Positions 1-64,000 of a stretch of DNA of 64,000 bases are shown one piece after another. This DNA is from Acidovorax sp. GBBC 1281. Lineage in GTDB: Bacteria; Pseudomonadota; Gammaproteobacteria; Burkholderiales; Burkholderiaceae_C. The DNA lies in NCBI RefSeq assembly GCF_028473645.1, contig NZ_CP097269.1, forward strand, positions 2,002,001 to 2,066,000, written 5' to 3'. The position numbers and the translations under genes were made by a program. Within the stretch, counting starts at the first letter, position 1; the number at the start of each line of letters is the position of its first letter. A model generated the notes under the pieces. It was not told the origin of the DNA, ran no database searches, and saw only the letters and a list, made by a program, of their open reading frames with translations.

Positions 1-33
1 AAGCCCGCTGCCAAGGGCAGTGGCCGCGCCTGA
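1..33 (+). CDS. C-terminal end of an upstream gene (partial)
   Basis: An open frame enters from the left edge and reads K-P-A-A-K-G-S-G-R-A before a TGA at 31-33. A Lys/Ala/Gly-rich tail is plausible for a protein C-terminus, but eleven codons do not identify a family. The 93 bases between this stop and the next start show no clear promoter or terminator, so it may or may not be co-transcribed with the peptidase operon that follows. Confidence 0.3.
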   Translation, partial: KPAAKGSGRA

Positions 34-126
34 ACGGCGGCCGCATCCATCGCTCCCCGATCGTCTTTCGCCTGGCCGATTGATTCGTTCCCATCCACTT
101 CGCTGACCGGTTTCGCCGCTTCTTCC

Positions 127-1134
127 ATGACCGTTTTTCCGTCTCCTTCCGGCCGTCCCGTTCCGGTGATCGCCATCCACGGCGGTGCCGGCACGCTGAG
201 CCGCGCGCAGATCGACGCCCGGCAGGAGCGGGCCTACCACGGTGTGCTGCAGGACGTGCTGCGCGCCGGACAGGCGGTGCTGGAGCAGGGCGGGTCCGCC
301 GCCGATGCGGTGTGCACGGCCGTGCAATTGTTGGAAGATTGCCCACTTTTCAACGCCGGGCATGGCGCGGTGTTCACCGCCGACGCGACCCATGAACTGG
401 ATGCCGCGCTGATGGAGGGCGCCACGCTGGCGGCCGGCGCGGTGGCCGGCGTGCGCCACGTGCGCAACCCCATCCTGGCGGCCCGCGCGGTGCTGCGCCA
501 GGGGCAGCATGTCCTCATGGCGGGCGAGGGCGCCGAGCGCCTGGCGCGCGATGCGGGGCTGGCCATGGTCGAGCCCCACTACTTTTCGACCGAAGCCCGG
601 CGCGCCCAGTTGCTGGCCGCGCAGGCCCGCCAGTCGGGCGCCGTGCTGGACCACGACGGCGCCGCTGCAATGGCCGGCCTGTCGGGCCGCGCGCTGGACG
701 AAGACCGCAAGATGGGCACCGTGGGCGCGGTGGCGCTGGATGCCCTGGGCCACCTCGCAGCGGCCACCTCCACGGGCGGCATGACCAACAAGCGTCCCGG
801 CCGCGTGGGCGACAGCCCGCTCATCGGCGCGGGCACCTATGCGGACGACCGCACGGCCGCCGTGTCGTGCACGGGCCATGGCGAAGCCTTCATCCGCGTG
901 AGCGCGGCGCACGACATCTGTGCGCGCATGGCCTACGGCGGCGCCTCGCTGGAGGCGGCTGTCGATGCCGTGGTGCATGGCGCGCTGCCTGCCGTGGGCG
1001 GCACCGGGGGCCTGATTGCGGTGGACCGCCACGGCAACGTGTGCCTGCCGTTCAACACCGAGGGCATGTACCGCGGGCTGGCCCGCGTCGGCCACGCGGC
1101 CGAGTCCTTCATCTTCCGCACGTCGGATGCATGA
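127..1134 (+). CDS. iaaA: Isoaspartyl peptidase / plant-type L-asparaginase (Ntn hydrolase)
   Basis: The 335-residue product matches the plant-type asparaginase family, which hydrolyses beta-aspartyl (isoaspartyl) dipeptides and asparagine after autocleavage. The N-terminal IAIHGGAGTL segment and the GTVGAVALD motif are typical. Cleavage before Thr198 of GTVG would expose the catalytic threonine and produce the alpha and beta subunits. The downstream STGGMTNKRPGRVGDSPL block is the conserved substrate-pocket region. Length is close to E. coli IaaA. The gene stands 75 bases before gsiA, the same iaaA-gsiABCD order as in E. coli, so it probably degrades peptides brought in by that transporter. 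The ATG at 127 gives the expected N-terminus. Confidence 0.93.
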   Translation: MTVFPSPSGRPVPVIAIHGGAGTLSRAQIDARQERAYHGVLQDVLRAGQAVLEQGGSAADAVCTAVQLLEDCPLFNAGHGAVFTADATHELDAALMEGATLAAGAVAGVRHVRNPILAARAVLRQGQHVLMAGEGAERLARDAGLAMVEPHYFSTEARRAQLLAAQARQSGAVLDHDGAAAMAGLSGRALDEDRKMGTVGAVALDALGHLAAATSTGGMTNKRPGRVGDSPLIGAGTYADDRTAAVSCTGHGEAFIRVSAAHDICARMAYGGASLEAAVDAVVHGALPAVGGTGGLIAVDRHGNVCLPFNTEGMYRGLARVGHAAESFIFRTSDA

Positions 1135-1209
1135 AGCCCACGGGCCAATGCATCGACCGACCGACTGGCTGCCTGATCGCCTGACCGAATTTCCTATCCC
1201 TGTCCTGCC

Positions 1210-3093
<1,884 letters not shown>

Positions 3094-3117
3094 TGTTTCC
3101 AACTCAAATCGACCTTC

Positions 3118-3160
3118 AGCGCTTGCCTGGCAAGCGAAAGCAGCTATCCATTTTGAAAAC
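3118..3160 (+). repeat. Short interspersed palindromic repeat, intergenic copy (gsiA-gsiB)
   Basis: A perfect hairpin, CGCTTGCC-T-GGCAAGCG (3120-3136), is followed by AAAGCAGCTATCCATTTTGA, an AT-rich tail starting with GCTAT. This architecture (GC hairpin plus GCTAT/AT-rich end) resembles elements at 17.8, 33.3, 40.6, 51.0 and 56.1 kb. Membership in that family is inferred from the shared layout, not from long identity. Confidence 0.55.
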
Positions 3161-3190
3161 CCCTGATCTTTTCCACACCGGAGTTCAACC

Positions 3191-4729
3191 ATGAAGAAAG
3201 CTTCCACCCGCCGCATCGCCTTCAGCCTGCTGGCCCTGGCCATGTCCGGCTCCGCACTGGCCGCCGGCAACGCCGTGCTGGCCATCTACCAGCAGCCCGA
3301 GACGCTCGACCCCTACAACACCAACACGACCATCACCACGGCCGTGACCAAGAGTTTCTACGAAGGCCTGTTCGCGTTCGACAAGGACATGAAGGTCAAG
3401 AACGTGCTGGCCGAGAGCTACGAAGTGTCGAACGACGGCCTCGTCTATACCTTCAAGCTGCGCTCGGGCGTCAAGTTCCACGACGGCACCGACTTCAACG
3501 CCGCCGCGGCCAAGGCCACCCTCGACCGCGTGATGAACCCCGAGAACCGCCTGCTGCGCGCCAACCAGTTCAACCGCGTCGCCAAGGTCGAGGCCGTAAA
3601 CCCGACCACGCTGCGCATCACGCTCAAGGAGCCCTTCGGCCCCTTCATCAATGCGCTGGCCCACGCTTCGGCCGCGATGATCTCGCCCGCCGCGCTGGCC
3701 AAGTGGGGCAGCAAGGACATCGCCTTCCACCCCGTGGGCACCGGCCCGTTCGAGTTCGTCGAATGGAAGCAGACCGAGGCCATCGTGGGCAAGAAGTTCG
3801 CGGGATACTGGAAGAAGGGCTACCCCAAGGTCGATCAGGTCACCTGGAAGCCTGTGATCGAGAACAACACCCGCGCCGCCATGCTGCAGACGGGCGAAGC
3901 CGACTTCGCCTTCACGCTGCCCTATGAGCCGATCGCCACGCTCAAGAAGAGCGACAAGGTCACGGTCGTGTCCGCGCCGTCGATCATCCAGCGCTTCCTC
4001 ACCTTCAACATGCTGCAAAAGCCGTATGACAACCCCAAGGTGCGCGAAGCCATCGGCTACGCCATCAATAAGGAAGCGCTGGCCAAGGTGGCCTTCAACG
4101 GCCATGCCTTCCCGGCCCAGGGCTTCGTGCCGCAGGGCGTGGAATACGCGGTGAAGATGCAGCCCATTCCCTACAACGTGGCCAAGGCCAAGGAACTGCT
4201 GAAGGAAGCGGGCTACCCCAACGGTTTCGAATCCGTGCTGTGGAGCGGCTACAACAACACCACCAGCCAGAAGGTGATCCAGTTCATCCAGCAGCAGTTG
4301 CAGCAGGTCGGCATCAAGGTGTCGGTGCAGGCGCTGGAGCCCGGCCAGCGCGCCGAGCAGGTGGATTCATGGCCCGATCCCAAGACCGCCAAGGTGCGCC
4401 TTTATTACATCGGCTGGTCTTCCTCCACCGGCGAGGCCGACTGGGCGCTGCGCCCCCTGTTCTCCACGGAGTCCTGGGCGCCGAAGCTGGCGAACTACGC
4501 CTTCTATAGCAACCCCGTGGTGGACGAGTCCATCGCCAAGGCGCTGCTGACCACCAACGGAGCCGAGCGCGAAGCGCTCTACAAGACCGCGCAGGAGCAG
4601 CTCGCCAAGGACCTGCCGCGCATCCCGCTGGTGACGGAGGACGTGCTGTACGCCCACGCCAAGCGCCTGTCCGGTGTGCATGTGATGCCCGACGGCAACA
4701 TCAACAGCGACGAGATCGACCTGAAATAA
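3191..4729 (+). CDS. gsiB: Glutathione/peptide ABC transporter periplasmic binding protein
   Basis: The 512-residue product is an SBP_bac_5 extracellular solute-binding protein. It starts with a Sec signal peptide ([17 protein letters not shown], probable cleavage after SALA). The mature protein opens with the peptide-binding family hallmark around [13 protein letters not shown], followed by [19 protein letters not shown] and [10 protein letters not shown]. It captures peptides in the periplasm and delivers them to GsiCD. It lies within the iaaA-gsiABCD operon. A 9-bp GC hairpin just after the stop (4744-4768) may raise its level over the permeases, as is common for binding-protein genes. Confidence 0.93.
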
Positions 4730-4743
4730 CAGGACAAGACCGC

Positions 4744-4768
4744 CCCGCGCGCTGATCTGGCGCGCGGG
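4744..4768 (+). promoter_or_regulatory. Intercistronic hairpin after gsiB
   Basis: The arms CCCGCGCGC (4744-4752) and GCGCGCGGG (4760-4768) pair perfectly around a 7-base loop. No immediate U-tract follows, so it is more likely an mRNA-stabilising or partial-termination structure between the binding-protein and permease genes than a full terminator. Confidence 0.5.
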
Positions 4769-4820
4769 CTGCTCCTGTTTTCATCAAAAAACACATCGCT
4801 GCGACCGCAGCGCCGCACCC

Positions 4821-5741
4821 ATGCTGAACTACTTTCTCAAACGACTGCTGGGACTCTTGCCCACGCTGCTGATCGTGGCTGTGCTGGTGTTCCTGTTCGT
4901 CCACATGCTGCCCGGCGACCCCGCGCGCCTGGCGGCGGGCCAGGACGCCGACGAGGCCGCCGTCGCGGTAGTGCGCCACGACCTGGGCCTGGACAGGCCA
5001 CTGCCCGAGCAGTTCGTGCACTTCTTCACGCGCATGGTTCAGGGCGACTTCGGCAAGTCCATCCGCACCGGCCGCACGGTGGCGGCCGAGATCGGCGAGC
5101 GCTTCATGCCCACGCTGGCGCTCACGGTCACCAGCATGGTCTGGGCGGTGATCTTCGGCATGGGCATCGGCATCATCTCGGCCGTGTATCGCAATCAATG
5201 GCCCGACCGGCTGGGCATGACGCTGGCGGTGTCGGGCATCTCGTTTCCCGCGTTCGCGCTGGGCATGGTGCTGATGCAGGTGTTCTCGGTCAACCTGGGC
5301 TGGCTGCCCACGGTGGGTGCGACAAGCTGGCAGCACTACATCCTGCCCTCCATCACGCTGGGGGCCGCCGTCGCCGCGGTGATGGCGCGCTTCACCCGAG
5401 CCTCGTTCGTCGAGGTGGTGCAGGAAGACTTCGTGCGCACGGCGCGCGCCAAGGGGCTCAACGAGCGCCTCGTGATCTTGAAGCATTGCCTGCGCAATGC
5501 GCTCATTCCCGTCATCACCATGATGGGGCTGCAGTTCGGCTTCCTGCTGGGCGGCTCCATCGTGGTGGAGGCCGTCTTCAACTGGCCGGGCCTGGGTCGC
5601 CTGCTGGTGGATGCCGTGACCATGCGGGACTACCCCGTGATCCAGACGCTGGTGCTGCTGTTCTCGCTGGAGTTCATCCTCATCAATCTCGTGGTGGACA
5701 TGCTCTACGGCTTCATCAATCCCACCATCCGCTACAAGTGA
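4821..5741 (+). CDS. gsiC: Glutathione/peptide ABC transporter permease (DppB-like)
   Basis: At 306 residues this is a BPD_transp_1 inner-membrane permease. It begins [20 protein letters not shown], the usual first helix of DppB/GsiC proteins, followed by a periplasmic loop and the remaining helices. The cytoplasmic EAA coupling motif reads [20 protein letters not shown] and contacts the GsiA ATPase. It pairs with GsiD, encoded 43 bases downstream, to form the translocation pore. Confidence 0.92.
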
Positions 5742-5784
5742 CCACGGCGGCCTGCATCCCATTCCACGAACACGAAGAGACGGT

Positions 5785-6723
5785 ATGACCACGCCCTCCA
5801 TCCCCACGCCCCCCGATGCCGCGCAACTGGCGGCCGCCTCGGTGGCGCCTGCCGCTGCCAGTTCCGGCGCGGTCCGCACGCCCTGGCGCGAGTTCTGGCG
5901 CAAGTTCAAGAAGCAGCGCGTGGCCATGGTGGCGCTGGCTTTCGTGCTGCTGCTGGTGCTGGTGGCCGTGCTGGCACCGGTCCTGGTGCCTTACGACCCC
6001 GAAGGCTTTTTCGACTACGAAAGGCTGAACGAACTGCCGTCGGCCGTCCACTGGTTCGGCGTGGACCCGCTGGGGCGCGACATCTTCAGCCGCATCCTGA
6101 TGGGCGCGCGAATCTCGCTGGCGGCGGGATTCCTGTCGGTGCTCATCGGCTGCCTGATCGGCACGACCCTCGGTCTGCTGGCCGGGTACTACGAGGGATG
6201 GTGGGACCGCGTGGTGATGCGCATCTCGGACGTGCTGTTCGCCTTCCCCGGCATCTTGCTGGCGCTCGGCGTGGTAGCCATCCTGGGCAGCAACATGACG
6301 AACGTCATCGTGGCCGTGGCGGTGTTCAGCGTGCCGGCCTTCGCGCGGCTGGTGCGCGGCAACACGCTGGTGCTCAAGCAGATGACCTACATCGAATCGG
6401 CGCGCAGCATCGGTGCGTCGGACTGGACCATCATCGTACGGCACATCCTGCCGGGCACGATCTCTTCGATCGTCGTGTACTTCACGATGCGCGTGGGCAC
6501 CTCGATCATCACGGCGGCCAGCCTGTCGTTCCTGGGCATGGGCGCGCAGCCGCCCACGCCGGAATGGGGCGCCATGCTCAACGAGGCCCGTGCGGACATG
6601 GTGAACGCACCGCACGTGGCGCTGTTCCCCAGCCTGGCCATTTTCCTGACCGTGCTCGCCTTCAATTTGCTGGGGGACGGCTTGCGCGATGCCCTCGACC
6701 CGAAGATCGACCGGCAGTCATGA
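5785..6723 (+). CDS. gsiD: Glutathione/peptide ABC transporter permease (DppC-like)
   Basis: The 312-residue product is the second permease subunit (OppC_N plus BPD_transp_1). A Pro/Ala-rich cytoplasmic N-terminus precedes the first membrane helix ([20 protein letters not shown]) and the sequence [20 protein letters not shown], which is highly conserved in DppC/GsiD. The EAA loop is [20 protein letters not shown]. Its TGA overlaps the ATG of the following peptidase gene (ATGA), which shows tight translational coupling between transporter and peptidases. Confidence 0.92.
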
Positions 6724-7808
6724 GGCCGTCTTCGACAGGCATCACGGCGGCATTGGTGCCGCCACGCATCGGCAACCTGCTGGCCGGGCCACTCGATGCC
6801 ATCACCGACGTGGCGGGCGTGACCGTGGGGCATGCGACGCGCGATGACGGTCCGGTGCAGACCGGCGTCACCGTGATCCATCCGCATGGGCTGGACCCCT
6901 ATCGCCACAAGGTGCCGGCCGGTGCGGCGGTGATCAATGGCTTCGGCAAGAGCGTGGGCCTGGTGCAGTTGGCGGAATTGGGGCAACTGGAGACGCCTAT
7001 CGCGTTGACCAACACCTTCTCCGTCAGTGCCATGGCCCAGGCGCAGATCCGCCAATGCATCGAGGCCAATCCGGAGACGGGCAGGGCGTTGCCCACGGTC
7101 AATCCGCTGGTGCTGGAGTGCAATGACGGTTTTTTGAACGACATCCAGCGCATGGCCCTGGACGGGGGCGACTACCTGGCGGCGTGCAGCAACGCCGGCG
7201 CGCGCTTTGCACAGGGTTCGGTGGGCTCGGGGCGGGGTATGTCGAGTTTCCAGCTGAAAGGCGGCATCGGCACGGCGTCGCGCCGGGTGCCGCTGCGCCA
7301 GGGGGGCATCTGCACGGTCGGAGCGCTGGTGCTGGCCAACTACGGGCTGCTTCCGAACCTGGTATGGGGCGGCAAGGCCATCGGTGCCGAAGTGGCCACC
7401 CTGCTGGACGACAGCGCGCGCGCGCAGTCTGCGGAGACCGAACGCGGCTCCATCATCATGGTGCTCGCCACCGATGCGCCGCTGGATGCCCGCCAACTGA
7501 ATCGTCTGGCCCTGCGCGCGGGCGCAGGGCTGGCACGCACCGGCTCGGTCTACGGCCATGGCAGCGGCGACATCGCCCTGGCGTTCTCCACGGGCTACAC
7601 CGTGCCGCATCTGGCGGACCAGCCCATGCCGGCCACGCCGATGCTGCACGAAACCTTGCTGGACGGCCTGTTCCAGGCTGCGGCCGACAGCGTGGAACAA
7701 GCCATCGTCCATGCCCTGTGGCATGCCACGCCCGTCACCGGCCGGGATGGGCACCGCCGCCCTGCATTGCGCGGGTTGCTGCCCTGTCTGCCCGCATCGA
7801 TTTCCTGA
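6720..7808 (+). CDS. P1-family peptidase (DmpA/BapA-like L-aminopeptidase / D-esterase)
   Basis: This 362-residue protein belongs to the self-processing P1 (S58) peptidases. The N-terminal [22 protein letters not shown] segment is typical. The [14 protein letters not shown] motif marks the autocleavage point, and Ser244 would become the N-terminal nucleophile of the small subunit, close to Ser250 of Ochrobactrum DmpA. Known members release N-terminal residues from D-amino-acid or beta-peptides, an activity that suits the D-aminopeptidase and racemase-like genes next door. The ATG at 6720 overlaps the gsiD stop, so I prefer it to longer upstream options. Confidence 0.87.
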
Positions 7809-7818
7809 AGACCCCTCC

Positions 7819-8637
7819 ATGAAAATTCTCATTTCCGTCGATATCGAAGGCGTCGCGGGCGTCTACCACCCCGAGCAGGTGCGGCCCGGCAATCCCGAAT
7901 ACGAGCGCGCGCGGCGCCTGATGGCGGCCGAGGCCAACGCGGCGATCGAAGGCGCCTTCGATGCCGGGGCCTCCGAGGTCTACGTGAACGATTCGCACGG
8001 TGGTTTCCGGAACATGCCGCCGGACCTGCTGGACGAACGGGCGCAGGCCATCCAGGGCAAGCCCCGCTACCTGAGCATGGTGGCGGGCGTGGAACTGGGT
8101 ATGGACGGCGTATGCATCATCGGCTATCACTCCCGAGCCCAGGGGCGCGGCATTCTGGCCCACACCATCAACAGCTTCGCCTTCGCGCGCATCGCCTTCA
8201 ACGGGCAGGAACTGGGCGAGGCGGGGATCTATGGCGCCCTGGCAGGCGCCTATGGGGTGCCGGTGATCATGGGGTCGGGTGACGACGTGTTCATCGCGGA
8301 AACCCAGCCGCTGTTTCCCCAGGCCCGGTTCGTGCAGACCAAGCGGGCGACGGGCCAGACGAGCGGTATCAGCCTGTCGCCTGCGCAGTCCTGCGCGGCC
8401 ATCCGGGCGGGCGTGGCGGCAGCCGTGCGGGATTGCGCTGCCGTGCCGCCTTTTCGCATCGAGGGCGAGATTCTGGTGGACGTGCAGGCCCAGACGCCTG
8501 CCCTGGCTGATCTGTTCTGCCAGTGGCCCACGCTGGAGCGCGCGGCCTCCGACGCCGTGCGCTTTCAGGCCCCCGACACCGAGTCCGCCGTGCGAATGGT
8601 CAATTGCCTGTCGGCCATGTCGAGCATGCTGCGATGA
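7819..8637 (+). CDS. dppA: M55 family D-aminopeptidase (DppA-like)
   Basis: The 272-residue product matches M55 zinc D-aminopeptidases such as Bacillus subtilis DppA, which release N-terminal D-Ala/Gly from peptides. Predicted metal ligands align well: Asp8 and Glu10 in SVDIEGVAG, His60 in VNDSHGG, His104 in IIGYHSRAQ, and a Glu near position 134 in LGEAGIYG. In B. subtilis the gene also sits with a dipeptide transporter. Here it follows the P1 peptidase by 10 bases and overlaps the next gene (ATGA). The role inferred is cytoplasmic processing of imported D-amino-acid peptides, possibly from peptidoglycan. Confidence 0.9.
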   Translation: MKILISVDIEGVAGVYHPEQVRPGNPEYERARRLMAAEANAAIEGAFDAGASEVYVNDSHGGFRNMPPDLLDERAQAIQGKPRYLSMVAGVELGMDGVCIIGYHSRAQGRGILAHTINSFAFARIAFNGQELGEAGIYGALAGAYGVPVIMGSGDDVFIAETQPLFPQARFVQTKRATGQTSGISLSPAQSCAAIRAGVAAAVRDCAAVPPFRIEGEILVDVQAQTPALADLFCQWPTLERAASDAVRFQAPDTESAVRMVNCLSAMSSMLR

Positions 8638-9401
8638 ACGGCGAACCGCATTCCTTTGGCACGCCCGCGAAGGTCGGCATCCTGGCCGGCATGGGACCGG
8701 CGGCAGGCGTGGATTTCGCCCGCCTGTTTCTCAAGGCGTCCGAGCGCTGGTTGCAGGACCATGGCCTGGCGGTTCAGGACCAGGCATTCCCCGAGCACTG
8801 GATGGCACAGGTCCCGGTGGCGGACCGGTCCCGCGCGCTCAGCGATGCAAACGCACCGCAGCCATTGGACGAAATGGCGCGGGTGCTGCAGCAACTCTCG
8901 GCCGTGGGCGCCCGCGCCGTGGCCATCTCGTGCAATACCGCGCACGCCTGGCACGCTGCGCTGCAGGAGCGAGTGCCGTCCGTGGACCTGCTGCACATCG
9001 CGCGGGAGACTGCCGCCGAATTGCAGCGGCGGGGCATCCGCCAAGTGGCGCTGCTGGCCACGCAAGGCACCTACGGCATGGGCCTGTACGACACCGTCAT
9101 GGCGGCCCATGGCATCGAATGCGTGATTCCCGATCCCTCCGAGCGTGAAGAACTCATGCAGGGCATCTACCAAGGGGTCAAGGCCGGGAACCTGGCGTTG
9201 GCGCAGGCATGTTTCACGCGCGTGGGCAGGCAGTTGCGTGGGCGCCATGGCGATGGCATCGCCTTGATTATGGCCTGCACCGAAATCCCGCTGGCCTTGC
9301 CTCAGGCCCCGCAGGCGCAAGGCTGGACACTGATCGATCCTTCCGAAATCCTGGCCATGGCGCTGGCCCGCAAGGCCTACGAAGGGCACGCCGGGCACTG
9401 A
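8634..9401 (+). CDS. Aspartate/glutamate racemase family protein
   Basis: The 255-residue protein shows the Asp/Glu racemase fold: [15 protein letters not shown] at the N-terminus, the first catalytic cysteine (Cys100) in [10 protein letters not shown], and the second (Cys215) in [10 protein letters not shown]. Both cysteines needed for PLP-independent racemisation are present. E. coli YgeA and RacX are the nearest named types. As the last gene of the peptide operon it probably interconverts amino acids released by the peptidases upstream. Its substrate cannot be read from sequence. The ATG overlaps the dppA stop. Confidence 0.86.
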
Positions 9402-9462
9402 TCCGGCAGGGCTTGGCCGTTGCGGCATGCGACGGGGCGCAGAGACTGGCCACAATAGCGCC

Positions 9463-11511
9463 ATGTCCGATGTGCATTCCCCCGAACTCCTCGCGCAAGT
9501 GGCCGCGCTGCCGCCGCTGCCGGGTGTCTACCGCTACTTTGATGCGCAAGGCGCCTTGCTCTATGTGGGCAAGGCACGCAACCTCAAGAAGCGCGTCTCC
9601 AGCTACTTCACCAAGACCCATGGCGGTACGCGGATCGGCCACATGGTGGGCCGGATCGTCCGGCTGGAAACCACGGTGGTGCGCTCCGAGGCCGAGGCAC
9701 TGCTGCTGGAAAACAACCTCATCAAGTCGCTGAATCCGAAATACAACATTCTGTTTCGGGACGACAAGAGCTATCCGTATCTCAAGATCACCGGCGTGGC
9801 CGGCAAGGACGGCACCGGCGAGGCGCCAAGCCAGCTCTTCCCGCGCATGGCCTACTACCGCGGCGCCATCGACAAGCGGCACCGCTACTTCGGTCCTTAC
9901 CCGGGGGCCTGGGCGGTCAAGGAAACCATCTTGCTGCTGCAGAAGGTGTTTCGCCTGCGCACCTGCGAAGACACGGTGTTTGCCAACCGCACCCGGCCCT
10001 GCCTGTTGTATCAGATCAAGCGCTGTACGGGTCCCTGCGTGGATTTGATCTCGCCCCAGGCCTACGCGAGCGATGTCGCGCATGCGGAAGCCATGCTGCG
10101 GGGCGAGACGCAAGAGCTGCTGCGATCGATGGAGGCCCGCATGATGGAGCATTCCGGCCGCCTCGAGTTCGAGCAGGCAGCCGATGTACGCAACCAGATC
10201 ACCGCGCTGTCGCGCGTGCTGCACCAGCAGGCCATCGAAACCGTGTCCGACAAGGATGTGGACATTCTGGCAGTGAAGGTGCTGGGGGGGCGCGCCTGCG
10301 TGAATCTGGCCATGGTGCGGGGAGGTCGGCACCTGGGCGACCGGGCGTACTTTCCCGTGCACGTGGAAGACGCTGCGGCCGTATTCCAGGCAGAGGAGGC
10401 CGCGGACGACGCCGGGCCCACGGGTGAGGCCGCATCCATTGAAGGCGGGCAGGGCGGTGAATTGGCTGGCGCCACGGTGGATGAAGGAAAGTCGGCTCAG
10501 TCCGTGCGTTCTGCACCGGCGCGTTCCGTCGAGGCGCAGGTGCTGGAGGCCTTCATCGCGCAGCATTACATCGGCGTGCCGGTGCCCCCTGCGCTCATCG
10601 TGAGCCACCCGGTCGATCGCGCATTGATCGATGCGCTGTCCCAACAGACCGGCGTGCGGGTGACGGCGGTGCACCAGCCGCGGGAGCAGCGCCGCGCCTG
10701 GCTGGACATGGCTCAGAAAAATGCAGACATCCAGCTGGCCCGCCTGCTGGCCGAAGAGGGTTCGCAGCAGGCGCGTACCCGGGCCCTCGCCGAGGCGCTG
10801 GACCTGAGCGAAGAGGACCTCGATACCCTCACGATCGAGTGCTTTGACATTTCGCACACGGCGGGCGAGTCCACCCAGGCGTCTTGCGTGGTGTTCCACC
10901 ATCACAAAATGCAGAGCAGCGAGTATCGGCGCTTCAAGATCGAAGGCATCACGGGCGGAGACGACTATGCAGCCATGCGGCAGGTGCTCATGCGCCGCTA
11001 CAGCAAGGTCGCGGAAGCGCAGCGCGAGGCCGGGGGCGCGGAGCCCGCGCCAGGCCAGGCCCGGCTGCCCGACCTGGTGCTGGTGGACGGCGGCAAGGGG
11101 CAGGTGAGCATGGCGCGCGAGGTGTTCACCGAACTCGGCCTGGACCTCAGTCGCATCGTCGGCGTTGAGAAAGGCGAGGGCCGAAAGGTGGGGCTGGAAG
11201 AATTGGTGTTTGCCGATGGGCGTGAAAAGGTCTACCTGGGCCGGGACTCTGCTGCCTTGATGCTGGTCGCTCAGATCCGCGACGAGGCGCACCGCTTCGC
11301 GATTACCGGCATGCGGGCGGCGCGGGCCAAGATGCGTGTGGGCGGGGGGCAACTGGAAGAGATTCTGGGCGTGGGGCCGAAGAAGCGGGCTCGGCTGCTG
11401 CAGCGGTTCGGCGGCGTGCGCGGTGTCGCAGCGGCCAGCGTGGAGGACCTGATCACGGTGGAGGGCATTTCGCGCGATCTGGCCGAGGAGATCTATCGCG
11501 CGCTGCGTTGA
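9463..11511 (+). CDS. uvrC: UvrABC excinuclease subunit C
   Basis: This is the dual-incision nuclease of nucleotide excision repair. The N-terminal GIY-YIG domain ([20 protein letters not shown], residues about 18-37) makes the 3' cut. A UVR motif ([16 protein letters not shown], near residue 230) binds UvrB. The RNase-H-like endonuclease domain ([13 protein letters not shown] ... VLVDGGKGQ) makes the 5' cut, and a C-terminal helix-hairpin-helix pair ([18 protein letters not shown]) binds DNA. The 682 residues exceed the roughly 610 of E. coli, largely through a Gly/Ala/Glu-rich insert around residues 308-356. ATG 9463 is chosen because the protein then starts at the GIY-YIG domain; an in-frame ATG lies at 9427. 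Confidence 0.95.
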
Positions 11512-11565
11512 CTGGATTGGCCTCGTTCGGCGATGGTGGGCGAACGGGCATGACACAATCGCCGC

Positions 11566-12135
11566 ATGTTCCTGACCATCCCCACCATCATGACCTGGAC
11601 GCGCATCGTCGCGATACCTTTGATCGTGGGGGTGTTCTACGCGCCACTGGAGCCGACCACGCGCAATCTCATCGCGACGGTGATGTTCGTCATCTTCGCC
11701 GCGACGGACTGGCTGGATGGCTATCTGGCGCGCAAGCTCAACCAGACCTCGTCGTTCGGCGCCTTCCTCGACCCGGTGGCAGACAAGTTCCTGGTCTGTG
11801 CCTCCTTGCTCGTGCTCGTGCATCTGCAGCGGGCCGATGTCTTCGTTGCGATGATCATCATCGGGCGCGAAATCGCAATCTCGGCACTTCGCGAGTGGAT
11901 GGCGCAAATCGGCGCGTCGCGCAGCGTGGCCGTGCACATGCTCGGCAAGGTCAAGACCACGGTGCAGATGATCGCGATCCCTTTTCTTCTGTACGACGGA
12001 CAGCTGTTCGGCGTGGTCGACACGGGCGTCTGGGGCACGTGGCTGATCTGGATTGCCGCTGTGCTCACGGTGTGGTCGATGGTGTATTACCTTCAGAAGG
12101 CGCTTCCGGAAATTCGGGCGCGGGTCAAGAAGTGA
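11566..12135 (+). CDS. pgsA: CDP-diacylglycerol-glycerol-3-phosphate 3-phosphatidyltransferase
   Basis: The 189-residue integral membrane enzyme makes phosphatidylglycerophosphate, the committed step to phosphatidylglycerol and cardiolipin. The CDP-alcohol phosphotransferase signature D-G-x2-A-R-x8-G-x3-D-x3-D is complete in DGYLARKLNQTSSFGAFLDP followed by VADK. It begins MFLTIPTIMTWTRI as usual for PgsA and has several hydrophobic helices. It follows uvrC by 54 bases, the common uvrC-pgsA pair of proteobacteria. Confidence 0.95.
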   Translation: MFLTIPTIMTWTRIVAIPLIVGVFYAPLEPTTRNLIATVMFVIFAATDWLDGYLARKLNQTSSFGAFLDPVADKFLVCASLLVLVHLQRADVFVAMIIIGREIAISALREWMAQIGASRSVAVHMLGKVKTTVQMIAIPFLLYDGQLFGVVDTGVWGTWLIWIAAVLTVWSMVYYLQKALPEIRARVKK

Positions 12136-12484
12136 CGGTGCATTGCATCGTGAATGGACGGGTGGTGCGAGCACGGAAATTCCGTCCAGCAGATTGTCAA
12201 TACGGGATGTGCCTATGGGCGCAACGCCACCGAGAAAAAGCCCTTGGAAGCCCCGGCCCGCTTCACAAATGCGTCTAGAATTCGCTGCTACGCTGCCGTA
12301 AAACGGCGCACTGTATTGACACCCGGAAAGTCGATGGCTTTAATCTGACACAGCAGAATCTGCCCCAGTGTCAGCCCTTCCCCGCCTGCTTGATGTGCCA
12401 CTTCGTTGCGGCTCGGTACGGCGCGTGTCGGAGGGCCAGATTTGCAAAAGACATTCCATCCACTCTTTTCCCGAGAGGCTTCTT
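12136..12484 (+). other. Intergenic region pgsA-hupB with promoter and leader hairpin
   Basis: This 349-base stretch contains no supportable gene. Its left half looks featureless. Its right half holds a strong promoter (12316-12344) and then a leader of about 135 bases before the hupB start, containing the inverted repeat CTGACAC ... GTGTCAG (12345-12376) with a smaller GCAGA/TCTGC hairpin inside it. Confidence 0.6.
12316..12344 (+). promoter_or_regulatory. Sigma-70 promoter of hupB
   Basis: A consensus -35 box TTGACA (12316-12321) is separated by exactly 17 bases from the -10-like box TTTAAT (12339-12344). Both sequence and spacing fit a strong housekeeping promoter, as expected for an abundant nucleoid protein. 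Transcription would start near 12351. Confidence 0.75.
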
Positions 12485-12757
12485 GTGAATAAAACCGAAC
12501 TGATTGAGCACATTGCTAACAACGCCGACATCTCCAAGGCTGCAGCAGCGCGAGCGCTGGAGTCCACGATCGAGGCGGTCAAGAAGACCCTGAAGAAGGG
12601 CGGTACGGTGTCTCTCGTCGGTTTTGGCACTTTTGCCGTGGGCAAGCGCGCTGCGCGCACCGGCCGTAATCCCCGTACGGGCGATACGATTAAGATCAAG
12701 GCTGCTAAAGTCCCGAAGTTCCGTCCAGGCAAGGCATTGAAGGATGCTCTGAACTGA
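12485..12757 (+). CDS. hupB: DNA-binding protein HU-beta
   Basis: The 90-residue product is a typical HU-family nucleoid protein: [20 protein letters not shown] at the N-terminus, [20 protein letters not shown] in the beta-arm base and [14 protein letters not shown] with the DNA-intercalating Pro in the arm. It bends and compacts DNA as a dimer. The start is GTG at 12485 preceded by GAGAGG; an in-frame ATG at 12368 would add 39 residues not found in HU proteins. It has its own promoter upstream and a tRNA-Val gene just downstream, with ppiD following, a common betaproteobacterial order. Confidence 0.95.
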
Positions 12758-12775
12758 TGGTTTATGTTTAAGGTG

Positions 12776-12851
12776 GGGTGCTTAGCTCAGTTGGTAGAGC
12801 GGCGCCCTTACAAGGCGTAGGTCGGCGGTTCGACCCCGTCAGCACCCACCA
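12776..12851 (+). tRNA. tRNA-Val (anticodon UAC)
   Basis: A 76-base cloverleaf including encoded CCA. The acceptor stem GGGTGCT pairs with AGCACCC, and the D-arm GCTC/GAGC and T-arm GGCGG-TTCGACC-CCGTC are regular. The anticodon loop CTTACAA gives TAC. It is followed after a few bases by an intrinsic terminator and is probably co-transcribed with, or just downstream of, hupB. Confidence 0.95.
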
Positions 12852-12860
12852 CTGAACAAA

Positions 12861-12889
12861 AAGGCGAACGCGAGTTCGCCTTTTCTTTT
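12861..12889 (+). terminator. Intrinsic terminator after tRNA-Val
   Basis: Stem AAGGCGAAC (12861-12869) and GTTCGCCTT (12874-12882) with a GCGA tetraloop, followed by a T-rich run to 12889. It ends the hupB/tRNA-Val transcript. Confidence 0.88.
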
Positions 12890-12910
12890 GTCGCCACTGA
12901 AAGATCGCAC

Positions 12911-14833
12911 ATGTTCGAATCCATCCGCAAGCACTCCAAGATCGTGATGTTCTTGCTGTTCTTGCTGATCATTCCGTCTTTTGTCCTTGTCGGCATCGAC
13001 CGCAGCTACTTCTCCAGCAAGAGTCCAGTGGTCGCACGCGTCGATGGCCACGACATCACGCAGGACGAATGGGACAACGCCCATCGCGCTGAAACGGACC
13101 GCATTCGCGCGCAATCTCCCACGGTGGATGCCAAGCTGCTCGACACGCCTCAGGCGCGCTATGCGACCTTGGAGCGGATGGTGCGTGATCGTGTTTTGCA
13201 GACCGCCGCGCAGAAGATGCACCTCATCGCCAGCGACGCGCAGCTGGCCCGCACTTTGCAGGGCATTCCTGCCATCGCGAATCTCAGGCGCCCGGATGGA
13301 ACGCTGGATGCGGAGGCCTATCGCGCCATCGTGGGAGCGCAGGGACTGACGCCGGAAGGTTTTGAAGCCAATGTGCGCCGCGACATTTCCGTGAATCAGG
13401 TGATGTCGGGTGTGCTGGGTTCGGCCTTCAGCAGCAACGCACAATCTCAACTGGCGCTGGACGCGTTGTATCAGCGGCGCGAAATCCAGATCGCGCGCTT
13501 CAATGCCGCCGACTTCGCCACCAAGGTCACCCCTTCGGATGCCGACCTGGAGGCTTATTACACGTCGCATGCAGCGTCGTTCCAGCAGTCCGAGCAGGCC
13601 AACATCGAATATGTGGTGCTGGACACGAATGCAGTGCAGTCCAGCATCGTCGTGAACGAAGAAGACCTGCGCACCTACTACAAGCAAAATCTGGAACGCT
13701 TGGCTGGCAAGGAAGAGCGCCGCGCCAGCCATATCCTGATCAATGCGAGCAAGGACGCCCCTGCTGCAGATCGCGAAAAAGCCAAGGCACGTGCGACCGA
13801 ACTGCTGGAGCAGGTTCGCAAGGCCCCTGGCACGTTCGCCGAATTGGCCAAGAAATACTCGCAGGATACTGGCTCCGCAGCCTCTGGCGGAGATCTGGAT
13901 TTCTTCGCCCGCGGTGCGATGGTCAAACCGTTCGAGGATGCCGCCTTCTCCATGAAGAAGGGCGAGATCAGCAACGTGGTGGAGTCCGACTTCGGCTATC
14001 ACATCATTTTGTTGACCGACATCAAGGCGCCCAAGCAACCCAGCTTCGAGCAATTGCGCCCCACGCTAGAGACAGAGCTGAAGCAGCAGCAGGCCCAACG
14101 CAAGTTTGCGGAAGTGGCCGAAGCGTTCACCAACGGGGTGTACGAACAGGCAGACGGTCTGCAATCCGTCGCAGAGAAGCTCAAGCTCAAGGTGCAGACC
14201 GCCAATGGCGTGACGCGCACGCCTGCTGCGGGGGCGCAGGGGCCTTTAGCCAATCAGCGCTTCCTGGAGGCTCTGTTCTCCCCGGATTCGCTGGAGCACA
14301 AGCGGAACACCGAAGCCATCGAAACCGGGCCCAGCGCCCTGGTGGCCGGGCGAATCACGTCGTATACGCCTGCGCGTGCATTGCCGCTGCAAGATGTTCG
14401 TGCCCGCGTGAAGGATTTGTATGTGGCTGAGAAGTCCGCGGAAATGGCTCGCAAGGAAGGTGAAGCCAAGCTTGCGGCCTGGAAGGCTGCACCTGCATCG
14501 GCCACAAGCCTCGCGCCTGCGCTCACCGTCTCTCGGGATCAGCCGCAGAATCTGCCTCGGCCTGTGATCGATGCCGCGCTGCAGTCCAATGTGGATGCTT
14601 TGCCTTCATGGACTGGCGTGAGCCTGGGCGCCCAGGGCTACGCTGTGGTGAAGGTCAACCGCTTGGTGCCCCGTCCTGCCCCTGATGAGGCGGCAAACCG
14701 CCAACAACATCAGCAGTATGCGCAGGCTGCAGGTTCCGCGGAAGCGTTGGCGTATTACGAATTGCTGAAAGACCGCTTCAAGGTGCAGTTCAAGGTACCT
14801 CGCCCAGCGGTTGCGCCTGTTCTGGAAAATTGA
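12911..14833 (+). CDS. ppiD: Periplasmic folding chaperone PpiD (SurA-like peptidylprolyl isomerase)
   Basis: The 640-residue protein is anchored by one N-terminal helix ([20 protein letters not shown], residues about 13-32) with the rest in the periplasm. A SurA_N-like chaperone region follows, then a parvulin domain at about residues 266-375 (ASHILINA ... [13 protein letters not shown] ... [10 protein letters not shown] ... FGYHIILL). It assists folding of proteins emerging from the Sec translocon. The full length matches PpiD. The gene lies between tRNA-Val and tRNA-His and has no visible operon partner. Confidence 0.93.
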
Positions 14834-14866
14834 TGGCTTTTTCTCAGAGGTCGATTGATTTGTGGG

Positions 14867-14872
14867 TATAAT
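14867..14872 (+). promoter_or_regulatory. Probable -10 box of tRNA-His
   Basis: A perfect TATAAT lies 10 bases before the mature tRNA-His 5' end. No convincing -35 hexamer stands 16-18 bases upstream. GC-rich discriminator bases follow, as is usual for stable RNA promoters. The TATAAT is seen; its use is inferred. Confidence 0.45.
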
Positions 14873-14882
14873 TTGAGTCTGC

Positions 14883-14959
14883 GGTGGCTGTAGCTCAGTT
14901 GGTAGAGTCCAGGATTGTGATTCCTGTTGTCGTGGGTTCGAGCCCCATCAGCCACCCCA
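14883..14959 (+). tRNA. tRNA-His (anticodon GUG)
   Basis: A 77-base gene that includes the extra 5' G(-1), which pairs with C73 and is the identity element of tRNA-His. The acceptor stem GTGGCTG pairs with CAGCCAC, the anticodon arm CAGGA-TTGTGAT-TCCTG gives GTG, and the 3' CCA is encoded. Confidence 0.96.
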
Positions 14960-14966
14960 AGTCATC

Positions 14967-15002
14967 AAAAGCGCTGCAATCGAAAGATTGCAGCGCTTTT
15001 TT
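14967..15002 (+). terminator. Intrinsic terminator after tRNA-His
   Basis: A perfect 15-bp stem (14967-14981 with 14986-15000, loop GAAA; core GCGCTGCAATC) runs into a T-tract at 14997-15002. A very strong factor-independent terminator. Confidence 0.92.
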
Positions 15003-15135
15003 CTTATGCGCGTGGTGTTTACCCATTTCAGTTAGATCATGAATTGTTCACGTCTTGGCCTTGTACAAGGCCAAGCCGCCTACAAGAACAGTGAGGTCAC
15101 CTGAGCAGAATGGGGAAATTCTGAAAGGGCTGGAA

Positions 15136-15381
15136 ATGCATGAGAAGCACGCGCAAGAGACAGTTTTTGGGGTGGCCGACGGAGCCACTTACACGGCCGA
15201 GTTGTGCCTGAGCAAGGCAGGGCGTTACTACTTCGCACAGATCCAGGTAGACGGCCATAACTTGCCTCTACCCGATGGCAATTGGCCTAACCGCGACGAA
15301 GCTATGGTCGCACTCTCCGATTTTGCTTCCGGTGCGCGCAAGCCGGATGAAACGCAAGTGGAAAGTGCTACGAGGAAGTGA
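15136..15381 (+). CDS. Hypothetical protein
   Basis: An 81-residue open frame starting MHEKHAQETVFGVADGATYT and continuing through LCLSKAGRYYFAQIQVDG. I do not recognise a family. It has no signal peptide or membrane segment, and its composition is soluble and acidic. The ATG at 15136 is preceded by an AAAGGG-like Shine-Dalgarno; the frame opens earlier through TTG codons at 15055. It stands alone behind the tRNA-His terminator and faces ygfZ head-on. Confidence 0.5.
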   Translation: MHEKHAQETVFGVADGATYTAELCLSKAGRYYFAQIQVDGHNLPLPDGNWPNRDEAMVALSDFASGARKPDETQVESATRK

Positions 15382-15450
15382 TTTAGCTCGCCGAAGGGGC
15401 GAAATCAAGCATGCAAGAGGCGTGCACAAACCTTCATGCAGGTCTTCAGC

Positions 15451-16368
15451 TCAGATGTCTTCCAGCAATGCATAAGGCAGCGTTCCTAACGCGAGGGGCA
15501 CTCCCTCAGCGCCGCCTGCGCGCAGCGATTCGCCTGTGGATGCGATTTGGAGGGAAACCAGGGCATCCATGCCTCCATCTGGAGACGCTGCTGTTTGCAC
15601 CACCACACCGCAAGGTTGTTCGCTGTCGCTGGCGGCGAACACCTCCAATCCGACCGCAATGGGTTGGGCTGCGTGGGCGAGATAGGTGCGTCGTTTCAAT
15701 GTGCCACGGAATTGACTGCGAGCCACGATCTCCTGGCCGGGGTAGCAGCCCTTCTTGAAATTCACGCCTCCGATGGATTCGTAATTCAACATTTGAGGCA
15801 CGAACAAGTCCACGAGGGGCGCTGTCAGGGTTGCCACTCCACTCTGGACTTCGCTCCACTCCCACAAGCCAGGCGCAAGAAAATTCCCGGCCGGCGCAGG
15901 AGCGATGGACGGTGCCACCCACAGTGCGCGCGGCTGACCCACTGCCGGATACAGATGCACCACAGTGGCAACGTCCCGATCGGCTTTGGACCACGGTAAG
16001 GGTGGCTCACCCGCTGTCAGCGCGGTCACCGCAGCCCCTGCCAAGCCATACAGGGCGAAATCTGCCGTGGCATCGCTCAACCGGGCCTTGGCACGCAGCA
16101 CGAACATGGACAGCCGTTTGAGCGTAGGAGCGAGCAAGTCGCCACTGCAAATCAACAGCACTTCCGTGGCGCTGCGATTGAAGCCGATGAAGCTGGCCTG
16201 CACCCGTCCCTTGGCGGAAAGGAATGCGGCCAATCGGGCCTGATCCATGCCCAGCAGCGCGAAATCCTGGGTGAGCTGGCCATGAAGGAATTTCGCTGCA
16301 TCTTCCCCTTCCACGCGAATCACGCCGAGGTGGGGCAGGGGGGCTATGCCATTCAAGGGATAAGTCAT
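15451..16368 (-). CDS. ygfZ: Folate-binding protein YgfZ/IbaG57 family (Fe-S cluster assembly)
   Basis: The 305-residue protein is related to the T-protein (GcvT) and acts with tetrahydrofolate in Fe-S cluster synthesis or repair. The diagnostic motif K-G-C-Y-x-G-Q-E is intact as KKGCYPGQEIVAR, with the key cysteine at about position 208. The N-terminus VIRVEGEDAAKFLHGQLTQD is typical. ATG 16368 gives the family N-terminus. It is transcribed divergently from mltG with only 46 bases between the starts, so their promoters must overlap or lie in adjacent coding sequence. Confidence 0.9.
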   Translation of the reverse strand: MTYPLNGIAPLPHLGVIRVEGEDAAKFLHGQLTQDFALLGMDQARLAAFLSAKGRVQASFIGFNRSATEVLLICSGDLLAPTLKRLSMFVLRAKARLSDATADFALYGLAGAAVTALTAGEPPLPWSKADRDVATVVHLYPAVGQPRALWVAPSIAPAPAGNFLAPGLWEWSEVQSGVATLTAPLVDLFVPQMLNYESIGGVNFKKGCYPGQEIVARSQFRGTLKRRTYLAHAAQPIAVGLEVFAASDSEQPCGVVVQTAASPDGGMDALVSLQIASTGESLRAGGAEGVPLALGTLPYALLEDI

Positions 16369-16414
16369 GGCTGAATTATGATGCCCGGTTCCTTCCCTAC
16401 AGGCTGCCAAGGTT

Positions 16415-17416
16415 GTGCGTCGTTTTTTCGCGTTGTTGCTAGTCATTGTGTGCTCCGCGACTGCGGCAGCGGTGTGGTGGTTGCACCAGCCCATGCCCGT
16501 TCGCAGCGGCGTGTCCTCCGCGCAGCCGCTGGAGTTGGCGATCGAGCCGGGCACCACGCCCCGCGGTGTCGCGCGTGATGTGGTCGCTGCCGGTGTCGAC
16601 TCCGATCCACGTTTGCTCTACTCCTGGTTTCGCTTGTCCGGTCAGGATCGCCTGATCAAAGCCGGGAACTACGAAATTCCGCCAGGCACCACCCCACGCG
16701 AGCTGCTGCAAAAACTCGTGCGTGGGGAAGAGGCTCTGCGCGCCGTCACCTTGGTAGAGGGATGGACCTTTCGGCAGGTCCGCCAGGCGCTGGCGCGGGA
16801 AGACCAGTTAAAGCCCGATACCAAAGGCCTCGCTGACGACGCCATCATGGCGCGCCTTGAGCGTCCCGGCGTGCCGGCGGAGGGCCGCTTTTTCCCCGAT
16901 ACCTACACCTATGCCAAAGGCAGCAGCGATTTGTCCGTGCTTCGCCGGGCGATGCATGCCATGGACCGGCGCCTGGAGGCGGCTTGGGCGCAACGTGCGG
17001 CGGACACGCCTTTGCGAAGCGCCGACGAAGCCCTCACCCTGGCGAGCATCGTGGAAAAGGAAACGGGCCGTTCTTCCGACCGCGCACAGATCGCGGGCGT
17101 CTTCAGCAACCGATTGAAGGCGGGCATGCTGCTTCAAACCGATCCCACCGTGATTTACGGTCTGGGTGAAAAATTCGACGGCAACCTGCGCCGACGTGAC
17201 CTGCTTGCGGACACGCCCTGGAACACCTACACCCGTCCCGGCCTTCCCCCGACGCCCATCGCGATGCCGGGCAAAGCCTCGCTCATCGCTGCAGTCCAGC
17301 CCGAGAAGACCAAAGCCTTGTATTTCGTTGCCCGAGGCGACGGGACCAGCCAGTTCAGCCCGACCCTCGATGAGCACAACCGTGCCGTCAACCGCTACCA
17401 GCGGGGGCAGCCTTGA
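16415..17416 (+). CDS. mltG: Endolytic murein transglycosylase MltG (YceG-like)
   Basis: The 333-residue inner-membrane enzyme cleaves nascent peptidoglycan strands and influences glycan length. An N-terminal membrane helix ([20 protein letters not shown]) is followed by a LysM-like region ([17 protein letters not shown]) and the YceG catalytic domain. The catalytic Glu lies in IVEKETG (about Glu216), with the conserved [11 protein letters not shown] and [13 protein letters not shown] blocks downstream. The start is GTG 16415. It overlaps or abuts tmk, the usual mltG-tmk-holB arrangement. Confidence 0.94.
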
Positions 17417-17445
17417 CCATGCCCCAACACGGCAGAAAGTCCACC

Positions 17446-18126
17446 ATGGAGCCCGCGGGCCGTTTCATCACATTCGAAGGCATCGACGGTGCGGGCAAGT
17501 CATCGCACATCGACACCTTGGCTGCGGCCTTTCGGCGCCAGGGCGAGACCGTCACGGTCACCCGGGAACCCGGTGGCACGCCGCTGGCGGAAAAGATTCG
17601 CGCGCTTTTACTGAATGACGCCATGGACGCTCTCACGGAGTCGCTGCTGGTGTTCGCGGGTCGCCGCGACCACCTGCGCTGCGTGATCGAGCCTGCATTG
17701 GCAAGGGGCGAGGTGGTGCTGTGCGATCGCTTTACGGATGCCACTTTCGCGTATCAGGGTGGCGGACGCGGCTTCGATGCGAAGGTGCTATCTATTTTAG
17801 AGCGCATCACTCAATCAGGTATTGCGCTGGAGCCTGAAAAAATGCGCAATCCTGATCTGACGATCTGGTTCGATCTTCCTCCGGAGATGGCTGCTGCACG
17901 CCTGGCCGATGCACGTGCTCCTGATCGCTTCGAATCGCAGCCTGCTGAGTTTTTTGGCCGGGTGCGGCAGGGTTATGCCGAGCGCGCCTTGGCGGCACCG
18001 CAGCGCTTCGTGCGCCTGGACGCAGGACAGCCCCGGGATGTGGTGTGGTCGCAATTGACGGGCTCGCTTGTTCAGCGAGGCTGGCTGCAGGCGGGCCCTT
18101 CAGACGTTGTCGCGGGTGCACCATGA
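17446..18126 (+). CDS. tmk: Thymidylate kinase
   Basis: The 226-residue kinase phosphorylates dTMP to dTDP. The P-loop [12 protein letters not shown], the DR-F motif in [18 protein letters not shown], and the downstream IWFDLPPE strand are all present. Residues about 114-133 ([20 protein letters not shown]) are encoded by a palindromic repeat of the family described elsewhere here, and the segment looks several residues longer than in usual Tmk proteins. ATG 17446 begins close to the family N-terminus; ATG 17419 is an alternative. The TGA overlaps the holB ATG. Confidence 0.93.
17787..17843 (-). repeat. Short interspersed palindromic repeat, in-frame copy inside tmk
   Basis: Read on the minus strand this starts with CAGGCTCCAGCGCAATACC, passes TGATGCGC and ends AAAATAGATAGC. 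It shares GGCTCCAG and an AT-rich GCTAT/ATAGC end with the copy inside truB at nearly the same spacing (47-48 bases). It is more AT-rich than the surrounding gene, yet the tmk frame reads through it. Confidence 0.6.
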
Positions 18127-19130
18127 GCCATCCTTCATTGATCGCCGCCCCGTGGATCGCCGCACAACGCCAGACGCTGCTGGCGCAGCGGGGTCATGCG
18201 TGGCTGCTGAGTGGCCCCTCCGGACTAGGTCAATACGCGTTGGCCATGGAATTGGTACGGGCCTGGTTGTGCGATACGCCCACAAAAGATGGCGCATGTG
18301 GTCACTGCGGCAGTTGCCATGCGGTCGAGGTGAGAACGCATGCGGATCTTTGCGTACTCATGCCCGAGACGCAGATGATGGAGCGCGGCTGGCCATTGCC
18401 GGAGAAGGCGCAGTCTGAAATCGACGACAAGAAGCGCAAGGCCAGCCGCGAGATCCGAGTGGATGCCATGCGGGACGCCGTGCAGTTCGCGCAGCGTACT
18501 TCTGCCCGCGGGCGTGGCAAGGCTGTGCTCGTGTACCCCGCTGAGCAGATGAACAACGTCACGGCCAATGCGTTGCTCAAGACGCTTGAGGAGCCGGCAG
18601 GCGACGTGCGATTTGTGCTGGCCACCGAGGCGGCGCACCAATTGCTGCCCACCATCCGAAGCCGCTGCCTGGGGCACACGATGCAATGGCCCACCGAATC
18701 CGACATGGTGAATTGGCTGGTTCATCAAGGTTTGGAATCCGAAGCCGCCAGCGCATTTTTGCGGGCGTGTGGTGGTCGTCCCGATGACGCACTGAGCTTG
18801 GCCCGTGCCGGGCGCAGCCCGCAATCGTGGTCGCAACTGCCCAAGGCGGTCGCCAGGGGTGATGTCACGGTGTTGGCCGATGCGTCTCCTGTCCAGGCGG
18901 TGGACGCGTTGCAGAAACTTTGCCATGACCTGATGGCGTGCAGGGTCGGCGCGGCGCCACGCTACTTTGCAGTGGCGGACCTACCGACGCCGCCGGGCCT
19001 CGGGCCATTGAGCCGTTGGGCGAAGGCTTTGGCAAAAGAGGCACGTACCGCCGATCACCCCTTCAATGCGGGGCTCATGCTGGAAGCGCTTGTTGCCCAG
19101 GCGCGAAACACCCTACACTCGCGCCATTGA
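18123..19130 (+). CDS. holB: DNA polymerase III subunit delta'
   Basis: The 335-residue clamp-loader subunit has the AAA+ fold. The P-loop is degenerate ([11 protein letters not shown], with Gln in place of the usual Lys), as expected for the non-ATP-binding delta' subunit. The zinc-binding cluster is visible as [17 protein letters not shown]. Later motifs include [20 protein letters not shown] and TIRSRCLG, with the SRC sensor. It sits in the tmk-holB-pilZ-tatD cluster, and its ATG overlaps the tmk stop. Confidence 0.93.
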
Positions 19131-19149
19131 AGAAGACGTCCCCAAGACC

Positions 19150-19509
19150 ATGAGCAGCCCCTCTACCGCGCCCCGTCCCAGCGTCATGCAGCTGGCTATC
19201 AAGGAGAAGGCGGCTCTGTATGCGGCCTACATCCCCTTGTTCGCCGAAGGCGGCATCTTTGTACCGACGCAGCGCGAATACAAGCTGGGCGATGATGTCT
19301 ACGTGCTGCTGACGTTGCCGGAAGACACGCAGCGCTATCCTGTCGCGGGGCGAGTGGCCTGGGTGACCCCCGCTCGGGCGGCCGGGAATCGGACACAGGG
19401 AGTCGGCATTCAGTTTCCGAGGGACGAAAAATCCCGCATTCTCAAGCTCAAGATCGAAGAGTTGCTGGGGACCAGCCTGGGATCGGATCGGCCGACGCAG
19501 ACCCTCTGA
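19150..19509 (+). CDS. pilZ: PilZ-domain protein (type IV pilus PilZ type)
   Basis: The 119-residue product is a single PilZ domain of the kind encoded beside holB in many beta- and gammaproteobacteria. Visible segments are IPLFAEGGIFVPTQREYKLG, DVYVLLTLPEDTQRYPVAGR and VAWVTP ... GVGIQFP. The N-terminal RxxxR c-di-GMP-binding motif of canonical PilZ domains is not obvious, as is true of the pilus PilZ itself, which works in type IV pilus assembly without binding c-di-GMP. The start is ATG 19150. A terminator follows directly. Confidence 0.87.
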   Translation: MSSPSTAPRPSVMQLAIKEKAALYAAYIPLFAEGGIFVPTQREYKLGDDVYVLLTLPEDTQRYPVAGRVAWVTPARAAGNRTQGVGIQFPRDEKSRILKLKIEELLGTSLGSDRPTQTL

Positions 19510-19527
19510 GCGCCCGGCGCCGTTGCC

Positions 19528-19560
19528 ATGCCGACCGACTGCCGGTCGGCATTTTTGTTT
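19528..19560 (+). terminator. Intrinsic terminator between pilZ and tatD
   Basis: Arms ATGCCGACC (19528-19536) and GGTCGGCAT (19544-19552) are followed by TTTTTGTTT. It lies just 18 bases past the pilZ stop and would end most mltG-tmk-holB-pilZ transcripts before tatD. Confidence 0.8.
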
Positions 19561-19569
19561 GGATTGCGC

Positions 19570-20382
19570 ATGTTCACAGATTCCCACTGCCATCTCACCT
19601 TTCCGGATTTGGTCTCCCAACTGCCAGCCATTCGCCAGGCCATGGCCGATGCCAGCGTGGATCGTGCGCTCTGCATCTGCACCACCCTGGAGGAGTTCTC
19701 CGATGTGCATGGGCTGGCCATGACCTACGACAACTTCTGGAGCAGCGTGGGCGTGCATCCCGACAACGAAGGCATTGCCGAACCTTCCGAGCAGGATCTG
19801 CTCGATCGTGCTGCCTTGCCGAGGGTGATTGCCATCGGCGAGACCGGCCTCGATTACTACGGCATGGAAGACAGAAAGGGGGGGCGCAGCATCGCCGATC
19901 TGGAATGGCAGCGTGATCGTTTCCGCACGCACATCCGTGCTGCCCGCGCGTGCGGCAAGCCCTTGGTCATCCACACGAGAAGCGCCTCGGACGACACCCT
20001 GGCCATCCTGCGCGAAGAGGGCGAGAACGGAGTCGGTAACCGTGCGGGCGGGGTGTTCCACTGTTTCACCGAGACCGCCGAAGTGGCTCGCGCAGCCCTC
20101 GATCTGGGCTACTACATTTCGTTTTCCGGCATCGTGACGTTCAAGAGCGCTCAGCATTTGCGGGATGTGGCGGCTTTCGTGCCACTGGACCGGATGCTCA
20201 TCGAAACCGACAGCCCCTACCTTGCGCCGGTGCCCTACCGTGGCAAGACCAACAACCCGTCCTACGTTCCCTTCGTGGCGCAGCAGTTGGCCGACGTCAA
20301 AGGGATGCCCGTGCAGGAGGTGGCGCTGGCCACGAGCCGCAATTTCGACACACTGTTCTTTTCTGGAGCCACCCCATCATGA
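19570..20382 (+). CDS. tatD: TatD-family metal-dependent hydrolase (DNase)
   Basis: At 270 residues this is a TIM-barrel amidohydrolase-type nuclease. Metal ligands appear in TDSHCHLTF near the start, [24 protein letters not shown] and the terminal [20 protein letters not shown]. TatD proteins have 3'-5' exonuclease activity and are linked to DNA repair and quality control. ATG 19570 follows a terminator. Its stop overlaps the start of the ankyrin gene (ATGA). Confidence 0.92.
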
Positions 20383-21059
20383 TGTTCCGTCGCCGAGTGC
20401 TAGCTTCCCTCGCTTTGGCCGCCGCGGCGCTGTGCGGCGCATGTGCCCACGCCGGTGCGTATGAGGATTTCTTTACCGCCGTATTGCGCGACGACGACTC
20501 CGGCATCAACTCATTGGTACGCCGGGGATTCGATCCGAATACGCGCAATCCGAAGGGTGAGGTCGCGCTCACGCTTGCGTTGAAAGAAGGCTCCATGCGC
20601 GCCTTTGCGGCGCTGATGGCGGCCAAGGGCATCAAGGTGGAAGAGCGGAACGTCAAGGATGAAAGCCCGCTGATGCTGGCCGCGATCAAGGGCAATGTCG
20701 AGGCGGCGCGCGCGCTGATTGCCAAGGATGCCGATGTCAACAAGACGGGGTGGACGCCTCTGCACTATGCAGCCTCCGGCACCACGCCGCAGCAGGCGGC
20801 CATCACCACGCTGCTGTTGGAAAACCATGCCTACATCGACGCCGCGTCGCCCAATGGCACCACGCCCTTGATGATGGCAGTGAGCTACGGCACGGCCGAC
20901 GTGGCCAAGCTGCTGCTGGACGAAGGAGCGGACCCCACGCTGCGCAATCAGATCGGTCTGGGTGCCGCTGACTTCGCGCGGCGTGCCGACCGCAAGGACA
21001 TGGAGGAACTCGTGGCAGAGGCCGTGCGCCGGCGGCAACCCCGCCGCGGACAGTGGTAG
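20379..21059 (+). CDS. Secreted ankyrin-repeat protein
   Basis: The 226-residue protein begins with a signal peptide ([20 protein letters not shown], cleavage around AHA-G). It then has four or five ankyrin repeats, for example [51 protein letters not shown] and [20 protein letters not shown]. The repeats imply protein binding in the periplasm; no enzymatic domain is visible. It overlaps tatD and is co-transcribed with it. Its partner is unknown. Confidence 0.85.
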
Positions 21060-21107
21060 GGCGGCGGAGCGTTTCGCTTTCGGTCAGGCCCTGAGCGCAG
21101 CGGAGAG

Positions 21108-22889
21108 TCAGTGCCCCCCAGGGCGGGCCTGGAGCCGGGCGTAGAGGCCGCCTTGGGCGATCAATTCGGCGTGCGTGCCTTGTTCGGCAATGCGTCCCCG
21201 CTCCATCACCACCACCCGGTCGGCATGCTCGATGGTGGACAGGCGGTGCGCGATCACGAGCGTGGTGCGCCCCTGCATGAGGCGCTGCAGTGCGTCTTGC
21301 ACCAGACGCTCTGATTCGGTATCCAGTGCCGATGTGGCTTCGTCCAGGATGAGGATCGGCGCATCCTTGTAAAGCGCTCGAGCGATGGCCAGGCGCTGGC
21401 GCTGCCCGCCCGACAGCTGCGTCGCGTTGTGCCCCACCACGGTGTGCATGCCGGAAGGCAGCGCCGCCACATGCTCGGCTAGGTTCGCGGCCGCCAGACA
21501 GTCCTGCACGCGCTGCTCATCGATTTCGCCGCCCAACGCCACGTTGGCTGCCACCGTGTCATTGAACATCACCACGTCCTGGCTGACCATGGCAAATTGC
21601 GACCGCAGGGCTTGCAGGTTCCATTGCGATACAGGCTGGCCATCCAGGAGGACCTGGCCTGCGCTCGGCGCAATGAAGCGGGGCAACAGGTTTACCAAAG
21701 TGGTTTTGCCGGCGCCGGACGGGCCTACGAGCGCCACGGTTTCTCCGGGGTGCACGGTCAGGTTCACACGGTCCAGGGCCGTGGCCTGCTCTTCGCCGAA
21801 CGCCACGGTGACGCCTTCCAGGGTAATGGCTCCCGAGGTGCGTGCGGGCGCGTGGTTGCCTCCGCCCTCTGCCCGGGTGTCCCCTAGCAGGGCCAATCCG
21901 CGTTCGAGGGCCGCGACTCCCCGGGTCACGGGATTGGCCACGTCCGCCAGGCGGCGGATCGGTGCGATCAGCATGAGCATCGCGGTGATGAATGCCGCAA
22001 AGCCACCCACGGTCACATCGCGGTCGCCGCTGGCATGGCTTTGCCAGAGCGCCACGCAAATAACGCCCGACAGGGCCGCGGCGGCGAGCAACTGGGTGAG
22101 GGGGGTCATCGCCGCCGAGGCGATGGTGGCCTTGATGGCCAGTCGCCGCAGGCTCTGGCTCAGAACACCGAAGCGCCGCGACTGGCTGGGTTGTGCCCCG
22201 TGCAGCCGAACCATGCGATGGGCCAGCACGTTTTCTTCCACCACATAGGCCAACTGGTCGGTCGCTTCCTGGCTGCTTTTGGTGATGCGATAGAGCCGCC
22301 GGGACAGCGTCTTCATGATCCAGGCCACGCCCGGCACCACGATGGCGACGATGAGCGTGAGCTGCCAATTGAGGTAGAGCAGGTAACCCAGCAGCGCAAT
22401 CAGGGTGAATCCGTCGCGAGACAGCCCCATCAGCGCCTGCACTAGCAGCGTGGCACCGGTCTGCACTTCGTACACCACCGTGTTAGACAGAGTGCTGGCC
22501 GACTGCCGCGTGAACAGGGCCATTTCGGCTGCGAGCAGGCGGTCGAAGAGCGCCTCGCGCAGCTTCATCATGCCTTCGTTGGCAATGCGGGCGAGGGCGT
22601 ATTGACCCGCGAACTGCGCCAGTCCCCGCACCAGAAACACACCCATGATGGCCAGCGGGACCATCCAGAGTTTCAAGGAGCCTTCGGTGAATCCCTGGTC
22701 GAGCAAAGGCTTGAGCAGGGCGGGAATGAGTGGCTCAGTGACCGCTCCGACCAGCGTGGCCAGCACGGCGAGGGTCCATGCGGAGCGCTGGTTGCCGAAG
22801 TAAACGGAAAGCCGCCGGAGCCTCGCGGCCAGGGTGAGGCAGGCAGTTTGCTCGGAAGCCGGAAGGGGGCGGGGGTCTGGGGCGTGCAT
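21108..22889 (-). CDS. msbA: Lipid A export ABC transporter, ATP-binding/permease protein
   Basis: The 593-residue product is a half-transporter that flips lipid A-core across the inner membrane. Six membrane helices are followed by the ATPase domain with Walker A GPSGAGKTTL, signature LSGGQRQRLAIARALYKDAP and Walker B ILILDEATSALD. The region before it (VVYEVQTGATLLVQALMGLS) is typical of MsbA. It reads away from tolB. About 120 bases between the two starts must carry both promoters. Confidence 0.92.
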   Translation of the reverse strand: MHAPDPRPLPASEQTACLTLAARLRRLSVYFGNQRSAWTLAVLATLVGAVTEPLIPALLKPLLDQGFTEGSLKLWMVPLAIMGVFLVRGLAQFAGQYALARIANEGMMKLREALFDRLLAAEMALFTRQSASTLSNTVVYEVQTGATLLVQALMGLSRDGFTLIALLGYLLYLNWQLTLIVAIVVPGVAWIMKTLSRRLYRITKSSQEATDQLAYVVEENVLAHRMVRLHGAQPSQSRRFGVLSQSLRRLAIKATIASAAMTPLTQLLAAAALSGVICVALWQSHASGDRDVTVGGFAAFITAMLMLIAPIRRLADVANPVTRGVAALERGLALLGDTRAEGGGNHAPARTSGAITLEGVTVAFGEEQATALDRVNLTVHPGETVALVGPSGAGKTTLVNLLPRFIAPSAGQVLLDGQPVSQWNLQALRSQFAMVSQDVVMFNDTVAANVALGGEIDEQRVQDCLAAANLAEHVAALPSGMHTVVGHNATQLSGGQRQRLAIARALYKDAPILILDEATSALDTESERLVQDALQRLMQGRTTLVIAHRLSTIEHADRVVVMERGRIAEQGTHAELIAQGGLYARLQARPGGH

Positions 22890-23011
22890 GAGGCGCGGAT
22901 TCTACGTAGGACCGCATCCAAACCTCGCACAGTTTGTCACAGGGGTATCCCACCAGTGTGTAACATCCACGGTCTGTCCACCGGCATTTGCTCGGTATCC
23001 GATGGCTGCCA

Positions 23012-24331
23012 ATGACTATTGACCGAAATCCATCCTCCATTCTTGCTGCGGCTCTGCCGCACCTCTCTCGCCGGCACGCTATCACCGCGCTGGTTTCTTC
23101 CTCCGCACTGCCCGCACTGGCCCAATTCAGGGTCGAGATCACCGGCGTGGGTTTGACCCAGCTTCCCTTTGCGATCTCGCCGTTCCGTGGCGAGGCGCAG
23201 TCCCCGCAAAAGATCTCGGCCATCATCCAGGCCGACCTGGAGCGCAGTGGCCAGTTCCGGGCGGTGGATTCTTCCGGACCGGCGCTCGACGAAACGTCGC
23301 GCCCCGACGTCGCCCTGTGGAAGCAAAAGGGGGCGGAATCGCTCACGACTGGCAGCATCACGCGCTTGCCCGATGGTCGCTTCGACATCCGCTTTCGCCT
23401 GTGGGACGTGGTGCGCGGTCAGGACCTCGGTGGCCAGAGCTTCGTGGTCACGCAGGGCGACCTGCGTCTGGTGGCCCACCGCATCGCTGATTTCATCTAC
23501 GAAAAGCTCACGGGCCAGCGCGGGGTGTTCTCGACCCGCATCGCGTATGTCACCAAGTCCGGCCCGCGCTACAGCCTCTGGGTGGCCGATGCGGACGGAG
23601 AGAACGCGCAATCGGCCTTGTCCAGCCCGGAACCCATCATTTCGCCGGCCTGGTCTCCCAGCGGTGGGCAATTGGCCTATGTGTCTTTCGAGTCGCGCAA
23701 GCCGGTCGTCTATGTGCACGATGTGGCCTCAGGCCGGCGCCGCCTGATCGCCAACTTCAGGGGCTCCAACAGTGCGCCTGCATGGTCTCCCGACGGCCGC
23801 ACGCTCGCCGTGACCCTGAGCCGTGACGGTGGCTCGCAGCTTTACACCATCGATGCCAATGGCGGCGAGCCGCGTCGGCTCATGCAGAGCACCGGCATCG
23901 ATACCGAGCCCATGTTCTCGAGCGATGGCCGGAGCATCTACTTCGTAAGCGATCGGGGCGGCGCACCGCAGATCTATAAGGTCGGCGCTTCGGGCGGCAA
24001 TGCCGAGCGTGTGACGTTCACTGGTTCCTACAATATTTCCCCCAGCATCAGCCCCGACGGCAAGTGGTTGGCTTACGTCTCGCGCATCGGCGGTGCGTTC
24101 AAGCTGCACGTCATGGATCTGGCGACGGGTACCGCCACGGCCGTGACCGACACCACTGCGGATGAAAACCCCAGCTTTGCGCCCAACAGCCGCCTGATCG
24201 TCTACGCGACGCAGCAACAAGGCCGTGAAGCGCTCATGACGACCACGCTGGACGGCAAGATCAAGGCCCGCTTGGCCGGGCAGGGCGGTGATATCCGCGA
24301 GCCCGACTGGGGCCCGTTCCAAAAACAGTGA
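23012..24331 (+). CDS. tolB: Tol-Pal system beta-propeller protein TolB
   Basis: The 439-residue periplasmic protein has an export signal near residues 20-38 (ITALVSSSALPALA). An N-terminal domain follows (RVEITGVGLTQLPFAISPFR), then a six-bladed propeller made of repeated S-P-W-S-P-D-G units such as ISPAWSPSGGQLAYVS and NSAPAWSPDGRTLAVTLS. TolB binds Pal and Tol proteins during outer-membrane invagination. ATG 23012 is preferred over a TTG at 22988. The tolQRA genes are not in this window. pal and cpoB follow in order. Confidence 0.94.
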   Translation: MTIDRNPSSILAAALPHLSRRHAITALVSSSALPALAQFRVEITGVGLTQLPFAISPFRGEAQSPQKISAIIQADLERSGQFRAVDSSGPALDETSRPDVALWKQKGAESLTTGSITRLPDGRFDIRFRLWDVVRGQDLGGQSFVVTQGDLRLVAHRIADFIYEKLTGQRGVFSTRIAYVTKSGPRYSLWVADADGENAQSALSSPEPIISPAWSPSGGQLAYVSFESRKPVVYVHDVASGRRRLIANFRGSNSAPAWSPDGRTLAVTLSRDGGSQLYTIDANGGEPRRLMQSTGIDTEPMFSSDGRSIYFVSDRGGAPQIYKVGASGGNAERVTFTGSYNISPSISPDGKWLAYVSRIGGAFKLHVMDLATGTATAVTDTTADENPSFAPNSRLIVYATQQQGREALMTTTLDGKIKARLAGQGGDIREPDWGPFQKQ

Positions 24332-24378
24332 CCGTCATCTTTCGATTTTTTGATCATTTGGACTTGAGGAGTATTTCA

Positions 24379-24930
24379 ATGAACCGCTTTCCCTTCAAAC
24401 GCATTTCCGCCATCTTCATCGCTGCAGCCATCGTGGCCGGCTGCAGCTCCGGCGTGAAGCTGGAAGACGTGCCTGTCGAAGATAAGGGCGCCACGTCGAC
24501 GATGCCAGGCAATGCCGGCGCCAACCCCAACGGCGCTTCGCAAAGCGGCGTCGCTCCCGTGGACCTGAGCCAGTCGGCGCGCGATGGCGCAGGCCCGGTC
24601 GGCGTGAGCCGCATCGTGTACTTCGACTACGACAGCTATGCGGTCAAGCCGGAGTTCCAGTCGCTGATCGAGCAGCACGTCCGTTTCATCAAGGCAGGCC
24701 AGAACCGCAAGGTCATGATCGAAGGGCACACCGACGAGCGTGGTGGCCGCGAATACAACTTGGCCCTTGGCCAAAAGCGCGCAGAAGCGGTGCGCCGTTC
24801 GCTCGCCTTGCTCGGCGTGTCGGAAGCCCAAATGGAGGCTGTGAGCTTCGGCAAAGAAAAGCCTGCGGCACAGGGCAGCACGGAAGACGTGTACGCCCAG
24901 AATCGCCGCGTTGAGCTGTCTTACCGTTGA
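24379..24930 (+). CDS. pal: Peptidoglycan-associated lipoprotein Pal
   Basis: The 183-residue lipoprotein has a lipobox IVAGC after a short signal, so it is attached to the outer membrane. The C-terminal OmpA-like domain contains YFDYDSYAVKPEF, IEGHTDERGGREYNLALGQ and RRVELSYR, which bind diaminopimelate in the peptidoglycan. It is preceded by GAGGAG, a strong ribosome-binding site. It overlaps cpoB (TGATG). Confidence 0.95.
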   Translation: MNRFPFKRISAIFIAAAIVAGCSSGVKLEDVPVEDKGATSTMPGNAGANPNGASQSGVAPVDLSQSARDGAGPVGVSRIVYFDYDSYAVKPEFQSLIEQHVRFIKAGQNRKVMIEGHTDERGGREYNLALGQKRAEAVRRSLALLGVSEAQMEAVSFGKEKPAAQGSTEDVYAQNRRVELSYR

Positions 24931-25724
24931 TGAGCGCGCAGATGGTGGTTCCCCGCAAGGCACTTGCCCTGCTGGCCTTGGCCCTGTCGGCGGCTTTCGC
25001 TCCGGCAAGCCACGCCGCGCTGTTCGAGGATGAAGAAGCACGCCGCGCCATTCTGGAATTGCGCCAGCGTGTGGACACGCTGCAACAGGCCAACCAGCGT
25101 GCGGGTGACGATCTTCGCCGCTCTGGCGACGAGACTTCCCAGATGCGCCGAAGCCTGCTCGATCTGCAAACGCAGATCGAAACCCTGCGGACCGAGCAGG
25201 CCAATCTGCGTGGGCAGAACGAGCAGCTGCTGCGGGATGTCTCGGAGTTGCAGCGCCGTCAGAAAGACATCGCCCAAGGCGTTGACGAACGGCTGCGCCA
25301 GTTCGAACCTGCCAAGGTCACGATGGATGGTCAGGAGTTCCAGGCCGATCCCGCCGAAAAGCGGGATTTCGATGCGGCACTGGCGGTCTTTCGCACTGGA
25401 AAATTTCCGGATGCCGTGAGCGCATTCGGAAATTTCCTGAAGCAGTACCCCCGCAGCGGCTATGCGCCTTCCGCCAGGTTCTGGCTGGGCAATGCCCAAT
25501 ACGCTACGCGCGATTACAAAGAAGCCATCAACAACTTCAAGGCCTTGCTGGCTGCTGCGCCTGACCATGCGCGTGCCCCGGAAGCTGCGTTGTCGATCGC
25601 CAACTGCCAGATCGAGTTGAAGGACACGCGCGCCGCCCGCAAGACGCTGGAAGACCTGATCCGCGTCTACCCCCAGTCCGAAGCGGCTGGAGCGGCCAAA
25701 GAACGCTTGTCGCGCCTGAAGTGA
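24930..25724 (+). CDS. cpoB: Cell division coordinator CpoB (YbgF)
   Basis: The 264-residue periplasmic protein has a signal peptide (ALALLALALSAAFAPASHA), a trimeric coiled-coil region (RAILELRQRVDTLQQANQRA onward) and C-terminal TPR repeats (FDAALAVFRTGKFPDAVSAF ... KEAINNFKALLAAAPDHARA). CpoB links the Tol complex to PBP1B during septal peptidoglycan synthesis. Its ATG overlaps the pal stop, and its own TGA overlaps the tcdA GTG. Confidence 0.93.
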   Translation: MSAQMVVPRKALALLALALSAAFAPASHAALFEDEEARRAILELRQRVDTLQQANQRAGDDLRRSGDETSQMRRSLLDLQTQIETLRTEQANLRGQNEQLLRDVSELQRRQKDIAQGVDERLRQFEPAKVTMDGQEFQADPAEKRDFDAALAVFRTGKFPDAVSAFGNFLKQYPRSGYAPSARFWLGNAQYATRDYKEAINNFKALLAAAPDHARAPEAALSIANCQIELKDTRAARKTLEDLIRVYPQSEAAGAAKERLSRLK

Positions 25725-26551
25725 CAGTCACGGTAGAGCCTTCTGCAAAACCCCATTCGCTGGCCCACGCGATGCAGGATGCCGGCACTGCCGATCTTCA
25801 GCGCCGCTTCGGCGGCCTGGAGCGGCTGTATGGCGTGGACGGCGCCGCGCGCATTCGCAACGCGCATGTGGCCGTGGTGGGCATTGGCGGCGTGGGCTCC
25901 TGGACTGCGGAAGCGCTGGCGCGCAGCGGTATCGGGCACCTCACGTTGATCGACCTGGATCAGGTGGCGGAGTCCAATATCAACCGCCAAATCCATGCCC
26001 TGTCCAGCACGGTGGGCCAGGCCAAGGTCGAAGCCATGCGAGACCGCATTGGCCAGATCAATCCAGAGTGCCAGGTGACGTGCATCGAGGAGTTTGCGGA
26101 TGCCGACAACTGGCCGGCCTTGTTGCCGCATGGAGTCGATGCGGTCGTGGATGCCTGCGACCAGGTCAAGACTAAGGCGCTGATCGCTGACTGGGCGATT
26201 CGCGGTAAGCATCGGCTGGTGGCGGTGGGTGCTGCAGGCGGTAAACGGCTGGCGCACAAGGTGGACATCGACGATCTGTCGAACACCACGCACGATCCGC
26301 TGTTGGCCCAGATGCGTTACCGGCTACGCAAGCACTATGGTGCTGCGAAAGAGGGGCGCCGCATCGGTGTCCAGTGCGTGTTCAGCCGGGAAGCGGTGGC
26401 ACCTCCCCATGCGTCCTGTGATATCGCGGGCGATGGTGACGGCTCACTCAATTGCCATGGCTATGGCTCGGTGGTGGCGGTGACTGCCACGTTCGGCCAG
26501 TGCGCTGCCGGATGGGTCTTGGACATGCTGGCAACCGTGCCAAAGCGGTAG
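25721..26551 (+). CDS. tcdA: tRNA threonylcarbamoyladenosine dehydratase
   Basis: At 276 residues this is an E1-like/ThiF-family enzyme that cyclises t6A37 of tRNA. The Rossmann motif HVAVVGIGGVGSWTAEALAR, the SNINRQIHAL segment and DACDQVKTKALI are typical of CsdL/YgdL. The start is GTG 25721, overlapping the cpoB stop (GTGA). It is the last gene of the tolB operon; tRNA-Lys follows. Confidence 0.92.
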   Translation: MTVTVEPSAKPHSLAHAMQDAGTADLQRRFGGLERLYGVDGAARIRNAHVAVVGIGGVGSWTAEALARSGIGHLTLIDLDQVAESNINRQIHALSSTVGQAKVEAMRDRIGQINPECQVTCIEEFADADNWPALLPHGVDAVVDACDQVKTKALIADWAIRGKHRLVAVGAAGGKRLAHKVDIDDLSNTTHDPLLAQMRYRLRKHYGAAKEGRRIGVQCVFSREAVAPPHASCDIAGDGDGSLNCHGYGSVVAVTATFGQCAAGWVLDMLATVPKR

Positions 26552-26570
26552 ATCCGCCTGGAAAAGACGC

Positions 26571-26576
26571 TATAAT
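26571..26576 (+). promoter_or_regulatory. Probable -10 box of tRNA-Lys
   Basis: A perfect TATAAT lies 45 bases before the tRNA-Lys 5' end. No consensus -35 box is visible at 16-18 bases upstream. Promoter use is an inference. Confidence 0.4.
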
Positions 26577-26620
26577 TCGAGGCTTTACTGCATGGGTTCT
26601 ATGCCGATGTGGCAAAGGTT

Positions 26621-26696
26621 GGGACGTTAGCTCAGTTGGTAGAGCAGCGGACTTTTAATCCGTTTGTCGTGGGTTCGACCCCCGCACGTCCCACCA
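26621..26696 (+). tRNA. tRNA-Lys (anticodon UUU)
   Basis: A 76-base gene with acceptor stem GGGACGT/ACGTCCC, anticodon arm CGGA-CTTTTAA-TCCG giving TTT, a regular T-arm and an encoded CCA. A terminator hairpin follows after nine bases. Confidence 0.96.
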
Positions 26697-26705
26697 GATC
26701 ATGCG

Positions 26706-26740
26706 AAGCGCTGCAGCTGTTCCAGTTGCAGCGCTTTTTG
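26706..26740 (+). terminator. Intrinsic terminator after tRNA-Lys
   Basis: Arms AAGCGCTGCA (26706-26715) and TGCAGCGCTT (26727-26736) are followed by TTTTT. The stem core GCGCTGCA resembles the terminator behind tRNA-His. Confidence 0.87.
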
Positions 26741-26917
26741 CTTTGTGTGGCCGTGATGGGCTTTCTTCTGCAGCGGGCGACCAGTGCGCTTTATCGCGGC
26801 TACTGAAACTGCGCGTTTCGCGCTCGAACCTGCTGTTGCAATGTCGTGCTGAACTCAGCCTTTAGTGCGCGACGTTGCTGCGTTTCGCCTGCTAGAGTCT
26901 CGGCACGGAGGTCATAT

Positions 26918-27535
26918 ATGAATTCCAAGGGACTCACCATGGTGGCCATGGTGCTGTGCGGCTGGACGCTATCGAGTACAGCGCAGGTTCATCGGTGCGC
27001 AGATGCCACAGGCAAGCTCACGTATTCCGATCAGCCCTGCCAGGCAGGTCAGGCGGGTGCACAGATCGAACAGCGTAAAACGGCGGAAGTGTTGCAGCAG
27101 GAACGCGCAGAGGCGGCTCAGGCCCATCAACTGAAGGCGCAACAGCAGCGCGCCGAACAGGACGCGCAACGCCGTCCCACTCCAACGACTTCACCAGCGC
27201 CGACTGTCATGGCGCAAACGCAGCCCACCGCCGAGTGCCGTGCTGCGCAAAAGGAGTTGGAGTTCGTCTCCAGTATCCGCACCCTGTCTGGTGCAGAAAA
27301 GCGTTCACGCATGAACGCCGCGATCAGCGGAGTGAATGCCTCATGCGGTACGCAGACACCGCTCATTCAGGAACCACCACCCCCTGTGATCCGGCAGATC
27401 GTCATGACGCACTGCGACACCAAGTTCTGCTACGACGATCGGGGTGCCGCTTATGGCCGAAGCGGGAACGGTGTGCTGACGGCGCCGGATGGACAGACGT
27501 GTACCGGGGCCGGCATGGCCTGGACATGCCAATGA
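26918..27535 (+). CDS. DUF4124-domain periplasmic protein
   Basis: The 205-residue protein has a signal peptide (TMVAMVLCGWTLSSTA, cleavage before QVHRC) and the DUF4124 core VHRCADATGKLTYSDQPCQA. A Gln/Ala-rich helical stretch with QQ and ER repeats follows, then a Cys-containing C-terminus (MTHCDTKFCYDDRGAAYGRS). The function of DUF4124 proteins is unknown. GGAGGTCAT before ATG 26918 is a strong ribosome-binding site, which fixes this start. A second DUF4124 protein is encoded at 59837-60352. Confidence 0.82.
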   Translation: MNSKGLTMVAMVLCGWTLSSTAQVHRCADATGKLTYSDQPCQAGQAGAQIEQRKTAEVLQQERAEAAQAHQLKAQQQRAEQDAQRRPTPTTSPAPTVMAQTQPTAECRAAQKELEFVSSIRTLSGAEKRSRMNAAISGVNASCGTQTPLIQEPPPPVIRQIVMTHCDTKFCYDDRGAAYGRSGNGVLTAPDGQTCTGAGMAWTCQ

Positions 27536-27561
27536 AGATGCGTCGTCCGGTTTGACGGAGC

Positions 27562-27572
27562 GGGGGGGGGGG
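27562..27572. repeat. Homopolymeric G tract (11 G)
   Basis: Eleven consecutive G residues follow the DUF4124 stop by 26 bases. The tract is outside any recognised gene. Confidence 0.9.
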
Positions 27573-27717
27573 CGGCCACGCCGCTTGACCATTCATTGCA
27601 CGGCGTTTGCGATGCCCTGCATGAGTGCGGGTGCGATCGCATTCAGCGCTTTCCTTTGGCCTTGAAGTGAATCGCTCGCGTATCGAACCACCACGGTGCG
27701 AATGAAAGCGGCGGCAC

Positions 27718-27746
27718 AAAAAAGGCAGCCCGCACAAGGCGGGCTG
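27718..27746 (-). terminator. Intrinsic terminator for leftward transcription
   Basis: Arms CAGCCCGC (27726-27733) and GCGGGCTG (27739-27746) with loop ACAAG. Read on the minus strand the hairpin is followed by CC and six T (27723-27718). Confidence 0.75.
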
Positions 27747-28164
27747 AAACTTGCTCAAGAGCAAGAAAGGGAGGTGTCGACAGGGAGTGTCGACAGGTCA
27801 ATATTAGGCGCTGTTGGCCCCCATGTTGTCCCACTGCATGGAAAGTGGTGGATTGGTGCAAAATGGCGGGTTGACCTCGACGGCGCATGGGGGCGGTGCG
27901 CAACAGCCAAGTGCTTGCCTAATGTCGATCCACCCTTGCCAGCCCCGTTGCTGCAAACGCCCAACCCTCAAGAAAACTGGCGCGAAGGCGCGTCCGAATG
28001 GCTCATTTGCACGCGGGCCTCGTGTACCTGATGTGCCTGCTGCTGCGGCAGCAGCGCGGTAAGCGTCTTCTCAGTACCCTCTGTTTTTGCTGAGGGCTGA
28101 TGTGCAGGCTCGGTGGTCCATGTACGCTGCGATGGTGTGCATGAAGAACCGCTAATGCACATCA

Positions 28165-28566
28165 ATGAACGATCAAGACACCCCGAGCAAGCGCCGTCGG
28201 CGCGAGCACAGCCCGATGTTCAAGCGCGAGCTGGTCGCACGAAGCCTGGTGCCCGGCGCGTCAGTGGCCGCCGTCGCGCTGCAGGCCGGCATCAACTCGA
28301 ACCTGCTGTTCGCATGGCGCCGGATGCACCTGAGCACGCAAGAGCAGCCCCAGACGCCAGCGCCGCCGCAGCCCTCGCCGATGTTGCTGCCCGTCACCAT
28401 CGAAGCTGCTCCGGTTGCGCCATGCCCTTCACCCACGGCGGCGGCGCCTCGTCAGCCTGGCGGGACCATCGAGATCGATGTCGGCGGGGCGAGGGTGCGA
28501 TTGCGCGGTGCAGTCGACGAAGCCAGCGTGCGCCATGTCCTGCAGACGCTCAAGGCGCTGGCGTGA
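28165..28566 (+). CDS. tnpA: IS66 accessory protein TnpA
   Basis: The 133-residue protein has the HTH-like N-terminus of IS66 OrfA: FKRELVARSLVPGASVAAVA then LQAGINSNLLFAWRR. A Pro-rich linker leads to a short C-terminal domain (IEIDVGGARVRLRG). It is needed with TnpB and TnpC for IS66 transposition and probably binds DNA. Its TGA overlaps the tnpB GTG. Confidence 0.92.
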   Translation: MNDQDTPSKRRRREHSPMFKRELVARSLVPGASVAAVALQAGINSNLLFAWRRMHLSTQEQPQTPAPPQPSPMLLPVTIEAAPVAPCPSPTAAAPRQPGGTIEIDVGGARVRLRGAVDEASVRHVLQTLKALA

Positions 28567-28910
28567 TCGGCCTTCCCACGAGCACCCGCGTCTGGATCGT
28601 TGCCGGCCACACCGACATGAGGAAGGGCTTCAACGGCCTGTCTGCGATGGTGCAGACGGCGCTGGCGGCCAACCCCTTCTGCGGTCACGTCTTCGTCTTC
28701 CGCGGCCGGCGCGGCGACATGCTCAAGGTGCTGTGGTTCGATGGCCAGGGATTGCTTCTGCTGGCCAAGCGCCTGGAGCGCGGCCGATTCGTCTGGCCGC
28801 AGGCGCAAGGCGGCAAGGTCTCGCTCACGCCGGCACAGCTCTCGATGCTGCTCGAAGGCATCGACTGGCGCATGCCGATGCGCACAGATCAGCCTGCGCT
28901 CGCAGCTTGA
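28563..28910 (+). CDS. tnpB: IS66 accessory protein TnpB
   Basis: The 115-residue product is a typical IS66 Orf2 protein: VWIVAGHTDMRKGFNGLSAM, FCGHVFVFRGRRGDMLKVLW and LERGRFVWPQAQGG. The start is GTG 28563, overlapping the tnpA stop (GTGA), which shows translational coupling. The precise biochemical role of TnpB in this family is not settled. Confidence 0.93.
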   Translation: MIGLPTSTRVWIVAGHTDMRKGFNGLSAMVQTALAANPFCGHVFVFRGRRGDMLKVLWFDGQGLLLLAKRLERGRFVWPQAQGGKVSLTPAQLSMLLEGIDWRMPMRTDQPALAA

Positions 28911-28987
28911 ACTGGGCTCAAGAATTCGTCTTCTGAACGCGCTGGTCGCGGTCGATTCCGGGTAGGTCCGATGGCATAGTAGATGGC

Positions 28988-30553
28988 GTGCCGAACACCG
29001 CCAACGCACCCCACACCGTCGACTCGCTGCTGCGTGTCGTGCAGGCCCGTGACGCGGAAGTCGCCCTGCTCAAACTGCTCGTCGACAAGCTCAAGGTGCA
29101 GTTGCTGCGCCAGGTCCGCGCCCGCTTCGGCGCCTCCAGCGAGCAGTTGGACGATCCGCAGATCGCATTGATCGAAGGTCTGCCGCTGCATGAACTCGCA
29201 CCGGTCGGCAAGACACCGAAGGCGCAAGCGGCCAACAGCGAAGGCTTCGACCGCAGCCTGCCCACACACCTGCCGCGGGAGAACCATGTGTACCGGCCCG
29301 AGACATCGGATGCGCGGCGCGATGCCGCCGGCCAGGCCTGCGGCTGCAGCGCATGTGGTGGTCGGCTGCGGCAGATCGGCCAGGACGTCTCGGAACAACT
29401 GGAGTACGTGCCCTCGCGCTTCAAGGTGATCCGCCACGTGCGCCCCAAGCTCGCCTGCATGGCGTGCGAATCGATCTTCCAGGCGCCAGCGCCCAGCCGG
29501 CCCATCGCACGCGGCGTGGCCGGCCCCGGGCTGCTGGCCCACGTGCTGGTCGCCAAGTATTGCGACCACCAACCGCTGTACCGCCAGAGCCGGATCTACG
29601 CACGCGAGGGCGTCCTGATCGAGCGCTCCACGATGGCTGGCTGGGTCGGCCAGAGCGAGAAGCTCTTGCACCCACTGGTCGCAGCGCTCGGGCGCTACGT
29701 GCTGGCGGGCTCCAAGCTCCACGCCGACGACACGCCAGTGGCGGTGCTCTCGCCCGGGCGGGGCAAGACCAAGACCGGGCGGCTCTGGGTCTACGTGCGT
29801 GACGATCGGTCATCTGCGAGTGCAGACGCGCCCGCGGCGTGGTTGCGTTACTCGCCCGACCGCAAGGGTGAACATCCTCAGGCGCACCTGAAGAACTTCA
29901 AGGGCGTGTTGCAGGCCGATGCGTATGCCGGCTTCGCCAAGCTCTATGCAAACGGCAACGTCATCGAGGCTTCGTGCTGGGCGCATGCGCGCAGACCATT
30001 CTGGGATCTGCACGAGAGCCAGGGGCGGGCGCAGGGCTCGGTTGCAGAACAGGCCCTTCGGCGCATCGGTGCGCTGTATGCGATCGAATCCGACATCCGC
30101 GGCCGCCCACCGGATGAGCGCTGCCGGGAGCGGCAGGCGCGAGCCGGGCCGTTGCTCGAGGAACTGTTCGCCTGGTTGCGAGGGATGCTCGGGCAGGTGT
30201 GTGCCAAGTCGGAACTCGCACGCGCCATCGGCTACACGCTCACACGGCTCCGGTCGTTGACGCGCTACCGTGACGACGGTCGCATCGAGATCGACAACAA
30301 CGCCGCCGAGCGCGCGCTGCGCGGCGTGAGCCTGGGCCGCAAGAACTTCATGTTCATGGGCTCGGACGCTGGGGGCGAGCGCGCCGCGGCCATCTACAGC
30401 CTGGTGGAGACGGCCAAGCTGAACGGGCTCGACCCCGAGGCTTACCTGCGCGATGTGCTCGGGCGCATTGCGGACCATCCGATCAATCGCATCGACGAGT
30501 TGCTGCCGTGGAACATCGGCCGACACGCCGAAGACCAACGACAAGCAGCTTGA
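28988..30553 (+). CDS. tnpC: IS66-family DDE transposase TnpC
   Basis: The 521-residue transposase has an N-terminal coiled-coil/leucine-rich region ([20 protein letters not shown]), a zinc-finger-like segment with CGCSACGG and CMAC, then the DDE domain. The first Asp is in [10 protein letters not shown], the second in QADAYAGF, and the Glu in [20 protein letters not shown]. All catalytic positions appear intact. The start is GTG 28988. The stop is two bases before the next gene in the element. Confidence 0.95.
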
Positions 30554-30555
30554 GC

Positions 30556-31137
30556 ATGGCGAGCAAGGTCCAACGGATCAAGGCACCAGCGGCGATCCTG
30601 CAACTGCACATTGAATTGCGCGGCACCAAGCCCAAGGTCTGGCGCCGCGTCCTGGTGCCAGAGACGATCACCCTGGCCAAGCTGCATCTTGTGGTCCAGG
30701 CTGCCTTCGGCTGGGGCCACTCGCATCTGCACGAGTTCATCGCTGGCGACGGCGAGCGCTATGGCACGCCAGACCCGATGCACGACGAGCCTGGCTCGAT
30801 CACCAGCGAAAGCACGCGACTGACCACTGCCCTGAACCGGTCGACGCTGAGCTACGTCTACGACTTCGGGGACTACTGGGACCACCGCATCAAGGTCGAG
30901 AAGAAGATCGCACCGATGCCGCAGTTCGTGCTCCCGTTCTGTGCCGGCGGTGCCTGTGCAACGCCGCCGGAGGATTGCGGAGGCGCACCGGGCTATGCGG
31001 AGTTCGTGCGGGCCATGGCGAACCCTGACGATCCCGAGCACGACAACCTGGTCGAATGGATCGGTGCCGATACCTGGGACCCGTTGGCCTTCGACAGCAT
31101 CGAGATCAACGACCGGCTCGCCGCGATCAAGGTCTGA
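30556..31137 (+). CDS. pRiA4b ORF-3-like protein (IS66 passenger)
   Basis: The 193-residue protein matches the plasmid pRiA4b ORF-3-like family by LQLHIELRGTKPKVWRRVLV, HLHEFIAGDGERYG and YVYDFGDYWDHRIKVEK. Family function is not established. It begins two bases after tnpC and lies inside the inverted repeats, so it moves with the element and is probably translated from the transposase message. The C-terminal part (FCAGGACATPPEDCGGAPGY) contains four Cys that could bind metal; that is inference. Confidence 0.85.
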   Translation: MASKVQRIKAPAAILQLHIELRGTKPKVWRRVLVPETITLAKLHLVVQAAFGWGHSHLHEFIAGDGERYGTPDPMHDEPGSITSESTRLTTALNRSTLSYVYDFGDYWDHRIKVEKKIAPMPQFVLPFCAGGACATPPEDCGGAPGYAEFVRAMANPDDPEHDNLVEWIGADTWDPLAFDSIEINDRLAAIKV

Positions 31138-31143
31138 GCGACG

Positions 31144-31389
31144 ATGTCTCGGACGAACTACATCAAGGCCCTGATCGAGGACGGCGGCGACATCACGATC
31201 GGTGCGCTGCCACCGCACGAGTGCGTCGCCACGGCCGCCGATGGCAGCAACTGCCTGGCCATGCTCGTGCGTCGCGACGGTGAGAGCCTCAACGTCCTGC
31301 TCAAACGCTTGAACAAGGCCATCGGCCTGGCTTGGTCAAACGACACGTTCGTTGACGAGGTCAACGACGGCGAGAGCGACCTGCTGTAG
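31144..31389 (+). CDS. Small hypothetical protein (IS66 passenger)
   Basis: An 81-residue frame starts MSRTNYIKALIEDGGDITIG, six bases after the pRiA4b-like gene, and ends 47 bases before the right inverted repeat. It includes a single Cys pair (HECVATAADGSNCLAML) and an acidic tail (DEVNDGESDLL). I do not recognise a family. Its tight spacing and consistent codon use support it as a real gene carried by the IS. Confidence 0.7.
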   Translation: MSRTNYIKALIEDGGDITIGALPPHECVATAADGSNCLAMLVRRDGESLNVLLKRLNKAIGLAWSNDTFVDEVNDGESDLL

Positions 31390-31444
31390 TTCTTCCGTCG
31401 ATCCCGCGTCAAGAGGGGGGCTGAGACGGCGCTTACGCAGCGCG

Positions 31445-31539
31445 GGATTGGCACCTTGCACATCATCCGGTGCATCCGGCATGCACACTTGCCGGAGATC
31501 CGCCAATTTTCCAACCGGTTCTTCCCACATGGTGGTCAC
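31445..31539 (-). pseudogene. 5' part of a small leftward ORF split by the IS66 element (tentative)
   Basis: A leftward frame opens with GTG at 31539, directly after the DUF3606 stop, and is cut by the IS at GANPA. Removing the element and one target duplication restores one open frame of about 61 codons, which continues at 28058 as LLPQQQAHQVHEARVQMSHS and ends at a TGA near 27968. A leftward terminator lies further along at 27718. The restored ORF has no recognised family, so the reading frame could be fortuitous. Confidence 0.3.
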
Positions 31540-31716
31540 CTACCGATTCGCCAGATAGGAACGCACCGCCTGCGCAGAATTGCCCACGGCTTTTACCGCG
31601 ATGCGCAACTCGTTCTCGGTGCAATTCAGAGACCGGGCCCAGTCGCGCACCTCATAGTCCTCGGCCAGGCTGATGAGCTTGCGGTCTTGCGCAGTTTTCA
31701 TGGCGTCGTCCGACAT
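31540..31716 (-). CDS. DUF3606 small protein
   Basis: The 58-residue product (MSDDAMKTAQDRKLISLAED, then YEVRDWARSLNCTENELRIA) has the DUF3606 pattern D..I......E...W....... E L..AV..VG......V..YL. These small proteins are common in proteobacteria and uncharacterised. AGGAG precedes ATG 31716 at good spacing, which decides the start. Confidence 0.8.
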   Translation of the reverse strand: MSDDAMKTAQDRKLISLAEDYEVRDWARSLNCTENELRIAVKAVGNSAQAVRSYLANR

Positions 31717-31827
31717 GGGTGGCTCCTGATGGAATGAGAGCGCCATGCTAGGTCTGCCGCTCCCGGGCTTCGCGTAGGACGATTGCGGCAGGACAAGGCC
31801 ATCGACCGCGATGGCCATGGGCGGCGG

Positions 31828-32109
31828 TCAAGGCCTGCGTTGCGGGGTCAGTTGAATGGTACCGATGCCCTGCGGTGCCTCGCGGGCGGTCAGCCAGTGG
31901 ATCCACAGGCCGCGAAGCCATGCCCCCATGTAGAGGACGCTGACGGCGAAGATGCCCCATTGGCCCGCCGTCCAGCTGGCATAGAACCAGAAGGGCTGGC
32001 CCAGCATGCCGAAGATGCAGGCCCAGCGCCGTCGTTCCTCGTGGCGCGATTGAGAGAGCCACGCCGCGGCGGCACCCAGCAACGCGATGGCGATTTGGTC
32101 GAAGCCCAT
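31828..32109 (-). CDS. Small hypothetical membrane protein
   Basis: The 93-residue protein has three hydrophobic segments: IAIALLGAAAAWLSQ, WACIFGMLGQPFWFYASWTA and WGIFAVSVLYMGAWLRGLWI. A basic loop (SRHEERRRW) lies between the first two, predicting cytoplasmic orientation of that loop. No family is assigned. ATG 32109 is the first clear start before the membrane segment. It belongs to a run of small leftward genes of unknown role. Confidence 0.65.
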   Translation of the reverse strand: MGFDQIAIALLGAAAAWLSQSRHEERRRWACIFGMLGQPFWFYASWTAGQWGIFAVSVLYMGAWLRGLWIHWLTAREAPQGIGTIQLTPQRRP

Positions 32110-32152
32110 GGGTGTGGGAATGGCTGGGGACAGGAGGGGCAACAAAGCCGGT

Positions 32153-32464
32153 TTATCCCGCCAGATGAACGTCGAAGTACGCGCTTTCCGCCTCGCCCAA
32201 ACCCTGGAACGCGGCTTGGCGCGCCGCGGTACTGGCTTTGCCCCATTGCCGCAGCAAGGCGAGATCGGCGGGTGGCACCACTTCGGGCGGCGACTCTTCC
32301 AGGCTGCGCAGCGTGTCCAGTGCCGCGGCGACCTGGGCGGCGGAGCCGAAGGCCTTTTCCATCGCTTTGGCATAGCGGCGTTCTGCGTTGGTGCGCTTGC
32401 ATTCGGGCAGGTTTTCCGGATAGTCGCGCAGGGTGACCGTGTAGGTGAGTTCTTCCGTTTCCAT
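32153..32464 (-). CDS. Hypothetical protein
   Basis: The 103-residue product starts METEELTYTVTLRDYPENLP and is rich in Ala, Glu and Gln. It looks helical and soluble (RYAKAMEKAFGSAAQVAAAL). AAGGAG stands seven bases before ATG 32464, supporting this start over the longer frame. It lies upstream of, and in line with, the small membrane-protein gene, so the two may share a transcript. Confidence 0.65.
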   Translation of the reverse strand: METEELTYTVTLRDYPENLPECKRTNAERRYAKAMEKAFGSAAQVAAALDTLRSLEESPPEVVPPADLALLRQWGKASTAARQAAFQGLGEAESAYFDVHLAG

Positions 32465-32617
32465 GGCGTGCTCCTTGGGTTGATGCTGTATGAATTTACA
32501 GTATTTTGGCGAAACTTTCATCCGGGTTTTTAGTGCCGGCCGTTGGAAGCGCTGGTCCTACACCTGCCCGGCCATGCGCGGCATAGGCTGGCAGCTTCCT
32601 TTTCAGGAGCGAAAAAA

Positions 32618-32977
32618 ATGGCACACGACAAATTGACGCCCGAGCAGGATCGCCAGCGCGATCAGGGCCATTTCAACCTCTATGGAATGCGCGACGATGC
32701 GCGCGGCCGTGGCGAAGTGGACGGCGAGAACCCCGGCGATGGCGAAGGCCCCCGGCGCTTCGGAGCCAGTGGTGACGAATCCACGTACGCCAACCGCGCG
32801 CCGGAAGACGCGGTGCATGAGCATCCCACCGGCCCGATCGCTGCCGTCGATGCCTCCGGCTCGGCACGCGGCCTGGGCCTTGACTACGGGGGCGATGCGC
32901 ACAAGGAACCCCGGTTGTCCTCACGCCAGGGTGCGGCGCTGATCGGCGAGCTCGATGACCGAAAGAAGACGGAATAG
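32618..32977 (+). CDS. Hypothetical protein, Gly/Asp-rich
   Basis: The 119-residue hydrophilic protein (MAHDKLTPEQDRQRDQGHFN, ... GMRDDARGRGEVDGENPGDG) is rich in Gly, Asp, Glu and Arg and appears largely disordered. It has no signal, membrane helix or recognised domain. CAGGAGC precedes ATG 32618. It is divergent from the leftward small genes. The composition resembles stress-related hydrophilic proteins, but that is only an impression. Confidence 0.62.
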   Translation: MAHDKLTPEQDRQRDQGHFNLYGMRDDARGRGEVDGENPGDGEGPRRFGASGDESTYANRAPEDAVHEHPTGPIAAVDASGSARGLGLDYGGDAHKEPRLSSRQGAALIGELDDRKKTE

Positions 32978-33066
32978 GGCTTGCTGCATGCTGCCAGGCG
33001 CCTGTTTCGCCCGCTGCAGCGGCCCCGCCGACCCCCACGTTTTCACCGTCCCTTGAAAGGCCATCG

Positions 33067-33219
33067 ATGCACGCGTCCTCCATCCCCATTCCGACCCCGA
33101 CCACCCCGCAGCCTCCGCTGGACACGCCGCCCCAGCCCGCCTGGACGCCTGTGCCCCCCGTCGAAGACCCGCCCGGGGGCGATGGGCCGCCCGTGCAGGA
33201 GCCGCCGCCTCACCACTGA
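33067..33219 (+). CDS. Small proline-rich hypothetical protein
   Basis: A 50-codon frame (MHASSIPIPTPTTPQPPLDT ... GPPVQEPPPHH) in which roughly 40 percent of residues are Pro. It lies 89 bases after the Gly/Asp-rich gene. GAAAGG stands shortly before the ATG. Low complexity and small size make it uncertain, but codon phase and position support a real gene. Confidence 0.4.
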   Translation: MHASSIPIPTPTTPQPPLDTPPQPAWTPVPPVEDPPGGDGPPVQEPPPHH

Positions 33220-33282
33220 GCCGGTACGGCGAGGGCAGCAGCCGAGTGCAGGTCTTGAGCCTGATCGGCCTATACCGCTTTA

Positions 33283-33328
33283 TTCACGCCATCATTTGCT
33301 ATGAAAAAGTAGCGCCTGATGGCGCTCA
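33283..33328 (-). repeat. Short interspersed palindromic repeat, intergenic copy
   Basis: The outer palindrome CGCCATCA ... TGATGGCG encloses TGCTA-TGAAAAAG-TAGCG. It is AT-rich in the centre and has the GCTAY/TAGC end of the repeat family. It lies between the proline-rich gene and the LysR gene and reaches the LysR stop region. Confidence 0.6.
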
Positions 33329-34228
33329 AGGCCGGTGCTTCATGACCAGGGAATACATCGCCTGGGCTGCGACCGACAGGCTGCGGTCCCGGCGCCGCAC
33401 CAGGTAGATCTGGCGTGTCAGCCCTGGCAATGCCAGCGGCCGCGTCACCAGCCCGGGTTGGTCGAAGTGGAAAAGCGTGAGGGTGGGCACCACGCTGATG
33501 CCCAGGCCCGCGCGCACCATGCCCATCACGGTGGCGAGCTGTTCCACTTCCATGAGCGTGTTCATCGCCTGCGGGTGCAGCGCTGCCTCCAGGTACTGGC
33601 GAACGCTGCTGGTTCGCGCCAGATGCACGAAAGGGAACGCTGCCAGGTCGGCGGGTTGCAGCGCAACGACCTTGCCGCCATGGCGCCGGCGACGCGCGAG
33701 CGGATGGTCGGCGCGGCACACCAGGTGAAAGCCGTCGCTGCTGAACGGCTCGGCCTGCAGTTCCGGCGTATCGGCCCGGATGGCGGCCAACGCGAAATCG
33801 GCCTTACCCGTGGCCACCTGCTCGATGCAGGGTTCCGACAGCACATCGGCGATGTCCAGTTCGATGCCGGGATGGGCCGCGCGGTACGCCGCCAGCACTC
33901 CGGGCAGCCAGCCCGCCGCGAGCGAGGGCAGCAGGGCGATCGCCACGCGCCCCCGGCGCAGCGTAGCGGTGTCGTGCACTGCGGCGAAGGCGTTGTCGAC
34001 CTCGGCCCGGATGCGGCGCGCGGACTCCAGAAAATCCTCACCTTCCGCCGTCAGGGCCACATGGCGCGTGCTGCGGTCGAACAACCGCAGTCCCATCGCA
34101 TCTTCCAGCGTGCGGATGAGGGCGCTGAAGGCGGGCTGCGACAGGTGACAGTGCGCAGCCGCCCGCGTGAAGCTGCGCTGGCCGGCCAGGGCGAGAAAGG
34201 CATCGATCTGCCGTGTGGAGATATTCAT
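33326..34228 (-). CDS. LysR-family transcriptional regulator
   Basis: The 300-residue regulator has the N-terminal winged HTH (RQIDAFLALAGQRSFTRAAA, HLSQPAFSALIRTLEDAMGL) and a C-terminal periplasmic-binding-like effector domain (RRGRVAIALLPSLAAGWLPG onward). It is divergent from the AtuA-like gene, with 81 bases between the starts. That gap contains ATTC-N4-GAAT-like symmetry (around 34232-34243) suited to a LysR T-N11-A site. It probably controls the adjacent catabolic cluster in response to a substrate or intermediate. Confidence 0.9.
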   Translation of the reverse strand: MNISTRQIDAFLALAGQRSFTRAAAHCHLSQPAFSALIRTLEDAMGLRLFDRSTRHVALTAEGEDFLESARRIRAEVDNAFAAVHDTATLRRGRVAIALLPSLAAGWLPGVLAAYRAAHPGIELDIADVLSEPCIEQVATGKADFALAAIRADTPELQAEPFSSDGFHLVCRADHPLARRRRHGGKVVALQPADLAAFPFVHLARTSSVRQYLEAALHPQAMNTLMEVEQLATVMGMVRAGLGISVVPTLTLFHFDQPGLVTRPLALPGLTRQIYLVRRRDRSLSVAAQAMYSLVMKHRP

Positions 34229-34309
34229 TGAAGATTCGGATGAATTGATCCTGATTATCTATTTCACAGAATAACGCGCGGGGCCTACATTGGCCGGCAG
34301 GAGACAACC

Positions 34310-35662
34310 ATGGCCCCCCCAAAAAACCTGCTGGTCGGCTGCGCCGCCGGCTTCTCGGGCGATCGCACCGATGCCGCCGCACCCGTGGTGCAGACCCTCA
34401 TCGCCAGCGGCCAGCCCGCGGTACTGATTTTCGAAACCCTGGCCGAGCGCACCCTGGCCCTGGCCCAGTTGGCGCGCCGTGCCGATCCGGACGCCGGCTA
34501 CGAGCCGTTGCTCGACGACCTGCTGCGCCCCGTGCTGGCGCAGTGCCTGCAGCACGGCATTCGCATCGTGAGCAATTTCGGCGCGGCCAATCCGCTGGGT
34601 GCTGCGCACCGCATCCAGCAATTGGCCCAAGCGCTGGGCGCGCGCCGCCCCCGCATCGCCGTGGTGCAGGGCGACGACCTGAGTGGGGACGGGTACCGTG
34701 CCGTGCTGGCCCAGGCGCTGGGCGCGGCCCTGCCCACCGATCCCATCGTGAGCGCCAATGCGTACATCGGCGCGCAGCCGATCGCCGATGCGCTGCGCGC
34801 CGGCGCCGACATCGTGGTGTGCGGCCGCGTGGCGGACCCCTCGCTGGTGCTGGGGCCGGCCCTCGCGCATTTCGGCTGGGCCCCGGACGACTGGGACCGG
34901 CTGGCGCGCGCCACCATGGCCGGGCATCTGCTGGAATGCGGCTCGCAGGTCACCGGCGGGTATTTCGCCGACCCGGGCTACAAGGACGTGCCGGGCATGG
35001 CGCAACTGGGCTACCCCATCGCCGAGATCGACGCCGATGGCCACTGCACCATCGCCAAGCCCGCGGGCACGGGCGGGCGCATCGACGAGCGCACGGTGAA
35101 GGAGCAGTTGCTGTACGAGCTGCACGACCCGGCCGCCTACCTCACGCCCGATGTGGTGGCCGACATCACCACCGCGCGCGTGCTGCCAGCCGGCACCGAC
35201 CGTGTGCGGCTGGAAGGGGTGAGCGGCCATGCGCGGCCACCGTCGCTCAAGGTGAATGTGTGTTTCGAATCCGGCTGGTTCGCCGAGGGCGAGATTTCCT
35301 ATGCCGGCGCCCGTGCCGAAGCGCGCGCGCGGCTGGCGGGCGAGGTCCTGCGCGAGCGCCTGGCCGGCGTCGCGCCGCTGCGCATCGACCTGATCGGGGT
35401 GACCAGCGTGTTCGGCGACGACGCCGGGCACTGGCGGGACGCGGCTGCGGCCGGCGATGCCCGCGATGTGCGCCTGCGCGTGGCGTTGCAGCACCGGGAG
35501 CACGCCAGCGCCCAGCGCCTGGTGCGCGAGGTGACGGCCCTGTACTGCTGCGGCCCGGCGGGCGGCGGCGGCGTGCGCACCGCGATGCGACCGCGCCTGG
35601 GCACGGTGTCGTGCCTGGTGCCGCGCGAGTCCGTGGCCGTGGGCCACGTGATGCTGGATTGA
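34310..35662 (+). CDS. AtuA-like acyclic terpene utilisation family protein (DUF1446)
   Basis: The 450-residue protein begins LLVGCAAGFSGDRTDAAAPV and has DUF1446 blocks IVSNFGAANPLGAAHRIQQL, DIVVCGRVADPSLVLGPALA and LLECGSQVTGGYFADPG. AtuA itself belongs to the citronellol/geraniol degradation cluster of Pseudomonas, but isolated homologues such as this are widespread and their reactions unknown. The DUF4387 partner downstream supports a two-subunit enzyme in carboxylic acid or terpene-like catabolism. Confidence 0.83.
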   Translation: MAPPKNLLVGCAAGFSGDRTDAAAPVVQTLIASGQPAVLIFETLAERTLALAQLARRADPDAGYEPLLDDLLRPVLAQCLQHGIRIVSNFGAANPLGAAHRIQQLAQALGARRPRIAVVQGDDLSGDGYRAVLAQALGAALPTDPIVSANAYIGAQPIADALRAGADIVVCGRVADPSLVLGPALAHFGWAPDDWDRLARATMAGHLLECGSQVTGGYFADPGYKDVPGMAQLGYPIAEIDADGHCTIAKPAGTGGRIDERTVKEQLLYELHDPAAYLTPDVVADITTARVLPAGTDRVRLEGVSGHARPPSLKVNVCFESGWFAEGEISYAGARAEARARLAGEVLRERLAGVAPLRIDLIGVTSVFGDDAGHWRDAAAAGDARDVRLRVALQHREHASAQRLVREVTALYCCGPAGGGGVRTAMRPRLGTVSCLVPRESVAVGHVMLD

Positions 35663-35685
35663 CGCCGAGCCCCCAGGAACCCGCC

Positions 35686-36114
35686 ATGACCACCGCCACC
35701 CCTTCGATCCCCGCATCGGCTGCCGCGCCATCGTCCGCTTCGACCTCCGCCACCGCCGCGCCCTTGACCGTGCCCCTGTACCGCCTCGCGCACAGCCGCA
35801 CGGGCGACAAAGGCAACCGCTCCAACATCAGCGTGATCGCCTGGCATTCCGCGCTGTGGGAGGTGCTGACCGCGCAGGTCACCGAGGCCGCTGTGGCGCG
35901 CCAGTTCGCGCTGCGCCGGCCCAGCCGCGTCGCGCGCTACCTGCTGCCGAACCTGCACGCCATGAACTTCGTCATCGACGACGTGCTGGACGGCGGCGTG
36001 AACGATGCGCTCAATCTCGACAGCCATGGCAAGGCGCTGTCGTTCCTGCTGCTCGACCTGCCCGTCGAGGTGCCCGCCGCGCTCGCCGCGCACCTGGCGG
36101 GACCGCCCGGGTGA
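35686..36114 (+). CDS. DUF4387-type small partner of the AtuA-like protein
   Basis: The 142-residue protein has an Ala/Ser/Pro-rich N-terminus of about 27 residues, then the conserved core VPLYRLAHSRTGDKGNRSNI, VARYLLPNLHAMNFVIDDVL and GGVNDALNLDSHGKALSFLL. It is commonly encoded directly after AtuA-like proteins or fused to them. The function is unknown. ATG 35686 comes 23 bases after the upstream stop. Confidence 0.8.
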   Translation: MTTATPSIPASAAAPSSASTSATAAPLTVPLYRLAHSRTGDKGNRSNISVIAWHSALWEVLTAQVTEAAVARQFALRRPSRVARYLLPNLHAMNFVIDDVLDGGVNDALNLDSHGKALSFLLLDLPVEVPAALAAHLAGPPG

Positions 36115-36194
36115 CACCTTTCGAATGCCGCACCCGGCCATGCGTCGGGCCCGCGGTCCTGCATCGCTTTTTCCATAACCACACAGGAGACGAC

Positions 36195-37220
36195 ATGAAC
36201 CCCTTTTTCCAACCCCAGCCTCGCCCCGAGCCGCACCGGCGCGCCTCGCGTCGCCATGCGCTCGCCGCCACCGTGGCGGCGGTTCTGGGCCTGGCGGTGG
36301 CCGGGCCGGCCGCTGCCCAGGCACCGGCCTATCCGTCCAAGCCCATCACCTTCGTCGTGCCGTTCGCGGCGGGCAGCGCCACCGACCAGCTCGCGCGCGC
36401 CATCGGCCAGTCCGTCACCACCGACACCAAGCAGGCGGTGGTGGTGGACAACAAGGCCGGCGCCAGCGGCATGATCGCCGCGCAGGCCGTGGCCAAGGCC
36501 GCGCCGGACGGCTACACGGTGCTCATCACCACCAACACCACGCACGCCGCCAACGAACACCTCTACAAAAAGCTGTCCTATGACCCGGTGAAGGATTTCG
36601 TGCCGGTCACCGGCCTGGGCAAGGGCGGCCAGGTGCTGGTGGTGAACGCCGCGGCACCCTACAAGAACGTGGGCGAGCTGATCGCGGCGGCCAAGAAGAG
36701 CCCGGGCAAGCTCAGCTTCGGCAGCGGCAGCTCGTCCAGCCGCGTCGCGGGGGAGATGCTCAAGCAACTGGCCGGCGTGGACATCCTGCATGTGCCCTAC
36801 AAGAGCAACCCCCTGGCCATCACCGACCTGCTGGGCGGGCAGATCGATCTGATGATCACCGACACCTCCACGGGCGTGCCGCAGATCAAGGCCGGCAAGC
36901 TGCGCGCGCTGGGCTATTCGACGAAAAAGCGCGGTGCGCAGCTGCCCGACGTGCCCACCATCGAGGAGGCCGGCGTGAAGGGCTACGACATGGGCTACTG
37001 GTTCGCCGCCTATGTGCCGGCGGGCACGCCGGCCCCCGTGGTGGCGCGGCTCAACGAACTGCTCGGGCAGGCCACCAAGAGCGCGGCGGCCCAGTCGTTC
37101 TACGACATGGCGGGCTCCGAGGCCTGGACCACCACCTCCGACGAACTCGCGAAGTTCCAGGCCGCCGAAACCCGGAAATGGGGCCAGGTCATCAAGGCCG
37201 CGGGCATCCAGCCCGAATAG
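36195..37220 (+). CDS. Bug-family tripartite tricarboxylate transporter binding protein
   Basis: The 341-residue periplasmic protein has a twin-arginine-like or Sec signal (RRASRRHALAATVAAVLGLA, cleavage near AAAQA). The TctC/Bug fold follows: YPSKPITFVVPFAAGSATDQ, VVDNKAGASGMIAAQAVAKA and DGYTVLITTNTTHAANEHLY. Such proteins bind small carboxylates and are hugely expanded in betaproteobacteria. Membrane partners TctA/TctB are not nearby. It is preceded by CAGGAGAC. Confidence 0.9.
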   Translation: MNPFFQPQPRPEPHRRASRRHALAATVAAVLGLAVAGPAAAQAPAYPSKPITFVVPFAAGSATDQLARAIGQSVTTDTKQAVVVDNKAGASGMIAAQAVAKAAPDGYTVLITTNTTHAANEHLYKKLSYDPVKDFVPVTGLGKGGQVLVVNAAAPYKNVGELIAAAKKSPGKLSFGSGSSSSRVAGEMLKQLAGVDILHVPYKSNPLAITDLLGGQIDLMITDTSTGVPQIKAGKLRALGYSTKKRGAQLPDVPTIEEAGVKGYDMGYWFAAYVPAGTPAPVVARLNELLGQATKSAAAQSFYDMAGSEAWTTTSDELAKFQAAETRKWGQVIKAAGIQPE

Positions 37221-38846
37221 GTTCTCGCCCCCTCACGGCCCATCGGGCCGCGCCCTGAAGGCACGCATGTCCCCGCCGCAGCGCACGGCGGGGTGGGCGC
37301 AGCCTTGCCCTGTACCGACGACAACACCCAAGAACCTTCCGGAGACAACACCATGACATTCCCGTCCTTCGCGATTTCCCCGCTGGATCGCCCCCGGCTG
37401 CGCGCCATGGCGCCCGTGCTGGCCGCGGCGCTGCTGGCCGCCTGCGGCGGCAGCGATTCCCCGCCCGCGGCCACCGCCCCGCAGATGCGCCTGTCCATCA
37501 CGGCCACCGAGGACGTCGCGGGCACCTACGGCAGCGTGGGCGCCTACGAGAAACTGACCGGCACCCTGCGCGGCGAGGTCGATCCCGCCGACCCGCGCAA
37601 TGCGGTGATCCAGGACCTGCAGCTGGCCCCCGTCAATGCGCGCGGCATGGTGGAGTACAGCGCCGACTTCGTGATGCTCAAGCCCAAGGACATGGCCCGC
37701 GCCAGCGGCGTGCTGCGCTACGACGCGCCCAACCGCGGCAACATCCTCACGCAGCCCAACCCGGCCGCGACGCCGGGCGATGCGGTGTACTTCGAGCGGG
37801 GCTACGTGATGCTGTATTCGGCCTGGCAGGGCGACGTGCCCAAGAGCACGCCCGCACGCCTGACCGTGACGGTGCCCGTGGCCCGGAACCAGGACGGCAG
37901 CACCATCACCGGCCCGTACCGCACCGAACTCGTGCCCACGGCCGCCATGCCCGCCATGGCGCTGCCGGGCGGCGTGTTCAACGGCACCATGATCCCGTAC
38001 GAGCCCGCCAGCCTGGACAACACCCAGCCCGGCTATTCGCTCACCCGCCGGCGCAACGAAACCGATGCGCGCGAGCCCGTGCCCGCGGGCCAGTGGAAGT
38101 TCGCCACCTGCGATGCGGCCGCCAACCCGTTCCCGGGTACGCCCAGCCCGGCCAGCGTGTGCCTGCAGGGCGGCTTCGATCCGCAGTACCTGTACGAGCT
38201 GGTCTATGTGGCGAAAGACCCCAAGGTCATGGGCGTGGGCCTGGCGGCGCTGCGGGACACGGTGAGCTTTTTCCGCAGCGCGGCCGCCGATGCCGACGGC
38301 CGGGCCAACCCGGTCGCCGGCCGCATCCAGTCCACGCTGGGGCAGGGCACCTCGCAGTCGGGCAATGCGATGAAGACCTTCCTGCACCTGGGCTTCAACC
38401 AGTCGCTGCGCGGCGGCAAGGTGTTCGACGGCATGTTCGCCCACGTGGCCGCACGCCAGACCAACATCAACACGCGCTTCGCCGTGCCGGGCGGCGGAGG
38501 TGGACTGCGCACCGACCACACGGCCTTCGGCCAGACGGCGCCGCGCGGGCTGGACAAGGACTACAGCGACGAGGTGAGCGGCCGGCAGGGCGGCGTGATG
38601 AAGCGCTGCGCGGCCACCGACACCTGCCCGAAGTTCTTCCTGGGCCTGTCGGGCACCGAGTTCTGGCAGCTGCAGGGCTCGCCGGTGCTGACGGATGCCA
38701 ACGGCCTGCGCGACCTCGCCCAGCCCGCCAATGCGCGCATCTACTACTACGCCAGCACGCAGCACGGCGGCACGGGCGGCACCGAAAGCATCAGCTACGC
38801 GCCCACGCGCAATGTCTATCCGGCCGGCACGGTGGTGCACTTCACC

Positions 38847-39897
38847 GGCTTTGTTGCACAAATCGCGATGCTGATGCCCGTAGACTGACTGCGTGACAGA
38901 GACGAAGAACAGGCAGCGGAGCAAGTACCGCACGACGAACTGGAAGGCGTACAACGCGGCGCTGAAAGCGCGAGGCTCGTTGACGATGTGGCTAGATGAG
39001 GGCATGCAGTGGTTTGGCACGCCGACCGGCAGGCGTGGACGCAGCCGAACCTTCTCGGACGCAGCAATCCAGTTCTGCCTGAGCATCAAGTGCCTGTTCG
39101 GCCAGCCCTTGCGACAGGCGCTGGGCATGGTGCAGAGCCTGCTGCGGCTGGCAAAGCTGGACTGGCCGGTACCTGACTTCAGCACTGTTTGCCGGCGCCA
39201 AAAGACCTTGCAGGTCGAACTGAGCTACCAGCGAACCAACTCGCCGCTGCAGTTGCTGGTGGACAGCACCGGCATCAAGTTCCTGGGCGAAGGAGAGTGA
39301 AAACGCAAGAAGCATGGTGCTGAATACCGGCGCGAATGGCGCAAGGTCCATCTGGGCATCGACGCGCAGACGCTGGAAATACGCGCCATCGAGGTGACCA
39401 GCAACGCCATTGGGGATGCGCCGATGTTGCCCGGGTTGCTGGCTCAGATTCCCACTGACGAATCCATCGAAAGCGTCAGTGCCGATGGCGCCTACGACAC
39501 GCGCGCCTGCCTGGACGCCATTGCCGAGCGGCACGCGATGGCGGTGATCCCGCCCCGCAAGAACGCCAGCCATTGGAAGAAGTCGAGTCCGGGCTCGGCG
39601 CATCGTAATGAGGCCATTCGGGCGTGCCAGCGCCTGGGTCGCGGCATTTGGAAGAAGTGGAGCGGCTACCACCGGCGCAGCCTTGTGGAGACGAAGATGC
39701 ACTGCTTCAAGCGACTGGGCGAACGGGTGATCGCGCGCACGTTCGACCGCCAGGTTGTGGAGCTGCATGTCCGCGTGGCCTTGCTCAATCGGTTCAGTCA
39801 GATCGGCCGTCCTCACACCGTGTCGGTGACTGCTGTGGCATAGGTCCGTCTGGGGTTGGGGTCATGCCGTCTGCAATTCGATTTGTGCAACAGCGCC
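38847..39897 (+). mobile_element. IS5-family (IS903-type) insertion sequence
   Basis: The element is 1051 bp, with left end GGCTTTGTTGCACAAATCG and right end (inverted) GGCGCTGTTGCACAAATCG. It is flanked by an exact 9-bp duplication CACTTCACC (38838-38846 and 39898-39906), the size typical of the IS903 group. It contains one transposase gene, which carries an in-frame stop. It disrupts the hydrolase gene above. Confidence 0.95.
38893..39843 (+). pseudogene. IS903-type transposase with in-frame nonsense codon
   Basis: A single frame of 317 codons encodes an IS5-family DDE transposase: NWKAYNAALKARGSLTMWLD, then LLVDSTGIKFLGEGE with the first Asp, VSADGAYDTRACLDAIAERH with the second, and LVETKMHCFKRLGERV with the Glu. 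A TGA at 39298-39300 interrupts it where relatives have Trp (GEGEW-KRKKHGAEYRREW). One G-to-A change (TGG to TGA) explains it. The start is GTG 38893. As it stands, full-length transposase needs readthrough. Confidence 0.9.
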
Positions 39898-40600
39898 CAC
39901 TTCACCGACACCTTCCGCGCGCTGTTCATCGCGCTGGAAGACTGGGTGGTGCGCGGCACCGAGCCGCCAGCCAGCCAGGTGCCCAAGGTGGCCGACGGCA
40001 CGCTGGTGCCGCCCGCGAAGCTTGTGTATCCGGCCATGCGGGGATTGACTTGGAGCGTGGGCGGCACGCCGACCGCCATCCCGGCGTTCGACTACCTGGC
40101 GCGCTACAACGGCTTCTCGCTGCTGGACTTCGGGCCGCAGTACGTGCCGCAGGACGAGTCCGGCATCGCCACTCTGCAGCCGCCGCGCGACGTGGGCCGC
40201 GACTACGCCATCCTGGTGCCGCAGGTGGACCCGTCCACCGGCCTGGCCCGCGCCGGCATCCAGAGCGTGGAAGCGCGTGCGCCGCTGGGCACGAGCATCG
40301 AGTTCAACTACGTGGCCACGCCGGGCATCACCGATCTGTCCAACCTCACCGGCAGCTTCATTCCCTTCCACAAGACGCGCGCCGCGCGGCTGGCGGCGGG
40401 CGATGCGCGGCCTTCGCTGGAGGAGTTGTACGGCACGCAGGCCGGGTACGTGGCCGCGGTCACCCAGGCGGCCGATGCACTGGTGGCGGGGCGCCTGCTG
40501 CTGCGGCGCGATGCGGATGCGCTGGTGGCCAAGGCCAGGGCGTCTTCCGTGCTTCCCTGACGCGGAAGGGTGGCGGGGCGGTGGTTTGAATGAAAAACTG

Positions 40601-40649
40601 CCGATGCCCTAGTCGTCATTGCCTCCATTGCTATTAATTTAATAGCAAT
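40601..40649 (+). repeat. Short interspersed palindromic repeat overlapping the MocR gene 3' end
   Basis: CCGATGCCCTAGT ... TCATTGCCTC precedes a near-perfect palindrome ATTGCTATTA-ATT-TAATAGCAAT. It matches the copy inside the hydratase-family gene (56046-56094, opposite strand) at 41 of 49 positions by hand alignment. It contains the stop codon and last codons of the leftward MocR gene. Confidence 0.8.
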
Positions 40650-42099
40650 CGGTGGCGGCGTCCGAGGACCCGCCCCGGCACAGCCCGCCGGCCAGCGCGC
40701 CCACGGTGCGCAGGGCCTCGTCGAAGCGCGCCGCGGCCGGGTGGCCGCAGTTGATGCGCACGCGGTGCGAGAAGCGCCGGTCGGTGGAAAAGAGGTGCCC
40801 CGGTGCCAGGCTGATGCCCTGGCCCAGCGCCGCGCGGTGCAGAGCCAGGGCATCCACGGACTGGGGCAGCTCCACCCACAGGAAATACCCGCCGTCCGGC
40901 CGCGACACGCGCGTGCCGGGCGGAAAGTGCTCGGCGATCAGCGCCCGTGCGCGCGCCTGCTGGCGCGCCAGCGTGCCGCGCAGCTGGCGCAGGTGCCGGT
41001 CGTAGCCGCCCTGGTCCAGGTATTCCGACAGCGCCTGCTGCGACGGCGTGGCGGTCGAGAGCGTGGTCATCAGCTTCAATCGCTGCACCGCGCCGGCAAA
41101 GCGGCCCGCGGCCACCCAGCCCACGCGATAGCCGGGCGCCAGGCATTTGCTGAACGAGCTGCAGTGCAGCACATGGCCCCCGGTGTCGAAGGCCTTGGCC
41201 GGCGGTGGGCGGCGCGGGGCGAAGTGCAGTTCGCCATACACGTCGTCCTCGATCAGCGGCACGCCGCGGCGGGCCAGCAGCGCCACCAGCGCCTCCTTGC
41301 GCTCCTCGGGCAGGGTGCTGCCCAGCGGGTTCTGAAACGTGGGCATGAGCCAGCAGGCCTTGACGGGGTGTGCGTGCAGCGCGCGTTCCAGGGCGCCCAG
41401 GTCGATGCCTTCGCGCGGGTGGGTGGTGATCTCCACCGCGCGCAGCCGCAGCCGCTCCAGCGCCTGCAGCGCCGCGTAGAAGGTGGGCGACTCCAGCACC
41501 ACGATGTCGCCCGGCTGCGTGATGGCCTCCAGGCACAGGTTGAGCGCCTCCATCGCGCCGTTGGTGGTCACGATCTCGGCCGCATCCACCGCCATGCCGT
41601 GCAGGCCGTAGCGCAGCGCGATCTGCTGGCGCAGCCGCTCATCGCCTGGCGCCAGGTGCTGCACGATGGCGGCCGGGTCCAGCCGGCGCATGCCGCTGGA
41701 CAGGCAGCGCGCCAGCCGCGCCAGCGGAAAGAGTTCAGGGCCCGGAAACGCCGACCCGAGCGGCACCAGGTGCGGGTCGCGCGCCGATCCCAGCACGTCG
41801 AACACCAAGTCGCTGATCTCCACGCCGCGCGAGCCGTCGTGCGGCGCCGAAGGCTGGGGCTCGGCCGGGACGCGGTCCGTGGCGGACGGCTGCCGGTGGC
41901 TCACGTAGTAGCCCGAGCGCGGCCGCGCATGCACCAGTCCCTGCGCTTCCAGCAGGTCGTAGGCCGCGAACACGGTCGATGGGCTGATGCCCCGGGCCCG
42001 GCTGGTTTCCCGCACCGAGGGCATGCGATCGCCCGCGCGCAGGGCGCCGCTGTGGATCAACTGGGCGAGGGCGTCGGCGTGGCGTTCGTAGCGTTTCAT
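40639..42099 (-). CDS. MocR-type regulator (GntR HTH fused to class I aminotransferase)
   Basis: The 486-residue protein has an N-terminal GntR winged HTH (LAQLIHSGALRAGDRMPSVR, RARGISPSTVFAAYDLLEAQ) and a C-terminal aminotransferase-like domain. The PLP lysine lies in SSFSKCLAPGYRVGW, with the aminotransferase block FQNPLGSTLPEERK. MocR proteins sense PLP or amino acids and control B6, GABA or related pathways; the target here is unknown. The start is ATG 42099, where the HTH begins. The last three codons and stop (D-C-Y-stop) come from a palindromic repeat. It diverges from the cytochrome genes. Confidence 0.9.
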   Translation of the reverse strand: MKRYERHADALAQLIHSGALRAGDRMPSVRETSRARGISPSTVFAAYDLLEAQGLVHARPRSGYYVSHRQPSATDRVPAEPQPSAPHDGSRGVEISDLVFDVLGSARDPHLVPLGSAFPGPELFPLARLARCLSSGMRRLDPAAIVQHLAPGDERLRQQIALRYGLHGMAVDAAEIVTTNGAMEALNLCLEAITQPGDIVVLESPTFYAALQALERLRLRAVEITTHPREGIDLGALERALHAHPVKACWLMPTFQNPLGSTLPEERKEALVALLARRGVPLIEDDVYGELHFAPRRPPPAKAFDTGGHVLHCSSFSKCLAPGYRVGWVAAGRFAGAVQRLKLMTTLSTATPSQQALSEYLDQGGYDRHLRQLRGTLARQQARARALIAEHFPPGTRVSRPDGGYFLWVELPQSVDALALHRAALGQGISLAPGHLFSTDRRFSHRVRINCGHPAAARFDEALRTVGALAGGLCRGGSSDAATDCY

Positions 42100-42266
42100 G
42101 GACGGGAGCGGACCGGGGAGGGGTGGTGGATGGACCGTGGCGGCGTGGACGGCATGCAACTGATCCGTATTTTTAGCGGCAAACTGAATCTGTACTGTTT
42201 TGCCCGGGGTGCGTAGAGTCGCACCATGGCAGACCTGCCGCATTCCCACGTCCGATCGGATCCCCC

Positions 42267-43034
42267 ATGAATGAAACCGCATGCCGGGCCGGGCGCCTGG
42301 CTTTGTCGGCCCTTGTGTCGCTGTTCGCGCTGCTGACCACTGCGGGGCCAGCCGCCGCGGCGGCCCCTGCCGACGGGCCGGCTGCTCCCGGGCTGGGCGA
42401 CCGCGTGCTGGCCTGCACCGCCTGCCACGGCCGGGAAGGGCGCGCCACCCAGGAGGGCTACTTTCCGCGCATCGCCGGCAAGCCGGCGGGCTACCTCTAC
42501 CACCAGCTGCTCAATTTCCGGGACGGCCGCCGCAGCTATCCGCAAATGGCCTACCTGCTGGAGCACATGACCGACGACTATCTGCGCGAGATCGCCGCGC
42601 ATTTCGCCGCGCTGGACCTGCCCTACACGCCGCCGCCGCCGACCCAGGCGACTCCTGCGGCCCTGGAGCGCGGGCGCACGCTGGTGCGCCAGGGGGATGC
42701 CGCGCTGGGCATTCCGGCCTGCGTGCAGTGCCATGGGGCCGCCATGACCGGCGTGGCACCGGCCATTCCCGGCCTGCTCGGATTGCCGCGCGACTACCTC
42801 AACAGCCAGATTGGCGCCTGGCAGACCGGCCAGCGGCGCGCCCAGGCGCCCGATTGCATGGCCCATGTGGCCCGCCAGCTCGTACCCGAAGACGTGAGCG
42901 CGGTCACTGCCTGGCTGTCCGCACAGGCCGTGCCCGCCGATGCTCGGCCTGCTTCTGCCTTGCCCGGCCGGCTGCCGATGCCCTGCGGCGGCGTGGCCGC
43001 TGCCGGCACGGGCGCATTGGGGGGCTTGCGATGA
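42267..43034 (+). CDS. Diheme cytochrome c (c4-like)
   Basis: The 255-residue periplasmic protein has a signal peptide (LALSALVSLFALLTTAGPAA) and two haem-binding CxxCH motifs, CTACH near residue 50 and CVQCH near residue 152. Axial-Met candidates include YPQMAYLLEHM. The sequence HGREGRATQEGYFPRIAGKP is cytochrome c4-like. It should pass electrons between membrane or periplasmic dehydrogenases and oxidases. Its stop overlaps the ATG of the triheme gene. Confidence 0.9.
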   Translation: MNETACRAGRLALSALVSLFALLTTAGPAAAAAPADGPAAPGLGDRVLACTACHGREGRATQEGYFPRIAGKPAGYLYHQLLNFRDGRRSYPQMAYLLEHMTDDYLREIAAHFAALDLPYTPPPPTQATPAALERGRTLVRQGDAALGIPACVQCHGAAMTGVAPAIPGLLGLPRDYLNSQIGAWQTGQRRAQAPDCMAHVARQLVPEDVSAVTAWLSAQAVPADARPASALPGRLPMPCGGVAAAGTGALGGLR

Positions 43035-44314
43035 AGCGCGCGCTGAAAGGGCTGGCCGGCCTGGTGCTGCTGGGCGCCTTGGCGTGCGCCGTGGTGGTGT
43101 ACCTGAACCTGCGCGGCGAAGCGCCCTTGCCGCCGCAGGACGTGCCCCTGGCCCAGCCCGCGCCGCAGGCCGTGCAGCGCGGCGAATACCTGGCGCGTGC
43201 GGGCAATTGCATGTCGTGCCACACCGCGCAGGGCGGGGCGCCGTTTGCCGGAGGCCGGGGCGTGGAGACGCCGTTCGGCGTGGTGTTCGCCAGCAACCTC
43301 ACGCCCGACGCCGAAACCGGCCTGGGGCGCTGGACAGCGGCGGAGTTCTGGCGCGCGATGCACCACGGCCGGTCTCGGGACGGCCGGCTGCTGTACCCCG
43401 CGTTTCCCTACCCCAACTACACCCACGTCACGCGCGAGGATTCCGACGCGATCTACGCCTACCTGCGCAGCCTGCCGGCCGTGCAGCGCACCAACACGCC
43501 GCATGCGCTGGCTTTCCCGTTCAGCACGCAAGCCGCGCTGGCCGGCTGGCGCGCGCTGTTCTTCCGGCCCGGCACGCTGGCGCCCGATCCGCAGCAGTCG
43601 GCCGAATGGAACCGGGGTGCCTACCTCGTGCAGGGCCTGGGCCACTGCGCGGCCTGCCACAGCCCGCGCAACGCCTTCGGCGCGACGAGCGAGTCGCAGG
43701 CGTTCCGCGGCGGGCTCATCCCGGTACAGAACTGGTATGCCCCGGCCCTCAACGCCGCCGCCGAGGCGGGTGTGGCCGGCTGGCCGCAGGAAGACGTGGT
43801 GGCGCTGCTGCGCACCGGCGTGGCACCGCGCGGGTCGGTCACCGGGCCCATGGCCGAGGTGGTGTTCCGCAGCACCCAGTACCTGAACGATGCCGACCTG
43901 GGCGCCATGGCGGTCTACCTGCGCGCGCTGCCCGCACACGAACGCCCGGCACCGGCGGTGGCACCCCCGTTCGCTTCGGCCATGGAGCGGGGTGCCGCCG
44001 TGTATTCGCAACAATGCGCGCAATGCCACGGAGAGCGCGGCGAGGGCCGGGCCGGGGCGTTTCCCGCACTGGCAGGAAACCGCGCCGCGACCATGGAAAA
44101 TCCGACCAATCTGGTGCGCATGGTGCTCCTGGGCGGTTACCCGCCCACCACGGCCGGCAACCCGCGTCCCTACGGCATGCCGCCATTCCGTCACGTGCTG
44201 GGTGACGACGACGTGGCGGCGGTATCGACCTATGTTCGCAACGCCTGGGGCAACCGGGCGGCCAGTGTGGGTACGATGGACATCTACCGCGCCCGCGAGG
44301 GGCGCCATCCCTGA
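43031..44314 (+). CDS. Triheme cytochrome c (dehydrogenase cytochrome-subunit type)
   Basis: The 427-residue protein has an N-terminal membrane anchor or uncleaved signal (ALKGLAGLVLLGALACAVVV) and three CxxCH motifs: GNCMSCH near residue 60, HCAACH near 209 and QCAQCH near 329. The pattern and length match the cytochrome c subunits of membrane alcohol, gluconate or aldehyde dehydrogenases (EYLARAGNCMSCHTA, VVFASNLTPDAETGLG). No flavin or PQQ dehydrogenase is encoded beside it, so its electron donor must be elsewhere. ATG 43031 overlaps the diheme stop. Confidence 0.9.
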   Translation: MKRALKGLAGLVLLGALACAVVVYLNLRGEAPLPPQDVPLAQPAPQAVQRGEYLARAGNCMSCHTAQGGAPFAGGRGVETPFGVVFASNLTPDAETGLGRWTAAEFWRAMHHGRSRDGRLLYPAFPYPNYTHVTREDSDAIYAYLRSLPAVQRTNTPHALAFPFSTQAALAGWRALFFRPGTLAPDPQQSAEWNRGAYLVQGLGHCAACHSPRNAFGATSESQAFRGGLIPVQNWYAPALNAAAEAGVAGWPQEDVVALLRTGVAPRGSVTGPMAEVVFRSTQYLNDADLGAMAVYLRALPAHERPAPAVAPPFASAMERGAAVYSQQCAQCHGERGEGRAGAFPALAGNRAATMENPTNLVRMVLLGGYPPTTAGNPRPYGMPPFRHVLGDDDVAAVSTYVRNAWGNRAASVGTMDIYRAREGRHP

Positions 44315-44331
44315 GCCCCATCCTTTCTTCC

Positions 44332-44712
44332 ATGCACGCACCGGCCGCCTCTCCCGACATGTCCCTCTCAAGCGCGACCGCCGGCTGGTGGGTCGTCTGC
44401 CTGTGCGCCGGCTGGTGCGGCGCCTGCCGCGAATACCGTGCGGTGTTCGACACCGTGGCGCAAGCCCATCCACAGGCCCGCTTCGTGTGGGTGGACATCG
44501 AAGACGAGGAAGACCTGGCCGGCGATCTGGACGTGGAAACCTTCCCGACCCTGCTCATCGCCGATCCGGCCGGCGCGCGCTTTCTCGGTCCGCTGCTGCC
44601 CCAGTCCGGGGTGCTTTCGCGGTTGCTCGACAGCCTGGCATCCCAGCCTCCGGCAGGGCGGGATCCACAGGCCCAGGCGCTGATCGAACGGGTGCGCGCA
44701 GCCCGTGGATAG
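44332..44712 (+). CDS. Thioredoxin-like protein
   Basis: The 126-residue protein has the redox motif WCGAC in VVCLCAGWCGACREYRAVFD and the strand FVWVDIEDEEDLAGDLDVET followed by FPTLLI, where Pro is the conserved cis-Pro. No signal peptide is obvious, so it may be cytoplasmic. It follows the triheme cytochrome by 17 bases and may keep haem-binding cysteines or other targets reduced; that link is inferred from position. Confidence 0.82.
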   Translation: MHAPAASPDMSLSSATAGWWVVCLCAGWCGACREYRAVFDTVAQAHPQARFVWVDIEDEEDLAGDLDVETFPTLLIADPAGARFLGPLLPQSGVLSRLLDSLASQPPAGRDPQAQALIERVRAARG

Positions 44713-44773
44713 CGGAGAACCGCCGGGTTTTTCGCTCGCTCGCCGCAGGGGCGGCCGGTACGCCTGTGGCGCC

Positions 44774-44826
44774 AATGCAAATTGCATGCCGCCGCCTTTG
44801 CAAAGCGGCGCGCGACAGGCTACAAT
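44774..44826 (+). promoter_or_regulatory. Promoter of the rimP-nusA-infB operon
   Basis: The -35 box TTGCAA (44798-44803) and -10 box TACAAT (44821-44826) have exact 17-base spacing. A 13-base palindrome ATGCAA-A-TTGCAT (44774-44786) lies just upstream of the -35 box and could be an operator. Transcription would start near 44833, before an intrinsic terminator and 132 bases before rimP. Confidence 0.65.
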
Positions 44827-44841
44827 TGCATCTTCACGACC

Positions 44842-44873
44842 AAACGGGCGGGTACCTACCGCCCGTTTTTTTT
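44842..44873 (+). terminator. Intrinsic terminator in the rimP leader (possible attenuator)
   Basis: Arms AAACGGGCGG (44842-44851) and CCGCCCGTTT (44859-44868) with a 7-base loop run into eight T (44866-44873). It lies after the predicted rimP promoter and before the rimP start, so it may act as an attenuator. It could also end transcripts from the thioredoxin-like gene. Confidence 0.82.
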
Positions 44874-44964
44874 GGCCGTTCGCTTTTGGAGCTCGAAGCT
44901 GCCCTGGAAGGTCCTAGGTGGTTATCGGGTTTTTTGTACTTCTGGATACTGAACAGAACAACAC

Positions 44965-45555
44965 GTGGCATTGCAGCAGATCGTTGAACAAACCGTGACC
45001 GGGCTGGGCTATGACCTGGTGGAGATCGAGCGCTCCGCCGGCGGCCTGCTGCGCATCACCATCGATTTGCCCTGGCAGGCGCCCGTGGAGGGCGAGCCCG
45101 TGCTGCCCGAGCAGTTCGTCACCGTGGAAGACTGCGAAAAGGTCACGCGGCAACTGCAGTTCGCGCTGGAAGTGGATGGCGTCGAGTACAAGAGGCTGGA
45201 GATTTCCTCGCCCGGCATCGATCGCCCTCTGCGCCACGAGCAGGATTTCATCCGTTTCACCGGGCACATGGTGGACCTCACGCTCAAGGCGCCCATCGGC
45301 GAGGCTGGCGGCGGTCAGGTCAATGCCAACCGCAAGAAATTCCGCGGCACGCTGGAGCGTACCGAAGCCGGTGGATGGCAGGTCGTCTGGAGCGAGGAGC
45401 CGCCCGTGAAGCCTGGCCAGCGGGTCAGCAAGAAACGGGTACCGGCGCCGCTGCAAGCGCTGGGTTTCACGCTGGACGAACTGCGCGATGCGCGCCTGGC
45501 GTCCATCGTCGATTTCAAGGGGCGGGGATCCAAAGACGGGCCGGTCCAGGCCTGA
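44965..45555 (+). CDS. rimP: Ribosome maturation factor RimP
   Basis: The 196-residue product is needed for 30S subunit maturation. The two-domain pattern is visible: GLGYDLVEIERSAGGLLRIT, EDCEKVTRQLQFALEVDG and YKRLEISSPGIDRPLRHEQD with the conserved SSPGxDRPL signature. The start is GTG 44965. It is the first gene of the rimP-nusA-infB-rbfA-truB operon of translation factors, and has its own promoter and leader terminator. Confidence 0.94.
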   Translation: MALQQIVEQTVTGLGYDLVEIERSAGGLLRITIDLPWQAPVEGEPVLPEQFVTVEDCEKVTRQLQFALEVDGVEYKRLEISSPGIDRPLRHEQDFIRFTGHMVDLTLKAPIGEAGGGQVNANRKKFRGTLERTEAGGWQVVWSEEPPVKPGQRVSKKRVPAPLQALGFTLDELRDARLASIVDFKGRGSKDGPVQA

Positions 45556-45631
45556 CACACCGAACGAATACAAAGGTTGGCGCGCGCGGCGCGGCGGCCT
45601 TCAAGAGATTGAAAAATAGGAGAGTCGTCGC

Positions 45632-47116
45632 ATGAATCGCGAACTGTTGATGTTGGTCGAAGCCATTTCGCGTGAGAAGAACGTGGAACGCGATGTGGTC
45701 TTTGGCGCCGTCGAATTGGCCCTTGCCCAGGCCACGAAGAAGCTGTACCAAGGCGAAGTGGACATCCGTGTCGCCATCGACCGTGACAGCGGCAACTACG
45801 AGACTTTCCGTCGCTGGCTCGTCGTGCCCGACGACGCCGGTCTGCAAAACCCCGAAGCCGAAGAGCTGCTGATGGATGCCCGCGAGCGCATCGCCGACAT
45901 CGAAGTGGGTGAATTCATCGAAGAAGGCGTCGATTCCGTGCCGATCGGCCGCATCGGCGCCATGGCTGCCAAGCAGGTCATCCTGCAGAAGATCCGCGAC
46001 GCCGAGCGCGAGATGCTGCTCAACGACTTCATGTCGCGCGGCGAAAAGATCTTCACCGGCACCGTCAAGCGCATGGACAAGGGCGACATCATCGTCGAGT
46101 CGGGCCGGGTGGAAGGCCGCCTGCGCCGCTCCGAGATGATCCCCAAGGAAAACCTTCGCAATGGCGACCGCGTGCGCGCCATGATCATGGAAGTGGACCT
46201 GACGCTGCGCGGCGCGCCCATCATCCTCTCGCGCTCGGCGCCCGAGTTCATGATCGAGCTGTTTCGCAACGAAGTGCCCGAGATCGAGCAGGGCCTGCTG
46301 GAGATCAAGAGCTGCGCGCGCGATGCCGGCAGCCGCGCCAAGATCGCGGTGCTGTCGCACGACAAGCGCGTCGATCCCATCGGCACCTGCGTGGGCGTGC
46401 GTGGCACGCGTGTCAACGCCGTCACCAACGAGCTGGCTGGCGAGCGGGTGGACATCGTGCTGTGGTCGGAGGACCCCGCCCAGTTCGTGATCGGCGCGCT
46501 GGCGCCGGCCAACGTGTCGTCCATCGTGGTGGATGAAGAGAAACACGCCATGGACGTGGTGGTGGACGAGGAAAATCTCGCCATCGCCATCGGCCGCGGT
46601 GGCCAGAATGTGCGCCTGGCTTCCGACCTGACGGGCTGGAAGATCAACATCATGGACGCGGCTGAAAGCGCGCAAAAGCAGGCCAACGAGACCGACACGG
46701 CCCGCAAGCTGTTCATGGAAAAGCTCGATGTGGACGAGGAAATCGCCAACATCCTGATCGAGGAAGGCTTCGCCAGCCTCGAAGAGGTGGCCTACGTGCC
46801 GCTGCAGGAAATGCTGGAGATCGAAAGCTTCGACGAAGAAACCGTGAACGAGCTGCGTGCCCGCGCCAAGGATGCGCTGCTCACCATGGAAATTGCCCGA
46901 GAGGAAAGCGTGGACGGCGTTTCGCAGAACCTGCGCGATCTCGAGGGCCTCACGCCCGAGTTGATCGGCAAGCTCGCCGAAGGCGGCGTGAACACCCGGG
47001 ATGATCTGGCCGACTTAGGCCTTGACGAACTGACCGCCCTGACCGGCCAGTCTGAAGAAGATGCCAAAGCCTTGATCATGAAGGCGCGCGAACATTGGTT
47101 CGCGGGGCAAGAGTAG
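45632..47116 (+). CDS. nusA: Transcription termination/antitermination factor NusA
   Basis: The 494-residue protein has an N-terminal RNA-polymerase-binding domain ([20 protein letters not shown]), an S1 domain ([20 protein letters not shown]), two KH domains ([38 protein letters not shown]) and C-terminal acidic repeats ([39 protein letters not shown]). It modulates pausing, termination and rRNA antitermination. Position and length are standard. Confidence 0.97.
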
Positions 47117-47139
47117 GTCAGGGGAGGTACGAACCAAAT

Positions 47140-49989
<2,850 letters not shown>

Positions 49990-50004
49990 GGCCCGGGGCT
50001 CGAC

Positions 50005-50376
50005 ATGGCTGCGAAGAAATCCTCCACCCCCAACCGCGGCTTCAAGGTCGCCGATCAGATCCAGCGCGATCTGACGGAGTTGATCGCGCGCGAATTGAAA
50101 GATCCGCGCGTGGGCATGGTGACGCTGCAGGCCGTGGAGGTGACTCCCGACTACGCGCATGCCAAGGTCTTCTTCAGCGTGCTGATCGGTGACCCCGAAG
50201 CCACGCAGGTGGCGCTGAACCAGGCCGCGGGCTTCCTGCGCAACGGCCTGTTCAAGCGCCTGCACATCCACACCGTGCCCACGCTGCACTTCGTGTTCGA
50301 CCGCACCACCGAGCGTGCGGCCGACATGAACGCCTTGATCGCCAAGGCGGTTTCTTCGCGCGCCCAAGAAGACTGA
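50005..50376 (+). CDS. rbfA: 30S ribosome-binding factor RbfA
   Basis: The 123-residue KH-fold protein assists late 16S processing and cold adaptation. The core reads [40 protein letters not shown] and [11 protein letters not shown], with the terminal [17 protein letters not shown]. Standard operon position between infB and truB. The next start is two bases after its stop. Confidence 0.95.
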
Positions 50377-50378
50377 GC

Positions 50379-51455
50379 ATGCATACCGACGGGCCGCCCC
50401 AGGGAGCGAGTGCCCCCTTGGGGGGCAGCGATTGGCACGCAGCGAACGGGCCGCGTGGCGGTGCGGTGCGCGCGCCGCGCACCCGCATCCAGCGGCGTCC
50501 GGTTCATGGCGTGCTGCTGCTCGACAAACCACTGGGCCTGTCGAGCAACGATGCCCTGCAGAAGGCCAAGTGGCTGCTGCGGGCAGAGAAGGCGGGCCAC
50601 ACCGGCACGCTCGATCCACTCGCCACGGGCGTGCTCCCGCTGTGCTTCGGCGCGGCGACCAAGTTCAGCCAGTTGCAGCTGGACGCCCCCAAGACCTACG
50701 AGGCCATCGCGCTGCTGGGGACGACGACCACCACCGGCGACGCGGAGGGCGAGGTGCTGGCGCAGCGCGAGGTCGATCCGGCGCAGCTCACGCCCGAGCG
50801 CCTGGCCGAGGTGCAACGCCAGTTCACGGGACCGATCCGCCAGGTGCCGCCCATGCACAGCGCGCTCAAGAAAGACGGCAAGGCGCTGTACGAGTACGCA
50901 CGCGCCGGCATTGCCGTGGAGCGCGAGGCGCGCGACGTGGTCATCCATGCATTGAAACTGGCTCCAGTACAAGAAACACTAGGGCGTTCTGCTATCAAAA
51001 TAATAGTTACCTGCAGCAAGGGCACCTACATCCGCACGCTGGGCGAGGACATCGGTGCCGCGCTCGGTTGCGGCGCGCACCTCACGTTCCTGCGGCGCAT
51101 CGACACCGGCGGGCTGGGCGTGGAGCGCTGCGTCACGCTCGCCGCGCTGGAGGCGATGGACGAGGGTGAGCGCATGGCCTGCGTGCACCCCGCCGAGATC
51201 CTGCTGGCACAGCATGTGCGTGTCACGCTGGACAGCGAGAATGCCGGGCGGTTCCTGTCCGGCGTGCGCCGCCGCGGCCCCTGGCCCGATGCGCCCGCGG
51301 TCGCGGTCTTCGGAGACGATCCCCATGCCCTGCTGGGCGTGGGCCACACCACTGCGGGTGAACTGGTGCCCGACCGGCTCCTGAGCCCCTTGGAAATTCA
51401 ACAGATTCTAGAAAGCACGCCGCAGGTAGAGCGCGGCATATTGGAAGCACTATGA
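50379..51455 (+). CDS. truB: tRNA pseudouridine(55) synthase TruB
   Basis: The 358-residue enzyme makes pseudouridine 55 in tRNA T-loops. The core starts at VHGVLLLDKPLGLSSNDALQ. The catalytic Asp lies in GHTGTLDPLATGVLPLCFG, and CSKGTYIRTLGEDIGAALGC is the second signature. The first 30 or so residues (MHTDGPPQGASAPLGGSDWH onward) come from a GC-rich repeat and are not part of the usual protein; GTG 50466 would start a 329-residue form. A palindromic repeat is read in frame just before CSKGTYIR. The TGA overlaps the typA ATG. Confidence 0.93.
   Translation: MHTDGPPQGASAPLGGSDWHAANGPRGGAVRAPRTRIQRRPVHGVLLLDKPLGLSSNDALQKAKWLLRAEKAGHTGTLDPLATGVLPLCFGAATKFSQLQLDAPKTYEAIALLGTTTTTGDAEGEVLAQREVDPAQLTPERLAEVQRQFTGPIRQVPPMHSALKKDGKALYEYARAGIAVEREARDVVIHALKLAPVQETLGRSAIKIIVTCSKGTYIRTLGEDIGAALGCGAHLTFLRRIDTGGLGVERCVTLAALEAMDEGERMACVHPAEILLAQHVRVTLDSENAGRFLSGVRRRGPWPDAPAVAVFGDDPHALLGVGHTTAGELVPDRLLSPLEIQQILESTPQVERGILEAL
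50385..50465 (+). repeat. GC-rich palindromic repeat at the truB start
   Basis: GGGCCGCCCCAGGGAGCGAG is followed by the hairpin GCCCCC-TTG-GGGGGC and then GCAGCGAT ... GCAGCGAACG. The composition and hairpin resemble GC-rich intergenic palindromes I associate with this bacterial family. Here the sequence is translated as the apparent TruB N-terminus if the first ATG is used. Confidence 0.5.
50952..51006 (+). repeat. Short interspersed palindromic repeat, in-frame copy inside truB
   Basis: TTGAAACTGGCTCCAG is followed by ACTAGGGC (50978-50985) and ends GCTATCAAAATAATAG. It shares GGCTCCAG and the AT-rich GCTAT end with the tmk copy, and ACTAGGGC with the hydratase-gene copy. It encodes the LAPVQETLGRSAIKII stretch before the TruB CSKGTYIR motif. 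Confidence 0.6.
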
Positions 51456-53272
51456 GCAAACAAATCCGCAATATCGCCATCATCGCGCACGTTGACCACG
51501 GCAAAACCACCATGGTCGACCAGCTGCTGCGCCAGTCCGGCACCTTCGCTGACCACGAAAAGGTCGTCGATACCGTGATGGACAACAACGCCATCGAAAA
51601 AGAGCGTGGCATCACCATCCTGGCCAAGAACTGCGCCGTGAGCTGGGAAGGCACGCACATCAACATCGTCGACACCCCGGGCCACGCGGACTTCGGCGGC
51701 GAAGTGGAACGTGCCCTGTCCATGGTGGACAGCGTGGTGCTGCTGATCGACGCGCAAGAGGGCCCCATGCCCCAGACGCGTTTCGTGACCAAGAAGGCCC
51801 TGGCCCTGGGCCTGCGCCCGATCCTGGTCGTGAACAAGGTGGACAAGCCCGGTGCCAACCCCGACAAGGTGGTGAACGCCGCGTTCGACCTGTTCGACAA
51901 GCTGGGCGCGACCGACGAGCAGCTCGACTTCCCCGTGGTGTATGCCTCGGGCATCAATGGCTGGTCCTCGCTGGAAGAAGGCGCTCCCGGCGAGCAGTGG
52001 GGCCCCGACATGTCGGCCCTGTTCAACACCATCCTCAAGCACGTGCCCCCGAACTCGGGTGATCCGACCGCTCCGCTGCAACTGCAGATCTCGGCGCTCG
52101 ATTTCTCCACCTTCGTGGGCCGCATCGGCGTGGGCCGCATCAGCCAGGGCACTGTGAAGCCCGGCCAGGACGTGCTGGTGATGGAAGGCCCCGAGGGCAA
52201 GAGCGTCAAGGGCCGCATCAACCAGGTGCTGACCTTCCAGGGCCTGGACCGCATGCAGACGCCCCTGGCCGGCCCGGGCGACATCGTGCTGATCAACGGC
52301 ATCGAGGACATCGGCATCGGCGTGACCGTGACCGACCCCTCCAACCCCGCACCGCTGCCCATGCTCAAGGTGGACGAGCCCACGCTGACCATGAACTTCT
52401 GCGTGAACACCTCGCCCCTGGCCGGCCGCGAAGGCAAGTTCGTGACCAGCCGCCAGATCTGGGACCGCCTGCAAAAGGAACTGCAGCACAACGTGGCCCT
52501 GCGCGTGAAGGAAACCGACGAAGAAGGCATCTTCGAGGTGATGGGTCGTGGCGAACTGCACTTGACCATCCTGCTGGAAAACATGCGCCGCGAAGGCTAT
52601 GAACTGGCCGTGTCCAAGCCGCGCGTGGTGTTCCGCGACATCAACGGCGAAAAGCACGAGCCGATCGAGCTGGTGACGGCCGACATCGAAGAAACCCACC
52701 AGGGCGGCGTGATGCAGGCCCTGGGCGAGCGCAAGGGCGAACTGGTGAACATGGAGTCGGACGGCCGTGGCCGCGTGCGCCTGGAGTACCGCATTCCGGC
52801 CCGTGGCCTGATCGGTTTCACCAACGAATTCCTGAACCTGACGCGCGGCTCGGGCCTGATCTCCAACATCTTCGACAGCTACGAACCGCACAAGGGCGCC
52901 ATCGGCGGCCGCAAGAACGGCGTGCTGATCTCCATGGACGACGGTGAAATCTTCACCTACGCCCTGGGCAAGCTGGACGACCGCGGCCGCATGTTCGTGA
53001 AGGCGAACGACCCGGTGTACGAAGGCATGATCGTCGGCATCCACAGCCGCGACAACGACCTGATCGTGAACGCCACGCGCACCAAGCAGCTGACCAACTT
53101 CCGCGTCTCCGGCAAGGAAGACGCGATCAAGATCACGCCCCCGATCGACCTCACGCTGGAATACGGCGTGGAGTTCATCGAGGACGACGAACTGGTCGAG
53201 ATCACGCCCAAGAGCGTGCGCCTGCGCAAGCGCTTCCTGACGGAAAACGAGCGCAAGCGCGCCGGCCGCTGA
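51452..53272 (+). CDS. typA: Ribosome-associated GTPase TypA/BipA
   Basis: The 606-residue translational GTPase has the G1 motif IIAHVDHGKTTMVDQLL near residues 10-26, ERGITILAKN (switch I), DTPGHADFGGEVER (G3) and VVNKVDKPGANPDKV (G4). EF-G-like beta-barrel and alpha/beta domains and the BipA-specific C-terminus follow. It supports 50S assembly and stress or cold adaptation. Its ATG overlaps the truB stop and a terminator follows, so it is the last gene of the rimP operon. Confidence 0.96.
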   Translation: MSKQIRNIAIIAHVDHGKTTMVDQLLRQSGTFADHEKVVDTVMDNNAIEKERGITILAKNCAVSWEGTHINIVDTPGHADFGGEVERALSMVDSVVLLIDAQEGPMPQTRFVTKKALALGLRPILVVNKVDKPGANPDKVVNAAFDLFDKLGATDEQLDFPVVYASGINGWSSLEEGAPGEQWGPDMSALFNTILKHVPPNSGDPTAPLQLQISALDFSTFVGRIGVGRISQGTVKPGQDVLVMEGPEGKSVKGRINQVLTFQGLDRMQTPLAGPGDIVLINGIEDIGIGVTVTDPSNPAPLPMLKVDEPTLTMNFCVNTSPLAGREGKFVTSRQIWDRLQKELQHNVALRVKETDEEGIFEVMGRGELHLTILLENMRREGYELAVSKPRVVFRDINGEKHEPIELVTADIEETHQGGVMQALGERKGELVNMESDGRGRVRLEYRIPARGLIGFTNEFLNLTRGSGLISNIFDSYEPHKGAIGGRKNGVLISMDDGEIFTYALGKLDDRGRMFVKANDPVYEGMIVGIHSRDNDLIVNATRTKQLTNFRVSGKEDAIKITPPIDLTLEYGVEFIEDDELVEITPKSVRLRKRFLTENERKRAGR

Positions 53273-53316
53273 TCGGTGAGTGTGAGGGGGTTTCGATCCC
53301 CTTCGCTGGCTTCGAG

Positions 53317-53346
53317 AAAGGCACCGCGAGGTGCCTTTTTCTTTTT
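53317..53346 (+). terminator. Intrinsic terminator after typA
   Basis: Arms AAAGGCACC (53317-53325) and GGTGCCTTT (53330-53338) with loop GCGA, followed by TTTTTCTTTTT. It ends the rimP-typA operon. Confidence 0.9.
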
Positions 53347-53382
53347 CCGTGCTCTTCCTGAGGTGCTCCGGCGTTCAGGCGC

Positions 53383-55143
53383 TCAGGCGGGCAGGGCGGT
53401 CTCCCCGGCTGGGGCGCCCTGCCCGGGCAGGTTGGAAGTGGCGATCGCCTGCGGTGCGTGGCTCGGTGCCAGCACGCATTCGCGGGCATGGAAGTCGGCC
53501 AGCGCGTCCCGGTGGCCCACGCTGATGACCGTGGCGGCAGGCAGGCGCTCGGCCAGCAGCGTGTAGAGCATGCGCTCGGCCGCCGGGTCCAGCGCGCTGG
53601 TGGCCTCGTCCAGCAGCACCCATTCGGGTTGCTGCAGCAGCACGCGCGCGAAGGCCAGGCGCTGCTGCTCGCCGGGCGACAGGCGCTGGGCCCAGGGCGC
53701 CACCTCGCCGAGCAGGCCGCTGAACGGCGCAAGCCCCACCGCCTGCAGTGCCTCGCGCACCTGCGCTTCGGGGTGTTCGCCGGCCGTGTCCGGGTAGGCG
53801 AGCGCATCGGCCAGGCTCCCCATCGGCAGGTAGCTGCGCTGCGGCACGAAGAGCATCCGCGCGCGCGGCCGCTCGATGGTGCCGCTGCCGAAGTCCCACA
53901 GGCCGGCCAGCGCGCGCAGCAGGGTGCTTTTTCCCGCTCCGGAGGGGCCCCGCAGCAGCCAGCGCTCGCCGGGCGCGATGCGCAGGTCGGGCACGCTAAG
54001 CAGCGTGGCGCCGCTGGGCAGGGCCAGTTGCAGGCCGTGCGTCGCCAGCACGGAGCCGTCCCCGGCTCGCCACTGGATTCCTTCGGACGGCGTGGCAGGC
54101 ACGGTGGCGAGCACGTCGCGCAGCTCGGCCAGCCGGTTCACCGTGGCGCGCCATTCCGCCAGCGTGCCGTAGCTGTTGATGAACCAGGACATCGCCCCGC
54201 TCACCGTGTCGAAGGCCCGGCTGATCTGCATCAGCACTCCGAAGCTGTAGGCGCCCGCGAAGTAGCGTGGCGCTGCCAGCGCGAGCGGCAGCACCACGGC
54301 CACCTGCGCGTACAGCGAGTTCACCAGCGTGAGGCGCTTGGTGTAGCGCATCACCATCCGCCAGTTGTCCTGGATGCGGCCGAACAGGGTGGCGGAGTGG
54401 GCGGCTTCGGCCCGTGCGCCGTCGTACAGCGCAATGGGCTCCGCGTTTTCGCGCACCCGCACCAGGCCGAAGCGGAAGTGCGCCTCCACCTGCTGCTGGC
54501 GGTAGTTCACGGCCACGAGTCGGTGGCCGAAGGCCTGCATGGCGACCGAGCCCACCACGGCATAGGCCGCTGCGGCCCAGACCATGTAGCCTGGAATGGT
54601 GGCGCTGTAGCCTGCCACATGCACCAGCAGCGGCCCGCCCACCGACCAGAGGATCACAACGAACGAACCAAGGGTGACCACCGTGGACAGCAGGTCCAGC
54701 GTCAGCGCGAGGGTGGTGGTGGCCAGGCTGCTGAGGTCATCGGCGATGCGCTGGTCCGGGTTGTCGGCCAGCCGGTCGCGCTCGATGCGGTAGAACGCGT
54801 TGCCGTGCAGCCACCGCTGCAGGTAGTCGGTCGTGAGCCACCGGCGCCAGCGAAAGCCGAGCATCTGCTTGAAGTACAGCGCATACACGGCCAGGACGAT
54901 GTAGGCCAGCGCCAGCCCGGTGAACAGCAGCAGCAGGGGCCCGAAACGGGCAGTGTCCCGCGCCTCCAGGGCGTTGAAGAAGTCCGCGCTCCAGGCGTTG
55001 ATGCGCACGTTGATGTACACGATGCCCAGGTTCATCGCCACGATCAGTGCCAGCAGGCCCCGCGCGGGCCAGCGCTCCTGCGAGAACCAGTAGGGGCGGA
55101 TCAGTGACCAGGCGGACGTCTTGGCAAGCGGGGGATGGGGCAT
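53383..55143 (-). CDS. SbmA/BacA-like ABC transporter, fused permease and ATPase (YddA type)
   Basis: The 586-residue half-transporter has an ABC_membrane_2 region (residues about 20-330; FNALEARDTARFGPLLLLFT, LADNPDQRIADDLSSLATTT) and an ATPase domain with Walker A GPSGAGKSTLLRALAGLW, signature LSPGEQQRLAFARVLLQQ and Walker B WVLLDEATSALD. The signature is LSPGE, as in the YddA/ABCD-like group, instead of LSGGQ. Relatives move peptides, cobalamin or fatty acyl compounds; the substrate cannot be told. It converges with typA. Confidence 0.88.
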   Translation of the reverse strand: MPHPPLAKTSAWSLIRPYWFSQERWPARGLLALIVAMNLGIVYINVRINAWSADFFNALEARDTARFGPLLLLFTGLALAYIVLAVYALYFKQMLGFRWRRWLTTDYLQRWLHGNAFYRIERDRLADNPDQRIADDLSSLATTTLALTLDLLSTVVTLGSFVVILWSVGGPLLVHVAGYSATIPGYMVWAAAAYAVVGSVAMQAFGHRLVAVNYRQQQVEAHFRFGLVRVRENAEPIALYDGARAEAAHSATLFGRIQDNWRMVMRYTKRLTLVNSLYAQVAVVLPLALAAPRYFAGAYSFGVLMQISRAFDTVSGAMSWFINSYGTLAEWRATVNRLAELRDVLATVPATPSEGIQWRAGDGSVLATHGLQLALPSGATLLSVPDLRIAPGERWLLRGPSGAGKSTLLRALAGLWDFGSGTIERPRARMLFVPQRSYLPMGSLADALAYPDTAGEHPEAQVREALQAVGLAPFSGLLGEVAPWAQRLSPGEQQRLAFARVLLQQPEWVLLDEATSALDPAAERMLYTLLAERLPAATVISVGHRDALADFHARECVLAPSHAPQAIATSNLPGQGAPAGETALPA

Positions 55144-55382
55144 CGAGGGAGCGATCGTCGTGGGGGGATGTCCAGTGTGCCGCGCGCGCCGGGCGGCTGG
55201 CTTAGCCGGGCCTTAAACGCGCTCCCGTGCATCGCTGCGTGCGCTGTGGCGTGCGTGGGGCCGGCACCTGTCCACCGCCTGACATTCGCTGAGCGCCACA
55301 GGCCCTAAGATTCCGCCCAGGCCGGCCGCCAGCGTGCGAGCGGGTCTTTCAGGCAGTGAACCGATTGAAAAAAGGAACAGCG

Positions 55383-56486
55383 ATGACGGAGACGACGACG
55401 GCAGCGGCCGCAGAGGTTTTGGCCCAGGTGCGCGGGCAGGTGGGGTTCATCACCCTCAACCGCCCCCGGGCACTGAATGCGCTGTCGCTGGGCATGGTGC
55501 GCGCGCTCATGGAGACCCTGCTGGCATGGCAGGACGACGAGCGCATCCTGGCGGTGGCCATTCGCGGCAGCAACAAGGAAGGCCCGTTCGGGGCCTTCTG
55601 CGCGGGCGGCGACATCCGCTTTCTGCACCAGGCGGGCAGCCAGGGCGATCCGAGGCTGGAGGATTTCTTCACCGAGGAATACGCGCTCAACCACCTGATC
55701 CACCACTACGGCAAGCCCTACATCGCGTTCATGGACGGCATCGTGATGGGCGGCGGCATGGGCATCAGCCAGGGGGCCAGCCTGCGCATCGTGACCGAGC
55801 GCACGAAGATGGCCATGCCCGAGACGGCCATCGGCCTGTTTCCGGACGTGGGGGGCGGCTATTTCCTGTCGCGTTGCCCGGGACACGCCGGCGAATGGCT
55901 GGGCCTGACGGGTGACACCATCGGCGCAGGCGATGCGGTGGCGCTGGGCCTGGCCGACGGCTGCCTGCCGTCCGATCGGCAGGCGGCGGTCTGGGATGCG
56001 CTGGGCACGGAGTCCTTCACCGACGCAGCGGCGGTGCAGGCATCGATTGCTACTAAATTTGTAGCACAAGAGGCAATGAGTACTAGGGCATCGGCCGAAA
56101 TCGATCGATATTTCGCGTTGGACAGCGTCCAGGCCATCATGGCGGCCCTGGAGGCCGCCGGCACCGATTGGGCCCGCACCACGGCAGCCACCTTGCGCAA
56201 GCGCTCGCCGCTCATGCTGCACATGGTGCTGGAGCAGATCCGCCGCGCCCGCGGCATGGATCTGGCGGCCGATCTGCGCATGGAGCGCGACATGGTGCGC
56301 CACTGCTTTTTCCTGCGGCCCGGCCAGAGCGAAACGGTCGAAGGCATCCGGGCCCTGGCGGTGGACAAGGACCACACGCCGCGCTGGAGCCCGGCGCGCA
56401 TCGAGGACGTAACGCCGGAGATGGTGGCGCCGTTCTTCCAGAGCCCGTGGCCGGCCCATGCCCACCCGCTGGCCGCGCTGCGCTGA
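55383..56486 (+). CDS. Enoyl-CoA hydratase/isomerase family protein (3-hydroxyisobutyryl-CoA hydrolase-like)
   Basis: The 367-residue protein has the crotonase fold with the ECH_2 layout: VGFITLNRPRALNALSLGMV, the oxyanion segment FCAGGDIRFLHQ, GIVMGGGMGISQGASLRIVT, and the acid/base region MAMPETAIGLFPDVGGGYFL. This pattern points to 3-hydroxyisobutyryl-CoA hydrolase (valine degradation) or a close relative. Residues about 222-237 (IATKFVAQEAMSTRAS) are encoded by a palindromic repeat inserted in frame between the core and the C-terminal domain. AGGA before ATG 55383 supports this start. Confidence 0.87.
   Translation: MTETTTAAAAEVLAQVRGQVGFITLNRPRALNALSLGMVRALMETLLAWQDDERILAVAIRGSNKEGPFGAFCAGGDIRFLHQAGSQGDPRLEDFFTEEYALNHLIHHYGKPYIAFMDGIVMGGGMGISQGASLRIVTERTKMAMPETAIGLFPDVGGGYFLSRCPGHAGEWLGLTGDTIGAGDAVALGLADGCLPSDRQAAVWDALGTESFTDAAAVQASIATKFVAQEAMSTRASAEIDRYFALDSVQAIMAALEAAGTDWARTTAATLRKRSPLMLHMVLEQIRRARGMDLAADLRMERDMVRHCFFLRPGQSETVEGIRALAVDKDHTPRWSPARIEDVTPEMVAPFFQSPWPAHAHPLAALR
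56046..56094 (-). repeat. Short interspersed palindromic repeat, in-frame copy inside the hydratase-family gene
   Basis: The AT-rich palindrome ATTGCTACTAAATTTGTAGC is followed by AGAGGCAATGA, ACTAGGGCATCGG. Its reverse complement equals the copy at 40601-40649 at 41 of 49 positions. The surrounding gene is strongly GC-rich, so the AT-rich patch stands out, but the frame is maintained. Confidence 0.82.
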
Positions 56487-56495
56487 GCGCGGCCA

Positions 56496-57320
56496 TCACA
56501 ACTGCGGATGCACCGCCGTCGCCAGCCCCAGCAGGGCGGCGCGCGGCAGGGCGCCGCTGAGCGCGTAGCCGAAACCACCATCCGTCCAGTAAAAGCAGGG
56601 CACCGGGCCGTCCGCATCGAAGCGGAAGGCCGTGTCGGCCGCACCGGGCTGGCCCGCCGCCAAGGCGCCGAGGTACAGGGTGACGCGCTCTCCGGCGGCG
56701 TTCTGGTACATGAACTGGGCCCGTGCGCCCGTGTCACCTGGCAGCAGCCGCCCGCCCACCAGCTCGTACCCCTGGGCCGCCAGCACGGGAATCCTGAGCG
56801 GCCGCCCGAGCCGCTTGGACAGCCACTGCACCAGATGCTCCTGCTGGGCGGCGGCCACCTCCACGGGGTGCCGCTGCTCCGGCTGGTACACCGCGTGCGC
56901 CACGGAGGCCTGTTGTGCGAATCGGCGGGCGACGGCGGGTGCGGCATCGGCCATGCGGCCGGCGGCCTGGCCGCGGTGGTCGGTGGGCCATTGCCCGTGC
57001 ACGGTCCAGCCCAGGCCGAAGGCGAGGAGCAGCGAGGCGGCCATGCCGCCCAGGCGCCACCAGCGGGCAGCGCGCTCCCGCACGGCCTCCAGGCGGTCGG
57101 CCGCGCGCCGCAGGCTGTCCGGCACCGGGGCCGCATCCCAGGCAGCGTGCAGGGCCTGCAATTGCGCGCGCTGGGCCTGCCAAGCCGCTGCGGTGGCCTG
57201 GGTCTCGGCATCGCGGGCGAGGCGGGCGCGCAAGGCCTCGGCCTGCGCGGCCGAAAGCCGCCCGTCGGTCAGGGCGTGCAATGCGTCCTCGGAAATGGGG
57301 GTGTCGTCGTGGGAGGCCAT
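56496..57320 (-). CDS. Anti-sigma factor (membrane-anchored)
   Basis: The 274-residue protein has a cytoplasmic N-terminal domain (LHALTDGRLSAAQAEALRAR), one membrane helix (GGMAASLLLAFGLGWTVHG, residues about 91-109) and a periplasmic domain ending in GGFGYALSGALPRAALLGLA. The zinc-binding HxxxCxxC of ZAS anti-sigmas is not visible. It is encoded 7 bases after the ECF sigma gene, the classic arrangement. It should hold that sigma factor at the membrane until an envelope signal releases it. Confidence 0.87.
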   Translation of the reverse strand: MASHDDTPISEDALHALTDGRLSAAQAEALRARLARDAETQATAAAWQAQRAQLQALHAAWDAAPVPDSLRRAADRLEAVRERAARWWRLGGMAASLLLAFGLGWTVHGQWPTDHRGQAAGRMADAAPAVARRFAQQASVAHAVYQPEQRHPVEVAAAQQEHLVQWLSKRLGRPLRIPVLAAQGYELVGGRLLPGDTGARAQFMYQNAAGERVTLYLGALAAGQPGAADTAFRFDADGPVPCFYWTDGGFGYALSGALPRAALLGLATAVHPQL

Positions 57321-57327
57321 GGGGTCC

Positions 57328-57849
57328 TCACTTCATGCGGCGCAGCGCGGGCGGGGCGTCACCGGGCGCCGGGCGCGCTGTGGCGGGCGCGTGCATCAGT
57401 TCGCGCAGCCGTGCCCGGGCGCGGGACAGGCGCGACATCACCGTGCCGACGGGGATCTGCAGCACGCGGGCTGTCTGCGCGTAGTCCATGTCTTCGAGCG
57501 TGACCAGCAGCAGCACCGCGCGCTGGTCGGAGGGCAGGCGCTGCAGGCAGCGATCGAGGTCGATGGCGTCGTCCGATGCGGGTGCGGGGGCCTGGAGGCT
57601 GTCCTGCACGGCCTCGATGTCCAGCAGCGGCAGGGCCGAAGCCGAGCGCTGCTGGTTCAGGTACAGGTGGTGCATCAGGGTGAAGAGCCAGGCCCGCAGA
57701 TCGCTGCCCGACCGCCAGAGCAGCCACTTGCGGCACGCGCGCTCCAGCGTGTCCTGCACCAGATCGTCCGCGGCCCAGGCATTGCCGGTCAGGGCCCGCG
57801 CATAGCGGCGCAGGCTGGGCAGGTGCTCGACGATCCGGTCCATGGCCAT
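57328..57849 (-). CDS. ECF-type RNA polymerase sigma factor
   Basis: The 173-residue protein has region 2 (LPSLRRYARALTGNAWAADD, LVQDTLERACRKW, LRAWLFTLMHHLYLNQQR) and region 4 (CLQRLPSDQRAVLLLVTLED, YAQTARVLQIPVGTVMSRLS, RARARLRELM), with the short linker typical of ECF sigmas. It lies between a lipoprotein gene (27 bases upstream) and its anti-sigma. A GGGAATAA-N14-GTGTTC motif upstream of the lipoprotein could be its own promoter. Confidence 0.93.
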   Translation of the reverse strand: MAMDRIVEHLPSLRRYARALTGNAWAADDLVQDTLERACRKWLLWRSGSDLRAWLFTLMHHLYLNQQRSASALPLLDIEAVQDSLQAPAPASDDAIDLDRCLQRLPSDQRAVLLLVTLEDMDYAQTARVLQIPVGTVMSRLSRARARLRELMHAPATARPAPGDAPPALRRMK

Positions 57850-57876
57850 GGGGGCGGGCGCTGGGCCGGTCCCGGA

Positions 57877-58260
57877 TCAGGGCTTGGCGGTGTGCCAGAC
57901 CTGGTTGACGCCGTCGCCGGTGCGATCGCCTGGCTTGGCGTCCTTGGCCCAGTAGTACAGCGGCTTGCCCTTGTAGGCCAGCTGGCTGCTGCCGTCATCG
58001 CGGCGCACCACGCTGTAGTCGCCGGTCGGGGTGGCATTGCCGGCCATCAGCGGCGGCCAGTTGGTGGCGCAGGGGCCGTTGCAGACCGATTTGCCGCTGC
58101 CCGTCGCATCGCGGTCGAAGGTGTAGAGGGTCATGCCGTTGGGGCCGGTCAGTGCGCCGTCCTTGGCCTGGACGCCAGCCGGCGCCGTCATCATGGAAGA
58201 GCAGCCGGCCAGCGCCAGTGCAAAGGCGGCGGTGGCCACGGAGGAAGCGATACGGATCAT
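57877..58260 (-). CDS. Lipoprotein with COG4315 repeats
   Basis: The 127-residue protein has a lipoprotein signal ending FALALAGC with the lipobox Cys near position 20. It is followed by the repeat family of secreted lipoproteins: GMTLYTFDRDATGSGKSVCN, GPCATNWPPLMAGNA and DGSSQLAYKGKPLYYWAKDA, GDRTGDGVNQVWH. These proteins are uncharacterised but are often encoded beside ECF sigma factors. It is the first gene of a three-gene operon with sigma and anti-sigma, suggesting it is a target or sensor of that system. ATG 58260 is followed directly by the signal. Confidence 0.86.
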   Translation of the reverse strand: MIRIASSVATAAFALALAGCSSMMTAPAGVQAKDGALTGPNGMTLYTFDRDATGSGKSVCNGPCATNWPPLMAGNATPTGDYSVVRRDDGSSQLAYKGKPLYYWAKDAKPGDRTGDGVNQVWHTAKP

Positions 58261-58316
58261 GGGTGTCTCCAGTCGATCGTGTGCGGGCGACGCGAAATGC
58301 GGCCCTGCACCTGGAT

Positions 58317-58344
58317 GAACACCGAAGGATGCGCTTTTATTCCC
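58317..58344 (-). promoter_or_regulatory. Possible ECF-sigma autoregulated promoter
   Basis: On the minus strand GGGAATAA (58344-58337) and GTGTTC (58322-58317) are 14 bases apart and lie 57-84 bases before the lipoprotein start. This bipartite motif is unlike a sigma-70 promoter and is in the right place to serve the lipoprotein-sigma-anti-sigma operon. Assignment to this sigma factor is inference. Confidence 0.4.
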
Positions 58345-58360
58345 TGCGCCGCCGAACAAA

Positions 58361-58834
58361 TTACCGGTGGCGGCTTTTCATGGCGCGCTCGACCTCGCGC
58401 TTGCCTTCACGGTCCTTGATGGTGTCGCGCTTGTCGTGCTCTGCCTTGCCCTTGGCCAGCGCGAAATCGCACTTCACCAGGCCATCCTTCCAATGCAGGT
58501 TGAGCGGCACCAGCGTGTACCCCTTTTGCTCAACCTTGTTGATCAGGCGGTCGATCTCCTGCCGGTGCAGCAGCAGTTTCTTGGTGCGCGCCGCCTCGGG
58601 GCTGACGTGGGTCGAGGCGGTCTTGAGTGCGTTGATCTGGCAGCCGATCAGGAACAGCTCGCCTTCGCGGATCACGACGTAGCCGTCGGTCAGTTGCACC
58701 TTGCCTTCGCGCAGTGCCTTGACCTCCCAGCCGTGCAGCACCATGCCGGCTTCGTAGCGTTCCTCGAAGAAGTAGTTGTAGGCTGCCTTTTTGTTGTCGG
58801 CGATGCGGGACTGTGTTTCGGGTTTTTTGGCCAT
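58361..58834 (-). CDS. smpB: SsrA-binding protein SmpB
   Basis: The 157-residue partner of tmRNA in ribosome rescue. Landmarks are [59 protein letters not shown] and the basic tail [20 protein letters not shown], which enters the mRNA channel. It is divergent from ratA. The tmRNA gene itself is not in this window. Confidence 0.96.
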
Positions 58835-58974
58835 GGGTTATAGGTGCGGCGCAAACCGGGAGATGAAAGCCCTCCCTACAATCGTTGTCGTCTCGCTTCC
58901 AAGATTTTAGGCCCACGCGCTCCAGGCCCTCCGTAGGGCATCCGGCCCTTTGCCCTGGGCGCCTTGCTTCATCC

Positions 58975-59415
58975 ATGAAAAACGTCAACAAGTCCGTCCT
59001 GATCTGGTACAGCCCCGAGGAAATGTTCGCCCTCGTCACCGATGTGGCCAAGTACCCGGAGTTTCTGCCCTGGTGCGACCACGCGGCCGTGCTGGACCAG
59101 GACGCGCAAGGCATGACGGCCGAGGTCGGCATCGCGCTGGGCGGGCTGCGCAAGACATTCGTCACGCGCAACACGCAGGAGGCCGGGCGCCGCGTTCAGA
59201 TGCGCCTGGTCAAGGGGCCATTTTCGCAACTGGACGGCGACTGGGTTTTCCATCCCGTGGGAGACGGCTCGCAGCGCGCCTGCAAGGTCGAGCTGACGCT
59301 GAACTATGGTTTCGACAGTGTGGCGCTGGCGGCCTTGGTCGGGCCGGTTTTCGATCGCATTGCCGGCACGATGGTGGACGCGTTCATCCAGCGTGCCGAG
59401 CAGGTGTATGGCTGA
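58975..59415 (+). CDS. ratA: RatA-type START/coenzyme-Q-binding family protein
   Basis: The 146-residue protein has the Polyketide_cyc/START fold: KSVLIWYSPEEMFALVTDVA, KYPEFLPWCDHAAVL and GPFSQLDGDWVFHPVGDG, ending GPVFDRIAGTMVDAFIQRAE. Members are annotated as ribosome-association toxin RatA or as Coq10-like ubiquinone-binding proteins; sequence alone does not choose. The smpB (opposite strand)-ratA-rnfH order is widely conserved. ATG 58975 starts at the conserved domain. Its stop overlaps the rnfH ATG. Confidence 0.88.
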   Translation: MKNVNKSVLIWYSPEEMFALVTDVAKYPEFLPWCDHAAVLDQDAQGMTAEVGIALGGLRKTFVTRNTQEAGRRVQMRLVKGPFSQLDGDWVFHPVGDGSQRACKVELTLNYGFDSVALAALVGPVFDRIAGTMVDAFIQRAEQVYG

Positions 59416-59764
59416 AAGGCCGGACACATCCGCTGCTGGGGCGGCGGTGGAGTGGCTGACGGTGACGGTGGTGCACTCCTCGGCACCCCGATCGACCGTG
59501 GAGCGGGTCTTGCCGTTGCCCAGGGGGGCCACCCTGGCCGATGCATTGAAGGCCTGCGGGCTGGCTGCGGGCGACCGCGCCTGCGGCGTATGGGGCAGGG
59601 CGGCGGCGCCCGATCAGGTTTTGCAGGACGGGGACCGGGTGGAGCTGTACCGGCCTTTGGTGGTGGACCCCAAGGTGGCGCGGCGCGAGCGTTTCGCCCG
59701 CCAGGGGGCCCGGTCCACCGGCCTGTTCGCGCAGCGCCGGCCGGGTGCGAAGGCCGGTTATTGA
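59408..59764 (+). CDS. rnfH: RnfH-family ubiquitin-like protein
   Basis: The 118-residue protein contains a beta-grasp RnfH domain (WLTVTVVHSSAPRSTVERVL, LPRGATLADALKACGL, VWGRAAAPDQVLQDGDRVEL, YRPLVVDPKVARRERFARQ). It is encoded after ratA with an 8-base overlap (ATG 59408). RatA/RnfH were once proposed as a toxin-antitoxin pair, which remains doubtful. The last 15 residues are variable and basic. Confidence 0.87.
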   Translation: MAERPDTSAAGAAVEWLTVTVVHSSAPRSTVERVLPLPRGATLADALKACGLAAGDRACGVWGRAAAPDQVLQDGDRVELYRPLVVDPKVARRERFARQGARSTGLFAQRRPGAKAGY

Positions 59765-59836
59765 GGGCTGGCGGGCACGCGGAGCGAGAGGCCCTTGCGG
59801 GTGGTCATCCAGTGACCGTGCCGGGTTTTGCCCGGC

Positions 59837-60352
59837 TCAGCGCGGCGCGCACTCGGACGCGATCACACTGTCGGCGCGGCGGGCCTCCACGGCCTTGGCG
59901 GATTCGTCCATGAACACGCGCTCTCCCTGTGCATTGGTCTGGCTGAACAACTGGCCGGATGTCATCGCTGCCTTGGATTGCCGCGCTCGCTCGCAGTTTT
60001 CGGCCCGCAGCTTGGCTTGGCGCTCGTCGTCGGCCCTCTTCTTGGCGGCCTCTGCCGCGTCGGCCTGGGCCTTGCGCTCTTCCAGTTCCTTGTCTTTCCC
60101 GCTGGGGCGTGGCGCACTGGCTGCCGCCATGGCGGCAGACGCCCCATCCGCCGCAGGCGGCACTGCAACCGGGCGGGCCGAGATCGCATTGCCGCCGGGC
60201 TGCTTGAGAATGCTCTTTTGCGGAATCTCCGTTGGCGGCGGCCGGTCGCTGAAGACCTTGCGGCCGTCCTTGTCGATCCACTGCCATTGCGCCGCAGCGC
60301 CCATGGCCCACGTGCAGGCGAGGGCGGCCAAAAGAAGCTGGGGGGTTTTCAT
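59837..60352 (-). CDS. DUF4124-domain periplasmic protein
   Basis: The 171-residue protein has a signal peptide (KTPQLLLAALACTWAMGAAA) and a DUF4124 core QWQWIDKDGRKVFSDRPPPT. An Ala/Glu/Lys-rich helical stretch (KDKELEERKAQADAAEAAKK) and the tail NAQGERVFMDESAKAVEARR follow. The function is unknown. It is transcribed away from guaB. A long open frame on this strand extends upstream through guaB and guaA, but it is a GC-driven shadow, so the ATG at 60352 before the signal peptide is used. Confidence 0.83.
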   Translation of the reverse strand: MKTPQLLLAALACTWAMGAAAQWQWIDKDGRKVFSDRPPPTEIPQKSILKQPGGNAISARPVAVPPAADGASAAMAAASAPRPSGKDKELEERKAQADAAEAAKKRADDERQAKLRAENCERARQSKAAMTSGQLFSQTNAQGERVFMDESAKAVEARRADSVIASECAPR

Positions 60353-60367
60353 GCGATGCAAGTTTAG

Positions 60368-61933
<1,566 letters not shown>

Positions 61934-61948
61934 TCTTGTCGCCACCAC

Positions 61949-61989
61949 AGGCCCGAACCCTTCTTGCGGTGTTCGGGCCTTTGTTTTTT
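61949..61989 (+). terminator. Intrinsic terminator between guaB and guaA
   Basis: Arms AGGCCCGAAC (61949-61958) and GTTCGGGCCT (61971-61980) with a 12-base loop, followed by TTGTTTTTT. It lies 16 bases past the guaB stop and 20 bases before guaA, so it would limit guaA expression unless a separate promoter or readthrough exists. Confidence 0.85.
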
Positions 61990-62008
61990 CCTCTCCCTGC
62001 CGCCTGCC

Positions 62009-63628
62009 ATGCAACACCAGAAAATCCTCATCCTCGATTTTGGCTCCCAGGTCACCCAACTCATCGCGCGACGAGTGCGCGAGGCGCATGTGCTCAGCGA
62101 AGTGCACCCCTGCGATGTCACGGATGAATGGATCCGCGAATATGCCAAGGACGGCTCGCTCAAAGGGGTGATCCTCTCCGGCAGCCATGCCAGCGTGTAC
62201 GAGGACACCACCGACAAGGCCCCGCAAGCCGTGTTCGAACTGGGCGTTCCCGTCCTGGGCATCTGCTACGGCATGCAGGCCATGGCCCATCAACTGGGCG
62301 GCAAGGTCGAGGGCGGGCACAAGCGCGAGTTCGGTTTCGCGGCGGTGCGCGCACGGGGCCACACGGAGCTGCTGCGCGACATTGCCGACTTCACCACGGA
62401 AGAAGGCCACGGCATGCTCAATGTGTGGATGAGCCATGGCGACAAGGTCACGGAATTGCCCCCGGGCTTCAAGCTCATGGCCAGCACCGAGAGCTGCCCC
62501 ATCGCCGGGATGGCGGATGAAGAGCGCAAGTTCTATGCGGTGCAGTTTCACCCGGAAGTCACGCATACCGTGCAGGGCAAGGCGCTGCTGGAGCGTTTCG
62601 TGCTCGGCATCTGCGGCGTGCGTCCCGACTGGATCATGGGGGACTACATCTCCGAAGCGGTCCAGAAAATCCGAGACCAGGTGGGCGACGAAGAAGTCAT
62701 CCTGGGGCTGTCCGGCGGGGTCGATTCCTCGGTGGCCGCCGCGCTGATTCACCGCTCCATCGGCGATCAGCTGACCTGCGTTTTCGTGGACCACGGCCTG
62801 CTGCGTCTGAACGAAGGCGACTTGGTCATGGAGATGTTCCAGGGCAAGCTGCATGCGAATGTCATTCGCGTCGATGCGAGCGATCTGTTCTTGGGCAAGC
62901 TGGCAGGCGTGAACGACCCGGAAGCCAAGCGCAAGATCATCGGCGGCGAGTTCGTGACGGTGTTCAAGCAAGAGGCCGCCAAACTGAAGGCGGGCGACAA
63001 GGGCCACAAGGGCGCCACATTCCTCGCGCAAGGCACGATCTATCCCGATGTGATCGAGTCAGGTGGCGCGAAGAGCAAGAAGGCCGTCACCATCAAGAGC
63101 CACCACAACGTCGGCGGTCTGCCTGAGCAACTCGGCTTGAAGCTGCTGGAGCCGCTGCGCGATCTGTTCAAGGATGAGGTGCGCGAACTGGGCGTCGCCC
63201 TCGGGCTGCCGCCCGAAATGGTGTACCGCCATCCATTCCCCGGGCCGGGCCTGGGCGTGCGCATTCTTGGCGAAGTGAAGAAGGAATACGCCGATCTACT
63301 GCGGCGCGCCGACGACATCTTCATTCAGGAACTGCGCAATTTCATCGATCCAGGCACTGGCAAAAGCTGGTACGAGCTGACGAGCCAGGCTTTCACGGTA
63401 TTTCTGCCCGTGAAAAGCGTAGGTGTCATGGGCGATGGGCGCACGTACGACTACGTGGTGGCCCTGCGCGCCGTGCAAACCAGTGACTTCATGACTGCGG
63501 ATTGGGCAGAGCTGCCTTACGCGTTGCTCAAGAAAGTGTCCGGACGGATCATCAATGAGGTGCGTGGGATCAATCGAGTGACCTACGACGTCTCCAGCAA
63601 GCCGCCAGCGACGATCGAGTGGGAGTGA
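62009..63628 (+). CDS. guaA: GMP synthase (glutamine-hydrolysing)
   Basis: The 539-residue enzyme converts XMP to GMP. The N-terminal class I amidotransferase domain has the nucleophile Cys86 in [17 protein letters not shown] and the His/Glu pair in [11 protein letters not shown]. The ATP-pyrophosphatase domain has the PP-loop [15 protein letters not shown] near residue 232, and the C-terminal dimerisation domain ends PPATIEWE. The gene is complete; an integrase begins 299 bases later, and the guaA 3' end is a known integration target. Confidence 0.97.
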
Positions 63629-63927
63629 AATCGGGTCCTTCGGGTACTATCGCCAGCAATCGAAAAGTCTTCGTAAGTCGTTGATTTAAAACGGTTTACG
63701 TCTCGAAGGCTATCGGTGGCTATCGCCGACCAGCGAAACGGTTTGGCGGTAAAGCTGACGGTAAGAACCGAGCCCGGATTCAGACCCGCTTGTTTACTAT
63801 CCAGTCTTTCTCGGTCTGGACGGTAAAAAGCTCGCTGAAAAGCTAGGTTTCATGCGGGTTCCAAGGCATCTTCAGGTCTCCTGACCCCTGACGGTAAAAA
63901 CCGTCATAACCAGGAGGTAAATCCTCG
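63629..63927 (+). other. Island-boundary region between guaA and integrase with iterated motif
   Basis: This stretch of about 300 bases has no gene. It holds four copies of GACGGTAA(A/G), one as GGCGGTAAA, at 63745, 63757, 63819 and 63890, the last within the small palindrome GACGGT-AAAA-ACCGTC. It also has a tandem GGCTATCG pair near 63708-63724. It is less GC-rich than the flanking core genes. The left attachment site should overlap the guaA 3' end, but with one boundary in view its core cannot be defined. Confidence 0.55.
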
Positions 63928-64000
63928 ATGCTTACCGACACTGCGCTACGCAACCTCAAGCCCAAAGCCGCGCCGTACAAGGCTTCTGACCGTGACGGCA
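63928..64000 (+). CDS. Tyrosine-recombinase integrase, N-terminal fragment (partial at window edge)
   Basis: The visible 24 codons read MLTDTALRNLKPKAAPYKAS then DRDG, the N-terminus of P4-type integrases with a DUF4102 arm-binding domain. AGGAGG at 63912-63917 is a strong ribosome-binding site for ATG 63928. Position just behind guaA suggests it is the integrase of a genomic island or prophage extending to the right. The rest is outside the window. Confidence 0.85.
   Translation, partial: MLTDTALRNLKPKAAPYKASDRDG

Follow-up and report, generated by a model that had tools for sequence, protein, structure and literature searches.

A dispersed element of about 68 bp

How does nearly the same sequence come to stand at the end of one gene and, in frame, inside another? 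The question was raised by a window of 64,000 nucleotides (positions 2,002,001 to 2,066,000 of contig NZ_CP097269.1) from the 5.71-Mb genome of Acidovorax sp. GBBC 1281 (G000), in which positions 40601-40649 and the reverse complement of 56046-56094 are identical at 41 of 49 bases. The first-pass annotation had described this likeness as a palindromic element present at the 3' end of a MocR gene and in frame within a crotonase gene, and both the likeness and the two placements were borne out. The crotonase segment is translated in frame as IATKFVAQEAMSTRASA, and copy 1 supplies, within its dyad, the stop codon of the MocR/PdxR-like gene (GAT TGC TAT TAA). Each of the two segments is a copy of a dispersed element of about 68 bp (median 68 bp by profile), and the window holds three copies, the one in truB being additional to the two segments first noted (Table 1).

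Table 1. Element copies, their modules and host genes in the window
Feature	Position	Strand	Description
Element copy 1	40580..40652	-	Type A: dyad, core GGCAATGACGACTAGGGCA, tail; at 3' end of MocR/PdxR-like gene; extent by profile
Dyad of copy 1	40629..40645	.	GCTA-N9-TAGC
19-bp core of copy 1	40605..40623	-	G000:C1:2042605-2042623
MocR/PdxR-like regulator	40639..42099	-	Ends in copy 1; start chosen at MKRYERH
truB, tRNA pseudouridine synthase B	50379..51455	+	Host gene of copy 2
Element copy 2	50949..51006	-	Type B; in frame in truB; residues ALKLAPVQETLGRSAIKIIV
Crotonase-superfamily gene, 3-hydroxyisobutyryl-CoA hydrolase subfamily	55383..56486	+	Host gene of copy 3
Element copy 3	56044..56115	+	Type A; in frame in crotonase-type gene; residues SIATKFVAQEAMSTRASAEIDRYFA; extent by profile
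Dyad of crotonase copy	56048..56064	.	GCTACTAAATTTGTAGC
19-bp core of crotonase copy	56072..56090	+	GGCAATGAGTACTAGGGCA; G000:C1:2058072-2058090

Alignment of the copies divided the element into three modules, namely an AT-rich dyad (TTGCTAY-N7-RTAGCAA), a core of some 19 bp and a tail, GGAGGCCNTTTTGACTC. Flanked by the same dyad and tail, the core can point either way, and copies were accordingly assigned to type A (20) or type B (45).

A profile search of 944 kb of G000 gave 65 copies, and none in the reversed sequence at the same threshold. The sample consisted of 360 kb of evenly spaced stretches (29 copies) and 584 kb of chosen blocks (36 copies), and from these counts we estimate about 350-460 copies per genome, with a density of about one copy per 12-16 kb. 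The likeness is not due to chance, and more copies exist genome-wide: allowing up to 2 mismatches, GGCAATNNNNACTAGGGCA was found at 161 places of the whole genome and the reversed pattern at 2. The dyad, searched as TTGCTAN9TAGC, occurred 297 times in G000 (13 reversed) and 38-410 times in 13 relatives (3-13 reversed). In 149 further genomes of the order, 3 of which belong to the same family, the count never exceeded 29. That such repeats are shared among Comamonadaceae, as the annotation had mentioned, was confirmed. The closest relatives, used for the comparisons below, were Acidovorax sp. NCPPB 3576 (G056) and Paracidovorax valerianellae (G001 and G052, one assembly), both Comamonadaceae. 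Copy 1 had no match in phage records.

The core differs between genomes and follows the host genome at orthologous sites

The core was found in several dialects. A core with CTAGGG was present in G000 and in P. valerianellae (40 vs 1 reversed), and was seen 0-3 times in the other 48 genomes searched. Most Acidovorax-type genomes, counted among the relatives with G000 left out, have a canonical core, AGCGCTT-N7-AAGCGCT. Searched as AAGCGCTAGAGGCC, it occurred 319 times in G002, 158 in G013, 152 in G014 and 124 in G007 (controls 0-2), 10 times against 4 in P. valerianellae, and once against 8 in P. konjaci. The core of P. konjaci is ATTGAATGGATCCGGCGGCAT in the loci seen, and A. kalamii and HMWF029 have a looser fourth form. 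The form CAATGAATACGGCGG was counted 34 vs 3 times in P. valerianellae, 14 vs 3 in G055 and 2 vs 2 in G000.

We then scored orthologous sites with a profile of each dialect. Three profiles were built from copies selected for their dialect pattern (14, 21 and 8 of them), the fourth from 20 unfiltered copies; of the 21 canonical test genomes, 5 also contributed copies to the canonical profile, and G055 was labelled by kinship and its count of the CAATGAATACGGCGG form, not by its CTAGGG count. At truB, anchored on the protein alignment, the own dialect scored best in 25 of 26 labelled genomes (canonical 20/21, CTAGGG 4/4, konjaci 1/1). The konjaci profile reached 16.0 in P. konjaci, the next profile 6.4 and the highest shuffled sequence 9.0; in G009 and G010 the fourth dialect was best. 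At the crotonase site, where 25 genomes were labelled and the dyad could be detected in 23, the own dialect was best in 21 of these 23; scores were weak in P. valerianellae (7.8, null 95th percentile 7.6) and P. konjaci. The MocR end carries CTAGGG in G000 and G056 and another form in G055 and P. valerianellae. Five sites were comparable in P. konjaci: three had a clear konjaci core, among the sites with it an intergenic one at 1,101,575, one was partial (crotonase) and one unrecognisable. The own-dialect counts are descriptive and are no test of independence, because kinship means that few independent switches lie behind them; the permutation p-values for dialect matching likewise take no account of kinship.

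Dialects thus differ between genomes, yet at an orthologous site the core matches the other copies of its host genome. Related sequence does stand at this crotonase position in other genera, a finding which the annotation had held would speak against its own reading, but each genome carries its own version of the repeat there. Because the core differs between species yet is common to the copies within a genome, also in coding copies, the repeat would rewrite small pieces of its host proteins.

Apparent site-by-site change of the core

We compared type-B cores within and between G000 and P. valerianellae. Half-site likeness was.83 within G000, and for pairs between the genomes it was.79 when orthologous and.70 when not; the contrast of.83 with.79 is descriptive, and the fuzzy CTAGGG pattern by which half-site and spacer strings were found inflates half-site likeness. 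The 4-nt spacer was more alike between orthologues (.53) than between non-orthologues (.36; p =.006); for type A the values were.41 and.33 (n = 8, p =.26, not significant). Over the whole 22-nt core, likeness was.655 between orthologues,.646 within G000,.496 within P. valerianellae and.529 for the other pairs. Type-B cores of P. valerianellae therefore resemble each other less than they resemble their G000 orthologues, which indicates that concerted change is incomplete there. Read in this way, the change of the core appears to go site by site and to be unfinished.

An unlikely explanation is intragenomic gene conversion, in which short recombination events homogenise the core, perhaps through nicks made by a RAYT-like transposase. 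Cores are indeed alike within a genome, and most genomes have a single RAYT-like gene; of 17 loci inspected, 6 have a dyad immediately upstream of this gene. Conversion would, however, require tracts of less than about 20 bp. Dyads also remain private to their sites while the core differs: at truB the dyad is retained in 29 of 32 family genomes, and beside the RAYT-like gene it is 17/17 identical between G000 and P. konjaci with a different core. In type B the mid-core spacer likewise stays private to its site whereas the half-sites follow the genome, which speaks against conversion in blocks and for site-by-site maintenance through sequence recognition. Block conversion thus seems less likely than sites that follow a recogniser.

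Genomic placement and the dyad

Gene context was taken from a home-made gene caller. Intergenic copies made up 52 of the 65, of which 19 lay between convergent, 30 between tandem and 3 between divergent genes; among 464 background gaps of at least 60 bp the corresponding numbers were 64, 298 and 102. Convergent gaps were therefore enriched (14% expected, p = 3e-5) and divergent gaps depleted (22% expected, p =.002), and for 33 of the 52 intergenic copies a predicted gene end was no more than 50 bp away. Clustering along the chromosome was rejected, since the 71 best core places fit an even spread (KS p =.52).

The remaining 13 copies were inside predicted genes, every one in frame. Their hosts are truB, crotonase, earP (two copies), hemD, comEC, a DsbD-like gene, a second MocR gene, rsgA, a second crotonase gene, a Nudix gene and two Rhs paralogues. 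The coding strand carried ACTAGGGCA in 12 of these 13 copies, but two copies are in the Rhs paralogues. In type B, open frames were commoner in the ACTAGGGCA-coding direction, and intergenic tandem copies were unbiased (12 vs 18).

The bias toward 3' ends and convergent genes would suit an element acting in RNA, as a transcript terminator or a stabiliser of mRNA 3' ends, and so would the perfect AT stem of many copies and the self-complementary canonical core. We nevertheless consider this improbable. The outer letters of the dyad are nearly invariant, and its positions 5 and 13 vary without regard to each other (TA 33, TG 7, CA 18, CG 4, AA 3; Fisher p = 1), so the dyad appears to be kept as sequence and not as a base-paired stem. 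What the annotation called a palindrome is a conserved sequence dyad, with no covariation between its halves. Fold z-scores of five stretches were weak (-2.0, -1.1, 0.4, -0.3 and -0.3, the last two with a partial element), the cores of G000 and P. konjaci are not self-complementary, and 13 copies are inside predicted genes. Rfam at the gathering score gave no match in 18 loci, a set with copies 1 and 3 and without the truB copy. RNA structure was rejected on the lack of covariation, the weak folds and the Rfam result.

Stability of the sites and length of the host proteins

The annotation had suggested mobility, so that presence or absence at orthologous sites is of interest. Compared with G056, 36 copies of G000 were followed; both flanks were recovered for 29, all 29 shared, while 6 were without a flank and 1 lay far away. 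In the opposite direction 28 of 37 were shared, 7 were without a flank and 2 lay in diverged stretches. The two "absent" calls of this comparison have flank identities of 72-76%, and one of them has a decayed copy. In P. valerianellae both flanks were recovered for 25 of 36 copies, and a dyad with at most one substitution was present at 25 of 25; the control at this limit gave 215 hits in 4000 random 160-bp stretches, and an earlier detection at 3 substitutions was weak. Conservation was also higher in the dyad than in the flank upstream of it (78% vs 57%, G000 vs G052).

With no case of presence and absence at alignable sites, recent transposition was rejected. Inversion of the core as an active process was rejected as well, since all 29 sites shared with G056 have the same A/B orientation in both genomes. 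Mobility thus found no support: the sites are common to related genomes and not polymorphic. That they are old and fixed in place, and not those of a jumping element, is a reading which, taken jointly with the recogniser proposed below, we hold to be evenly balanced between right and wrong.

The same data bear on REP/REPIN-type elements spread by a RAYT-like transposase, which we consider very improbable here. Such elements (Nunvar 2010, PMC2817692) resemble ours, as far as the available part of that paper describes them, in high copy number (several hundred here), inverted symmetry and the presence of one RAYT-like gene, for which REP_Tyr_transpos is the best NCBIfam model; a dyad adjoins this gene in six related genomes. 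The protein scores 67.1 bits with this model, whose cut-off is 80. Our element, however, has no GTAG head, and the RAYT-like gene has a single dyad instead of two flanking inverted copies, or none (11 of 17 loci). The alignable sites show no presence/absence differences, and G003 has 155 dyads (6 reversed) without a match to the transposase family, although it is a metagenome assembly.

Residue gain at coding copies was 0 in crotonase, +4 in TruB and +4 in EarP. The annotation had raised the check whether residues 222-237 of the crotonase are missing from repeat-free orthologues; none of 24 aligned crotonases had a gap at residues 222-240, and the repeat-free relatives L057, L058, L061 and L062 have the same length. 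Length differences of 1-3 residues occur in a few other crotonases, and of -5 to +10 in solved homologues. Compared with E. coli TruB and with the TruB of two other families of the order, the protein here has 4 extra residues; EarP has 4 extra residues at one of its copies and about 1 at the second. For RsgA the match stops short of the element copy.

Rickettsia palindromic elements, with which the annotation compared the repeat, are insertions that add residues. Our element is likewise palindromic and is read in frame where it lies in protein genes (13 of 65 copies), but it is nearly length-neutral, and insertion of that kind was rejected on the lengths above. That such in-frame insertions occurred and compensating deletions later restored protein length is scarcely credible, although the repeat is in frame and TruB and EarP each exceed their homologues by 4 residues, because inserting 68 bp would lengthen the protein by about 22 residues and the crotonase shows no difference from 23 aligned relatives, repeat-free ones included.

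A putative recogniser and the comparison with known systems

We propose that the element is a dispersed composite DNA motif whose fixed sites follow a putative sequence-specific recogniser one by one, a proposal that we judge about equally likely to hold and to fail. A putative factor would read the half-sites of the core, and perhaps the dyad too, and its specificity would have shifted between lineages. Several hundred sites would have followed singly, by point changes under selection or biased transmission, and within genes these changes would rewrite permissive residues. Few independent dialect switches stand behind the own-dialect counts, and this counts against the explanation. If it is right, a family-wide motif shifts in step throughout the genome without moving, visibly so in the residues of housekeeping enzymes, and it would be a natural example of protein sequence being driven by a DNA feature that spans the genome. 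For annotation, the peptides encoded by the element should be read neither as insertions nor as signals of protein homology.

What the factor might be is a matter of guessing. Our tentative guess is DNA recognition in natural transformation, which would make the element a candidate composite uptake signal with dialects; the next candidate would be an architectural or transcript-end DNA-binding protein. The more specific form, a Comamonadaceae composite uptake signal of about 65 bp with dialects and fixed sites, in which a drifting receptor drives coding rewrites of the truB type, is more doubtful. If right, it would offer a concrete candidate basis for species-specific DNA uptake in Acidovorax and Verminephrobacter. 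Natural transformation has been reported for A. temperans, A. facilis and Verminephrobacter eiseniae; A. temperans gave transformants with same-species DNA only, and uptake by V. eiseniae was inhibited to a limited extent by excess salmon DNA (PMC4212676). The available part of that paper names no sequence signal for uptake. One copy per 12-16 kb is a low density for an uptake signal and counts against this reading. A. temperans (G007) and A. defluvii (G013) have the same canonical core, yet A. defluvii DNA failed to transform A. temperans (PMC4212676), so dialect does not explain that barrier.

The coding copies of our element resemble the DUS of Neisseriaceae, which are length-neutral in coding sequence. 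Clade-specific dialects, common intragenic copies and intergenic copies at gene ends are described for DUS in the part of the work available (Frye 2013, PMC3630211), and one motif with lineage dialects common to the copies of one genome is what we see here. DUS differ in being a denser word of about 10-12 bases (about 9-12 for DUS and USS uptake signals together) with a shown function in uptake, whereas our element is about 68 bp long, has several hundred copies and a putative function, and is found in a different family. The dialects of DUS are the closest precedent.

The annotation knew of no formal description of the element, and we found none either in the CC-licensed literature, where the sole Comamonadaceae repeat found was BRE. 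From the available part of its description in Bordetella (Hot 2011, PMC3110155), BRE is similarly dispersed in Betaproteobacteria and partly inside coding sequences, and has 63.7-78.9% GC, a length of 75-91 bp and tandem arrays. The copies in our sample have a mean GC content of 44.6% (range 36.6-54.1%; sample mean 67.0%) and a median length of 68 bp, and on this comparison of GC content and length with the description of BRE, membership was rejected.

Core orientation in genes and the RAYT-like gene

When the element copies inside predicted genes of Acidovorax sp. GBBC 1281 were read on the coding strand, the core was ACTAGGGCA in 12 of 13; the intergenic tandem copies of this genome showed no matching strand bias of the core (12 vs 18). 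One chromosomal segment carried five copies, at least two of which were in frame and at an identical place within Rhs-family paralogues.

The putative REP-associated Y1 transposase gene (RAYT-like) was present in 23 of the 27 genomes searched, and the dyad was found immediately upstream of it in six related genomes.

Features and their coordinates
Feature	Location
RAYT-like Y1 transposase gene, single-copy	G000:C1:1087223-1087516 (L038)
Segment with five element copies	G000:C1:1220001-1240000 (L124)
Degenerate element copy	window 33228-33334; dyad GCTATGAAAAAGTAGC at 33297
Transposase-like ORF(s), then directly an Abhydrolase_10 gene fragment	window 38893-40589
Canonical core and tail within DUF1010 gene	L385 1501-1546, plasmid NZ_MZ513635.1

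Possible cassette on a plasmid

The DUF1010 gene containing the canonical core was flanked by aadA2 and dfrA12 and adjoined intI1. The query piece matched 1748 plasmid records, of which one was examined, and DUF1010 was named in 11 of 15 rows among the matches listed. These observations suggest a cassette derived from Comamonadaceae.

Other observations in the window

At the position of the degenerate copy, the element was still recognisable in the relative Acidovorax sp. NCPPB 3576. The fragment following the ORF(s), which we take to encode a transposase, aligned with Abhydrolase_10 over its C-terminal portion alone (profile 304-429 of 429) and looks like a gene cut off by an insertion sequence.
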